A stretch of DNA of 64,000 nt from Hydractinia symbiolongicarpus (taxonomy: Eukaryota; Cnidaria; Hydrozoa; Anthoathecata; Hydractiniidae), in assembly GCF_029227915.1 (NCBI RefSeq), contig NC_079875.1:7440001-7504000 (forward strand). Reading direction: 5' to 3'. Below the pieces are notes generated by a model, which was not told the DNA's origin, made no database searches, and worked only from the letters and a program-made list of their open reading frames with translations. Positions 1 through 64,000 of this stretch are shown here, one piece after another (the stretch's first letter is position 1; every line of letters begins with the position of its first letter). A program made the position numbers and the translations under genes.

Positions 1-3000
1 AGTATTATGGCATTTAATTCATCTTTGCTACAATCGTTATCTCTACAAGTGGCGTAAGTTCATTATATATTTCACTTTTTAGGCATAAAATAATTTGAGT
101 AAATATTTCATATTTTTCATATTTCATATGTCTTATGGTAATTTACCATGCAATGGCTAATTATGCATTTGGAAAAAAATTGTCGTCCTGCCTCTTTATT
201 TCAAATGGGAGATAAACAAAGAAGTGAAAAAAATTGTACAAACCCAAAAATCGCAAAAGTTTATCCCACCAGAAATTAACTTTTTAAGTTGAACGTGAAA
301 GATTCTTTTATGCAAAATAGATTTAATCACTCATTCGCGAAAATAAATCCCTAAAATTTGCTTTCTTTCCTAGCAAAACTTTTTTCCTGTGAAATTTCTC
401 TCCGTAAAGTATGTTAGGCAAAAGCTGTTGCAGGTTTTTTTTACACTGTTTAACAAGTTCTTTTTTTTATATTATCACTTTCATAGACCACACTATTTTC
501 TCTGAAGTTCTTGATAGTTGTAGAATTGTCGCTACCAATATTTTAAAATGCTATTTTCTAAATGAAGTAGTGACGGTCAATTGAAGATGTAACTCTTTTG
601 ATTTTGATTTGTTTTGAAGAATTTCGTAATAAGAATTGTGAGTATCTGCTGTAAGTAGGTTTCAAGGTTCTGTTATATAGGTTATATAGGTTGTTAGTTA
701 ATGCCAACACTAGGCAGACATATTGGAGAAAATACGCACAGTATGGTGACTATTGTCCCAATAATTTTTAGTGACTAAATATTTAAGGGGTTTTCTTGTG
801 GTAAGATAGATCTTATTTTTTTAGTGAAAATAGTGACCACCTGCCCAAGGAACATGTAAAAATTATGGTTGCCTATAATATCACCTTGCTGCTAAGTAAA
901 ATAAATACAGTTGTAAACAAACCAGCTGGTGACTCATTTTGCAGTGGATTAAGCTCACAGATCGGCTTCTTGAAAAGGTGTTGTTTATCAAGTGATCATT
1001 ATGCTCAAAGCTTTGCCTGTGAAGAACTTGTCACTGGCCTTCTATCTGTTGTTGGTAAGTCACCTTTTTTACCTGTTTGTATCTATATTATAATGCCGTG
1101 CATATGTCTGTCTGGATGCATGTGAAGTTTTCCACAGACTAACGACTGGTGTCCATAATGTAACTTTGTATTTTGGATTAATTTTATAATAGTCAATAAG
1201 ACCATGGAAAAATCCACTTAGGTAGAAAAAAATGAAATAATCCATAGTTTTTAGAAATTTGTTTATTACCCTATTGTCTTTGAAACACAAGAAAGTGTAT
1301 AGGATCATGTCCTTTTGACAAAAGGCCAAAGAGGTATTGGGGTTTAATGGTTTTCGAATGATGTCATCAACCTGTCTTATGCGAAATGAGTGGATTGACC
1401 CAGCTTTGGGAAATTGGCCTAATTTTGGTTTCAGGTGGTCCCTAGTTGCGTATGTCGGAGATGACTTTCCTCCGTTTCCAAGTTAATGGCTTCACTGATA
1501 ATAATAACCACATCGACATGAACTAACTAACGTGAAGAAAGAACTAATTTGTGGGTAAACAAATGAGACAAAAAAACATCCTTTTTGCAAAAGTTACAGA
1601 CATTGGAAGTAGCCTGTTAATATAATACATTTTACATGACAGGTACATAAATCAGAGACTTAGAATACTACAGTACAAGAAGTGTAAAGTGTCTCCTAAT
1701 ACTTTCCCAAGAATAAGCATATGTCTGCATAAATGTGTTGTACCTGTACACCTTTATCTCTGTGTACGTTAATTATGTGGTTAATTACAGGGTGGTTACC
1801 AAATTATTATGAGGAAATTTTTTTTCTCTCTTTTTGTAGAAATGAATTCTTGCAGTTTATCGCTACGTATTATGACGTTGAAATTTTTAAAGATAGTGTT
1901 GAAGTCGATCAAGGAAAACAACAATAATATAAAAATTACAAAGGTGAAGCTTTTCGATAGAACATTGATTAAGTCTAAATAAAAAGTTTGCACAACCTGT
2001 TATACAACAGGTTGTGAATTTTTTATGCATTTTTTTCTTATTTATACATGTGATCAACATGTGATCAACTGTACAAGTCTTGTGTTATTCAATCTTTGTA
2101 CTTTAATCTGATGGGTACCAAATATTGTTCTAAAAAAGAAATGTCTATGCATTTGTATTTTATTTAAACAATGTTTTCATTGTATAGTTATGCTTTAAAA
2201 TAATAGAGGGTAAGTAGTTGTGTTGTGCTGTTTTGTGCAGTAAACCATTTCATGTACACACATAAGCCACAAATTCTTCAAATTTATTGCTTGTGAACCA
2301 AGATTCAAACAAAATTACCAATGTCAATACCTACCCAGAAAAGGGGAGGTTACAAAGTTTACATTTGTTCATATTTTCATGCGTAATATATATATTACTT
2401 TTATCTAACATATACATTTTTTAGCTTTTTTCCTGTTTGTTTGCACAACTGCACAAACTTATATGGCATGAGCCATTCTCAAATTCCCTTGAAGAGGGTA
2501 AAGACAGAAAATCTCATCTAATTCCAATCAAATTTATGTCTAATCCTACCAACGTTGTTTTGGAAGATCGACGGACGGTAGCTCATGGTCCAGGTGGAAA
2601 GGGATATGCACTTGTGGATACAAATGTTGTTGGGGATAATGCTTATTATGAATGGAAAGTAGGAATTATTTACTATAACGGTCACTGTAACTTATGTTAT
2701 TTGTTAGAAGGATTACTATTTGTTGTTTTATTTTGTGTTGTTTCCCTACTGTTATTCAACAAATAAATAAATAAGAGTATTTTCGTTTTAACAAGTACAT
2801 CTAAACGGAGTTAGGCATGTTATTTAAGAAGAGTGGGAATCGTCAGAGTTTTTTTAACATAGCTTACAAGATGCAACAAATTACACATGTAAATACAGAC
2901 TTCTTTTAATACAGGTTCTTTTAAGCAACCTGTATACGTATTGTAACTAAGAATCTTGAGTGGAAATGCATAACACCAGCTTCATACCTGGAATCATTGA

Positions 3001-6000
3001 AAATTAGACTTACGTTATGTTTTATAACTCGGGGTAAACTATCATGAGGGATTAAAATTGAATGGATTGCACCCTTGTAGTACTTCTCATTAGATGGAAC
3101 TAGAATTTGAGAAAAAAATTCCAATTTTCACAATGCTTTATGCCCCATTTCTGAATATTAATCCCTTAAATTAAAACTTTATTTATGTTTTTTTTACCAA
3201 GAGTCTTATCGTTTTTCAGCCTATTCAGCCATTTTCTATCATCATGAAAATATCATTACTGATACTGAAAATCACATCCCTAATGCCAAATCTTATTTTT
3301 ATTTCTAACTGGTTTTAGTTTCTCATCAAGCAAGATGTGAAAGGAAATGAAGGTACATGCATTGGTGTTTCTAAGTACCCTGTAAAAAACAGTGATTATC
3401 AAATGACGGCCGAGATGTGGTTGTACAGAGGGTATAATGGCAAACTATATAACAATGGCGAGAAAACCTTGAAGTTTCCTTCATTTACACAAGGAGATTA
3501 TATAACTTGTCGATTTGATCGGAATGAACGCACATTAGCATTCGGAAAAAATGGAGAGGAGCCAAGAGTTGCTTTTGGTGATTTACCTCGCACCAGTTTA
3601 TACCCATGTGTATTGTTCTACAGCCTGTCACCAGGAGAAAAGGTGTGCTTTAGTTCTGTTATTTGTAGCAAGTTTAAAGCGGCAAAGGCAAAAAAAAAAA
3701 TTTCAAACAATTTTTGCTATCTGCTAATATATTTTAACAGTTGTAATGTTTTGAGTCTCATCTTTTGGCTGGAAAATATCCACTCCTTCTGAAGTACATA
3801 TAAGCAATTCTTCTTAATTTTTCAAGATTTTTAATTCTCAGGTATTCCATGTTGGTTTCTTTGTACCTTAAATAGGCAAAAAGTCACTATTATAGAAAGC
3901 TGATAAATGCAGTTCAAATTTTCATAAAAACAATTCTAATTAACACAGAAGTTGCACTTTTTGTACATGTAGCAAAAACATTGTAGTCTGAAATATTAAA
4001 AATTTTAAAAAAGGGGGAAATATCACTTGCAACGTTTTTATAGTTAGTAATACGTATTTATATATACATATTAAGGTTACAATAACAGACCTGATGAAAA
4101 GAAATGTGAAAAAGACATCATTGTGCGAGGAGCCAGCGTCAGCACCTTCACCCATGGCACTATGTGAGGAAGCAAGAAGTGTTATTATACTTATGCTTAA
4201 TCATGCACTATGGTCCAAGTCATCTACTGTTTCGTTTAAAAGCCTCTGTTTAGAAGCTGAACAATGGCTTTGTCAAAATGTATGTGCTTGTTTGATTCAT
4301 TTATTTGTTATTTTTATTTCAATTTTGTTTAGTAGCTATATTTGTTCCGCCATAGCCCTGTAAGACAGTTGAAAACATTAATACATTATGCGAGAAGTTA
4401 TTTCCTGTATTAGTCACTTTTGGTGGCATTGATCGAGGCTTATCTTGTGGTCGAAAGTGTACAGGCACCACTGGTCGCAATGCAATGCTAATTGGTGGAA
4501 CATGCAAGGGCACAAAAGTTTGTATACAGTGGAATGACACCCTTACTATTAAGTATGTTTTTTTTGTTTCCATCTTACACCAGTTGTAATTTTTATTATA
4601 AATTAAAACAGTGAACAAATTCTCCATAGTGTGAAGTTGTTTTGATCATGTAATAGGCTACTAAAAAGCTATTAAAATTGTATTGTGAAGATATTTCACA
4701 AGTAGGCGAATAAAATAATGACTGGTAGTAAGCCCTATTAGTTAGTCGTTCTTCTTAAGTCATCAATTGTAATCTTATCATTGCTTTCACTGAGAGTGAA
4801 AATTGTGTTTTCTTATAGTCAGTTAGATTACACACAATTCACGGCTGAATCTTCCCCTGAATTTCCTGATCCGTCTGTGGTTGGTTTATCAATTGTGCAG
4901 TTGCTGTCATTGTTGTGCGAGAATCGTACTATGCTTCAGTATTGCTTAACGAACGATTGTAATCAAATGGAAGAAAGTTTGCCAAAAACTTGGCCTAAAT
5001 TGTTTTCATCGGTAAAAGGTCAAAAGTTATATAAAGAATTATTTCATGCAACATTTACCCTGCTTAATTTAAAATCCCTACTACATGTGGTTAAGTCTTC
5101 ACAATTTGGAACAGTGCTATCAAACTATGCAGCCACGATCGGAAAGAAGAAAAGTTTTAAGGAAAGTAAGAGTAAAGTCAAAAAAAAGGATTCGTTAAAT
5201 AATGAAGAGAGGGAAGAAAATAATCACTTTGTTAGTCTTTTAAAAACATTATTGTCTGTGGCCCAAATGAAAAGATTTGCATCGATACAACGAAGAGTAA
5301 ACATTGGTCAGTTGGAAAGATCACTGAATATAATCCATAACGCAATCAGCAAAAGCACTTTTTTATTTGAACAAGGTATTATTTTTCTATGTTTTTAGAA
5401 AAACGATTGCTCTTTGTAACAATTAGCAGGGAACATTTTTAGTAAAGGGAAACTACTAATTTAATGAAAAAATTATTGACTTTTAGGAAGTCACAAACAT
5501 TTAAAGATCAAAATCGATTGTCCTATGCAAGTTTAAATTGTTGAATATACTGTTCTTTTAATAAGCAATTCCATTTTTTGTGTCGACCTTATTCTGCTAT
5601 GGAAAATATGTTGATTTCAGCTTTGATAGTGCTGAAGTGATATTTACATTTTACAAGATTTCAGCTTGACGCTTGCTAGTTTAGCACTTCTTAAATAACT
5701 TTTTTGTAGGTTGCTTGTTTAATTATTCGAGTTTAAGCCTTGGTTGATTTTTTATCTTGGCTAGTTGGTTATGCTTTGACCTAAATCTCATCCTTGGATC
5801 TTGCAAATTTTGTTACTTAAGTATTTTTGTAAAATAATGTGCAGAGGTTTTGTAATTCAAACGGTAGATATTCGATTAATCAATTAATCAATTAATTTGC
5901 TGGCGTAAATGAAATTATTTGTGTTCTATCTGTGACCCAATGGCACTAACTTTATTATTTAGCTTAAACATCTTTGTTATGCTGATTAGTTTAAAACACG

Positions 6001-9000
6001 AACTTCTGTTTTAATTTTACAATTTTATCATTGTTTTTCTTTCTTTTAGACAAAACTTCTCTTGTAGAGAACGAAAAAGAGACTTTTGTTGCAACAAGTC
6101 TGTCTCAGGATGATGCTGATATTTCTCAAGGCCAAACTTCACAACATAATCCACCACAGAATTTGCCACGTCGAAGACAACTTCAAGATCTTCTTCTTGA
6201 CCAACCATATGAATTTATGGAGAATAGTGCCCAAGCTTCAGTAGTTGATCAAAGGGAAAACTCAACTGCAGAAAATGCTGGTAGACCCACAAGTCCAACT
6301 CAGGAAAATCAGCATATGTTTGGGTTACATGATGCACTTGGTTTACGTCGTAGAAGGGTGTTTTCGTTGCTCAACAGAAGAACAACATTTCGTGATCGGG
6401 AAGAACATCAAAGAGAGCGAAGAGTGACTAGCCAAACTAGGAGTAACAGGTATTTTTGTCCTATTATATATTTTTCTATATTTTCTTATATTTGTTGTAT
6501 AAATGTTTGTGGATGTTACAGCTGATTCTAACTGAAATGCAATTCAAAGTTTTTCCCCTGAATTGTGTGATTACATTGCATTTTTCTTTTTTTGTTTATT
6601 CTTCATTAATTTTATAAAACAAAACCTGAACGTTAAAATTAGAACTTGCATTACTTTCCTACCTTACTTTCTCAAGAAATCGAAGTGCGAATCAACCATC
6701 TGATGACAACACAAATCAATCTATGGAAAATGGAATAATTCAACAAGTGGTAAATATGGGTTTTACTGAGAGTCAAGTGCAAAGAGCTATAGCATCTAAT
6801 CCAGGAAGGCCACAAGGGAATCAGTCTCGATACTTGCAACAAATTGTAACGTGGCTTATTGATCACCCTTCGTCTGACAATGATGCAGACTCTGTTGATG
6901 ATAATGATGATGACTTTGAGATAAATCATGTCAATGAAAATGAGGTAGTTATTATTACAGTTGTTTGACCCTGTCATTTTTTTTCTCACTTTGGTAACAT
7001 TGTACAATTATTGCATTCCGTAGCTTTTTTAGCAATTGGACATTTATCAACAGAAAAAAGATAGTCTGTCTTTCCTTCTGTGCATTGCGATTTATTTAGG
7101 TCGTTTACCTAGCATACAAAAAATTTTGCAGCAAATTATCTGCATTGTATTGACTAGTGATGTTGTTTGACTATTTTAAGAAATAGCCAAAAAGGCGTCA
7201 TTTCCAGATATATTATGTTCATGGTTGTGGTTTAATATCAACTTACAGGTATTAATAATTTGATTTTCTTAGTTTGAAATGGAAAGTCAAGAAGCATCGA
7301 TTAGTTTTGATCGCCCTGCTTCCCTAGGGGAATTGTTGCAATCTATGATGACTAATGAAAATCCAATGGCTCCAAACGACCAGCTTCGATCAAGTTTACG
7401 GGCTGTAGTTGAAAGTAATGAAGAAAACAATGAAGTTTTAAACATGGATACTGGACTTATGGATGTGTCAGTTCCATCATCAGTTTTTTCCAGGTTGGCA
7501 CAGAATGTAAGGCCTTTTTGCTGCACATAAAATCCCATGCTTTTTGTTATTGTCCCCTATGTATTATCTTTTGATGCTTTTTAGTTTCGACAAACAGACA
7601 CTGGTCCTATTTATTGTGATATATGTCAAGAGAATGTTGACAACTTTAATCGACATATGCACTCAGAACATCCAGGATGTGGAAGCCTTGACAGCAACCA
7701 TGGTTATCGCAGCAATGGGTTATATTTAGGGGGCTGGTTCGGTGGCCTTTGTGGTACTGGATCACCATATTATTTATTGTGTCAAGAATGTCACTCTAAA
7801 TATATGAGGAAGGAAATTGAACCACTGTTAACGGTCCCGAAAGAGTAAGTATAAAAAACATTATTATTACAATTCGTACAAATATTGATGATTTGTACGA
7901 ATTATCTATTGCTTTTCATTGTCAAACTTGCTGCTTATGTCTAACATTCTTAGGTTCCAACAGATATTTATTTGCTTGCATGTTTCATACAGCAAACATG
8001 TATCATAAATATTTCCATTGAAATTTTGTTGCCAGGCATTTGTACAGATTACTGCAGTTATATTATTAATTGTGCTAACAACCTTTAACATTTAATCTTT
8101 CAAATTAAAGAAAATCAGTGTTTTAGTTAGACCGCTAATGGATCCGTTAGTACAAAACGTCTGTTAGACTGTCAATGGATCCGTTAGTACAATTACATGC
8201 CAGTTGCCAGTATATGCAATACCAGTAGCAGTTTAATTACTCTGTAGTCATATGTGGTTGAGATCATCTCAATGCCAAAACTAATCAATATGCAAAAGCA
8301 TAACCCCGTAAAACCTTAGTGAAGTTTCAATGTACCAGTAATAACGTCTGGTTATTCTAGCTATCCATTTCAAATCTCCGAAGTTAAAGAAGCTCCAGAA
8401 TTTCTGGGTCAATCTACACCACCTTTAATAAATTCAGGTAACTATTCTTTTATTTTCATTGCAATATGTTTGAAAAAATGTACTTTTACTAGTTGGTCAC
8501 GGAATGAGTTACTAAAATGGCATCTACAAATAAAAAAATTTTACGCATAATATTCAGTCACTCTTACCATACTTTCCCGCTCAACCCCACAAAGGTACAC
8601 TGCAAAGTTCAATAATGAAGTGAGAAAAGTAACTATTTTGAGCACTGACATAATGAATAACTGAAGTAGAGTATATTGGAATTGTTTGTAAACCCTCAGT
8701 CAAGCTTTTTTAACTAATCTCGAAATATTCACCTACATTCACGTTCGTCGACAATGTTTCTTTTTAAACAAAAGTTAAGTGATCACGAGTTGCGGCTAAT
8801 AGATAGCATGTTGGTATTTCCGTTTTACTACTAGGCAATTGCCGTACCTGAAGTTTAAGGGTTTATGTTTACTCTTTCAGGATACCCTGTAACACATGTC
8901 ATAAGCTCTCAAAGCTCACAGCACTTTTTTTTACTTAACCTGCTATTTCTAATGAATTTCTTAGTCCAGCTAAGCAAGCCACAGCACGGTCACAGCAGTC

Positions 9001-12000
9001 AAATGAGAAGGAGAGAATAAGAAATGATTTATGTTACTCATATTATTTCTAATCTTTGTATATAGAACCTTAACAATTCTAAGCAATGTTAGAAGTCGAG
9101 CATGCACCCTAAATTGTGGAGTTTTCAACCCACAAAAAAATTCATTACAAACTCAGTTGGGGACATTGGTTCCTTTCGGAGCAACAGTGTTTTCACGTGA
9201 TACATTATTTTGTTTAGATTTCCCATATTCCTTATTACTGCATAGCGAGGTTATTTTGAATTCCCAACCACCTGGAGCTGTGTTATTCGAAGCACCAAAT
9301 CCATTAGGTCGTGCTTCAACGGATGCTGTGCCTACATTGACGTTAACTAAAATAGTAGAAAGCGAACCAAAAGATAATCGAAAACCTATCACTCACCAGG
9401 CTATGGCATTAAAGAATTATCAATCTGCTTGCTATGGCTTGAGACGAATTACAGAGAAAGCTGAAGAGATGCTTTATATGGATATTTTCTTGCATGTACT
9501 TGCTGTTTTATCAACTAGTGTGTCACCAGAACACCTTGTGCATGCTTTAAGGGATCTTGCTGTTCACAATGTGGACCGTTTACTCGACATACTGCTGCAG
9601 GTGTTAGATGTTAAAGGCAGTGATTATTGTCAACTGCCAGATACGTTGAAATCCAGTAAAGATGTTCTGTTGGGAGTAATTCGAGCAATATTACTGGAAA
9701 AGGAAAACGAGCTGTTGAGATTTGTTGCAATTTGTAAAGATACCCTTCTACTTCATGCCAATAGTAAGTATTTTTTCTGAGGTCATTGAAGGCGCTAATT
9801 ATATGAAGAGAGGTCCTAATGGTGTTTATTTATCAATCTTTATTACATGACCGCCTTGATTATCTATTATTTATCACATTGAATTATAAAAACTTAAAGT
9901 TAAATAGAAGTGAAAAAAGGTATAATTGGTAGCAAATAAAAAGTAAAGTATGTAATACTTTAAATACATATATTGAAATTCTGTTTATATTGATGATTTG
10001 TTCGAATTATCTACTGCTTTTCATTGTCAAACTTGCTGCTTATGTCTAACATTCTTAGGTTTCAACAGATATTTATTTGTTTGCATGTTTCATACAGCAA
10101 ACATGTATTATAAATATTTCCATTGAAATTTTATTGCCAGGCATTTATTTTCGCATTTGTTTTTTCAGAAGAGCTGGAAAATAAAAGCTGCTTTAATGAA
10201 GATGGTGCACGTTCTCGACAAGGTGATAAAAATTGTGGTAATGTTAAATTGATGCTGAAGAAAGTGAAGGTCATTGTGGACATTGTGTGTTGCGAAGGTA
10301 TTTACATTTGTAATCCCTCATTAAAGTATATTAGAATGCAAAATTTGTGTTTATTGTGTTTGTCGTAATACATTCTGCATATCTTACCAATGCTCCAACC
10401 TGATTCAAGTGTTGTTTATATTTGAACTTAAATCTTAGACTTCTTGTAATCTATGAATCTATTAGATTCATTATTTGAATGTTATTTGATAAGTCAATAT
10501 AGAATTTAAGTTTTTATTTTCTGAAGTATTTATTTAGATATCGTGTTACTCATGAGTAAACACATGGCACCGCAGCTAGCTGAATTATTGGATGCTCTTT
10601 CAGTCTGTGTTTATTCGAACAACAATGGGTTAAGAAGGTGGTCCATGACAAAGTTAGAAGTTATTCTTACCATTCTTTTGGAACCAAAGATGGATCTTTT
10701 TTGCTCTTGTCACCCCTCTGAGTGTAAGCTTGTTTAGTTTAAATCTCTGCTTCAAACTGTTAAGAAAGATTACAAGTTTTAAATTTTTAGTTTCTACAAT
10801 TTATTTTAATTTTTTTTTTTTGGAGTATATAACTCTCCACAGTTGGTCCTTTATTCAAAAGAGATAGTCATGAACAAATACTTGAATATTTCGATGTGGA
10901 AAATTCTTGGCATTGCATTGATTTGGAAAGACTGCTAGCTGCTGTAGTAAATTGTTGCTTTTAATTTTTCGTAGCTTTGAGAGAAGTTGCCATGGAATGT
11001 GAGTGTTTGGTCAGTAAAATACACGCTTTTGCTTGGAATAGCAAGAAAAAATTGTTTATTGCCAGGTAAGTTTGATACTGATTAAATTAAATATAGATTT
11101 ACACAAACTGTGTTTCCTCATATTAGTTGCAATCATAAGTTTTTTGTTTTTTCTTGCTTGCTGAACGTTCAAAAACGAAGCGTCATAGCAATTCCCAATA
11201 AAAAAAACTCTGGTTCATTTTGTTTTCTGAAGAGGAACTACCACACAAAATTGCAGATTTTGTCAAACTTTTTTGCATAGAACTGCGGAAGTTTCCTTTT
11301 AAGATAGAACATCCAGTGGTTACGAAATAATGTCAAAATACTTAAAGCTCTTTGATCACGCTGTTAGTAAGTTTAGATATAACATTTAGTGTTAATGTAA
11401 GTTTTTTGTTTTTTAAAGTGATGGTGAAGGAAATATGGTTGTGGACCGATTAACTGATCTCTCAAGAAATGTATTGTCAAGTAGATTTCCAGCTGGTGTT
11501 GCTGGCGACATCACAAACATGAAATTTAGTGTAAGTGTTCATCCATCTAATACAAAAATACCATGCTTATATCTGTAGTGGGGAGAAAATGAAACGGTTA
11601 AAGGATAAACTCGGGATCCTTTGGTGATGTTGTATTTTTTTTACCGCCTAATTAGCTGAACTATGTGATACACATATGATCTTGTATAGCAAACATTATT
11701 TAGTCCGCTGGGAAGTATGATCTGCATCTTTAAATAATTCCATTTCGTGTTTAACGGTTTTGCTTCTTTCGCATTAGAATTCTGGATCAACTGTGGTTGG
11801 AACAGTTAATGGATGTTTGTATATGGCTTCCATAAAAGGTTTTTTTGATTGGTCTTTCTATTGCTTTAGCTCTGTACAATACAATCACACAGGTTTTAAA
11901 AAACATTTATGTTGCCAGGAGAATTTTTGTTACACCTTTACATTACACCTTTTAAGTTGCTAATTCTAGTTTTGGTTCAAAACCCAAGCACTTTCTATTC

Positions 12001-15000
12001 AACTCGCTAGGCTAAAGATTGAGGAAAGTGAAGCAACAGAGGCCTAAACCTGGATAATTAAACATGAAACATGTAACCTACACAAAACAGGGTGACAACT
12101 CCTCCTTAAATTCCCTAAATAACCTTAGAAAAATTACACTTGGTAAATTTTAAGCAAAGTTCAAATCAGAAATAGATTAAAATCAAAGTTTTGCCTGCAG
12201 CGACTGTGGCAGAAATACAAAATATCATACTTTTTTGATACTAAGGTTTTATTTTAAGCTCCATGTCAAAAAAACTGTCAATTTACACAAATTCCCTTTT
12301 TTTAGAAGTAATTTTTCAAAGTGTTGACATAAGCAAGGTTACATGCTTCGAATGGTTGCAACCAATTTCTGAATCCACTTCAGAAGATCTATTGCTTGTG
12401 GCTACTGAAGACGGTAGTGTACAGTCGATTTGTTTTGATGAACAACAGAAGTACGTCACCAAACATCTGGGTCATTGCAGTTACAGAGGTAATCTTTCGA
12501 TTTTTATTGGACATTTGCTCTATTAACTTGCTTATTTGGCGATTACATCGTGTGTACAGGAAAAATCATTGAAATTAAACAATAATGAGATGTTTTCTTG
12601 ATCAAATTTGGAACTACTACATGCAAATGTAATAAGGAAATGTAAAATTAATTTGCATTGCAGTGTAATTTACTTGCATTGTAATGCACACTGAGAACAA
12701 TGTTTTTCTTTTGCCTGAGTAAAAGAGAGTGTCAGATTGATTTTTCCGATAACAGAATTCAGCCCACTGTTTAGTAATGATTTAACACAAACTCTCCATC
12801 ACAAATGTGTTTCTTGTTTAGATTTCGTGACTTCACTAGCATGCTGTGGTTCTGTGAGTAAGAACTGTTTGGTAGTTGGTTATTCTAGTGGAATGATGTT
12901 TACTGGTAGCACTGATGAAGAAACATGGAATACTTGGAATCACCCTCACACAGTAAGGTTTTGTGTGAGAGATTAATGTTTTTGCATGATGGGATGAATG
13001 TTAAAGTGGAAATAAAAGTCGGCCACAGGGAAACATGCTCTTTAGATTCAATACAAGTAGATGAGTAAATGGGTCCTTGTAGTTTTTTAAAAAATCGTTT
13101 GCAGGGAAACGTGCTCTGAGGTTTAAATTTAAGTGGATGAATAAATGAATTCTTGTAGTTTCTTTGGCGAATTGTCTGCAGGGATACATGCTATGTAGTT
13201 TCTACACAAGAAGTAAGTAAGTGGATCCTTGTAGTTTCTTTAACTAATTGTTTGAAAGGAAACATGCTCTGGGGTTTCACTTAAAATTTGAAATATTGGA
13301 GTATGCAGAAAGTGTTCAATGCTATAAAAAAAATAAGGGGATAAGGGCTAACACCAATCAGCTTATTCAAAAAACGTTAACGGTAAAATAAAATTAATAT
13401 CAATTTTACTTAACTTGTCAGTGGAGTGGTTGCCAAGCCTCCTTAAAACTCCACAATTCTTTTTTTTTAAAAATTTTTTAGCATATTTTTTTCTTAAATC
13501 TCAACAATTTTAGTTCTACAACCTTTCCCCTTTTTTCATTTTTAAATGCATGGGAATGCTACATTTCATCTTACCTTCAAAATCCCCTCAAATATTCTAA
13601 ATTTCTTTGAAAGAATTATAAAAATTTCTTTAAGTCTCCTTGTTTTTTATGAAAATTCCGTCATCTTCTCAAAAACGGTTAAAATCTTGATGTAACATTG
13701 TTTTTCTTTATAACTTCCTAAAAAGGATTCTATTTCTGAAGTAAGAATTTCCGTTAGAAACATGTTTTCTTTATTTTAGCTTGCAATCAATGGGATAAAG
13801 TTTGATTCATCAGCCACATGTTTTGCCACTGTTAGCAATGATCATGTTGTCAAGGTAACAGAACAAAAAATGTGTTACCATAGTAAAACAAGTACTGTAC
13901 AATGTTAGGGCTTGCAGTATACCTGGAAAAACTGGAAGTTTTGGTTTTCTTGAAAAATATCAGGGTCATTTGAAGGGTGACTTGAAAGAAACTCAGAAAA
14001 AAAATTAAAAGACGGTTGTTTGAAAATAATATGATATTTTGAGAAAATATTGAGGAATTCATCTAGTCTCTTTATTGTTACTGTTATTTTACTTTATTGT
14101 TTTATTTATTTGTTTATTTATTTATTTTTTTGAGGGTGGGGTTGTTAACTTCTTGCGATATCTATTTTTGTTTTTTTTTCATTGATTTCATCGTATGTAC
14201 AGGTTTGGGCTGCTGGCCAAGAGAGATTGGCGCTACTTCATACACTAGAGTATGATCGCCAACTACCAACGGTGTTGACATGGAAACCATGGAAAACAAA
14301 AGAGCAGTATTTAGAAATTGCAGTGTAAGGCTTCTTTTACACTATGTTGATTCAACAACTTTACACCCGGATAAGAGTTTTTAATACGCTATGATATGGT
14401 CCTGTTACTATTACGGGAGGGTACCACACCCTGTCTTGTTTGTATATGGAAGGAATGCAATGTTGTGCACCCGGTGTAAAGGAGAAGGAAAATGGCTTTT
14501 CAGCAGTGGGTTATGTATTTTTTATACCCTAAAGAATCGAAGTTTAAACCTTTTCTAATCCTGAAGTAAAGCGTTTTAAGGTTATCACGAGTGAATAATA
14601 ATAAAACAGGAATTCATAAGAACTCAAACGATAATATTAAATCTAGATTATTCTTGTTTCTTCAAAATTAAAGGCCTGTAGTATATAATGTAAATCAATT
14701 AGACTAGGCTTTCCATTAATTTAATATTTCGTCGATTGTCATTTTTTTCACTTCAAATCACATTCCAAAATATAAGAATTAGATATTAAAATCATTATCG
14801 AAGATCTATAGTTTAGTAGTTTAGTTATTAAATGAATATTTCCTTTTTAGAGGTTATGCAAACGGCACAGTTAATATCTGGAAATTTTTAAAACCAGAGA
14901 AACCATCTCCCCTTACTGAGAACGACTTTCACGTGAAATCAGAGATCGATGAGCTGTTGTTGACCGATATTGATACCTACGATAATCAACACGCCATATT

Positions 15001-18000
15001 TTCTGCTGACTCATTGCATTACCAAAACCTGTCCAATCATTCGTCAGCTATTGCAATGCTCTCCTATAATAAAGTTGGATCGATTCTTGCGTCTGCTTGC
15101 CAACGCGGTTTGATATATGTGAACCTTTTGGAGGTTTGTAACGGCATGTTTATAGTGTTAAAGCCAACCATTTTTGTTCACTAGGAGTTTGTAAATCTAG
15201 TTAAGATTTCTATTTATAAAGAGATTTGAATGTACGTCTCTAATGCTTGTCTTTTTCTTGCACAGTTCTTAATTTATTCCCAAAGCGTACCTTTTTATTG
15301 GTAGGATCAAACAAAGGGAGCCAATCAGATTAGCAAGAGCAACGCACCAATCACGTGCATGTTTTGGTTGGATGATTCTTCCTCACTTGCATATATTGGT
15401 CAATGTTCAAAGGTAACTAACGAAAATGTTGCTGTAATTGAGCTGGTAACAATCATATGGTGAATCCAGTGCCTGCATTCAGTGTATAGTAAGGTCGATA
15501 TCGATAGCACAGTATACAGAAGGGCGACTTTTTATAGGTCAAACTCTTGCGAAGAGACCCAAAGCTCATCATAAAAACTTATAACACATTCTTTTCAATT
15601 TCTTGTCATGTGTATTCTTTAAGAAGGTGAAAGTTTTAAGCTGGCCTGGGCAGTTTTTTCAGAGAAACAAAGATAGCGTTCACTGGTGATGTCGTTAACA
15701 ACTTCTTGCCTTTTTTTCTTAGGACATCATTGTTGTCAACGTACCACTTATTGAGGAATCGACAGAAACTGTGTTAGAACAGCATGTGAAACAAATACTA
15801 AAAGATTTAAAAATAAAATCAAAACGAGAGGGCAAACATTTTTCGCTGTTTTTAAAGTTTATCCCCCATATGTTGAAAAGTCAATACAAGTTTGAACAGG
15901 TATGCTGTCTGTGGAGGAGTGCAAAGTAAAACTCCATCATGTTGTAAACTAAATCTTTTAACCCAGAAATTGTGATTTTCTTTAGTAGGCAGTATTATTT
16001 ACCCTTCAATACCCTGATTTCTTAATGACTTGTGATTCTCTTATGGTGATAAACTTTGTAAATCTATTAACAGTCAAGCACTAAGTTGGGCTATGTTGTC
16101 AACTTTTAAAATCTATAAGAATAATAATTAAAGTTTGCCGTAGTTCAATTAGGTGACACATTGCTTAATTAATCAGTTTTAATTAATCGCCAATAGTTTG
16201 TGTTGCTTAACTATGTGATATAGCCTAATTAGGCTACAATAGCCTTATTAGGGGCGTGACTAGCCTTATTTGGGGCGTGACTGATTGATCAACACAAAAT
16301 CAATGTTTTTCACTCTGAAAACGTTTTTTTATTACTGGTAGTATATATTCTATATTATAGAACCATGTGGGGACTGGTACGCAGCTAGTTTACTCATCCT
16401 ATCTGCAGTCACTTACGAGTATAGCAATGCTACTAAAATATGACAATGTTGTTAATTTGCAAGCTGGTAGTGTGCGTTCTGAAGGAGAGTGTGACGGCCT
16501 ACAATGGTTTCATTTGTTTTGTAAAACCGTTCGATCCGGGTTGGCACTTAAAAATAGAGTTGCTTTTCCTGAAACGTTTTGGGAGATGAGAAGAGAAGCG
16601 GAATTCTGTGAAATGAGCAAGGTATGTTGGGTAGCATGTGAGTAGAAAAGCATTTGGGATACTGTATTTCCCCTCACAGGCTAAAGGGATAATTCCGTTC
16701 TCGCTTTGGAACCGACCCAGGAATTTTTTCTATAAATCGACTAGCATCATTTTTAAGAACATTTCTATCGCTTTCCATTTTGATTCTGTAACACTATATG
16801 TTGCCAAAGTTCGGATATGTATGCTTTCGCATATCAAAAATAAAATGTCTGTCGCGCCAACATTACATGATTTATGCAGGATAATTGAACGATCTTCAAA
16901 CGTAAATATCTTCAGATATTTACGTATGAATTAGAATTAGAAAAATAGCAAGTTGGGAATGTTATTATGTATACAATTATGTGATGAACAATCGAGTATA
17001 TGTTTTCCATATTATAAATGGTCATTGCAGTAAAATTGATGACCCTCCCCCAAACACACTGGACTGAACTATTAAATTTTTGTTCCTGAAATTTCGGATA
17101 GAGAGACAGGGATGAAATCAATTTCACGTTTAACATACACGTTGCAAGTCCCCTCCAATGGAAAAAGTGTTAGTGATGGCATACGCATGCGCGGTACGGA
17201 AAAGAATAAAAATGTTATAATGTCTTTGTTTTCTATAGGATAACTCAGCATGGACCCTTCAACAAGACGAACAAATTATGCACTGGTTTAGCAATTCACC
17301 AAAAGACTGGGAACCAGAGTTGCCACAAAATGTTTACGTTTGGGGATCTGGGGCTCAAGGACAGCTGGCGGAAATTAGTCCCGGTCGATTAGAGCCTGAT
17401 TTGGTGCCTTCCTTTACGCAAGTTCGCGAGATTGTGTGTGGTCAGAACTGCACGTTTCTTATCCAAACTAACGGTACAGTGCTTGCTTGTGGAGAAGGAA
17501 GCTATGGGAGGTTAGGCCTTGGAACGTCTGACGATGAGCCTTCATTAACACCAATTACAGAACTTCAAGGTAGAATTTATGTCTTCAGAACAATTTGTGT
17601 TTGCTTATTTACATTTTTTATCTTTTATCAGTTTGATCACATGCTTTGTATTATAATGGTCCACTTTTTCACCGTTGAGATTTTAGGCCCTGTTTTCAAA
17701 TTTTATATGACTAATCCTAATTTTGTGGGCGAATCTTAAACACTTATCAAAAACAGAAGTGTAATTATTAAGGTCACTTTTTTTTAGGCTATATCATAGT
17801 ACAATTGGCCACGTCGTTAGGTAGTGATGGTCACTCACTTGCAGTGGCAGACACTGGTGAAGTGTTCAGTTGGGGTGATGGCGATTATGGGAAGTTAGGG
17901 CATGGAAATAGTGAACGACAGCGAAAACCAAAACAAATTTTAGCATTACAAAATCAACACGTCATTCAGGTAAGTTTATTTTTGTCTGTTGGTTGGTTAT

Positions 18001-21000
18001 TCGTTTGGTTGATTAATTGCTTGGTAGTATTGAATATAATGAATGTAATTCCAGAAGGTTATATAAAGATACCCTGTATTTCGTTAGGTGGCATGTGGTT
18101 TTAAACATTCCGTAGCAGTCACTAATGATGGAAAAGTTTTTACATTTGGTCTTGGAGAAAATGGCCTGCTTGGCGACGGCGGGAATTCACCAAGAAAAAT
18201 TCCACAACATGTGATGTCTCTTAAAGATGAGCACATTGGACAGGTACATAAAAACTGTTCTTTAGTTTTAATGATGCTGTCACTAAGTTCACCTTAAATA
18301 TATTTTTTTAAATTTGTTAAAAGCATATATTTTTGAAGCAGCATTCAGGATTCAATAGTGAAATTTTATCGGGTGTAAAAGGGTTGGATAGATAGAGGTT
18401 TTTGACCATGTTAAACTAGCTGGGCATTCTGAAAATAACTCCACTGTTTAAACTAAAAAAGTGCTGGAGTAGATTTAATACACAATTTTGTCTAAATGTC
18501 TGCACTTGTATTATGAATACCACGTTTTTGCACCTCTATTTCCACTATTTAAATTGATAAACAGCGCGGTTCTATTTTCTTTAGGTAGCCTGTGGTAAAC
18601 ATCATACTCTAGCCTTGACGTCTGATGGTTGTAGACTGTACTCATGGGGGGATGGAGACTTTGGAAAGCTTGGTCTTGGCTCGGATACTTCAAAATCAAC
18701 TCCGAATCTCGTTGAAAGTCTCCGTAATGTTGGACTGAAGAAAATTGCTTGCGGTTCAAATTTTTCTGTTGCGCTTGGAAATAACGGAAGCCTGTATACA
18801 TTTGGACATCGTAAGTAACCAGTGGCTGATATGTGCTTTTTAACTTGAGCTCCCAATTCCTCGAACCTCCAATAACTCGAACTTCCATAATTTAAACTGT
18901 TTTTTATTTTCACTTGAACTTTCTCTAATACTTTCTTATAAAACCCACTCTAACTCGCATCCCCTATAACGCAAACATTCGCTAAGTCAAACTAATTTAA
19001 TAATCCCCTGGTCTAAAATACTCGCGATAACTCGAACTCGAAAGGAAAACATTTAAAAACAATATAAGAAAGTTACTGTTTTTCGTTAAAAAAAATAAAT
19101 TGCTCATTTGAAAGAGGTACGAACTTTCTTTACCAGCAAATTTCAAAGCACATTAGAACATGTTCTTAATGAATATATATACAGTGTACTATTTCTTTTA
19201 CTCGAAGTGTTTTCTTTGTTCGTTAGAGGTGCGAGTTACTATTTTGTTGAGTTTATCCCTTTATTAAACTTCTTTTTGGAAGAAAACTAGTAATTGTGCT
19301 AAGCATGATTTTTATTTCGCAGGGAGTATTTATGTTTAATATTGCACGAAATCAGGTGAGTAACTTGAATTTATACCCCCGTTTCTCACACAAACAATCA
19401 TTTTTGCTCCCCTGATACACGTGGCACGTAAACATAACAAAATTAAAAAAAATGTGTACCTTTAAAACATTCCAATTTTACTCTAACCACGTATAGATTT
19501 CCTGGTGTGATCTCTTAATGTAATTTTTTCTCTTCTGCAGCAAACTTTATTGGAAATCCAGATGCTGCAACGAAAGATACATCTATTCCGCAAGTAGTTC
19601 AACCACTGTCCGGCCACCCAGTCACTGATGTTGCCGTTGGGTGTGAGTTTGTGATCGCTTTGGATAGAGACCAAAGTCTTTGGACATGGGGAACAAACTC
19701 TGAGGGACAGTTAGGAATCGGAACCAATGAGCCCCATTATACACCATGCTTTGTGAACATTGTAAGGGATAAGAAACTAACAAGAGTCTCTGCGGGTAAG
19801 TGTTGCTCTCAGTATTGCTTGTTCTATATACCTTATTCGTACTAATATTTGCGCGTTATAAATTTCTCTACAAATTACAAGGAAAATATTAAAAGTCAAG
19901 TGTTGGATGCGTTTCTTTTATGTTAACTGTAACATTATATTCTTGAGCGTATGCACGAAAATCAGTGCGCGTGAAAATTACAATAAGTAAAAAAGTACGA
20001 AAAATGTCTACAGTCGGTGACTTCTTCCGTAACAATAAATTTTTTGATTTATGTCCGTTTCCACAAGTAGTAATTTCTATATGAGCTAGTCATTGTTTAC
20101 AGCGGAATTAGGAAGATGCTGTCGTCAGCATTTCCATTTTGCTTAAAATTTGGGTCCTTTTGTGCCCTGACGTGGATAAGTACGATAAGCGCACACTGCT
20201 TAGTTAATCTTACGCATTTACAGAATTGAAAAGTGATTTCAGTGCTTTTATATGCACTTCATTGCAGAAATAGAAAGTTAGAATCCACCTATGTGTTACG
20301 CAGTATATGGAACTTTCAGTTTTCTTGCAATTGCTGGAATCTTGAATTTACTGGAATTTAATTTATTTCCTTGTGTCGGGAAATAAAAATTGCTTCCCGC
20401 CGTACTTCGTACCTTCTGTAAGAAAGAATCTTTTTGACATCTTCGTTATTAATAAAATGAAGTTTTTCTTCTTTTAAGGTACATCCCATTGTGCAGCATG
20501 GTCTGGTGCACTGGTTTGTGCTCGTCTACCGTTAAATTTAACACTGGGCACGCCTTCCCATATTCCACCATATTATCATACGTTGCAAAATGTGGAGCTT
20601 ACAACAGTTCGTGGCCGACTTCAGGTGTTGTGGAAATTTTCAGAAATGGTGCACCAATGTTGGAAGTTAATGAGTTTAAATAGAATGGAGGTAAAGCGTT
20701 ATTTGTGTCCACCAATCAGTTTTCAAGTAATCTAATCGTGTTTTGTGTCCGCCAATCAATTTGCAAGTAATTATAATCGTGTTTTGTGTCCGCCAATCAG
20801 TTTTCAAGTAATTATAATCGTGTTTTGTGTCCGCCAATCAATTTGCAAGTAATCATAATCGTTATTTGTGTCCACCAATCAGTTTTCAAGTAATCTAATC
20901 GTGTTTTGTGTCCGACAATCAATTTGCAAGTAATTATAATCGTGTTTTGTGTCCGCCAATCAGTTTTCAAGTAATCATAATCGTGTTTTGTGTCCGCCAA

Positions 21001-24000
21001 TCAATTTGCAAGTAATCATAATCGTTTTTTGTGTCCGCCAATCAATTTGCAAGTAATGATAACCCTTTTCCGTGTTCACTAATTACATTCCAAGTAATCA
21101 CAATCGTTTTGTTTTCACTTATCACATTATAAATAAATATAAATCGTTTTTTGTGTCCGCCAATCAATTTGCAAGTAATGATAACCCTTTTCCGTGTTCA
21201 CTAATTACATTCCAAGTAATCACAATCGTTTTGTTTTCACTTATCACATTATAAATAAATATAAATCGTGTTTTGTGTCCGCCAATCAATTTGCAAGTAA
21301 TCATAATCCTTTTCTATGTTCACTAATTACATTCCAAGTAATCACAATCATTTTGTTTCCACTAATCACATTATATTATTGTTTTTTGCGTCCATAGCAT
21401 GAAATAATTTTTGTTCTTTCATCCATTCATATTGAAATTCCTAAGTCTTTTCTTGCCCATCTTGTAATGTAAGGAAAACTCAAAAGAGCATATTTTTGAG
21501 AACTATTGCAGGTACTACAATCGTAGACATAATTATTGAAACAAATGCAGCCTGTATGTACAAAACAAAAGGAACGAATGGCAAATACTCTTCTGCCATG
21601 AGGCATCAAAGCCGCCTGCTAAAATACACGATTTTAATATAGAAACAACGTAACCAGTGTTGGAGGCAAAATTCGAAAGTAACCTTGTTTCATTAAAGTT
21701 GGAATGATTTGCTTTTGGGTCTTTTTATATATTCACTAAGCAAAGGGAATTTTTTTTTAATATGTACTTTGTGTACTATTAGTTAGAGAAATTGGGTATT
21801 GGTGACTCATACTCTTCCATAACCAATGAGAAGGTTTTATGCTTTTAGCAGGACCAGTAGCGATAGGTTTATCTTGACCAATGGTGTAACTTTGATCCAT
21901 TTTGAATATATATTATTTTACTTTTATCTGATTTAATAGCATCTTATTTTAGTTTATGCAAGATGCTGTATCTAATATCTTCCACGATGGAGTGCTGAGA
22001 TCTTTACTGACGATGAGAACACACTCCCTTCCGTTGGCGCGTGCATTGAGAGCAAGTTCTTCACAAACTAGAGTAGCTACACCAACGATTTCAGTAAAAC
22101 GATTTGATACGAAGTGAGTACTGTTTTTTTAATCGTATGAAATCTTGGACTAAGCACCATTTTTTGCTGTTGTAATAGGTTGTTAGGGAAAAGACCCTCT
22201 GGTTCGTGTTCAGCACTTAGGCGATTCGATTTATCCTTTTTTTGAAACGTGTTGTAAATCCTGCTCTAATGAAATTTTAATGCTGAAGATCACTTATGCT
22301 AAAAAGACCATATTAAAGTATTCTTGTGATTCGCTTTTTTTTTTTTTTTTTGAAATAGCAAAATTGGTCCGCGAAAACATTTTAAGGGTGTATTTTACAG
22401 AACGAAATTCCCTTGTCAGTACGAATTTAAACGTGGTTAATGGCATCCTGCAGTTAAGATAGTGAATAAAGATTCTAATAGAAACATATAAGCTCTATAA
22501 GATTCCCCATTTTGTGACATTTAGCGTCTTTGCCGTTATGACTAACTTTGCAGCATGGTTAGCGCAAGAGTTTGCTCACTAACAATGTATTAAAAATGGT
22601 TTTTTATAATAGGGGGAACCCGTGTAAACCTGTGTTCAAACAAGTTGCAGAGCAGATATTAAACCTAAAACCCCCTGATTCCTTGTTGTTGACTAAAGCG
22701 TGGAAAGTTAAACTTGTGAATGAAGCAGCTGACGATGCAGGGGGTGTGTTTGATGAAGTTGTTACTCATATCTGTATGGTAAGTTGTGTGTTTTTGTGAA
22801 AAAGTTTGTTTGTGGTAAGCGCTTGGTGTCACGACTGAAACTGTAAATGCTCTTTGTATAACATTGAAATATCTTTTGGTCAGAAAGTTTTCTAAGAAAT
22901 AAAAATTGTTAATTGTGTTTTAGTTTTTATTCTTCTTCTAAGTTTTTTGCACATCTAAAAAGAATATAATTTTCTACGTCTTATAACCAGCCTTTTGCCC
23001 TTCATGAATTTTTTTTTTTTTTTTTGAAATGGAAAACAGCCTTACTATAGACTAAATTGTGACCCACTAACAACCCTACATAAGATATGTCAGTAAAAAA
23101 CTTCTGGTGTAAAATTGACAATTTTATTTCCAGGAATTGGAAGAAAGAAAAGAAGTTAAGCTTCTCATACCAACACCAAACAGTACAGTGGATGTCGGTT
23201 TTAACCGTGACCGATTTTTGCTAAATCCAGCAATGACGTCATATGAAGCATTACGTCATTTCAAATTTCTCGGCATTTTAATGGGTGTATCGATCCGCAC
23301 TAAAAAGCCGTTGAATTTACATCTCGCACCGAGTGTTTGGAAGCAGCTCGTGGGGATTGAGTTGAAATTGAGTGATATTGAGGAGGTAGGCGAAGTCCTA
23401 GTTTTGTAGTTATCGTAAGCGTTGGAGGTGTGTTTTGAAGCAGAAGTAACCCCACTCAGTGAAAATAAAGTCTTACCTAAGGGTCTGAATTATTTCATTT
23501 TTAAAGAGGCTCTAGTTCAAGATCCTGGACCAATTTTTTAAAATTTTTATCAGCGTTTTTATTAACATAAGTAAACTACACTACCTTAGATTTTTGACCG
23601 TCCTTTCTCGCATTCAAACTATCAAGTATACGCCTGACAGGTTTTTGTCAGTCCAAAACAGACCTTGTACCACAACAATTTAGATTTTATAGGATGTATC
23701 CAATCCCTTTTACCCATTTTTACATAAAGAACCTCTTCAAATATTGATTTTTAAAAGTTTCGCATAAGTTGAAAAGCAGACATATAGACCTTTGGTCTAT
23801 AAGATCTCTTTTTTTATTTCTGCAAGCGTGAAGAAAAGTTAAACAAGGTACCGTGTGTTTTCTTATATGATGTCACCTCTGGAGAACTTATATTCTTTTG
23901 TGAATATGGACGACTTGTTTTTCTTTAGTACGACGTGCTGTTCGTCCAAAACATTAACATGCTGAAACGTTTGACGTCAAAAATAGATGATTCCAACGCC

Positions 24001-25360
24001 GACGAATCAATACCGCTTATGTCGTACGTCTGCCAGTCATCCGACGGACGTCTTATACCCTTAATTACTGGTGGAGATAATGTATCACTAAAACGAATGG
24101 ACTGTCCTCATTATATCAAGAAAGCGACGTCGTATCGCCTAAATGAGTTTTTTCTACAAATTCAGTGTATAAGGGAGGGCTTGACGTCCGTCATTCCGAT
24201 GCCGATTCTGTCGTTACTGACAGGCAGCAGATTGGAGCAGTTAGTGTGTGGTTGTTACGATATCAATGTAGGAAGCTTGAAGAAAATTGCTCGGTACCGT
24301 ATCTTTTTTTACTTTTTGTTTTACAGATATGAAGGTTACCTCATTAGGACATTTTCTAAAAGTGGTTCGCCGACCAGACATTTTTAACCAATTAGATATA
24401 AGGACATTTTTTTGTTTTTAGCCTATAAAGTATGACAAACGTTTAATTTTAACCAATCAAATTTGCATTTTTAGATACCGTGAATTGTCCGTAAACGATG
24501 ACCAAGTAAAATGGCTTTGGCAAATCCTGGAAAATTTTACTCGCGATGAAATGGTGATGTTCCTGCGTTTTGTGTCGGGGAGATCTCGGCTACCGGTCAA
24601 CTTAAGTGACATGCCACATAAATTTCAAATAGTCGGAGCGGACAAGGTACGTGAGTGTGATCTGCGTGGTGTTTTGAAATTTCTTGTTACGTTATTAAAT
24701 TTCACCCCAATTTCATGAGAAAAATGTCGAGACTAGGAAATTTTTCCTCATTTTTCAAATATGGACAAAAGTGTGAAACAGTCAATGCTCTGCAAGTCGC
24801 TACTGTCGCACACACCTAGGCCAGACAAAGAGCGTTGAAAGCTGCTAGTCACATTTTCTAGCACTTCCGCAGACTATATTAATCCACGTCGGGGCCCACG
24901 AAGGCCTCGAAAATGTAAAAATAGCCATGCTGACGTTAGCAACAATTAAAACATTTTAAGGTTCTGGACTTAAAAAAATCACCAATGGTCCTAAGTAGCA
25001 ACAATTAGGTCTCTCTGAATGTGTGGATCTAATATAGAAATATCCTACGCAATTACTTGTGGTGTCGGACTTTGTAAGTAGCTGTCTTGTCTCAACATTT
25101 TGACCAAGATTTTTCCTTGTATAGTCTTTTTTTGATTGATTTTGTATTGATGTAAGAGGAAACGCCGTTGTTTTAACTCTTGTTAACACGTTTAGCCTCG
25201 TGATGGTTTGCCAACAGCACAGACTTGTTTTTTTGTCTTACGATTGCCGCCATATACGACAAAGAAAGTAATGGCAGAGAAGCTGCGATACGCCATTAAC
25301 AATTGTCGAGCTATTGATACGGACAATTATATGTTAGAACAAAATGGTATGTTTACATAG
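1..25360 (+). CDS. HERC1: HERC1-type giant HECT E3 ubiquitin ligase, C-terminal part (5' end outside window)
   Basis: HERC1 proteins are giant ubiquitin ligases; the HECT domain takes ubiquitin from an E2 and passes it to substrate. The order SPRY, WD40-like, RCC1-like, HECT identifies HERC1 rather than HERC2, which lacks SPRY and WD40. Exons read by splice sites and phase: 1-53, 825-1054, 1840-1943, 2425-2658, 3319-3642, 4076-4279, 4365-4552, 4819-5375, 6050-6449, 6677-6944, 7273-7506, 7585-7844, 8361-8437, ~8973-9026 (tentative), 9066-9763, 10169-10297, 10538-10723, 10843-~10943, ~10975-11065, 11419-11530, 11778-11838, 12306-12488, 12756-12952, 13780-13854, 14203-14324, 14851-15133, 15305-15412, 15723-15899, 16361-16621, 17239-17569, 17788-17969, 18088-18243, 18585-18810, 19541-19795, 20479-20690, 21953-22113, 22613-22778, 23134-23385, 23929-24293, 24475-24646, 25196-25360. 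Almost all junctions keep frame. Junctions near 9.0 kb and 10.95 kb do not resolve. The RLD1 half must lie upstream of base 1. Confidence 0.93.
2425..3642 (+). other. HERC1: HERC1 SPRY domain (two exons)
   Basis: Exons 2425-2658 and 3319-3642 join in phase 0. They encode a SPRY core: a [12 protein letters not shown] stretch, a YYEWK strand at the end of the first exon, then [48 protein letters not shown] and [13 protein letters not shown] is a protein-interaction fold; in HERC1 it lies between the two RCC1-like domains. The preceding exons (1-53, 825-1054, 1840-1943) encode helical sequence with no recognisable domain, which fits HERC1's long helical linker. The next exon (4076-4279) continues the last SPRY strand with VTITDL. 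Confidence 0.9.
4076..6449 (+). other. HERC1: HERC1 inter-domain region after SPRY
   Basis: Exons 4076-4279, 4365-4552, 4819-5375 and 6050-6449 are joined in phases 0, 2 and 1. The 4365 exon carries a Gly/Cys-rich stretch ([15 protein letters not shown], then NAMLIGG). The acceptor chosen is the AG at 4363-4364, because an upstream AG would create a stop. The 4819 exon is largely helical with a Lys-rich patch. The 6050 exon is polar, rich in Gln, Asp, Ser and Arg, probably disordered, ending in an Arg-rich segment just before the UBA-like exon. No enzymatic motif is visible. Confidence 0.8.
6677..6944 (+). other. HERC1: HERC1 UBA-like domain exon
   Basis: The exon starts at the AG ending at 6676 and ends at a GTAGTT donor. 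It encodes a compact three-helix segment with the MGF signature loop ([17 protein letters not shown]), then a second helix and a [11 protein letters not shown] helix. That is the spacing of UBA domains, which bind ubiquitin. It is followed by an Asp/Asn-rich acidic tail. A UBA-like module in a ubiquitin ligase is functionally plausible; binding is inferred. Confidence 0.75.
7273..7844 (+). other. HERC1: HERC1 acidic linker plus Cys/His zinc-binding exon
   Basis: Exon 7273-7506 is polar and low in structure. Exon 7585-7844 starts with [18 protein letters not shown], followed by an [11 protein letters not shown] segment, giving a CxxC...HxxxxH arrangement like a C2H2 finger. A glycine-rich hydrophobic segment ([13 protein letters not shown]) and a second CQECH pair follow, so a two-site zinc fold is possible. 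I assign no function beyond probable zinc binding. Confidence 0.7.
7884..8042 (+). repeat. Direct repeat copy 1 in HERC1 intron
   Basis: About 157 bases here recur at 9989-10147 in the same orientation with only about six mismatches by eye. Both copies are intronic and flank the exons between 8361 and 9763. The sequence is unique-looking (no tandem structure, no ORF), so it is either two copies of a dispersed element or a local duplication. Confidence 0.85.
8361..10943 (+). other. HERC1: HERC1 helical region before the WD40 block
   Basis: Exons 8361-8437, 9066-9763, 10169-10297, 10538-10723 and 10843-~10943 are called. Exon 9066-9763 is the longest of this gene in the window and encodes mostly helices. 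A Lys/Arg/Gln-rich stretch at about 8973-9026 follows a TTCTTAGTCCAG acceptor region and probably belongs to the protein, but no donor brings it in frame with the 9066 exon. Likewise the natural stop-free end of the 10843 exon is phase 0, while the next exon needs phase 1. Confidence 0.65.
9989..10147 (+). repeat. Direct repeat copy 2 in HERC1 intron
   Basis: Second copy of the ~157-bp repeat at 7884-8042. Its 3' end runs to about 21 bases before the acceptor AG of exon 10169, so it may supply part of the branch-point region of that intron. Confidence 0.85.
10975..15412 (+). other. HERC1: HERC1 WD40-like repeat block
   Basis: Exons 10975-11065, 11419-11530, 11778-11838, 12306-12488, 12756-12952, 13780-13854, 14203-14324, 14851-15133 and 15305-15412 encode repeated beta-propeller-like units. 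Examples are [75 protein letters not shown] and [14 protein letters not shown]. The VVKVW and TVNIW strands are the WD-repeat signature. The propeller is expected to be a protein-interaction platform. Phases are consistent from 11419 onward. Exon 11778 is short (61 bp). Confidence 0.82.
13008..13285 (+). repeat. Degenerate ~82-bp tandem repeat in HERC1 intron
   Basis: Roughly three and a half diverged units recur, each containing GGGAAACATGCTCT, a TTTAAGTGGATGAATAAATG-like stretch and CTTGTAGTTTCTTT. The array lies in the intron between WD40 exons 12756-12952 and 13780-13854. No coding potential is seen. Confidence 0.7.
15723..16621 (+). other. HERC1: HERC1 linker between WD40 and RLD2
   Basis: Two phase-0 exons, 15723-15899 and 16361-16621, encode helical sequence with a Lys-rich region and a Trp/Phe-rich end. 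No named domain is recognised. The junction to the first RCC1-like exon at 17239 is phase 0. Confidence 0.8.
17239..20690 (+). other. HERC1: HERC1 second RCC1-like domain (RLD2)
   Basis: Six exons (17239-17569, 17788-17969, 18088-18243, 18585-18810, 19541-19795, 20479-20690) encode RCC1 repeats. Recurrent signatures are [57 protein letters not shown] and [15 protein letters not shown], each with a following hydrophobic strand such as [11 protein letters not shown]. RLDs form a seven-bladed propeller. The last exon leads out of the propeller toward HECT. All phases agree. Confidence 0.92.
18830..19045. repeat. AACTCGAA-rich degenerate repeat tract in HERC1 intron
   Basis: Variants of AACTCGAAC, CCTCGAACC, ACTCGCAT and ATAACTCGAACTCG occur repeatedly over about 200 bases. 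A similar tract (CTCGCATAAACTCGAACC) occurs at about 49160-49190. This looks like remnants of an interspersed DNA element whose ends are built from such motifs. Family not determined. Confidence 0.45.
20691..21390 (+). repeat. 41-bp minisatellite with 123-bp higher-order units, HERC1 intron
   Basis: The array starts directly at the donor of exon 20479-20690. Units carry GTGTCCGCCAATCAATTTGC followed by AAGTAATNATAATC, with a period of about 41 bp and about eight to nine copies up to ~21055. From ~21030 the pattern becomes a ~123-bp unit (three diverged 41-mers) repeated about three times to ~21390. CAATTTGC and CAGTTTTC variants alternate in the first half. The open frames here are consequences of the repeat and are not genes. 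Confidence 0.88.
21391..21952 (+). other. Remaining intron sequence before first HECT exon
   Basis: This part of the intron after the minisatellite holds no ORF, repeat or RNA gene that I can support. A normal acceptor (TTATTTTAG) ends it at 21952. Confidence 0.5.
21953..25360 (+). other. HERC1: HERC1 HECT catalytic domain and stop codon
   Basis: Exons 21953-22113, 22613-22778, 23134-23385, 23929-24293, 24475-24646 and 25196-25360 encode the HECT domain. Recognisable blocks are [58 protein letters not shown] and the C-lobe [16 protein letters not shown]. The catalytic Cys is the TGT at 25226-25228, the residue that forms the ubiquitin thioester. The frame ends at TAG (25358-25360), a few residues after the usual HERC1 end. 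An AATG|GTATGT donor-like site lies just before the stop, so a short extra 3' exon cannot be excluded. Confidence 0.93.
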
Positions 25361-26240
25361 CGAGTGGTTTCTAAGTAAGCATTTTTGACTGGTTTCTATC
25401 ATGTCAAGGGTGAATACGATTCTTCATGCACAAACGCAACACAGGGAAATTATCCGCACTATATGATACTGGGTATCCGAAAAGTTTTTCTTACGCAGGG
25501 GTGTGAGCCAAGCAAGCAACGTCGAATTATAACCGTTTAAGATTTTGACTTTAACCTAATAGCCTAAGATCTCCAATCCAAAGTCCGCTGGGAACAAAAA
25601 AAAAGTTTGACAAATTCGGAGTGCGTGTTACTTAGATAGAAACAGATCCTCAACTTCTTTTGCTTATCATCTTCGAAATTCAAACCTACTATCCAGTATA
25701 TTATGTCCAGGGTTGTGGCCAGCTCTTATCAAGTGCTGCTTAATACGAGTATTGCAGTGGTACTAATCCAGTTATACCTTGACGATTTGATAGAAACCGG
25801 CCATTATAAATTATACTCACCATGCATCATAATTTATTGTCTTGTCTGTATTTTATCCTTTTGTGGGTTGTTTATTATCTGGACTGTATTTTATTCTTTT
25901 GTAGTTAGAATTTAGTCGCATAACATATATTAGGTCTATAAGTTATTATGAATTATTATTTTCGTACTTTTAAACTTTTAAAGAAAGATTTGTGTTTTCA
26001 TTTTTACCGCAAATAAACATGTGTGAAAATTGTCTTTATTTCTGCCTATCATTGACGATCCAGTTTTCACCGCTATTGAAATGAATTGGGGTTTATGTTC
26101 TTACCGCTATTAAAAAAAAGGTTAACGGGTTTATACTTCGTCTGGCTGCCTAAATACGTCGTAAACTAACCTCTGATGATCATGTCATGTATAATATGCT
26201 CAAACAGACTACCAGTCTAACCTGGTCTTTTTTATGGATC
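25361..26240 (+). other. HERC1: HERC1 3' UTR and downstream sequence
   Basis: No coding sequence is recognised. An AATAAA at about 26012-26017 is followed by a TGTCTTTATT-type stretch and is the likeliest polyadenylation signal of the HERC1 transcript, giving a ~650-base 3' UTR. The short hydrophobic open frame at 25703-25915 has no recognisable similarity. Confidence 0.4.
26012..26017 (+). terminator. HERC1: Candidate polyadenylation signal of HERC1
   Basis: AATAAA about 650 bases after the HERC1 stop codon, followed within 25 bases by a T-rich stretch. It is the first canonical hexamer in a suitable context; usage is inferred. Confidence 0.4.
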
Positions 26241-26289
26241 CAGCTATACTGGCATGGCTAGATCGAGGCTGATTTCCAATCCGAAAATT

Positions 26290-26363
26290 TGTAAAACGAA
26301 TATTCCAAATGTATTTGACAAAATATATTTCGGGGAACAGTTCCAGGGATTTAACATCTGTTT

Positions 26364-26402
<39 letters not shown>

Positions 26403-27660
26403 GTCAGAAACATTGTGGTTCCATGTAATATTGAAATCAAAATGACCAACAATGATTATATTTATTAAACAATATATTTCGGAAATTTATTCCATCTTCA
26501 GGTCTAAAATATAAAAAACATATTCAGTAAAAACTGTTAAAAACATTAAAATAATAAAGAAAAAAGAGAATCACAGTCTTCGTATTCGTTTCCTTGAAGA
26601 ATGTCTTAAATCAAACATAATTCCGAAATTTCTTAAGTTTCGTATCCCCGAAAATGGTTGTTTTGACGACAAAGCTGTATTGGAATTTCAACTGAAATTG
26701 CTTAGAAAGGAGTTATATAACGCTAAGAAAGATTTGTTATCGGCGGAAGAGAAACTACATGAAAATCGGGAGATATTAAAAATTAAATCATATCGTATCA
26801 TACCATCAATTATATTCCATACTAGACTCGAAATTCGACAGTTCAGAAGTACACATGCAGATACGCTGAATAAGAAATTGAACAAACTGTCAGATGAGCA
26901 AGGAAAACCGTTATTTAATGTGACAAACACAGTAATTTGCTATGAATTAACGGAGAGACTCCCAAAATATGTTATGGAAACATTAGCCTTGGGTCCAAGA
27001 AACCCCATCATAGAGAAGTTCAACAAAAATGATGTGTTAACTGGTTTAGATGATTTGATTAGATTTTGCAAAGATAAAAAGATTAACGACGAGCTAATCA
27101 CTGACATAAATGTTAAGACTTTGGCATACGTTAAGAAATGCAATAAGCAAAAACCATCTAAAAACATTCAAATGACAAAAAAGTATCTAAAACTCAACAA
27201 CTTGATAGCAGTTCCCTTCGACAAGGGCATCGGCATTTGTGTTATGAAAGTTGAAAGTTATAACAACAAAATGAACGACATCATTGGTTTACCCCAATTT
27301 AATAAACTTACATCTAAAAGGAAAAATGAGAAGAACCCTGTGTTCAAAGAAGAAGAAAGAATTACATCTGTCCTGAAAGAGTTAAAAGTGAAGGGAAAAA
27401 TCAGTGAACAGCTTTATGATAAACTAAAGCCAATAGGAAGTCAACCACCTAGAATCTACGGACTTGCTAAAGTACACAAAAATAACACACCAATGAGACC
27501 AGTTTTATCGATGCCAGGTTCTCCATATTACAAACTAGCAAACCAGGTAGCAAAGTGGCTGTCAGTAGTAGATGAATGCAACATCAATTCTTCCACGAAA
27601 CAAATATCCGATCTAATTACACATCTCCAACTTGCAGAAAATGAGGAACTTGTGAGTTTT
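26290..27660 (+). mobile_element. Penelope-like retroelement, 5' part, truncated
   Basis: A frame open from about 26510 (no clear ATG) runs to 27660. Its C-terminal part has the Penelope-like RT N-terminal region: PPRIYGLAKVHKNNTPMRP, then SMPGSPYYKLANQVAKWL, ending in ELVSFD, the start of RT motif A. Just upstream, two similar stretches at ~26310-26345 and ~26462-26505 carry AATATATTTCGG and a GGAA...TTCC palindrome, the second ending in CATCTTCAGG, resembling the repeated ends of such elements. The catalytic RT motifs, thumb and GIY-YIG endonuclease are missing: the frame enters an (ATT)n tract in the middle of motif A. Non-functional copy. Confidence 0.82.
26370..26402 (+). repeat. (ATT)n microsatellite inside Penelope 5' region
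   Basis: About ten ATT units sit between the two similar terminal stretches of the Penelope-like element. Confidence 0.85.
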
Positions 27661-27661
27661 G

Positions 27662-27735
<74 letters not shown>
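27661..27735 (+). repeat. (ATT)n microsatellite truncating the Penelope RT
   Basis: About 25 ATT units directly follow the SFD of RT motif A. On the minus strand this is an (AAT)n tail preceded by TATAAGGAATCGGGAATATT and GGTTGTGCAGCTATCC, so it reads like the 3' tail of an inserted short retroelement lying in reverse orientation. Confidence 0.85.
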
Positions 27736-27736
<1 letters not shown>

Positions 27737-27785
27737 ATATTCCCGATTCCTTATAGGATAGCTGCACAACCGTTTCATATCGGCA
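27736..27785 (-). repeat. Single copy of the GGTTGTGCRGCTATCCT motif next to (ATT)n
   Basis: On the minus strand the order is GGTTGTGCAGCTATCCT, TATAAGGAATCGGGAATATT, (AAT)n. The 17-mer differs by one base from the core of the 84-bp satellite at 32-33 kb and the 21-bp minisatellite at 45 kb. Confidence 0.7.
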
Positions 27786-28312
27786 ACCGGAATACGAAAA
27801 GTTCATGCTCGAGCTTTCAAAATGTGAAATAGGGACCTAATGCACGAAACTTTTATTTTTTAATCAATACAAGAGACAAAAACTGTTGTAAATTGATGTA
27901 ATAACACTTGTCAAATATTGATAATAATCTTGTCAAATTTGAGAATTACTGTCAAATTTGACAGCAATATTATTAAAACATTCGGCCGTAAGCCGAAACA
28001 AAAATGATTTTTAATATGTTGGCCAACATATTACGCAAAAATATAAGGTGGCCAATATATCTAAGAGAAAAAATAAGTTGTGCTATATGTAAAGCAATAT
28101 ATATAATTAAAAACTACTGTAAAGTATATATCCGACTTTAAATAAATTAAACAAACTAAATTATATAAGGGAAAATACAGTTGCCACAGTGCTTTCTCAT
28201 GTTAAAATAAAAACGAGTTTCCAATCCCGATGTTATCAGATATTACCGCCTGAATCCTTTTATAAAACATCCCGTATAAAAATCAGGGTGATTAGGGTGA
28301 TTATGAGTAGTG

Positions 28313-28379
28313 GCAACCTCGTCCCCAGGGCATCCCGGGGTCAGAAAAGATACAAGATGGCCTTGGGACGAGGTTAGAG
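28313..28379. mobile_element. Small MITE with AACCTCGTCCCC terminal inverted repeats
   Basis: The ~65-bp segment begins CAACCTCGTCCCCAGGG and ends TTGGGACGAGGTTAG, i.e. near-perfect terminal inverted repeats of about 12 bp around a GC-rich core containing CAAGATGGCC. No transposase is encoded. A GGGGACGAGGTTG fragment at ~52470 and the hairpin at 45764-45814 look related. Confidence 0.65.
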
Positions 28380-31300
28380 TAGTCCTTGAAAGAGGACATT
28401 TCTTAGTGAAAATGTACGGAGAAGAAATATCCCTTATGTTTAAGGTTGCTACAGTGAAAAACCATCGAAATTTTCATTTGGTTAAAAACTTTTCAGGGAA
28501 TTATATTTTTGCGCACGTTAATCTTTATTCCTTTTTAACCTGCTGGATGATAAATTTAAATAAAATGCCTTTTTGACCTTATTGTTTTTAAATGGCGTGA
28601 TTTTTATGTAAAATCAATGACGAAGAAAGATATCGCGCAAGATAATTCCTTGTTCTGGCCCTACGGTTGAAATACAAAAAGTATGTATGGAAGACACCAC
28701 TAGTATGATGGAACGGTTCTTTGAAATAAAAAAAATATTATGACTTAAAGGTTTTAGTACAAATGTATATTGGAAATTCAAATTGACAGAAGAAATTGGT
28801 AAGTAGCACTTGTTATTTGAAATTTCAATCTGGCTTACTCTCCATAGACAAAATAATTAAAGTATTAGCATAATTCAATTAGTTTCTTTCCCAATCAGAG
28901 TGTTGGTTTCAAAGCTTCACCCAAATTTTCATTTTGCTTATGGTAAGGGAAGTCCAAAAGACAGAAAATCCAAAATACAGAAAACTTATAAAGTTTCGAA
29001 TATTTTTGTCCAGGTAACAATGAATAGGTTAATAAGAGAGAATTTGAGAATCCGAAATCTTGTGAAAACAAATCTGAAAGTCAGGGGCGGATACATACCA
29101 CGTCAAAGACGTTAAGTGACGAAGGTACATTGTCCTGTATAACGGACCATGTCAATCGAGAGGGCACAGTAGTGCGTAAAGTTCTTTTTATGTAAAAAAC
29201 GTGCGCAGACAAGCGGGAGTTATTATAAAATAGGGGACCGACAGCTCAGGGTGCTGCAGGGCCAGGTCTGGGCGTTGTATCTATTTCAATTTGCATGCTG
29301 CGTGATTATTTTGACGAATATAGCCTGTGGTAGTGTTTAAGCGGTAGTGTTTGATTTTCGATTGTTTTTCGATTGGTTGTCCCTACTCTCCGGTGAAGGA
29401 TTCCAAGTATCGTATGTAGAGAACGGATGTGTGTGGGTAACTTCTGAAGTTTTGTTAATTTGATTTCCAATTTATCTGTAATCCTTGTAGCGGAAATCCC
29501 CTCGTTTAGATTTTGCAATGAAGGCTTCATACACTATTGATTGTTTTAGTAAAGAAGTGGTAAGATTTGTGTATGTCTAAAGAAATTTTAAAACACATGA
29601 TAAACATTTTTTTTATTCATTATTTTCAATATACACAGTCAAATAGAAATAGGCCTTCAAGAAGAGTCAAATAAACCGATGCTAACATCTTGTGGTATTT
29701 TATCATAAGTAAGTTTATCAAACTTAAATAGGATACTTCCGTGTGTCTGTCTGTGACTTTTGCAAAGTGGGTTTTCTTTTTCGTACTTCTCTTTAACAAA
29801 GTCTATACCACACCACCTCTAAAATTCTTTTGCAATCTACCGATTTTTACGTTAAAACGATATCGACATCAGAGAAAAGTATTAAGGTTAGTGAAGGCAT
29901 TGTATTGCACTGTTAAGTTTTAGAAGTAACCGACTGGGTAAAGGGACTACCTAAAACTAACTAAGGACTAATTTTCTTAATCTGAGTCAACCCACCTGAT
30001 TCAGAACAGGCCTGCCTAATGACTTCATCTATTTAATCACCATATGGAATGTCTCTTCCCGTTCGTCGAAACACAAATTTGTATATATTTTCTTGATCAG
30101 TCAAAACATTTTGGTGCATTGGTGGGAAAGTTTTTTATTTTTTATAATCCTATATCTTTCTTTGCTGATAAAAACTGCGCAATCCAATACATTACTTTGT
30201 ACAGTAGCTTTTCACCATACAATAAAATTGTAAAAAAGCTTTTTTGTGCATCCATGATTCATTGCTGACGGCATCAAAATTCGAAAGACGTATCATTGAC
30301 GTTTATAACAAGACTGGCGTCAAGGTTGTAGTGTATTAAGATTAGTGGAAACGTTATACATCACAGTTTTAATTTTAAGCCTACTTGAAGAAACGAGTGG
30401 AAATAACTGACGCCATCTCCTGTGTGTGTAGCAATTCGAAAAAATTTTCTAAAGCTCGGTCAACCTAACTATTTTGGAACAGATAGCTAACGACGTCATC
30501 AAAAACTTTTCTGATCACGATATCAGTTCAACCGTTCCTCAAAAACATAATATCGTATCTATTTTCTTGATCAACATTTAAGGCTCTACACAATAGAGGC
30601 ACCGGTTGAGCATATTTTTCAAAAAATTTTTTGTAAAATAGAAACATTGCTGATGTAAGCAATAATTCTTAAATCTCTTTAAGTGCTAATCAAAACCGCG
30701 CGATCCTATAAATTAATTTGATCAGAGTTTAAAACTCCACACAATACAGGTAACACCTAAAAATATGGTTTTTACATCGACGGGTCATTGCTAAAGGTCA
30801 TTAAATGTCAAAGGGCCGATCTTTTTCCTAAATGAAATTTTTTCATGGGCCTTATCAACTAGTTTTTATAAAAATTTATGGAACCCATCATTCATTTTCG
30901 CGCACCAACATTTAATTCCATTCGTTAATCGATCAATTCCTTAGTGAACGCTTAGCATGGATTATTACGCACACGTTCCTACTACTTTTATCCATTTATA
31001 ACTCCCTGACATTACTCTTGACACGATCATAAAATATATCTTAAGTCTAGTAGCTAAAGTCCCTCGTTCAGATTTTTCAATCGAGTTTTCATTTTAGGGG
31101 GGGGGGGGAGACGTTCAAAAAAGAGGGGTCTTTATTCAAATTTTTACACTTCGTCTCTATTGCAGTTTTTTAGGATACCTTATTTTACCGATGTATCAAA
31201 TATGAGAGATTGTGTTTAGTTGTATTAACGAAATTTCTATATTATAATATCACCAGTGAAATTACCTTTTAATAAAAAGAGCAAACAATAGCAGTTATGG

Positions 31301-32139
31301 ATTTTTTATATACTTTTACTATCGCCTCGAATAAACGCAATTAAATTACGTACACGTAAAGTACTATTCAAGACAACTAAATACTTGTAAAAATTAATAG
31401 TATCTTTAAAACAAAAATCACGAAAACTCGACACTTTAAAGAAGAAATTTAAAGAAGACTAGATGCATTACTGTAACCACAATTTTAGTATTGAGGAGGG
31501 GACCTATAATGACTACCCGAGGCACCCCCATGACGGGCGCCGAGTAAAAAATTTTTAAATTTTGCATCTCTAGATTGGCCGAAAATGCCCTTCCAGACAT
31601 CAACGCTCTCATGGTTCAATGTTAAAAAAACGATGAATATTTCGATATTTTTGTAATTTAGAAAAGCTGCATTGTAGTTGCATCAAAATGTCGATAAAAA
31701 TTTTCCATCAGAAGCCGAAAGATAGAAAGAGATACATATTCCTTTTTTTAGTAGGAAAGTTATTATGCCCTCTATGACTACATAGTCTTTCCGATTATTT
31801 CCGGCCATGTTATTTTTACCTGAAGTTATAAATGACTTCACAAAAGCCTGGCAATTTTCGTGCACAACTTGAATATTTGAATTTAAGTGAACGTAAATTA
31901 TACAGACATTGTGGGAGAAGCTGAAACATGCCGCTGATATGTTGTTGTTAATTGTCCAAAATCGCCCACACGAACAAGATATGTATGGAAAGTCGGTAAC
32001 AGTTGTAGAGCTAACATATATATCTCAACATAAGAAAAAAATTCATACTGCATTGATAAAAATATAGAAACAAATAAAGGAGGAATTGGCAAGCTTCTTT
32101 TTTAAGGTATTGAAAGAGACGATTTTCCTATTTTCAGTA
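28380..32139. other. Gene-free AT-rich interval
   Basis: No ORF with recognisable similarity and no splice-linked exon chain was found on either strand. Between about 30040 and 30800, phrases such as TTTTCTTGATCA, CATTGCTGA and ACACAATA recur at irregular spacing, suggesting old diverged copies of an interspersed repeat. A ten-G run occurs at ~31098. Confidence 0.5.
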
Positions 32140-33470
32140 ATAACGGTGCAGCTATCATACATATTACAAAAAACAGAATCAAATCCATACATGTACAGAG
32201 ATAATTAAAATAATTACCGGTTGTGCGGCTATCCTACATATCGAAAAGATAGTAAAACGCAATTACATCGATACATGTACAGAGATAATTAAAATAATTA
32301 CCGGTTGTGCGGCTATCCTACATATCGAAAAGATAGTAAAACGCAATTAAATCGATACATGTACAGAGATAATTAAAATAATTACCGGTTGTGCGGCTAT
32401 CCTACATATCGAAAAGATAGTAAAACGCAATTAAATCCATACATGTACAGAGATAATTAAAATAATTACCGGTTGTGCGGCTATCCTACATATCGGAAAG
32501 ATAGTAAAACGCAATTAAATCCGTACAAGTGCAGAGATAATTAAAATAATTACCGGTTGTGCGGCTATCCTACATATCGAAGAGATAGTAAAATGCAATT
32601 AAATCCATACATGTACAGAGATAATTAAAATAATTACCGGTTGTGCGGCTATCCTACATATCGGAAAGATAGTAAAACGCAATTAAATCCATACAAGTGC
32701 AGAGATAATTAAAATAATTACCGGTTGTGCGGCTATCCTACATATCGAAAAGATAGTAAAATGCAATTAAATCCATACATGTACAGAGATAATTAAAATA
32801 ATTACCGGTTGTGCGGCTATCCTACATATCGAAAAGATAGTAAAACGCAATTAAATCCATACAAGTGCAGAGATAATTAAAATAATTACCGGTTGTGCGG
32901 CTATCCTACATATCGGAAAGATAGTAAAACGCAATTAAATCCATACAAGTGCAGAGATAATTAAAATAATTACCGGTTGTGCGGCTATCCTACATATCGG
33001 AAAGATAGTAAAACGCAATTAAATCCATACATGTACAGAGATAATTAAAATAATTACCGGTTGTGCGGCTATCCTACATATCGAAAAGATAGTAAAACGC
33101 AATTAAATCCATACATGTACAGAGATAATTAAAATAATTACCGGTTGTGCGGCTATCCTACATATCGGAAAGATAGTAAAACGCAATTAAATCCATGCAA
33201 GTACAGAGATAATTAAAATAATTACCGGTTGTGCGGCTATCCTTTATATAAAACGCAATTAAATTGATCTAAAATATTTAAAATAATTAGCGGTTGTGCA
33301 CCTATCCTATTTGTCGAAACGATGAAAAAAACGCAATTAAATCGATAAAAGTACCGAGATAATTAAAATAATCAACGGTTGCGCAGCTATCCTATATGTT
33401 GAAGCGATGAACAAAAGCAAGTACCGAGATAATTAAAATAATTAGCGGTTGTGCAGCTATCCCATTTTTA
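32140..33470 (+). repeat. 84-bp satellite array with GGTTGTGCGGCTATCCT core
   Basis: The string CCGGTTGTGCGGCTATCC starts at 32217, 32301, 32385, 32469, 32553, 32637, 32721, 32805, 32889, 32973, 33057, 33141 and 33225, an exact 84-bp period for 13 units. One decayed unit precedes (~32140), and about three decayed, length-variable units follow to ~33470. Each unit also has a CTATC...GATAG inverted repeat and either ATACATGTACAGAG or ATACAAGTGCAGAG, giving two interleaved subtypes. Units are otherwise nearly identical in the centre and diverged at the edges, as expected under unequal exchange. No coding potential. Confidence 0.95.
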
Positions 33471-34432
33471 AACATCAAAGTAATTATTTTTATATCGGTA
33501 GTATAGATATCCAAGAAATTCAAGTAGTTCTGTTAAAGGGCCCAAACCCCCATAATTGTGATTTTGGATATATTAAAAAATGAAAAAATCAGGAGTTTCA
33601 GAAATCATTTGTCTCTGAAATATTGAACTTTATATTACGACGTACAAGGTTTCAGATTAATTATTGTATGATATACAACTATAGCTATACTGATTTATAT
33701 CTGAGGACAAAAAATTGTCGGCTGGCGACAGATTATGCGCATTGGAGACAATATATAATGTATAAGCGTTGAAGTACGTTTTCTTGAAAGTCACAATACT
33801 TGTAACAAAAAAAAGGTTTAACAAAAATTATAAACAACATAAAACAGTCAATGGAAAATCTGACAACAAAAGTAAGTTAGAAAAAAACTTCAAAAAATGA
33901 AAAAAATATGCAGAAATACACGTTCCAAATAAGAAACGTTTATATCCTGACATATACTATACAACTTGTCAAAACTTCTTCTAAAAAACAATTTTAATGC
34001 GTGTCAAGAGCAATGATTTTAAAAATTTTCAGAGGCACTCTTTGTAAAGTTAAAAACATTGACGTAAGACCAAAAGTTTCTTATATAAAAAGCGTATTAA
34101 AGAATTTAAAGTCACATGATAACTGAATACGAGACGGTATAAAAACAACAACTTTGGTGTTTTTACGCGTGAATGAGGTGACTACGTGACTACGACAACG
34201 AACGTTTTGTAAATTGGTGAAATAGTTGCAACGGCTAATAAAGTCCTTATCACGATAATTTAACAAAAATAATAAAACTAAAAAATCTAATAACATGTTA
34301 GTTTATGATATGTATGTTCGAACCGTGCAAGCAGGTAGTCGTAAATCCAAATATATACATCAGCTAAAGAGAAATAAGATAGTAAAAATTAGTTACCACT
34401 GATATAACCACACGTTTCAAAACAAAATGTGG
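33471..34432. other. Spacer between satellite and recombinase gene
   Basis: AT-rich sequence without supported gene. If the donor-like GTGAGT just past the stop of the recombinase gene is used, this interval could contain a 3' UTR intron and exon of that gene. Confidence 0.4.
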
Positions 34433-34446
34433 AAAAATTACTCACC

Positions 34447-36533
34447 TTATTTTACCAGCCTTTTCTTGCGTTCATACATGATTCGTGTTCGAATTTGAGT
34501 AAAACTAAAGTTTTCCATCAAATTACATTCTCTCAGACAATCCCTTACTCTCTCCTCTGTTAACGCACCTCCTTCAATTAATTTACCTCCATAATGCTTT
34601 AATGTTTTTATATCTTCATTGGAAAATAAACTTCGTCGCTTTATGGGAGAAAATGCAGGTTTACTCATACGACGAAGCTTGTCATACATTTGTCTGGGAG
34701 AAGCATTCAGTGACGACAGGGAGTCGCTCTTTTTTTTCACCTCACTTAGACTGATCTCATTTTTTTCATCAAAAGTATGTTTTAATACTTCGCACTCTTT
34801 TTCGGTCCAAGTCTTTTTCTTCGTTGGCGTTTTATTGATGTCATCTGTTCCATGAAACAAATTCGTTATCGAACTTGTTCCAATCAACGAAGACTTTTCT
34901 ATGTTCCGTAAATAATAATGCTGGTCAGCGGTTTTTATACTATGGGACATTAAGTTTGCAGCATCGTCGATATGTGCGCTTTTTGACTCTCTCAGGCCTG
35001 TGCTTGCAGACTTTCTGACAATTTTCGACGAGAGATTTTTCCGTATTATCTTGTTTTCAAAGTTGCCTACTCGCTCCCATAACAAATGGAGTCTTTTACT
35101 TATATCGCCCGATTTCACTTTTCTTCCAGACCAGCTTAGGAACACTTCGGTGCACCTTGGATTAGTTTGAATCCTGGCAAAATCGATGTATGTTTTCAGA
35201 CTATTAAAATTATCTTCAGATAATATGACTTTAGCTGGTCCATAAGTCTCGACTGTTTTATGGTTCCATACATCGATAATCCACACTCCGTCTTTGTTCT
35301 TTGCATTCAGGAATTCATTCATGGTCATGTTGGCAGTAACACCTGATCGCTGTGCCAATGTAAAGTGTATTGTAAAGTAAATATGATCTCTCACCATACA
35401 ATAATCAGTTTGACTTATGGGGTAAGCACCATACTGTGCTAACTTTTGAATAATTTCCGTGGCTTTTCGAGCCTGATTACTGTTTGTGTATTTCAGTACT
35501 TGATCTTTAGTGACCAACATTTCCTGATCTTCAGACATTCTTTCAAATCGCGCTAGCTTCTCCTCCTTTCTAAAGTTCTTTCTCCATTGTTTGAGTTTAC
35601 CAATCATTGTTGTAATGTCGTGGCTGGAAACGTTTGGTAGGGCAACATCTTCTGCGATTAAGAATTCGCATAAATCAATTAAAGAGTAGAGGTATTTCTT
35701 CACGCTTGTTGGCTTCGTTTTTTTTTGCTTGCAGTATTGGTTCAAATATATTTCTCTAAAGTCGTTACCACCATTTTTGAAAACTATACTCACGTCATCT
35801 TTAACATTTATAGCCCGAAAAATACGTCGAATATCTCCAGCGATTACGTACATTGAAGCTTCATCTCTTTTGCGATCAGGACCAACCATATACTCCCTAA
35901 ACCGTTCTACAAGCTTTTCCACGTTCTTACCAAGAGCTTGGTCGCAACAATCATCATCACCACTTCTTTCTCCTAAATATTCGCCGCTAATGTTACTTTC
36001 ATCCTCAGTAGAATCATCTGACTCCGGCACTTGTTCTTTTGCGGGCATCTCATATCTTACTTTTGGCCGTAGCCGCAACTGACAAAATTCATTAACATTA
36101 GAAGATTGATGCATTGATTCAATGACGCAACTGGATTCCTCATTTCCCAACTTCTCTTGATCGTCGCCGTGTACAAAGACTGTTTTTTTGGTCTCTTTGG
36201 GTACCACATTGCTCTCTAATGAATTTGGTCTCGATGAGTAATCAAACCTGCGTTTCCTGTGTTGCGATATATCGGCGTTATCATTACTACTTGCGGCCTC
36301 TGCTTTCTTGACGAGGATGTCTTGGAACGATTTTTTGGGAGACTGCGAAAAGTCCTTTGGCAGATACGATTCTTCGAATTTTGGCGCTATTTTAAGCATT
36401 TCGTAAAATTTGGGTCCTTTCTCTATTTTGTGAAACCTTGCTAGATGATCAGGCAAGTTTGATCTTACGAGAAAGCAGTTCGGGAATGGACACATTCGAC
36501 TGTAATGGTAGTTGCTACTCTTCTTGTCCAACT
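34447..36533 (-). other. Tyrosine recombinase and Myb-like half (exon B)
   Basis: The 2,087-base exon begins with a C2H2 finger (CPFPNC...HLARFH), then an acidic, Ser-rich linker. A core-binding-like helical region is followed by the catalytic domain. Catalytic codons: Arg in LAQRSG at 35347-35349, Lys in NHKTVETYG at 35257-35259, Arg in KIVRKS at 35014-35016, His in LMSHS at 34942-34944, Tyr in QHYYL at 34915-34917. The His-to-Tyr spacing of nine is canonical. The HxxR His is replaced by Lys. Two Myb-like helical segments occupy the last ~120 residues. Confidence 0.8.
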
Positions 36534-38648
36534 CTTTAATGGAAGAAAAGACGAAAATATATACGGTTATTCACATATGCTTGTAGAAATGAGGAATTTA
36601 TTTTTGTGCACAATTAAATTTGCCAAGAAAGTCGCAACTTGTCCTAAGAATAGTCTGACTGCGTTTTATCCCTGCTTTGAAACTAACATTTTAGAGGCTT
36701 GTCCCAATGAAATAAAAATTGGCACATTTATATTACGAAGAAAACAGAAATGTCAGCAGTTTTTCTGTGACATTACCGAAAGCTGGAAATTTATTTAAAA
36801 TACCACTATCTGAAAGCCAAATAAAATTTATTTAACATATATTTCGGTTTTTGAATAATTCGCCTAACAAGTTATTCCGATTTCCAAATTTTGTCGGATT
36901 TTACCCGAAAATTGGAAAAAACCTGGTTTTTGGGTAAAATACGACAAAATTTGGAAATCGGAATAATTATTGTACTTAAGGAAACGAAGTGGTGATGTAA
37001 GTTTTTCATGCTCTAAGGATAATCCTAAAAAAAGTTATTAGATTTGATAGAGATTTTTAGGAGTAGTTTCGAGTAATAGCCAATATCTAAGCCTCCTAGA
37101 GGTGTGGGATCAAAACATTTGGCATTTGCGTGCCTAATAGATAATTATTGAATCTTAGTAAGTTTCATTGCCATACAACATGGCATAAGGAAGTTATTAA
37201 AGGAAAACAGTCTGAGGCGGAATCCGCCCCCGCCCTCCCGGGACCGAATAGGTTTCAATGATATAACAAACAAACACACCTTTCTTCTGGCTATTTTTCA
37301 ATCCGAATTGACTCGAGGCTGCAGCTGCACTTTCCCAGCTCCATTTATGCGCTCTACGTAAATGACGCGTAATATATTTTTGACTAATATTGCAAACTGG
37401 ACATTCCTTAACGATGCTACCAGATTTTCTTTTTTTAAGTTGTTCCTTTGTATTTGTCGCATTGGCTTCTGTGGATTGAAGAAAAACTTCTTTCTCACTT
37501 TCTATTTCAGCATCAGAAACTTTCGTCGCTTCTGTTGCTCCATTTGTGACTTCAAAGTCTATTTGTGACCTTTTGTTTTGAATTTTTGAGTGCAATTCTT
37601 TAATAAAATTCTGATGATTTACCATTCCACGTTTGATGTTCTGTTGGAAAGTCTCGTCTTCTTTAAAAGTCATATCGTTATTCTCATCTATGTACGTAAG
37701 ATATACTTTGAAGTGCTCCTCGGTTTTTGCTTTTGTCCATTTCATTACTGTAGAAAACAAGCATATAATAGCGTCCGGGAGTAAAACCTTTATGATGTAA
37801 TCTCTAATGTAACCGTTTTCATAATGTTCTCCAAGAATCTGCCTTATTTGCTTCTCTATCATGGACATGATCTCTTCAGGTACCAATTCCAATAATTTTG
37901 TGTCATCAAGATCCTTCTGAGTTCTACCACCATTGGCAAATGCCAAGTGCCTCCAACAGTCTTCATTGCCCTCCATAGTACCTTTGACATAGCCACAACT
38001 TATGACAGTTACAATCAATTCTGCGTTAAACATGCTGATTCCTTTAATGGTACAATTTTCAGTTACTTCGTTTTCATTTCTTTTATTAACATTACTGATC
38101 ACCCGATCCAAGCTAGCGTAATTAGCTCTATCAGATATATATGCCGTGTGTTGCTCAGTTGATCGATGAATCTCGAGATCTTCGAAATGTACTGCGCATA
38201 TTTCACAATAACCATTTTCCTTTTTAGTCACGTCTTTACAGTTCGAATCCAATTGAATTTGCGTATTATCTCTTAATTCCTTTGGTAAAGGTTTACAAGA
38301 TACAAAAGCTGGTCCCTGATCGAGGTAGTTAATAATAGGTAGAGAAAGTTCTTTACACACAACGGGTTTATATTGTTTGTCTTTGTCTTCGAATTTTATG
38401 TATCTACCGTCCAGTATTTCAACTTTATTAAACATTCTTTTCAATTGCTTGGCCTCATTCACTATCTTCTTACTTTCCAATTCTTCTTTTTTGGCGCTTG
38501 ATTTTGTCACATTAACTAATTGCAAAGTCATCTCTTGCTCGGTAAATTTGTCTTTGCTCTCTCTAAATTTGCTCTTTGACGCTAAAATATTTTTTAAAAG
38601 TTCCGTTGCCGTTGATGGGTTCTTTTGCTTTGTTCCATCTTTGCTCAT
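34447..38648 (-). CDS. DBF4-like / C2H2 / tyrosine recombinase / Myb fusion protein (two exons)
   Basis: Exon A 38648-37280 and exon B 36533-34447 splice in frame (donor AAAG|GTGTGT, acceptor TTCCATTAAAG|AG, phase 1, creating Glu), for about 1,151 aa. Residues ~82-119 match DBF4 motif M (YIKFEDKDKQYKP, LPIINYLDQGP). Residues 147-185 are a DBF4-type zinc finger (GYCEIC, DLEIHRSTEQH; C148, C151, H161, H167). In DBF4 these parts bind and activate Cdc7 kinase. C2H2 fingers follow at ~416-434 and ~471-491. A tyrosine recombinase follows, with R852, K882, R963, H987 and nucleophile Y996, as in Crypton-like elements. Myb/SANT-like segments (TWTEKECEVLKHTF; SNEDIKTLKHYGG) close the protein. Both frames are intact. 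It is either an element-encoded recombinase or a domesticated gene. The ATG at 38648 is the first in frame after an upstream stop, so an earlier exon is possible. Confidence 0.82.
36872..36966. repeat. Long hairpin / MITE-like inverted repeat in the recombinase-gene intron
   Basis: Two arms of about 39 bases, starting TTATTCCGATTTCC and ending GGAAATCGGAATAA, are separated by a ~16-base loop and differ at only a few positions. The element lies inside the 37279-36534 intron that joins the DBF4-like and recombinase exons. It has the look of a tiny fold-back MITE. Confidence 0.85.
37198..37255 (+). repeat. GGCGGAATCCGCC repeat copy 1
   Basis: A palindrome GGCGGAATCCGCC followed by CCCGCCCTCCC and GACCGAATAGGTT recurs at 41127-41185, where ~20 extra bases separate the last two blocks. 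The copy lies just past the splice donor of exon A of the recombinase gene. Confidence 0.6.
37280..38648 (-). other. DBF4-like half (exon A)
   Basis: The 1,369-base exon encodes a Lys-rich N terminus, DBF4 motif M, the DBF4-type finger and a ~200-residue mostly helical region of unknown function (LELVPEEIMSMIEKQIRQIL, IKVLLPDAIICLFS). It ends with a C2H2 finger (CPVCNISQKYITRHLRRAH). A BRCT-like motif N, present at the N terminus of true DBF4, is absent, so this is not an ordinary DBF4 orthologue. Confidence 0.78.
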
Positions 38649-39035
38649 CCCACTCTACGAAAGAGATTACCCGCCTTTTAGACATAATTATTATAATTGA
38701 AAACTTTCTGAGAAAACATGTTGTATTTACACGGCAAAACATGCTTAAACATAAGACAACGCCGCCGGCAAAAACTATATAGCACTAGCAGAAAGGTCAT
38801 GTAATTTACATATATGTAAATAAAAACAAACTGGTTGGACATTTTATGCATTTATATTAGTATTAAGCCTCAAAATGACTAACCATTTAAAATTATAACC
38901 AACCTTTTTCTCTATATCCGTATTCCTCTCCGTTGTTTGATTCTTTACGCCCGTTGTACCTTCCATTACTTTCAAACCTATTGTGAAATTAAAAAAGTAG
39001 CAAAAAATAACCAGTTGTACATAATAAAAATTAAA
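38649..39035. other. 5' flank of the DBF4-recombinase gene
   Basis: AT-rich sequence without recognised coding exons. It would contain the promoter if the ATG at 38648 is the true start; no TATA or initiator can be singled out. Confidence 0.35.
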
Positions 39036-39262
39036 CACCGTAAAGATCCGAATAAGCGCCCAATATTTATTAAGCGCCCCTCGAATAAGCGCCCAGATAA
39101 TTTCCTCAAAGTTCAATAAGCACCCAGCACTTACTAAGCGCCCCCTCGAATAAGCGCCCACCTGATGAAAGCGCCCAGCGTTTTTAAGCCCTCCCTCGAT
39201 TAAGCGCCCAAAATATCTAAAAATTTAATAAGCACCCAGGGCGCTTGTTCGGATCATTACGG
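39036..39262. repeat. AAGCGCCC-rich interspersed repeat
   Basis: At least ten copies of the octamer AAGCGCCC or close variants (AAGCACCC, AAGCCCTCC) occur at irregular 10-30 base spacing, many as TCGAATAAGCGCCCA. The tract ends in CCCAGGGCGCTTGTTCGGA then CATTACGGTA. Related pieces lie at 39440-39540 (ACGCCCC) and 39856-39895 (AACGCCCTGGGCGTTTATTC). The reverse-oriented ends form an inverted repeat, suggesting a DNA-element origin. Confidence 0.65.
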
Positions 39263-39299
39263 TATTCTGGTTCAATCTTGGGGTCAGTCAAGAAGGCTG

Positions 39300-42000
39300 G
39301 AATAAAAGTGTTAAATTAAAAATCTTTGTACTATCTTAGATAGAATAGTGCATATAAGGCGGTTGCAGATGAAACTGATAAATGGAGGATCACTGTAATC
39401 TTTCAAAAAATGTGTTAATGGTTTAAATAATCGCTGTTTTCATGAAACGCCCCTCTTGTCTAAACGCCCCCATCTTCTTATCTTTTTAATTTAAAAGCTG
39501 CCTTTAATAGACACCCCGCTGGAATAGCGCACATCCAGCGGGAGCATTTATTCAAACCAAAAGGAAAACTCTCTTGCCTCTTTATTCGTAATAAGAAATT
39601 ATCTATGTACACTTTTTTCTCAACTTTAACTTTGCCGTAGGAAACGTTTTTTCCTCTTAGCAAGTTCATTTTTAAAAACCTCAGAAACTAGTTGATACTA
39701 CTAACTAGTCCAACTTTTATTTTTAAAATGGTAACATACATATGTCCAATAAGAACATCTCTTTTGTAAAGGCTTATCGAATATTTGTCGTAATTCCTGG
39801 CGTCTTTCCTTTCATCCGTAATTAAAAAAAATACTAAGCTCTCACTCACAAAATTTAATAAACGCCCTGGGCGTTTATTCGAAAAATTACGATATGGATT
39901 ATTAGATACTGTTGAAAACAAGAGGTAAAATAAAAATCACCGTAATTTCCTTATAAATGGTGTATGGATTATCCCGGAGAAATGGGAACAAAAGTGGTAA
40001 AAAGAGAATCATCGTCGGTTATCCAATGTTTTATCTATACGTAATCCAGCTTTTAGTCCCTGGCGCCTTTTTTCTTATGATGGTCCAGAGTGTTTATTAT
40101 CAGAGAGTGACTTCAATACTAATATAGTATATGGAGGAAAGACAGTTTTCGTTTTAAAATGCATAATTACCAATACCTTTATCAAGCTGTATCCTAACCA
40201 AAATTCTTCTATTTAACTTTAAATCTTGTGTACAAAAAATCGTTTTCCAAATCAGTGATCCAATTCGTTATTTTTACTCTCAAATATAAATCCCAATTAA
40301 ATCGCATAAAAGTGAAACAATTAAAGAGCACAGTTATATGTCTTCTTCTCTACGCTACATTCATTTGTCGGAACGAAAGTGCGAATGGTTAAGGCGAAAT
40401 GCATAACAGGTGTTACGTTTTGTTAAATACTTAAAACAAAAAGATGTCACCAGTGTATTCAATTTAAAACTGTAAGAAATCTTTATCTTTGATCCCTGTA
40501 CCCTTTGTCATTTCGATATAAAGCTACGTTAGCAAAAGGATCTAGGAACGAGTTTGTAATAGCTTAGGATTGAATATTGAAAAATTTGGCAATCTTGCAA
40601 GTGAGGTACAGGAATTTATTAGTCGCAGCAAAGTCGATAAAAATATATTCCCCTTTTTTAATTGTAGCTTAAAGATTTCGAGCGCGATTTAGAAATCCCT
40701 GACGAACCCGGCCAGACCTCGCAGACAGGCAGTAGTAATGCGTTTTGTTAATTAGCGTACGTTTGAGAGAGGCGTTTATTTTTAATGCGAGCCTTTTTCA
40801 TAATCGAAGGATGTTTACTAGTTTCTTAAATTTGTTGTTGCTATTGGTTATTATTAAAACAGATTTTCAGGCTATTTTGCGTAAAAAACAAAAAAAATGT
40901 TAGTTTGGCTGTCGGAAACTTCAAATATAATGTAAAAATTCGCCTTAAAACTTAGTAATTGATTTTTAGACAGATAGTTGTATTTTGGACAAATTTCCAG
41001 CTTCCGGTGACGTCACAGTAAAAATCCTGACAGAGTAAAATTTGTCGCCCTCTTTTTCTTATATGACGTAAAAAAAGTGTGCTAAATTTTATTTATTTTG
41101 TATAAACCTATCAAAAGTCATGCATAAGGCGGAATCCGCCCCCACCCTCCCTGTCAATAAAACTCTCTGGTCGAATAGGTTATTAACACTTGCGCTAAAA
41201 ATTAAGCAATATTCTACTAATGCTTGACTCTGGTTGCTTATAGATCAGATCCTTAACTCTAATACATCAAGACCCCGTTTATTTGAACATTAGGCCAAAG
41301 CGAGTTTAAGTTTACCGTTGTTTAGGAAAGTAAGAAAATTAGTAAAAAAAGAAGAATATATATTATTCCAATTAATATTAGGGTTAATTACAGAGCACTA
41401 ATCAACAGTGTCATTTTCATCCAACTTGAACACATTACTGTAACAATGCAGCACTCCATATATGAATTATGTGTGCTTCTCTGTACTATCGTTAATTTTG
41501 TGCTGTCGTAAACAAGCCGCCAAAGTCTGAAGCAATGCTAATCCAGTGTATCACAATTTTCTAGAAAAATAAAATTACATCCTACATGGAGAATCACTGT
41601 CATATCTTTCATAAATATTAATAATAAAAAGTATAAACCAGAACTGTAAATAGAGAATCACAGAATCATAGAAGGAGTTAAAAACTAAAGTAGCAAAAAA
41701 GAATCACTGTAATCTCTTTGATAAATTGATGTATGGATTATGAGAGGGGGTGGAAACGAAAGTGGTAAATACACAATCACCGCAATTTATTTAATAATAT
41801 AATGTATGGATTATCAATGAAAAAGGCAACAAAGAATCACTAATTTTTCAGATAAAATCATGTATCGATTACCAGAGGGAGTTGGAAACAAAAATGGCTA
41901 TCAAAAAAGTGTGTCACTTTTTGGACAAATGATCAGGATTATAAAGACACATTTTTTATTAGAAACACGAAACTTTAAGGTTGACAGTTGCCTAAATTGT
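39300..42000. repeat. Dispersed ~85-bp repeat family (GTATGGATTAT...AATCACNGTAAT)
   Basis: Related segments occur at 39370-39410, 39935-40020 and as degenerate tandem copies from about 41580 to 41900. Shared phrases are GTATGGATTAT, GAGGGNGTTGGAAACAAAAG, GGTAAAAAAGAATCAC and GTAATCTCTTTNATAAAT. No coding potential is seen. The intervening sequence holds no gene that I can support. Confidence 0.55.
41127..41185 (+). repeat. GGCGGAATCCGCC repeat copy 2
   Basis: Second copy of the palindrome block at 37198, here AAGGCGGAATCCGCCCCC, ACCCTCCC, then GGTCGAATAGGTT. Confidence 0.6.
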
Positions 42001-44940
42001 TAACAAAACAGGATAAAAAACATAAATCAGGTATTTTTGGCAGTTATAATGACATTAATATGATAAAAAAATCAATTATCATCTTTCATTAAAAGAATTG
42101 CAGAGTGCAGGAAAGATATATTAATTAAGATTTCTTATATAAAGAATGTGTATGATTTTATGTACAGTACATTCCAAGTTTGTTGTATAAAAATTTTCTT
42201 ACCTACAGTAATTGTATTTTGTCCAGTTCCCATACTTAATTTCAATGACAATCAACCTATTTGTGACTTTTCTGTCTAACCTTCAGCATGTTGTTGTTGA
42301 AAGCTTCCCTACTACTGATAATTTTTGTGTCAGTCTAAAACTATAAAACATTATATCATAAAGATTATTTAGTTCTTCAACAGGTTTGAAATCATAGCTC
42401 TTTACATAATAAGGTCACACTTTATGATAACTGTATATAACCCAAATTACTCTATTTAATTATTACATATCTTTACATGTTCCTCACATCATTGTTATTT
42501 ATATTTTTAATACTACTAAATTGAGAGCTCTCAAATAAAGTCAAATACCATACTATGTATAAAAACAAAAGAATCCATTCCAGTCGAAATACTCTTGTTT
42601 TAGGGATTAGGGATTATATATATTGTAATGTTTAAGTAGTTATATTCTTTCTCAACAAAACATTTTTGTCAGGTTCACAGTAAAAAATGTTTTGGAGCGA
42701 TAGCATTACCTTAAATGTACATTATATTATTTTGCGAAAAGCTTTAAAAAATTGTGGCTTACTGGACTCCAAAAATTTATGAAATAAAAACGATAAAATA
42801 AAAACAGGATTTGTTCTTATTATCGAGCATCTCGTCCAACCCTAAATATTCCTCAAGTCTCTGCTGCATCTCCAATAATGGCAAACACAAAATCCCTAAC
42901 AATGACTTTATGTATATTTACAATATACAAGGTATTAAGATGCCCCAGAGTTGGAGAAAAGTGACAAAAAATGTTTCTTAATTCGAAACATTTATGTGAA
43001 AGGGGTAGGGAGTGGGGTTGAAGCAAATCTGTTAACAAATTTTATTAAAACCATATAAACTTGGCTAATTTTAATTGATCTTGATGTAAACATTTGGTTG
43101 AAATTAATACGGTCTCTCTTAAAATGCCTAAATTAAAGAACTCGATAATTATAATGATGGGTATATAATAAATATTTTGGGGGAATATCGTCACACGATT
43201 TTAAAACACACCATTCCAAGTTTAACGTCATCGTTTTTATTTTTCCTAAGTTTAAACTTTAACAAAAAGATTGAGCTTTGTCATCAACATAAAAATATCC
43301 ACCCAAACACAAAATTTACTTTCACTGCACACTTTAACAATGCTGTGTCAGTAAAAACAAGATTAAATAATAGTTATAGAACATAGCTTGAATTTTTTTC
43401 AGTGGATATGATAAAAAAAAGTTAATTTCGAGAGGCTGCCTGGCCATCACTAGCCTACATTTCTATATGTTATCGTGTCATCTTTACATTAAATATTTCC
43501 ATATTTTTTTATGTTATGTCCTGTGTCTCTGTCTACCATCTTGTCTAAATGTCATATATCTAGTCCACATCAATGCCTATAAATATTGGTTATTACATCT
43601 TAAATGTACATATCAACTGCCCAAGAATACTTTTGTCAATCTTCAGATAAAAATTTTTTACTTTACCACACCAAACATAACACCGAAGTATATACAGTAA
43701 AAAAATATACTTTACATATACATTACGGGCTCTTTTGTAACTTAAAATCTTAGAAAAATAAACCACAAATGAACTAGAGTCAAGTGGAAGTTATAAAAAT
43801 AACGAAAAATTTAAAAAATAATCTAAACATAGATCAATTTCAGGTATATATACCTGTTACATTATACTTCATTTTGATGCTTCAAATTTAGGAAGATTCA
43901 TTTTAACTTTATTCATAAGTTGTTGCGCATAAAAACTTTAGCTTGAGCACTTTGCGCATAGAATGCTCAAAATATTTTTAAAATTTATAGCTATATACAG
44001 AAGCATCAGGGAAAGATTACTTTTCCCACTTTGTTTATTATTAGCTGTGCCATATTTATTTATCCATTTTAATTTATATATATATAATGGATAACAAGAG
44101 AGTTTGGCCAAACTAATCAAATATATACTGATATCAACTATACTGATACACACACACACACCTTTTTTTATTTGTTAACCCGTACAGAAGTGGATATTAT
44201 TTTATATAGAGAAAAAAATACTATCCAAAAAGGAAAAAGTTTTAGCTTTTATGGTTTCTGCAGCAATAGTGCATGGTCCCCGAAATACTGAAATCATCAA
44301 AAAAATTTGCTAATGTTTTTAAAATTTTATAAGCATTTTTCATGCAATTATCATGAGAGTTCAGCTCTTAATTTTCAGCCCTTAAATAGCTAGCTAGCTA
44401 GCCCGCATTCATTTTCGTGTTTAATCAAAAAAACTTTCAGAAAGATTTCCTGATAAAGAAATCTCAAAATTTTTACAGCAATAATTTTCAGCTTCAGAAA
44501 TAAGTTCGTGGTAATGAATAACTTATAATTCTGCAACTATAATCAAACTGTTACAGCTAGCTATAGCTAGCTATATTATTGTATATGTAGCTACCTAGCT
44601 ACTTTCAATAAAGTTCAAGAAAAAAATAAATCTATAAATATATATAGTTAGCTAGCCAGCTAGCTAGCTATCATAAATTATCAGCAGAAGACATTTGATA
44701 TTTTGCATATATCCAAGACAGATCTTCCCATCACAGCTGCAAATACTTAACAGAAGATTAAAGCAACCAGAAGTGTAATCTGTGATTAAAAATTAGTAAC
44801 CCTTATTTCTTTAAAAGTTTAAATACAACAGCTTCCGTTGAACATTAAACAAATGGTTAGCTACAGTTGTTAAACTTTTCGAATACACTGGCCAGAGTCA
44901 TCGCATGGCATCCGCTTGGTAGCCATTTTTTTAATGAAAA
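42001..44940. other. Gene-free AT-rich interval with AGCTAGCT clusters
   Basis: No exon chain is supported. Between 44385 and 44670 the tetranucleotide AGCT/TAGC clusters repeatedly (TAGCTAGCTAGCTAGCC, AGCTAGCTATAGCTAGCTA). A (CA)n run sits at ~44150. A short minus-strand stretch at ~42795-42870 reads LEEYLGLDEMLDNKN and could be a terminal exon, but no partner exon was found. Confidence 0.45.
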
Positions 44941-44964
44941 CATGATAATGTCACGGCTGCCGAA

Positions 44965-45110
44965 GTGGTTGTGCGGCTATCCTAAGTGGTTGTGCGGCTA
45001 TCCTAAGTGGTTGTGCGGCTATCCTGTATGGTTGTGCGGCTATCCTGTACGGTTGTGCGGCTATCCTGTCGGTTGTGCGGCTATCCTAAACGGTCGTGCG
45101 GCTATCCGAA
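44965..45110 (+). repeat. 21-bp minisatellite with the same GGTTGTGCGGCTATCCT core
   Basis: Seven consecutive units of about 21 bp, each a 3-4 base spacer (AAGT, GTAT, GTAC, GTC, AAAC) plus the 17-mer; the last has GGTCGTGCGGCTATCC. The 17-mer is identical to the core of the 84-bp satellite 12 kb upstream. GGAATATT and the (ATT)n tract follow directly. Confidence 0.9.
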
Positions 45111-45120
45111 AATGAATTAG

Positions 45121-45361
<241 letters not shown>

Positions 45362-45605
45362 TACCCAGGATAGGCTCTAATTCCTTATAGACTGTTATCT
45401 CCTGCGACTAGGGTCCTGGTGTACTTAAAGCTCCCATTTGAGCTACGAAAAGCGCAGCAATCGCTTAAGATATTAATCTTATTTTCATGCTGAAAGTTAA
45501 GCAGAAAGAATCGATTCACACTTTTATAGTCTTGCATAACTCAGTCAAGATCTTCCGCACCGACCGCGAACGCTCTACCACAAGGCCACCAGTTGGTTGG
45601 TCTTA
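45362..45605 (-). mobile_element. tRNA-derived SINE with (AAT)n tail
   Basis: On the minus strand the 5' head reads GGTGGCCTTGTGGTAGAGCG (A-box-like), then a diverged B-box region. The body contains GACTATAAAAGTGTGAATCG and the 3' end reads TATAAGGAATTAGAGCC, TATCCTGGGTAAAT, (AAT)n. The head and body are shared with 50330-50468. A functional tRNA is not proposed: the cloverleaf is too diverged. Confidence 0.75.
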
Positions 45606-45763
45606 ACGATAAGCAGGAAACGTCAACTGACCTACGAAAAGCAGTAACGTGTGCGGGTGAATTTCTGTTCGCTAAAGATTTACAATAAAGACACGACATT
45701 TTTTAAAATTTGTGTATCTAATTGTTATCAAAATGTTTATAATATAATACAAATATTTAACCT

Positions 45764-45814
45764 CATCTCCAGGACTTGTTAGGCTGCCCAACAAGTCCTG
45801 GGGACAAGCTATTT
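45764..45814. repeat. Hairpin/MITE remnant in the cyclophilin 3' UTR region
   Basis: AACCTCATCTCCAGGACTTG and CAAGTCCTGGGGACAAG are inverted arms around a short GC-rich loop (TTAGGCTGCCCAA). The ends resemble the AACCTCGTCCCC element at 28313. The hairpin begins about 21 bases past the cyclophilin stop codon and would be in its 3' UTR. Confidence 0.65.
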
Positions 45815-45834
45815 TCTCCCGAAAATCGAGATGT

Positions 45835-48235
45835 TTAAATCGTAGCAGGTTGCGGACCAGCATCAAAAGGTTGACTGACGAATATGCTTTTACTGTATGC
45901 AATTTTGACGTCTTCCACAGGTTTATCGCCGCCTGGTTGTTTGGGCGTGTTTTGAATGGCGTTGACGACATCCTAAAGGTAAAGCTTGTTAATGAAAACT
46001 TCAACCTCTCATCATATTTTACCGTTGATGAGAAAATTAAAAGGATACGCCAGGCGCCCTAATGTTAGTGTGTTTGTTGCATTCAAGAGCGGAAAAAAAC
46101 AACCGACCTGACTGTGTCCGTTGGAAAGGTCAAAATGTTTAAAAAATTGGGAAAGTTTTCAAAGATTGATGCATCCGGAAAAAGAAAGTTGCGTCGATTT
46201 GTACCATTATTTTTGATTAACAAGTTTGCGAACTGTTTCGTGAAAAAAACCACTAACAAACCAGACAGCATTCAAACGTAGTGAAGAACTTACCATTCCT
46301 TGCAGAACTTTACCAAAGCAGACGTGTTTTCCGTTTAGCCAACTCGTATCAGCCGTTGTTATAAAGAACTGCGAGTCGTTCGTATCTTTTCCCGCATTAG
46401 CCATACACGCCCACCCTGGTCCATTCATTTTCACTGAAAAGTTTTCGTCTGGAAATTTATCTCCGTAAATACTTCTTCCGCCTGTTCCATCTCCGCGAGT
46501 GATGTCTCCACCTGTGAGAAAAAAAATTCAAACTACAGATTTTTCATAGGCCATAACATTTTTACCTTTTTTAACTAACGTGTCTCGAGGTATTGATTGA
46601 TTTTTTACAGAAGAAATTACAGAAATTCGCCCATCGTTACTTTCAGCTACCATCATTTAGCTTACGCAAATTTTCCCACCCAAGCAAAGTGTGTAAAATA
46701 AATTGCATTTGCATTTTCGTGTGTCCATAGAACGATATTTTTCTCACGCACAGACAGAGACAGAATACGGGTAATAATATTAGAGAAGACAGAATAAAGA
46801 AGAAGAATCGAATATCATGGCATGTTGTATTCAAACTCAATTACCTTGTATCATAAAATCTTTGATGACACGATGGAAAATGCTTCCACGAAATCCAAAT
46901 CCCTCCTGAAAAAAACGTAAATCAAAAAATACACGTAAAGAGACAAACAAGCAGAGGAGATTAGACTCCTGTTCATCTCGGGAAATATTCTTTTATTCGC
47001 TTTAAACAGTAAGAACACTTCAAGTTTAGCCTAAAGTGAGCATAACACAAACACTAACACAATTCTTTGGGACAAAATTCTCTTAGTTGTTGCTTTCCAA
47101 GTTTTTAGTCTGGTAAGACAAACTAACGAATTCCAAAAGAGTACCAAACAGAGCAGCTAAAACGGCGAAAAACAAAGCGAGTATATCAGGTTTATGCTAA
47201 TGCTAATCTCGACCTAGGGACTTCCCAACACCTGTCAGAGGGAGTAAAGTTGTAGGTGTAGATGATGGGGTTAAAATCTCAAAATATGGCACTTCCAGAC
47301 TGGCGTGAAAGCCAAACAAGTAATTTATGGAAGCGTTTCTTACTTTCAACAAAGTCGAAAAATCACTAAAATGAACCTTTCGTAAATTTGCGATTAGCGA
47401 CAGTTCTTGTGATTCACAATAGTACGAAAAAGCTTTAATCGTGTTAAGCACTGCATTTACTTTTTCTTATAATTCTGGTGCGACGGACCTGAGGAAGATT
47501 TCTGCGGGTAAAACTTTAAAAAAACATTTAAGCTTAATTTTGGATGTTTCTACGCAAATTTACAAAAATAAGTTACTAGGTGACGTCACGTTTTGCATTT
47601 CCGAGATAACATAAAAAGGCGGGAAATTAACTTACCGAATGATCAGCAAGTGCTACAAAATTAGTTACGGTCTTCGGTACTGTGTTCCCAAAAAGCCCAA
47701 TAATGATTTTTCCGAGTGGTCTGTCGCCGACAGTGATGTCAAGTTCCACTTCCTTTGTCACCAAGTCAATAGGTGAGTTAAAAGAAGTCGGTTGTTGTCT
47801 TGCTTCTGGATTTTCAAGACCACGCTCCTGGTAAGAACCCTGGGCTTCCCCGTAATCCCCATGTTCGCCGTGATGTAGGAAATTCCCCTTTGTATCGTCC
47901 ATTTGGAATGATTTGAGTAATTCCCTCACAGAAACGTCATCTTGTCCCTCTTGTAAACTCTTTGCCAGTCCACTATCTTGTGAATTGACTTGATTCAGTA
48001 AATCGCCATTGGCGTCTAAATTACTGCTAGAGCTACTGTCTGAGACATGTTCTGGGATTCCTGCTGCACCAATGCCAATGTTAGAATTCTGCTCACTGAG
48101 AGAACTCTCTAATTGGCTTGATGCTGCCCCTCCAAATCGAGGATTCAAACCACCGCCAAATGGATTCCCATCAAACTGACAGTATATAACGTTAATTGTA
48201 CTTATAATAATAAAAATAAAACTTTCAGGCCGCAT
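45835..48235 (-). CDS. Secreted cyclophilin-type peptidyl-prolyl isomerase with Ser-rich N-terminal extension
   Basis: Exons 48235-47636, 46905-46845, 46511-46294 and 45972-45835 join in phases 0, 1 and 0 to give 338 aa. Residues 1-~19 form a hydrophobic signal peptide ([14 protein letters not shown]). Residues ~20-150 are low complexity, rich in Ser, Gly, Gln and Asn. The C-terminal ~180 residues are a complete cyclophilin domain: [14 protein letters not shown] holds the equivalents of CypA Arg55, Phe60 and Gln63, then [25 protein letters not shown] and [17 protein letters not shown] with the cyclosporin-contact Trp. The family interconverts X-Pro peptide bonds. The C terminus (GPQPATI) has no KDEL-type retention signal, so secretion or a lumenal role is inferred. 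The long extension is unlike PPIB. Confidence 0.92.
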
Positions 48236-49243
48236 GTTTATGTTCTCATAACGTTTTTTTCCTCTTTAACACACCATTCTGTTTCTTTTAAAGTCGCAAG
48301 CTAAATCGGTATTAATAAAAACTTCGGTACCAGATCCTCTGTTTATTTTTTAGTGGATTCAAGTTTAAAGAGACCGGGTAAAAGAATGTGAAATTCAAAA
48401 TTAAAAATGGCAGCTTTATTGTTTTGGTACTGAATGTGTGTTTTCGGCACCTGTAAAGTGAATGCCACAGTTTGAACATTCGATCATACCCAAATATGCG
48501 AGTTCAGAAGCTTCTGCATTAACATTCGAACAAACGTTCGAAAATGGCGACGAATTATTTTGTAAATCATACTTTGGTCGTGAAAGTTTATTATTCGGTT
48601 GTGTGAATTCTTCGGTCGTGATAAGTCGTTCTTCGTTCGTGTTTCATTTGGTTGTGGTAACCGAATAATGATTCGGTTGTTGTATCTTATTAGTAAAAAA
48701 AAATGGACAAAAAAAAGTCGGCAAAAAATAAAAGTCGCCAAAAAAATTTAGTCACTGACATAATATAGTCATTTTTTTTTTCGACTAAATTTTTGAATTT
48801 AGTCAATTTTTACCGACTGATTTCCAGATCGGAAATGAGCACGTTTGAATTTTTAAGCTTTTGTTTCAATATAAACTTCAAAAAGAGGACAATGAAGTCA
48901 ATTTTTTTTTCTTTTCGGCAATTTCATCATTTTTTCTGCTTGAGATGAATTAAAAATTGGACACAAAAAAATCGGCAAAAATAATAGTTGCTAAATCTAG
49001 TCGCTAAATCTAGTTGACATAATAATAAAGTTTAAATTCTGAAATTTTGTCATCACTGATGTACAGGTGGTTATGAAAGATACTCTCTGATCATACTATC
49101 TTATCGAAGAAACTCATAAATTGAAAGTAGTCGAAATGTTCAAGTGAAGTCGACATAACTCCTATAAAAACTCGCATAAACTCGAACCTCCGAAGTACTA
49201 AAAAAACTGACAGTAACAAAAAATTGGAAGTGGCAGAGAGAAA
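48236..49243. other. Intergenic, with TTCGGTTGTG and TCGGCAAAAA repeats
   Basis: This ~1-kb spacer between cyclophilin and LRR genes must contain the cyclophilin promoter. It holds several copies of TTCGGTTGTG/TTCGGTCGTG (48595-48685), degenerate AAGTCGGCAAAAAATAA and TAGTCGCTAAATC units (48710-49015), and an AACTCGAACC fragment at ~49175. No gene is supported. Confidence 0.5.
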
Positions 49244-52045
49244 TTAGTAACTTAACAAGGTGCTGATTTGAGCACATCGAAGAGAACAAAACAGAAAAAT
49301 CAATTTAGTTTCCACATTTTCAATTAATATCTCATTTGCCTGCAACTCTAGAATTGTATAAAACGCCGAACAATAAATGTCTCTCTCACATTCATAGCAA
49401 GTCGCCGAACAACATTTTATGATAGATAATAAATCATTCGGTAAATTACTAAGCTCAAGAATGTTAAATTGTCCAATCACCCTACACGAGAGCTCTTTTA
49501 ATGCCAACGGCGCTTCATCAGCACAGATGCATTGGACGCCAAAATTAACTTTAACAAGCCGTTTAATTTCAGTATTATCTATAGTTACTCTTTTACAAGC
49601 ATACTTTAATGTTATTTCTTTATCTGTTACTTTGCATAAGTCAGCAGGCAATACTATTATCTCGTTGTGATATAAATCAATCGACTTTAAATTTTTCATT
49701 CGGCTAAAATTAAACGTTAAGAGTTGAATGTTGTTGTAACTAAGCAACAAGTCTTCAAGTTTCGCCAAAAGAACGATCTCTTTAGGAATGATTCGTATTT
49801 TATTATTTGACAAGTCAACTTCTTTTAGATTCTTACATGAGCATAAATATCTTGAGAAAGATGTAAGTTTATTATTTGCTAACACCAGTTTTTCCAAACT
49901 TTGCAGACAAGCTATATCTATAAAAAAAGAAAATGAAAAATAAGGAACAAGTTAAGGGAAATACAACAAGAATATATGTCAATATGTTATAACTATTTTC
50001 ACAACTTTGCCCATTTTTATATTTTTTAAGGAGGAGATTAAGGAACAGAAAAAAATAAAAATCACATTTAATTATCTAGAGATTGCAAGAGCCAATTAAA
50101 CAACAGAACATTTAGTCCATTAAATCTTACTCACCTTTGCCAATACTTGTAATTTGATTGGAAAATAAATTCAAACATTTCAGTTTTGGTAAAGCAAATA
50201 TGCTATCAGGAACGCAATGAAGTTTATTTTGCTGCAGGTCTAATCTCTCAAGGTTCATCACCATACTAAACTCTAAATAAAAAAATGTGTAAAAGAATCT
50301 AGAATAAAATATATATAGATATAAATCCTATTCTTATGCCGAATGCTCAACAAAAAAGGACTAATTTACACTTTTATAGTCTCTAGCATGACTTGGCTGG
50401 GCTTTGAGTCTACGACCTTTTGCACTGAAGCAAACGATCTACCACAAAGCTACCAGTTGGGTAAATAGAGCAAATTAAACAAGAATTATGTAGTTTCTGG
50501 AAGCTAACTTTATACATAATAAACTTTCACCATAAACATGTAACCTCACCTTTTGGAAGACTAGAGATTTGATTCGAGCCCAAATTGCTGAAATAAAATA
50601 TCTAATACATAATAAATTTCTGTAGAGAAAACAATAATAATTCAATTAAAATTCAACACAGCAATGAAGAACTCGATGTGGAAATATTTGATTGGTGAAA
50701 GTTATTATAGAGAGGGGGGGGGGGGTACTTTGAGGGATAATAAAAGGGGATGTTTATTTGAGAAGTATTACAGTACAATAATATATTAAAAGAACTTACA
50801 GCTCTACTAAATTGGCCATCTTTGAAATGTCTTTCGGCTAAAATATTACAACATAATTTCAATTCTCCATTCGCTTTTTTCGCATTTTTTACATTTTCTT
50901 TTACATTTTTTATCAAACGATTTTTGGAAATTTTTAAACAAAAACATAAATAAAAAACAAGCAAAGTAAAGATTTTATTACTAAATGAAATATGATTTAA
51001 CTAGGACCCTCTACTTGTGTAGACAACTTTCTGCGTGACGTAGTTGTTTTGACTTCATTTTTAGAACAATGGACATGCTTGCACTTTTGTGTAGGTAAAA
51101 AAGCAGGACTAGCATAGGGGTTATTAATTATTAGGGATTATTAATGGTTATTAATGCAGATTAATATTTTTTGGGGGTAGCATTAGATCCAAAGGGACTG
51201 GAATTAAATTTTAACTATATCCTTTTAATTCTTCCATAAAAAATTTCACTAATTTTGAGCGAATATTTCTTTTTTGGATGGATTTCTATGATTATTATGG
51301 TCTGTTGTTTGTATTTTTTGCCTACAGAAATGCTTGCGTATGTGCAAAAAAACCGCAAACTTTAAACTTTTGTAAACATTGGCAAGTCACCTACATGCAC
51401 TTTAAATTATATTTACCTCCTTCCCAGCTTTTGGCTTGACCCCTCCCCTTCCCCTTTGTGCTTGCATACTATCTTGACATACTATACTATATTTTTACCC
51501 CAAATCCACTGGTTGTCATCAGACATGTTAAGTCATAGCAATTGCACACACAAATTTGTAGGGTTGTAGGAGTACAGACACAAGCCTATCATTGCCATGA
51601 GAATAGGTGGATACATTCCAACGTGCTCTGTTTTTGTGTGGCAAATTGATAATTAATGCCAGAGATAACTCAAAACTTTAGAACAAGGTGCATCTATATG
51701 GTTAGTTTTAACGATAAAAATAAGAGGGATATATAATTTATTCCAGGACTTGTTTCCATATCAATAATAAGTACCAAATCCTACTGCAAAAGTCAAATTC
51801 ATTATATATTTACTGCAGTTTCTGTGGTAATGGAAGGACTATATGGAAACGCTATCGCCGCGAGCTATCTGGGTGCTATTCAACTGATCAAAAAATAATC
51901 ATTAACTTGCCAAGGTTTTAAATAAATTTCTTTTTAAGTGGAGGACTTTAATTTCATCATCCTCTAGTACCTCATTCGGTATGGTAGAAAAGTTAACGTA
52001 ATTAAGGTATTTTATAAGGTTGTGATGATTTTCTCCGGTCGCCAT
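49244..52045 (-). CDS. Leucine-rich repeat protein, LRRC58/LRR1-like
   Basis: Exons 52045-51911, 50837-50800, 50587-50550, 50272-50135 and 49917-49244 give 340 aa. Exon 1 begins MATGENHHNLIKY. Its end (LFKTL) joins PKDISKMANLVEL only if the intron uses a GCAAGT donor, a GC-AG intron. At least seven LRRs of the LxxLxLxxNxLxxLP type follow (LVELNLGSNQISSLP, LERLDLQQNKLHCVP, LKEVDLSNNKIRIIP). The C-terminal ~110 residues end in a Cys-rich module (CCSATCYECERDIYC ... FLFCSLRCAQ) after a LKELSCRVI helix, as at the ends of LRRC58, LRR1 and LRRC28. In LRR1 this type of protein is a substrate adaptor for cullin-RING ligases; function here is not established. Two exons are only 38 bp. Confidence 0.85.
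50330..50468 (-). mobile_element. tRNA-derived SINE fragment in LRR-gene intron
   Basis: On the minus strand it reads CCAACTGGTAGCTTTGTGGT, AGATCG, then CATGCTAGAGACTATAAAAG and TGTAAATTAGTCC, colinear with the SINE at 45362-45605 but without its 3' half and tail. It lies in the intron between exons 50550 and 50272, in the same direction as the gene. Confidence 0.65.
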
Positions 52046-53478
52046 TATGTTTGTTTTCGTCTCCTTCACTTTCGATTTTTTAGAACTAAACAGTAAATTT
52101 ACAGACCCACGTCCGGGTACTTACATCTCAGATCGAAAGCGCCGACCCTATGCCAACTTTGCAACCACCTTTCCAGGACTTATTTATTTCTTTAATCCGC
52201 ACGATGTTTTTATCAATGTGTTTATCGTCGACAGTAATATTCGTCGAGACAAACATGATTTGAGCACCTGTTAACCGTTGGTGGAGAAAAAGCGCTGTTA
52301 CATACAGGCGGAGTCACTCGGGCAACAGCATGAATAAGGATCATTTCTGCTTGGATGCAAATCTAGTGTATTTTTACGATAGTTTAAGATAGAGTGGAAA
52401 GATGTGGTATGCTTTTTTAGGTGAATACTAATGTTTTTACAGCGTCGCTAAGAAGCAAACAGTAGTTATGGGGACGAGGTTGACTTCAAGACATTTTTGT
52501 CACATAACAAAAATGATCACTCTGGAAAAATGATTACACTGGCAAATATTTACTTAATGTTGTAAGGTAATAAGGTAATTCCCAAAAGTCTTATTTATTA
52601 AAATTTTTCACGCGAATCGCCTGAAGTACCTAACCAGTAAGGAATAAGCTGGTAAAAAAGTGAGCAAATTTTGGCTCGGTAATTTTTTTTACTGACTAAA
52701 AATTATTTTTACCGATTTTACATTTTCTTTCTGACAAAACAATGCGTTCCACTTTTTAGTGTGATAAGAACCAACAACATGCGTTAGAAATAAGAGGATT
52801 CAAAGGATGTGATTTTTTGAAATTCTTGCATAAAAATGTAATTTTTATTTCTTTTGTATGTAAAACCGTTTATATCTGTTTTTAATTTAAAAAGTGCTCC
52901 TTGTTCCTCAATAATTCTTCCAAAAACAAGTCGGCAAAACATCATTAGGTTCTTAAATTTATTCGGCAAAAGGTGAATAAATGTTAAGCAAGTATCTAAT
53001 ACAATTGCTGAGTAAAAATTTTCAACGGCCCTTTTTTACCTATTAGGTAATGAATTTAAAAAAAAAACAGTTGTAGTGGAGAACAAGTCCTATGTATAGC
53101 CAAGGCGGTTCAAAACCTTTTTTAAAACTTTATTGGTTAACTCATTGATCACAAAAACTGTCTGTGTTTTTTTGTGTCCGCAAGGTCATACGCTGTCCAA
53201 GTATCCAAGTTTACTTGGATACTGCTTCTTCGTTAACAAATCAATATGACGCGTTTGTTTTACAGTTATTTCACCATTCTAGAAAGTTTACGCCAGTCAT
53301 TTTGCGACCTTTTTTTTTCGCCAAAGTTTACGCCAGTCATTTTACGATCTTCTTTTTTTGCCAAAGTTTTCGCCAAAGTTTTTTATCTTTAATGTAATAT
53401 GTATTCAGCGATCTGAAAAAGACGCTACCTTTGTTTTTAAATTCGTCTCCGAGCGACTCTTCAAAAACGATAACGCTT
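52046..53478. other. Intergenic region between LRR and dsRBD genes
   Basis: No exon is supported. At 53278-53390 there is a local tandem duplication of AAAGTTTACGCCAGTCATTT followed by C/T-rich runs. A GGGGACGAGGTTG fragment at ~52470 matches the MITE terminus at 28313. The LRR-gene promoter should lie just above 52045. Confidence 0.45.
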
Positions 53479-53480
53479 TT

Positions 53481-53913
53481 TTATTCAGTACATTTATACC
53501 GCAGACTTGCAAGTTCCTTTTGCACTTCTGGTGTTTCGTATATACCATCGAAGAGGGGACATTTTGTTCTCGCTTCTGATACCGTAAACCAACGACATTC
53601 GTCGTGAATAACTTCCCGGTGTTGCGACGGCGTAAAAGTAGCTGATGTCGTTTCTAAATAGAAGAACACAAATTTTTCATGACAAGATCGTTGTTCTTGA
53701 TCCGACTATTCTGACCTAGCCAGGTATAAAAAATCGACGTTAAAAGTGTCGTTACATGAAAGCATGCCCTAGGCCAAAGTTCAGACAGATCAGAAAATTC
53801 ATACGTATCTTCCTAAATTTAACAAGAAACCGGACCGGTTTTAACACTCACATTAAGGCAACAGATAAATAAATTTCTTGAAATAAATAAATAAATAAAT
53901 AAATTTCTTGAAA

Positions 53914-53984
<71 letters not shown>

Positions 53985-56900
53985 CCATCAAAAAGTTCGT
54001 ATAGACGGATACAGCGAATATTGATCGATAAGGCGCCTAATTCAATTTGTTGTTACCACCGCGGAATTCTTGTTGCATTTTTGTGTGAATGAACAACACA
54101 GTCAACACAATGTAAAAACTCAGTCATAGAGCTACATATACACTACGAGAAAATAACAGAAATAATTCAGCAAATAGTTTCCAACTTTCTTTTATAATCT
54201 TCCAGTTTTTATGCATTTTTTCTCAATTTTCCTAAAGTACAAGAATGTTTTACCAGATCTCACTGAATCCTGGGGTAATATTAAATGTAACACAAAAGGG
54301 AAGGATTTCCAGTTCTGTGTCAATCCGGGGATCGATATTAAATGTTACACCAAAAGCCTCTGACTCCAAGCAAAAAACAATAAAGATCTGAAATGAACAC
54401 TGAGCCAACCTTCCTTGACGTCGAATCGTTCTGCTTTAACGAAATTGCCACTAGATTCATTGTCATCTAACTTCGAAAATTTGTGCCGCGACGCTTCGTG
54501 CAGAAGTTCAGCTTTTCGCTTTAGATCATTCAGACGACTCCTTTCTTTCGTCTTTGATCGTTTGATAGCATCTTTATCACAAGTCCATCGTTCCTGCAGA
54601 AAAATTGATGAATTTTGAATTAGTTTGATTATAACGATAGAAAAAATGGGATTCGGTAACAAATATATACCTAAGATGTTTTTCAAAATTTGTTTCTTTT
54701 TCGTTTATTTCGCGAAATTTAACGCCAGCGAAATGGAGCGCTCACAGCACCGCGACACACTCACTACAAGCCCCCAACACGGTTGTGCAACACACGGCCT
54801 ACCTACAAGCGCTCAACTTGCCCTTCAACGCCGAGTCACACAGTTACTTGTAACTTAAACCGGTGTCTGTTTAATATCAAGGAACATTGAGCAACACTGG
54901 CATTCAAACGTTAAGACTACGGACAAGCACGTTTAAATGAAAACTGGCCTTCAGATAAATATTGGAGTAATTTTATTCACGTTTAGCTTGTCCAAAAAAT
55001 CATTACAAGTACCGAGGTTGTATTTCTACACAAAGAAGGTCTGACAAAAAGTAAAGTTTTTTAAAACTTAAATAATTGTGTAATTTCTTCATCTTCTCAA
55101 AAATAAATACACATTGTTTTAAGCATATCGATTATACCCATTATGAAAGTTCAGAACACACAAATAATCCAATATTCGCAAAGTTTTACTGCACAACACA
55201 TGAAATACAAATAACAAGTCAGGAGTAAAACTTCTCGTGTAAATTTGTACTTACTTCTGGATTCGGTAAATGCAAATCTGGCTCACCATAATAATCTTAA
55301 ACAAAGACAAATAAAAACCATTGAAGTTAAAAGCTGAAGAGCGAGAGAGTTAGGCCACAGACTTGGAATTAAAAGCTTGCAGGTTCAAAACACATTTTTA
55401 AGGTAGTGTGGGCAATTCAATGGCTCGTTTACAGTAAAGTTCAACGCTAAATCAACTATCGAAGAAATATGCTAATTCCTAACCTTCTCCATCCTCATTA
55501 TTGCTTCTGCACCTGCTCCAAATATAATAACGATCAACGTCTCCTAAAGAAAGCTGGTCATGGATTATCCATAACTTTAATTACAAAGTTGACACAAATG
55601 AAATATACAAAATCAATTACTAAAATTCCGACTTCGTTTTATGAAAGAAGGTAGGAGTCAATGCAACTCGACTGTTCGCAATATTAGTCGTATTTTGCCT
55701 GTTTTTTAGGCAAAAACCGGGTCGCGCTAAATCACGCACGAAATCTTCAAATGCGATATATTTTTATCAACGTTTTTCACGGGCTAAGAACTATCTGTAA
55801 TATAATACTTAACTTTCCGTCCGTCAGCTTGAAATGGTAAGTTTTTACAATTTGTTTACGATTTACGATTTGTTTTTTAGTGAATCTATAAACCCGACTT
55901 TCCGTCAGTGAACTCAAAATGGCACCTGCAAGCAGCTATAAGAACATTCCTGTAAATAATTTCCCGTGGGTGTATTTTAACAGGCTAACGACCAGTATAT
56001 TTACTGATTCAAAAATTATTCCCTGATTTTTTCATATATTTTTTATATTTAAATTGCATTATGTTTATTGACTAACAGATTTTAACAACATTTGTCTCTT
56101 TTTATGCAATGGATAACTTTTTTTTAAAATATCGTTTTTTATGTTCTGTGGCAACCCTGAATTATTATTCTGTTATTATGTTATATTATTCAGTTCTGGG
56201 GACCACGGATCGAATCCCGCTCACTGCTTGGCAGTATGTTAGTGATAAACAAAGTAGTTCTTCTTCAATATGACTTACACGCATTATACTCGCCCGTCAT
56301 GGTCAGAGGTCTGATCGGAGTAAAGCATTCTCTGTTGAAAATGAAATACGGATGTGCTATGATAAATATTCACCTATATGTATACACACCATCCGGATAA
56401 ACTATCTGAGTTCATCACTAACATATTGCCGCACGTAGTGTAGTGGGTTCGTCTGCGGCTCCCAGTTCTGGGAACCGCGGATCAAATCCCGCTCACTGCT
56501 TGTGATAAACAAAGTAGTTCTCCTTCAATATGATTTTATATTCACAAGCAGACCGGTTTAAAAACGGTTTCAAGCCTACCTCTATGTGGATTCGGATTAC
56601 CCGTGACTGGTAAATCAAGGACAGTGGATGTCTCGATTTCTCCAAGTTTGATTCGAATACCAGCATGCTCTCGAACAGCACGGAATATGCAAAAGTGAGA
56701 GTCTTCAAGCAGTATACCTAAAACAAGATTTGGTTTTTTATAACATTTACAAGAATTTTAAGGTGAATCTGGCGGGGTGAATCATGGGAGTTTCCAGTTT
56801 TAGTTTGCAATCTTAAGCATATATCGAAAAGACTTCAACAACGAAAAAATCACAAAAAATCAAAAGAAAAACAAACAAACAAATAAACAAACAAACACAT

Positions 56901-59900
56901 AAAAAAAAGCGCGAAAATGACTTTATTAATATAACAGGTGCAAAAATCACTTTAGCATGACAATAGGCATAAACACAATATTATGCAAATTATAAACTAC
57001 AAAATGTGAATAAAAAACAAAGCATTTACCAGTATTGAATAACCTGTGTTTAAACATTGACCCAGGAAGCCTCCAAGGACGGTCATCAGTTGTTACTAAA
57101 TGTTTATTTTGAACTTCTCTTTTGGATAATTCATTCTTGCAGATATTCTAAAGAAAGTTGTTCTGTTATTTAAAAACTTTTAAAAAAATAATGATGCAAA
57201 AAATACTTAAAAATAGCATAATCATAACTCAAAGTCATATTGAAGAAAACTACTTCACTCATCACTAGCATGCTGTCTATCAGCAAGCCGGATTCGATCC
57301 GTGGTCCCAAGAACTGGGAGCCACAGACGAACCCACTACACTACTTGCGCCAATATGTTAGTAAGGAATTTTATTAGTTTATCTGGATGGTGTGTATACA
57401 TAGGTGAATCTTTATCACGGATGTTTCATAATAAAGATTCACCTATCATGAATAAAGCTTGCCAAGATAATGGACGGAAATGTTTCCTTTTTGTAGTTAT
57501 TACTAACAAATAATGTGCTGTGGCTAAGACGAAGAATAATAGAACTACCTACAGCTGAAGAGATCTGCAATACAAAAAGAACGGTAGCTATTATATTACC
57601 GATTGCATCACTGCATAAAACGTATATATCGCTACACAAAGATATTGCTACAGATATTTGTGGTACAAGATAATGTACATCAAATAAAATGCAAATTTTG
57701 ACAAAAAGACGAGATAAAACTTACCTTTAACCTCAGCAATTCTTTAGGAAGTTCTTTAACAAATATCTCATTCCAACGATCATCATACTTGTATAAAAAA
57801 GTAAACAATTCCTTCATTGAATCCATGGTCATCTCACTAAGAAGACGCACATCTTTATCAAGCCATTTATCAATATGTTTGGTCATACTCTCTATATTTA
57901 ATGGGATTAATTTACCACTGATTATTTGACCGAAGTACATAGCAAGTGTGTTCCCTACTGGTGCAAATGATTCGTCACTACATGAGCGTTGTAACATTAC
58001 GTACACATCATCTCTACAAAAGTAGAAAAAAAAACTGTGCTTTAGTGAAACTTCTTTTTTAAGCAGTGCATGGCCAGCTACACCTTGGGACTTTTTTGGT
58101 TTCTGTTCATCTTTTTTGTAATGTTTTTGTTTTTCTTTTTGCATAAAACTAAACATAACCAGTTTGGCGAACTCTCAGCTTCGAACAGAGAAAGACAGAA
58201 AAACAAACAACAAATCTTACCCCATATCATGATCATGTAAAAGAAATATTCCAGAACAACTACGAACGCATGGTAAAGCAGGATTAGGAAAATAGAGGTC
58301 ATGACAACTTTCTGCTTTCAAATAAATTTGAAGAGACGGTGAACACACTCTGTAGGAACTAGTCAGACCAATAACACGATGACCTAAGAATAAAAAATGT
58401 CAATACTTGTCTTTTATACACCTCCAATTTTTGTCTAAAGTTTAAGAGAATTAAAAATAAATATACCCATTCACTTGCCTGGCATAATTTCTACATCCCG
58501 CTTTCTGTTTCGACAGTGTAAAGTTTTTTTTTCGCAATACATTCGTATAGAGAATTCATTATTTCCCACAGTCACAATATCCTTGTCCTCGAAAGACACT
58601 TCACCCATTGATAAATCTGTCTTATCTTTGAGAGCAACTCCAAGAATAGCTGGTTCTCTTAACAACAGTTCATTAAGGCTGTCTGGTTCTCTAGAAAAGA
58701 CAAAGAGGTGCTTTTTAGCTAGCATACTTTGATCTAATATAAGTAAATAAAATTTTATAAATCGATGGATTCTCTTCAGATTCTTGTCTGTTCTTTAAAA
58801 AATTATTTCGCAAAGGCAGAGGAAAAAAAGTTTCATACTGTGTTTGCTTAACAATCATCTTTTTATCTTCTTCACTTAAGTTGTCACCAGTGAGTGTCAG
58901 TATATCTTTATAATGTGTCAGCACCCAGCCTCGCCATTGACTTGGCGCATGCGAAAAAGGAGTAGCTTTCAATCCCCAAGGTATGTAAGAGCGATGTCGA
59001 TGGAAACGAATTTTATTCATCATATCAGTATCTTTGACTGCATCAGAATGTCCCAGGAATTTTAAAACTTCCATAGCTATAGATTGCCTGGCTTCATTTG
59101 CTGTATTGAAAGTATAGGAAGATTCAAACAGCTTTCCATCGAAATAACAAACTCCAATGTACTGTTTACCTATGATTGTAAGAGAATAAATACGATGGAA
59201 AAAAACACAGCTTAAACAAAACTATTCTATACTGCCAATTGTTTACAGTATTAGCATTATGCCAGACAAACCAGAAAATACAGAGATATGGTAGGAAAAT
59301 TATTTTTCAAAAAAATTGCAAAGATTGTCATAAAACTAGAATAATATTTATATATATATACCTTGTACTTCTTTTGCATGACATGTTGGTATCTGCATTG
59401 CGTACTGTCCTGCAATAATATTCAATAGAGTTGTACATATCTTTGCACGTGGGATGTTGTTTGGTGCAAAATTAACTGAATGACCTCCTTTATACTTTTG
59501 TATGGTAAATTGGTCTTCATTTGTAAAGTATTGTAAATAACCAAGTTCTCGCAAACACACTTCTGCTGAACTTTGTTCAGCTTGCTTTTTTGTTTGCATT
59601 AAACCTAAAAGTCATAAGTAACAACATTTAACAAAATTTGATATACATCAATTCTTGTGCTAATGAAAAATTCCACCTCAATTATGGATTAAGAGTGTCG
59701 GTGGCTGGTCTAGAAATTAATTTTAGCAGTTTTGAAAGTTTTTAATAATATCAATATCATATCCTGTGGGAAGGTACTGCATTAGGAACTTGACCACATG
59801 ACCAACATTTCCCATTTGGCTGTACAAAGAAATGTTTAGTCCTCCAATTTAGCATCAAGTTAGCATAAATTTTAGTGAACAATGCAATAACTTTACCTTA

Positions 59901-61318
59901 AGGAAAGAAATTTTTTAGAACTTATTTTCGCAACTGAGCCAGCCAAATAGAATATATTTGCAGAACATATTTTGATATTGAAAACTCCTGTGCAACTAAC
60001 ATTTGTGATTGGAATACTTTTTTGTGGAAAATTGATATAAACTTTTGATATCAAATATATATTACAACAAACATGATACCGGGACCAAATATGAAGTAAA
60101 ATACATCCCAAGACAGAATTATACCTCACTCAATGTCTTCAGAAAATTCAAATTATTTTGCATTACACAGTTTTTTTTAAAATTTGCAATTTGCTCTTAA
60201 AAAAATGAAGTTCTAGAAACATTAGTTTTGGGAATAACGGTCTAAAATCACAAAATTGCAAAGGTAAACTCCACAAAAAAATTTTTAACATAGTAAAATG
60301 TCATTTTAGTCCAAGGAAAGTTGATCTTCTGGTTAGCGCCACATTCACCTACCTTTTTGCTAGCTGACGACTGCTTTCAGTGCAATATCATGAAATATTA
60401 AATTTTGCATATCTTTTTTTTTTCAACTTTTGACAGAGGTGTTTTTAAAGGTTATTATTAAAAAGGTATGTTTTGTCCCAAAATTACTCTTTTTTTCAGA
60501 TTTTCAATGGCTAGATCAATTCTTTTAAATTTTCCAGGTTTTTTACATCAGTTTTGATGGTGGAAAATTAGTGCTTCGTTCCTAATTTAATGAAAACCAA
60601 AAGGTATGGTGAATGATACAGACTGAAAGGGTGTAAGCTATGAAAAGTCTGGCACATCTGCCATTTTTTTATCGAAAAATATATATGGAGTATATATACT
60701 TTTTGAATATAAAACCTTTTTTGGCTTAAAAAATAAATAATATTGCATGTGCAATAATTACATACCTAAGCTGTTAAAGGTTTGACCATCAAATTTAACA
60801 CTTCCAAACCATCCTTTTAAACCATTTTCGACAGCCGAGTGAGATTGGAATATTGGGTAATCTTTTTTATTATCTTGCGCATGATGATGCAGAAGACTTT
60901 TAAAGAGGATAGCTAACATTTCATCAGTTAGATATTTGTAAACCTCAGTAATGGAAGACACAGCAATTGCATCGGTTGGTTTGTGTGCTATTGTTTTGTG
61001 ATGTGGATAATTCTTTGGAGCTGCAGTTAAAGATTCCTTGGCGTGGTTTGGGAGATTTGCCGAGCTAGAATTAAGAATTCTTAAATTTAAAGCGTCACAG
61101 GCCAGTTTCGCAGCTTCCATTTCTGCTAGTTTTTTTGTCCTGTATGCCTGTTTTGTTGAAAATGATTGTGATGCCACTGACAATGTGCAAAAAAAATGAG
61201 CACCCTTCATGTTTGATTCAGGCCAGCAATGATACTGTGGTGGATCTATGTGGATATGCTGTGTATATTCGTTCACCAGTTGTTTTTCATTCCGTTGCAA
61301 TGTTGGAGTGAAAGACAT
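53481..61318 (-). CDS. Triple-dsRBD protein with degenerate Nudix-like C-terminal region
   Basis: Exons: 61318-60766, 59604-59362, 59169-~58760, 58733-58479, 58383-58221, 58013-57725, 57147-57030, 56717-56580, 55295-55255, 54593-54410 and 53653-53481 (~800-850 aa). All junctions keep frame except ~58.75 kb. dsRBD1 is residues ~12-77 (HIHIDPPQYHCWPES ... KKLAEMEAAKLACDAL), dsRBD2 ~170-210 (GWFGSVKFDGQTF ... KKQAEQSSAEVCLREL) and a third ~266-315 (YIGVCYFDGKLFESSYTF). The C-terminal half has Nudix-like strands (GIFLLHDHDMGDDVYVMLQR), a Nudix-box-like helix (RAVREHAGIRI, lacking two of the metal-binding Glu) and an EVIHDECRWFTVSEA end. The intron after exon 58479 has a GCAAGT donor. AATAAA overlaps the stop codon. 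A role with dsRNA is expected; catalysis is doubtful. I do not recognise a named orthologue. Confidence 0.82.
53880..53985 (+). repeat. (AAAT)n microsatellite
   Basis: AAAT units run for about 25 copies with two interspersed TTTCTTGAAAT interruptions. It lies in the last intron of the dsRBD gene. Confidence 0.9.
56188..56300 (+). mobile_element. tRNA-derived SINE, head-truncated copy
   Basis: Contains CAGTTCTGGGGACCACGGAT, the B-box-like GATCGAATCCCGCTCAC, then TATGTTAGTGATAAACAAAG and TTCTTCAATATGA. It shares this order with 56365-56545 and, inverted, with 57237-57440. It is intronic to the dsRBD gene. Confidence 0.7.
56365..56545 (+). mobile_element. tRNA-derived SINE, fuller copy (+)
   Basis: A 5' leader (CACCTATATGTATACACACC, then ATCCGGATAAACT) precedes a tRNA-like head with A-box-like GTAGTGTAGTGGGTTCGTC, an anticodon-arm-like stem (CTCCCAGTTCTGGGAACC) and B-box-like GGATCAAATCC. 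The tail reads AACAAAGTAGTTCTCCTTCA. Its 3' end abuts exon 56717-56580 of the host gene on the other strand. Confidence 0.72.
57237..57440 (-). mobile_element. tRNA-derived SINE, inverted copy
   Basis: The minus strand reads leader TGTATACACACCATCCAGAT, head GTAGTGTAGTGGGTTCGTC, CTCCCAGTTCTTGGGACC, B-box-like GGATCGAATCCGG and tail GTAGTTTTCTTCAATATGA. It is opposite to the copies near 56.2-56.5 kb and sits in the next intron upstream, so the two can pair in the pre-mRNA. Confidence 0.72.
60766..61318 (-). other. First coding exon: dsRBD1 and start of dsRBD2
   Basis: The ATG at 61316-61318 is preceded by TTTTAGAAGAAA. The TTTTAG could be an acceptor, so the 5' UTR may be split, but the ATG is the first in frame. 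The exon ends at CTTAG|GTATGT in the middle of dsRBD2; splicing to 59604 completes the domain (NSLGLMQTKKQAE). Confidence 0.85.
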
Positions 61319-62860
61319 TTTCTTCTAAAAATAAAAAATTAATAGCTGCTTCCAGTCTATTTGAAGACAGAATATCATGTCATAAATGAACACTTATTGT
61401 GATTTACTGAAAACTACAATGTTTAAAAATGCAAGATTTTGCAGCATTAATAAAAAACTCCGTGAAAATGATGGCAAAGTATAATAATTTGCCACGAAAT
61501 GTTAAAAATGTGCATACATTTTTTATTTTATATGAAATAATGCTAACACTTCATTCTGCAACTAAAAAAGATGTCTTAAAGAAGCGAAGCATTTTATCTT
61601 GTCTCTGAAACTGTCTCCACAATAATTTCACCTTTTATAAGAATTGTAACGATCATGATTATTTCAAAATGGTATAATCATTTTTTATAATCCTTTACAG
61701 ATCGTTTTAAGAAACAAACTTAAAATGATTTACAATGATTAAGTCAGAATTATTTTACCCTTGTAAAAACAACATGAAGTAAAAGTTAATGGGAAACATT
61801 TTCAAAATTATTTTAAACAAATCCATTAAGGAAATCTACATCAATCTCGTTTTGATAGTTTTTAAACAATCTCCAGCAATGTTTCGCCTCTATTGGATGG
61901 TTCTGAAATAAACTATGAGAAAAATATTTGCATAATGAGTTATGTTGGAAGCAATTTTAAAAGAATTTGAACTGTAACAAATTGACAAGTGTTGAAGCAA
62001 ATTGACATTGATCTTTTTTAAACGGTTTAAAAACGGATGGGAAACAAAGTTTCAAACAATGTTTTGGCAACGAAACAATTTATTTTAGAATGAAATGAAA
62101 TAACAACGGCAACGTTTTGTTTAAAAAACAACAAAATTTTAAAAAATGGTCAAGTTTGTGTGGAAATTTATATGCAGCAAATATTTTTAAAGGATTATGG
62201 ACATTTGTTATTTGTATAGACATGACATTTGCGACCAGGAGAATAACAACCCATGCTTTGTCCTAATATAAAATATCTGGCCAGCTAGCTAACTATAAAA
62301 AAGGACTGACCCATCCAGCCTTTCCAGATAGCTATATACCCTTAAGGTGACAGTAACCTTTTGTTTTTAGCCGTCCAAATAGATGGAGTCGCTATTGAGA
62401 TCAGAGTTCGTTTTACTTTATGCACCATATTTGTTGTTAATAACATTTTTCTTTAATAACTATGTCATTTCTTTCTGTATAATACATGGAATCACAATCC
62501 CAATATTTACTTGCGCACGCATCTAAGTGATTACGTAATGCCCGATGCGCGCGCAGAAATGGAGGTAAAAATGTAAACAAACTAAGCCGAAAAGTTACCT
62601 CCATTTCTGGAAAAACACAGCACTGTGATTGAGTGTATCTAACAACTAATTTGGCAGAAATAATTAATTAGCATTTTAATTTAAGCAGGAATTGTTGAAA
62701 CCGAATAATTTTGGTGATAGATAATAATTTTAGCATAAAATTGTGAAAGTGTTATAAAAGACAAAATGTAGATTTAGAGTCTGAAAATAACCTTCGCAAC
62801 TAATTTAAGGAACAAATATTTCCAATTTTTAAAAGAGTTACTGCCACTTTAAGCTAGAAA
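61319..62860. other. 5' flank of the dsRBD gene, no gene seen
   Basis: AT-rich sequence, with no ORF or exon chain recognised on either strand. It should include the promoter of the dsRBD gene. Confidence 0.45.
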
Positions 62861-62869
62861 GATGGGGAA

Positions 62870-62961
62870 GATGACTCCGTAGCGTAGTGGCTACATGGCG
62901 CCTTGCTTAGTGGTTATGACTCTTGCACTTGGTTTCCCTTCCTTGCAGTGATTCAATATTG
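62870..62961 (+). repeat. tRNA-like fragment next to LINE 3' end
   Basis: CCGTAGCGTAGTGGCTACAT resembles an A-box region and is followed by TTAGTGGTTATGACTCTTG and GTGATTCAATATTG, a poor B-box. It may be another SINE remnant. Weak call. Confidence 0.3.
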
Positions 62962-64000
62962 AGCAAGATACAGATACAGATACAGATAATCTTTTCTGGG
63001 AATTAAAGTTTACATAAATTAAACTGAATAAATACAAGAAGTATTAATAAACTATCACAACCAGCAGGGTACCTCTCAAAACAGCCCGGAGGCCAGTTAA
63101 AAGATGCGAGTAGGACCCTGTAAAATCTCTGAACTAGTTCTGGGTTGCATGAAGAAAAAGAAGAAAAAGAAAAAGAAGGAGGAGAAGAAGAGTGGGAAGA
63201 AGAAAAAGAAGACAAAAAGCTGGTGTTGATATACCCGTACTAGTTTAAATGAATTGTTCAAGAAAATAGTTCTTAAGATTAATTTTAAATACATTAAAAG
63301 ATTGCGAGTTTTGAATTTGAAAAGGAAGACTGTTCCAGAGAACTGGACCAGAAACCCTAAACATATTGCCACCATAGTTTACAAGGTTAGACCTGTTATG
63401 ATGAAGTGTAAGTAGGTCAGAAAATTGATAGGTGCTTCTTGTGATAGAGTACGGTAGATAAAATTAGCAAAATGCAGTTTGAATACATCTTTAACTTTCA
63501 AAATGCGCAGTTCTTTAAAAAGCCGATTAGTTGGAGGTAATGGGAATACAAAGATCCGAAATAGTTTTTCTATGTCAATATCAGTGCGAATTTTCACAGG
63601 TTTACCGTTTGCTTCGAAGTACAGAAAATACGCTTCGTTTTGATAGCGAAATGAATGAATTTCTCCATTTCTCTACATTTCCATCCTAAACGTTCGAAGT
63701 ATTGATTAAGGTTGTAATTAATAAAAACTTTAAAATCAGTATCAAAGCCCAACTCAGACGTCTTCACATTTCCAAGTCGATTTCTGGTTACTTTCGAGAG
63801 AGCTTCTTCTCAAAATTTACGGTTTACAAACCTTACAAATACTTTTTTTTCGTTGGTTCTCTTCTCGATATCTTTCCCATCAATAACAACATTCACTTTA
63901 TTTAAAACATCTACAACGAACAGTTCAAGGTCTTTATCAGCTATATCTAGAGAAACTCCACTCATTTCTACGTTGTTTCGGCTAATGTACTGGTTGTTTA
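62962..64000 (-). mobile_element. CR1/L2-like LINE 3' part, internally deleted and decayed
   Basis: On the minus strand from the window edge, ORF1-like sequence (EMSGVSLDIADKDLELFVVD, later VFINYNLNQYFERLGWKCRE, then GKPVKIRTDIDIEKLF) is broken by stops and frameshifts. It runs directly into the C-terminal tail of a non-LTR RT (LFKELRILKVKDVFKLHFAN, then, after a frameshift near 63395, MFRVSGPVLWNSLPFQIQNS). The tail ends with a stop near 63243. A pyrimidine-rich 3' UTR and a terminal (TCTGTA)n repeat at 62967-62993 follow, typical of LINE 3' ends. Endonuclease and RT domains are absent between the two parts. It continues past the window. Confidence 0.8.

Follow-up and report, generated by a model that had tools for sequence, protein, structure and literature searches.

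DBF4 grips and activates the Cdc7 kinase through its motif M and its motif C zinc finger, and KMT5A/SET8 acts in origin licensing in the host. Movement coupled to replication is known for Ac/Ds and Tn7; to our knowledge, how conservative tyrosine-recombinase transposons gain copies is largely an open question. Starship captains are fungal DUF3435 recombinases that move large elements, and the His/Lys position of the HxxR box varies across the tyrosine recombinase superfamily. Cryptons, reported in the cnidarian Nematostella, have an R-H-R-Y catalytic tetrad and are described as lacking both terminal inverted repeats and long direct repeats (PMC3212892). The same source mentions short direct repeats in fungal Cryptons and, for animal Cryptons, that no terminal repeats were found (PMC3212892).

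Here we describe a 17.4-kb DNA transposon of the colonial hydroid Hydractinia symbiolongicarpus, located in (TTA)n microsatellites, within a window of 64 kb, the whole stretch of DNA that was analysed (Table 1). An earlier, sequence-only reading of this DNA had suggested a mobile element with a DBF4 module or, alternatively, a host gene assembled from an element. The observation proved larger than first noted, extending to a whole mobile element and its sister families. The terminal inverted repeats match at 8/8 positions at the tip and 33/41 overall. Among the copies whose ends were read (for C7 the right end alone, for C11 neither), the left end was the same in 5/5 (the window copy C1, C4, C13, C12 and C15) and the right end in 6/6 (the same five and C7). 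The right (TTA)n tract is interrupted in C7 and has a single-base variant in C12, and (TTA)n presumably preceded the insertion. Right-end DNA occurs at six places among the matches listed, with 96-100% identity. C1 and C4 are 99.9% identical outside the internal array, differ in array length and have unrelated flanks; the number of 84-bp units varies, one marker word occurring 14 times in C1, 7 in C4 and 8 in C13. Such near-identity could reflect segmental duplication, or the fusion described below could be an assembly artefact, yet this is scarcely credible, since in all copies read homology breaks off on either side at one and the same sequence, the ends are inverted repeats, and the fusion is found again, at 26-53% identity, in P0002 as well as in families B and C. 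The element holds one recognisable gene, the longest other unspliced ORF being 126 aa once gene-overlapping frames are set aside. No reverse transcriptase, which DIRS/Ngaro retrotransposons have beside their tyrosine recombinase, was seen as a long ORF in the element; a spliced gene or one of the short ORFs may still encode a reverse transcriptase or a DDE transposase. A Penelope-like ORF at 26515-27661 lies outside the element.

Table 1. Features of the transposon and its borders (positions in the window).
Feature	Position	Strand	Remark
Left (TTA)n microsatellite, presumed target	27662..27735	.	adjoins left end in 5/5 copies read
Whole element, 17,392 bp	27736..45127	.	common ends, differing outer flanks among copies
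Left terminal inverted repeat	27736..27776	+	imperfect
Terminal iteron, 1 mismatch to GGTTGTGCGGCTATCC	27756..27771	-	sequence match
Internal 84-bp tandem array and degenerate edge, 16 iterons	32170..33462	+	
Exon 2: C2H2 finger 2, tyrosine recombinase, C-terminal helical part, stop	34447..36533	-	
C-terminal helical part, possibly Myb-like	34450..34824	-	
Tyrosine recombinase core-binding and catalytic domains	34897..35934	-	
Catalytic residues	R 35349-35347, K 35259-35257, R 35016-35014, H 34944-34942, Y 34917-34915	-	
C2H2 finger 2	36430..36492	-	sequence
Phase-1 intron, predicted	36534..37279	-	without counterpart in L014
Exon 1, 456 codons + 1 base: DBF4 module, middle domain, C2H2 finger 1	37280..38648	-	
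C2H2 finger 1	37347..37403	-	sequence
Conserved middle domain, about residues 189-360	37569..38084	-	
DBF4-type zinc finger (motif C)	38091..38222	-	
DBF4 motif M, residues 83-118	38295..38402	-	
7 right-end iterons	44967..45107	+	
Right terminal inverted repeat	45087..45127	-	imperfect
Right (TTA)n microsatellite	45128..45361	.	adjoins right end in 6/6 copies read

The genome contains 22 zf-DBF matches, of which seven belong to family A, that of the window copy, three to family B and four to family C, one is a host DBF4 candidate and seven are short and degenerate (two of these seven were retrieved for inspection). Both exons are open in four of the seven family-A copies, located on four chromosomes. 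Compared with C13, the window copy shows differences at 9/2087 and 8/1369 exon positions, without gaps (pS 0.0147, pN 0.0025), and at 61/4251 and 75/6218 positions of the non-coding flanks, where there are 39 gap openings; the intron (6/746) is less diverged than the flanks. There are 0 synonymous and 3 nonsynonymous changes relative to C4, 10 and 12 relative to C12, and, in the DBF part alone, 2-3 synonymous versus 0-2 nonsynonymous changes per pair (C13, C15 and C12). Judging from these counts, the exons are probably under purifying selection, with few changes in the DBF part. A domesticated host gene, with no element at all, would fit such selection, but four open copies on four chromosomes beside decayed ones, with common ends and different flanks, make it extremely improbable. 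The same copies speak for the mobile element with a DBF4 module and against the assembled host gene.

The two minus-strand exons encode a single predicted protein of 1151 aa, with the motif M, DBF4 finger, C2H2 fingers and recombinase that had been proposed for it, and the recurrence of the fusion in relatives bears this proposal out. In a family B copy of the same genome, the intron region is read through in one frame of 1272 codons; because this copy is a single open frame, the fusion is independent of the intron. A splice artefact as the source of the fusion is ruled out by P0002 and L014. In the recombinase tree, a clade of seven has 100/100 support and 5/5 rows with a known N-terminal part carry the DBF4 module. 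P0001 and P0003 were counted as partial in this clade because both start at the second finger, and the tree requires 3 label changes if they are scored as lacking DBF. About 7 kb upstream of P0006 lies a zf-DBF match that is short and degenerate; regarding this possible remnant, L034 gave no tblastn match to the DBF4 module at E up to 0.05. The middle domain may derive from PWP3A-B_C, to which it gave sub-threshold matches in the window copy (4.1e-4 and 1.1e-4) and none in P0002. The structure model of exon 1 was unusable (mean pLDDT 35.9).

The zf-DBF domain (motif C) of exon 1 is matched in Pfam at 1.8e-13, with 50.7 bits against a cut-off of 24.8. The resemblance of motif M and the finger to DBF4 survives profile comparison, the check proposed for it at the outset: a profile of M plus C retrieves human DBF4 at 2e-15. 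The motif M score was reached by 0/1000 shuffles in each of four lineages (window, P0002, B and C). A chance match of the finger or of motif M is ruled out by the shuffles and the human DBF4 match. Across these four diverged lineages the order is kept, motif M starting 49-66 residues ahead of the finger. No BRCT row was found for exon 1 in Pfam at E up to 1; an upstream exon may carry a BRCT/motif N. Finger and motif M might also be a binding fold for protein or DNA, without Cdc7 function, retained as a chimaeric N-terminus: in family C the P-x-I-N-Y half of motif M is lost and the first half retained, and exon 1, when aligned, has invariant columns both in the finger and in the middle domain, so that the functional piece may be the latter. 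Against this rather improbable reading stand the joint presence of M and C, ordered and spaced as described in four lineages, and a profile that still retrieves human DBF4.

Families B and C carry an additional N-terminal SET domain of the KMT5A/SET8 type, upstream of the DBF4 module. KMT5A proteins are its nearest matches, taking the best 14 of the 60 rows listed (best 6e-22, with L015), and profile comparison with KMT5A gives 1.9e-24; the next-best match is 4ldg, a SET-domain protein, by a wide margin. The domain has N-D-S where KMT5A has N-H-S, and H4K20 methylation is putative. For the window element itself the best tblastn E value was 0.93, and the presence of such a domain there was dismissed.

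As had been read from the sequence, the recombinase has its catalytic residues in the canonical order, and the R-K-R-H-Y set is invariant in 28/28 aligned relatives. The first position of the HxxR box is N in 17 of these 28 proteins, T in 10 and K in one, the window copy; the His of the Crypton tetrad occurs there in 0/28. The predicted fold of exon 2 comes nearest to XerA, XerH, Cre and lambda Int, with core-binding and catalytic parts, the model having pLDDT <50 over residues 493-570, the region of the last catalytic boxes. No recombinase was retrieved from PDB by sequence profile, while fold comparison did retrieve them. With Pfam, exon 2 and P0001-P0006 gave no DUF3504/GCR1_C row up to E = 1, 10 of the 21 remaining relatives gave none at 0.01, and no DUF3435 row appeared among the recombinase sequences scanned. 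Two scans of viral contigs, which matched by a few peptide words, confirmed no viral relatives. Tyrosine recombination, predicted from the recombinase domain, is the best explanation of how the transposon moves. By the features tested, the element is not a Crypton: the earlier label "Crypton-like" does not hold as membership, with no DUF3504/GCR1_C row, no HxxR His and inverted terminal repeats present.

A 16-bp iteron occurs 24 times in the 64-kb window, always inside the element (24/24; none expected by chance), and each of the two terminal inverted repeats carries it, as do the right end and the internal array. Building on the established architecture, ends, microsatellite context, copies, fusion and conservation, we propose, with a probability of about one half, that the protein binds the iterons, recruits and activates host Cdc7, and thereby lets the element time or boost its own replication around transposition. 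Iteron binding would fall to the fingers, the C-terminal helices and the recombinase together, and the recombinase would cut and rejoin the element ends. Since M and C, the Cdc7-activating parts, are kept, the N-terminal region would most probably deliver active Cdc7 to the element, where MCM phosphorylation would lead to origin firing. The element might then be replicated early, or again, during excision or re-insertion, and such a boost would allow a conservative cut-and-paste recombinase to gain copies. Alternatively, the DBF4 part could bind Cdc7 or MCM-rich chromatin and set the place or time of insertion, as a tether of the recombinase to DNA that is licensed and has yet to fire, or as a Cdc7 decoy, without replication boost. 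The evidence on motifs M and C serves this explanation equally, and Cdc7 could set the timing where (TTA)n may set the place. However, sequence targeting is already suggested by the (TTA)n context, so that a chromatin tether would have less to do, and the iteron array located away from the ends hints at more than end recognition; we hold the insertion-timing explanation to be conceivable and on the whole unlikely.

The fusion points to a possible control of copying by the element itself, and replication control by an animal transposon becomes directly testable in a laboratory animal. In families B and C, it is as if licensing (SET) and firing (DBF4) had both been captured. Tentatively, and with clearly less confidence than the Cdc7 model itself, these elements may form a class of animal transposons in which a licensing methyltransferase and a firing-kinase activator, fused to a recombinase, are aimed at the element's own iterons, making it self-licensing, self-firing and copy-gaining. 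The protein would also be a minimal activator of Cdc7 that occurs in nature, and its recombinase appears to have a (TTA)n repeat as target. In the titles and abstract openings of the open-access literature searched, we found no description of an element combining a DBF4/SET module, a recombinase and iterons.

Among known systems, DBF4 shares with the Hydractinia protein a motif M followed by the motif C zinc finger, whereas the latter has no detected BRCT/motif N, is fused to C2H2 fingers and a recombinase, and is encoded by a transposon. KMT5A/SET8 is the nearest relative of the SET domain of families B and C, which differs in being fused ahead of the DBF4 module and in the H-to-D change of the NHS motif. 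SETMAR likewise joins a SET domain to a mobile-element enzyme but, unlike the Hydractinia element, it is a domesticated primate gene and the enzyme is a mariner transposase. Starships share large size and a tyrosine recombinase with the Hydractinia element, which differs by having no DUF3435 row, no recognised cargo gene and an animal host. The H-BRCT of Sir4, a yeast heterochromatin protein, is likewise described as a DBF4-type domain outside DBF4 (PMC6394760); H-BRCT was undetected in the element, which has M and C instead. Endogenous nimaviruses also tie eukaryotic tyrosine recombinases to insertion into host microsatellites, but are described as large DNA viruses that target (TAACC)n (PMC10871703), whereas a single gene is recognisable in the Hydractinia element, which is flanked by (TTA)n. 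Finally, Cryptons are, like the Hydractinia element, eukaryotic DNA elements mobilised by a tyrosine recombinase; in contrast to Cryptons as described in PMC3212892, it combines inverted repeats bearing iterons, a (TTA)n context, a DBF4 module and, in its sister families, a SET module.

The genome that holds the window (480.9 Mb, 76 contigs) was searched for zf-DBF, and the 22 matches were sorted into seven copies of family A, the window type, three of family B and four of family C, two sister element families, one host DBF4 candidate and seven short degenerate matches; at the two of these seven loci that were fetched, no exon match was found. Both family A exons are full-length and open in 4/7 copies (the window copy on C1 and those on C4, C13 and C12), exon 2 is broken in C15, and C7 and C11 are decayed. 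Copies have common ends, with AATATTCCCGATTCC on the left in 5/5 and GAATTAGGAATA on the right in 6/6 copies examined, and (TTA)n adjoins the element end in 11/11 cases; the repeat shows a single variant base in C12 and is interrupted in C7. Beyond (TTA)n the sequence differs from copy to copy, which, with the common ends, bears out the proposal of a mobile element. C4 and the window copy share 99.9% identity apart from the tandem array, whose unit number is lower in C4, and their homology ends within (TTA)n on both sides. The right 921 bp of the element, used as query, listed six places in the genome. In family C the element end meets (TTA)n at 3/3 loci (L015, L016, L017; L016 is the only one in which sequence past the repeat was seen), and the family has an array of its own (89-bp unit, core GGATAGCC); L020, a decayed family B copy, shows a candidate end adjoining (TTA)n. 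The neighbors of the window copy are listed in the table with the other features.

Coordinates of the element, its internal features and related loci (window positions unless a contig or locus is named)
Feature	Location	Size	Remark
Whole element	27736-45127	17,392 bp	common ends across copies
Exon 1 (-)	38648-37280		
Exon 2 (-)	36533-34447		
KMT5A/SET8-type SET upstream of DBF4 module	L014:3049-6864, L015:5326-6879, L016:3151-4701, L017:5326-6876		two sister families
Acceptor-like CTTTCGTAG	38655-38656		directly ahead of exon 1 ATG; upstream exon possible
Inverted repeat in intron	36872-36966	40 nt, 95%	probably small nested repeat or hairpin
Inverted repeat, intron and right non-coding part	36751-36812, 40971-41032	62 nt, 84%	
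Direct repeat, intron and right non-coding part	37215-37239, 41127-41151	25 nt, 96%	
Dispersed repeat units upstream of gene	39054-39265, 39850-39895		rich in AAGCGCCC
84-bp array	32170-33462		marker-word counts 14 (C1), 7 (C4), 8 (C13)
Open frame outside element	26515-27661		Penelope-type reverse transcriptase look (by eye); runs into the (TTA)n in which the element lies; no Pfam row at 0.01
SPRY, RCC1, HECT exons, in that order (+)	3319-24387		HERC1-like host gene adjoining element
701-codon recombinase relative	C9:16030296, C1:26832846, C14:14864988, C11:21935607, C15:5698927	five copies	
Short degenerate zf-DBF	C9:18891662, C3:32045809, C14:1700940		~1-7 kb upstream of P0006-type recombinase genes

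The two long minus-strand frames drawn in the sequence-only reading stand at their positions, and the predicted phase-1 splice at 37280|36533 yields 1151 codons and a stop. Identity to P0002, a relative protein (1321-aa ORF; contig of 5,870 bp, source 'lgn') whose alignment crosses this junction, is 28% in the exon-1 part and 48% in the exon-2 part. Family B locus L014 has one intronless genomic ORF of 1272 codons that runs from a SET domain through the DBF finger and the two C2H2 fingers into the recombinase, as far as its second Arg box, the remainder lying in a second frame. Because P0002 and L014 read through, the DBF4-recombinase fusion in one protein is real, whether spliced as drawn or not. 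Between the window copy and C13, the exons differ at 9/2087 and 8/1369 aligned bases with no gaps, the intron at 6/746, and the non-coding flanks at 61/4251 and 75/6218 with 39 gap openings. Codon changes relative to the window (synonymous/nonsynonymous) were 10/7 in C13, 12/7 in C15, 10/12 in C12 and 0/3 in C4; decayed C7 showed 25 synonymous and 72 nonsynonymous changes and 3 stops. Sequence comparison indicates purifying selection on the gene overall, the counts for the DBF part alone being small.

The zf-DBF domain of the window protein scores 50.7 bits (cut-off, 24.8). In a phmmer search of all PDB chains at E up to 1, exon 1 matched three sequences, every one DBF4: human DBF4 at 7.9e-9, spanning motif M and the finger, and yeast DBF4 at ~1e-4 over the finger span. 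With the finger removed, no chain other than DBF4 reached E 10 or better (DBF4, 0.018; 52 residues, ungapped). The segment upstream of the finger was then scored ungapped against human motif M, with 1000 shuffles per sequence: the window (61), P0002 (63), family B (56) and family C (44), which has lost the second half of the motif, were each reached by 0/1000 shuffles. L021, the host DBF4 candidate on contig C5, scored 38, matched by 3/1000 shuffles, and hit 4f99_B at E 6.9e-5. A profile built from six element rows found human DBF4 at 2e-15. The finger score, the shuffles and the profile match together confirm the assignment of DBF4 motif M and a DBF4-type zinc finger.

At the N-terminus of the family B and C proteins lies a SET domain (L014, 6.1e-14; L015, L016 and L017, 3.4e-15 to 4.1e-15), which was searched for in the window element and not found. 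Since both sister families have it, family A has probably lost it. Against PDB, the best 14 of 60 rows for the L015 domain are all KMT5A/SET8 (top, 6e-22), followed by 'Protein with a SET domain within carboxy region' at 2.1e-11; aligned to KMT5A, L015 reads NDS where KMT5A reads NHS. KMT5A acts in origin licensing through H4K20 methylation, and DBF4 in origin firing through Cdc7 activation. Since both act on replication origins, it is unlikely that the pairing reflects a random choice of host domains.

The recombinase of the relative protein P0006, used as query, retrieved 24 proteins, giving 28 aligned rows once the window and further relatives were added. None of the 28 rows departs from Arg395, Lys425, Arg506, His530 and Tyr539 (numbered on exon 2), in keeping with the proposed tyrosine recombinase with R, K, R, H and Y in order. 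The Pfam phage-integrase domain was below cut-off and seen in relatives only. The exon 2 model (mean pLDDT 58.5, poor near the last catalytic boxes) best matched the folds of XerA, XerH, Cre and lambda integrase, with a large rmsd for two-domain rows and one of 3.9 against the XerD catalytic domain alone. The description of the recombinase as Crypton-like did not hold: of three defining Crypton features tested (DUF3504/GCR1_C homology, the His of the HxxR box, absence of terminal inverted repeats; PMC3212892), the element shows none, the His being absent in 28/28 rows, and it is therefore not filed as a Crypton.

In a tree of 31 recombinase domains, the window, P0001, P0002, P0003, family B and family C (two rows) form one clade (100/100), and all five clade rows whose N-terminal part is known are DBF-positive; P0001 and P0003, which begin at the second finger, were treated as partial in this scoring. 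With 55 of the 485 candidates scored, other recombinase families in the same genome give at least 78 matches to P0006, which contig C9 encodes at 99%. The 701-codon relative, with none of the 22 zf-DBF matches within 400 kb of its five copies, is another multi-copy family of the same recombinase superfamily. The degenerate zf-DBF matches upstream of P0006-type genes are possibly module remnants.

Allowing up to 2 mismatches, the window has 24 copies of the 16-bp iteron GGTTGTGCGGCTATCC, and 24/24 lie within the element (100 shuffles yielded 0): one inverted copy in the left end, 16 in or beside the 84-bp array and 7 at the right end. Unit number varies among copies, and thus the array evolves more quickly than other parts of the element. 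The element tips are inverted (8/8 at the tip, 33/41 overall), and this terminal inverted repeat includes the iteron, which points to its recognition by the element's own protein. Judged from sequence, the most likely role, to which we give a probability of about one half, is that the fused protein would recruit Cdc7 to the iterons and activate it there. The element keeps motifs M and C, which are the parts of DBF4 used in structures of the human Cdc7-DBF4 complex (4f99 among them).
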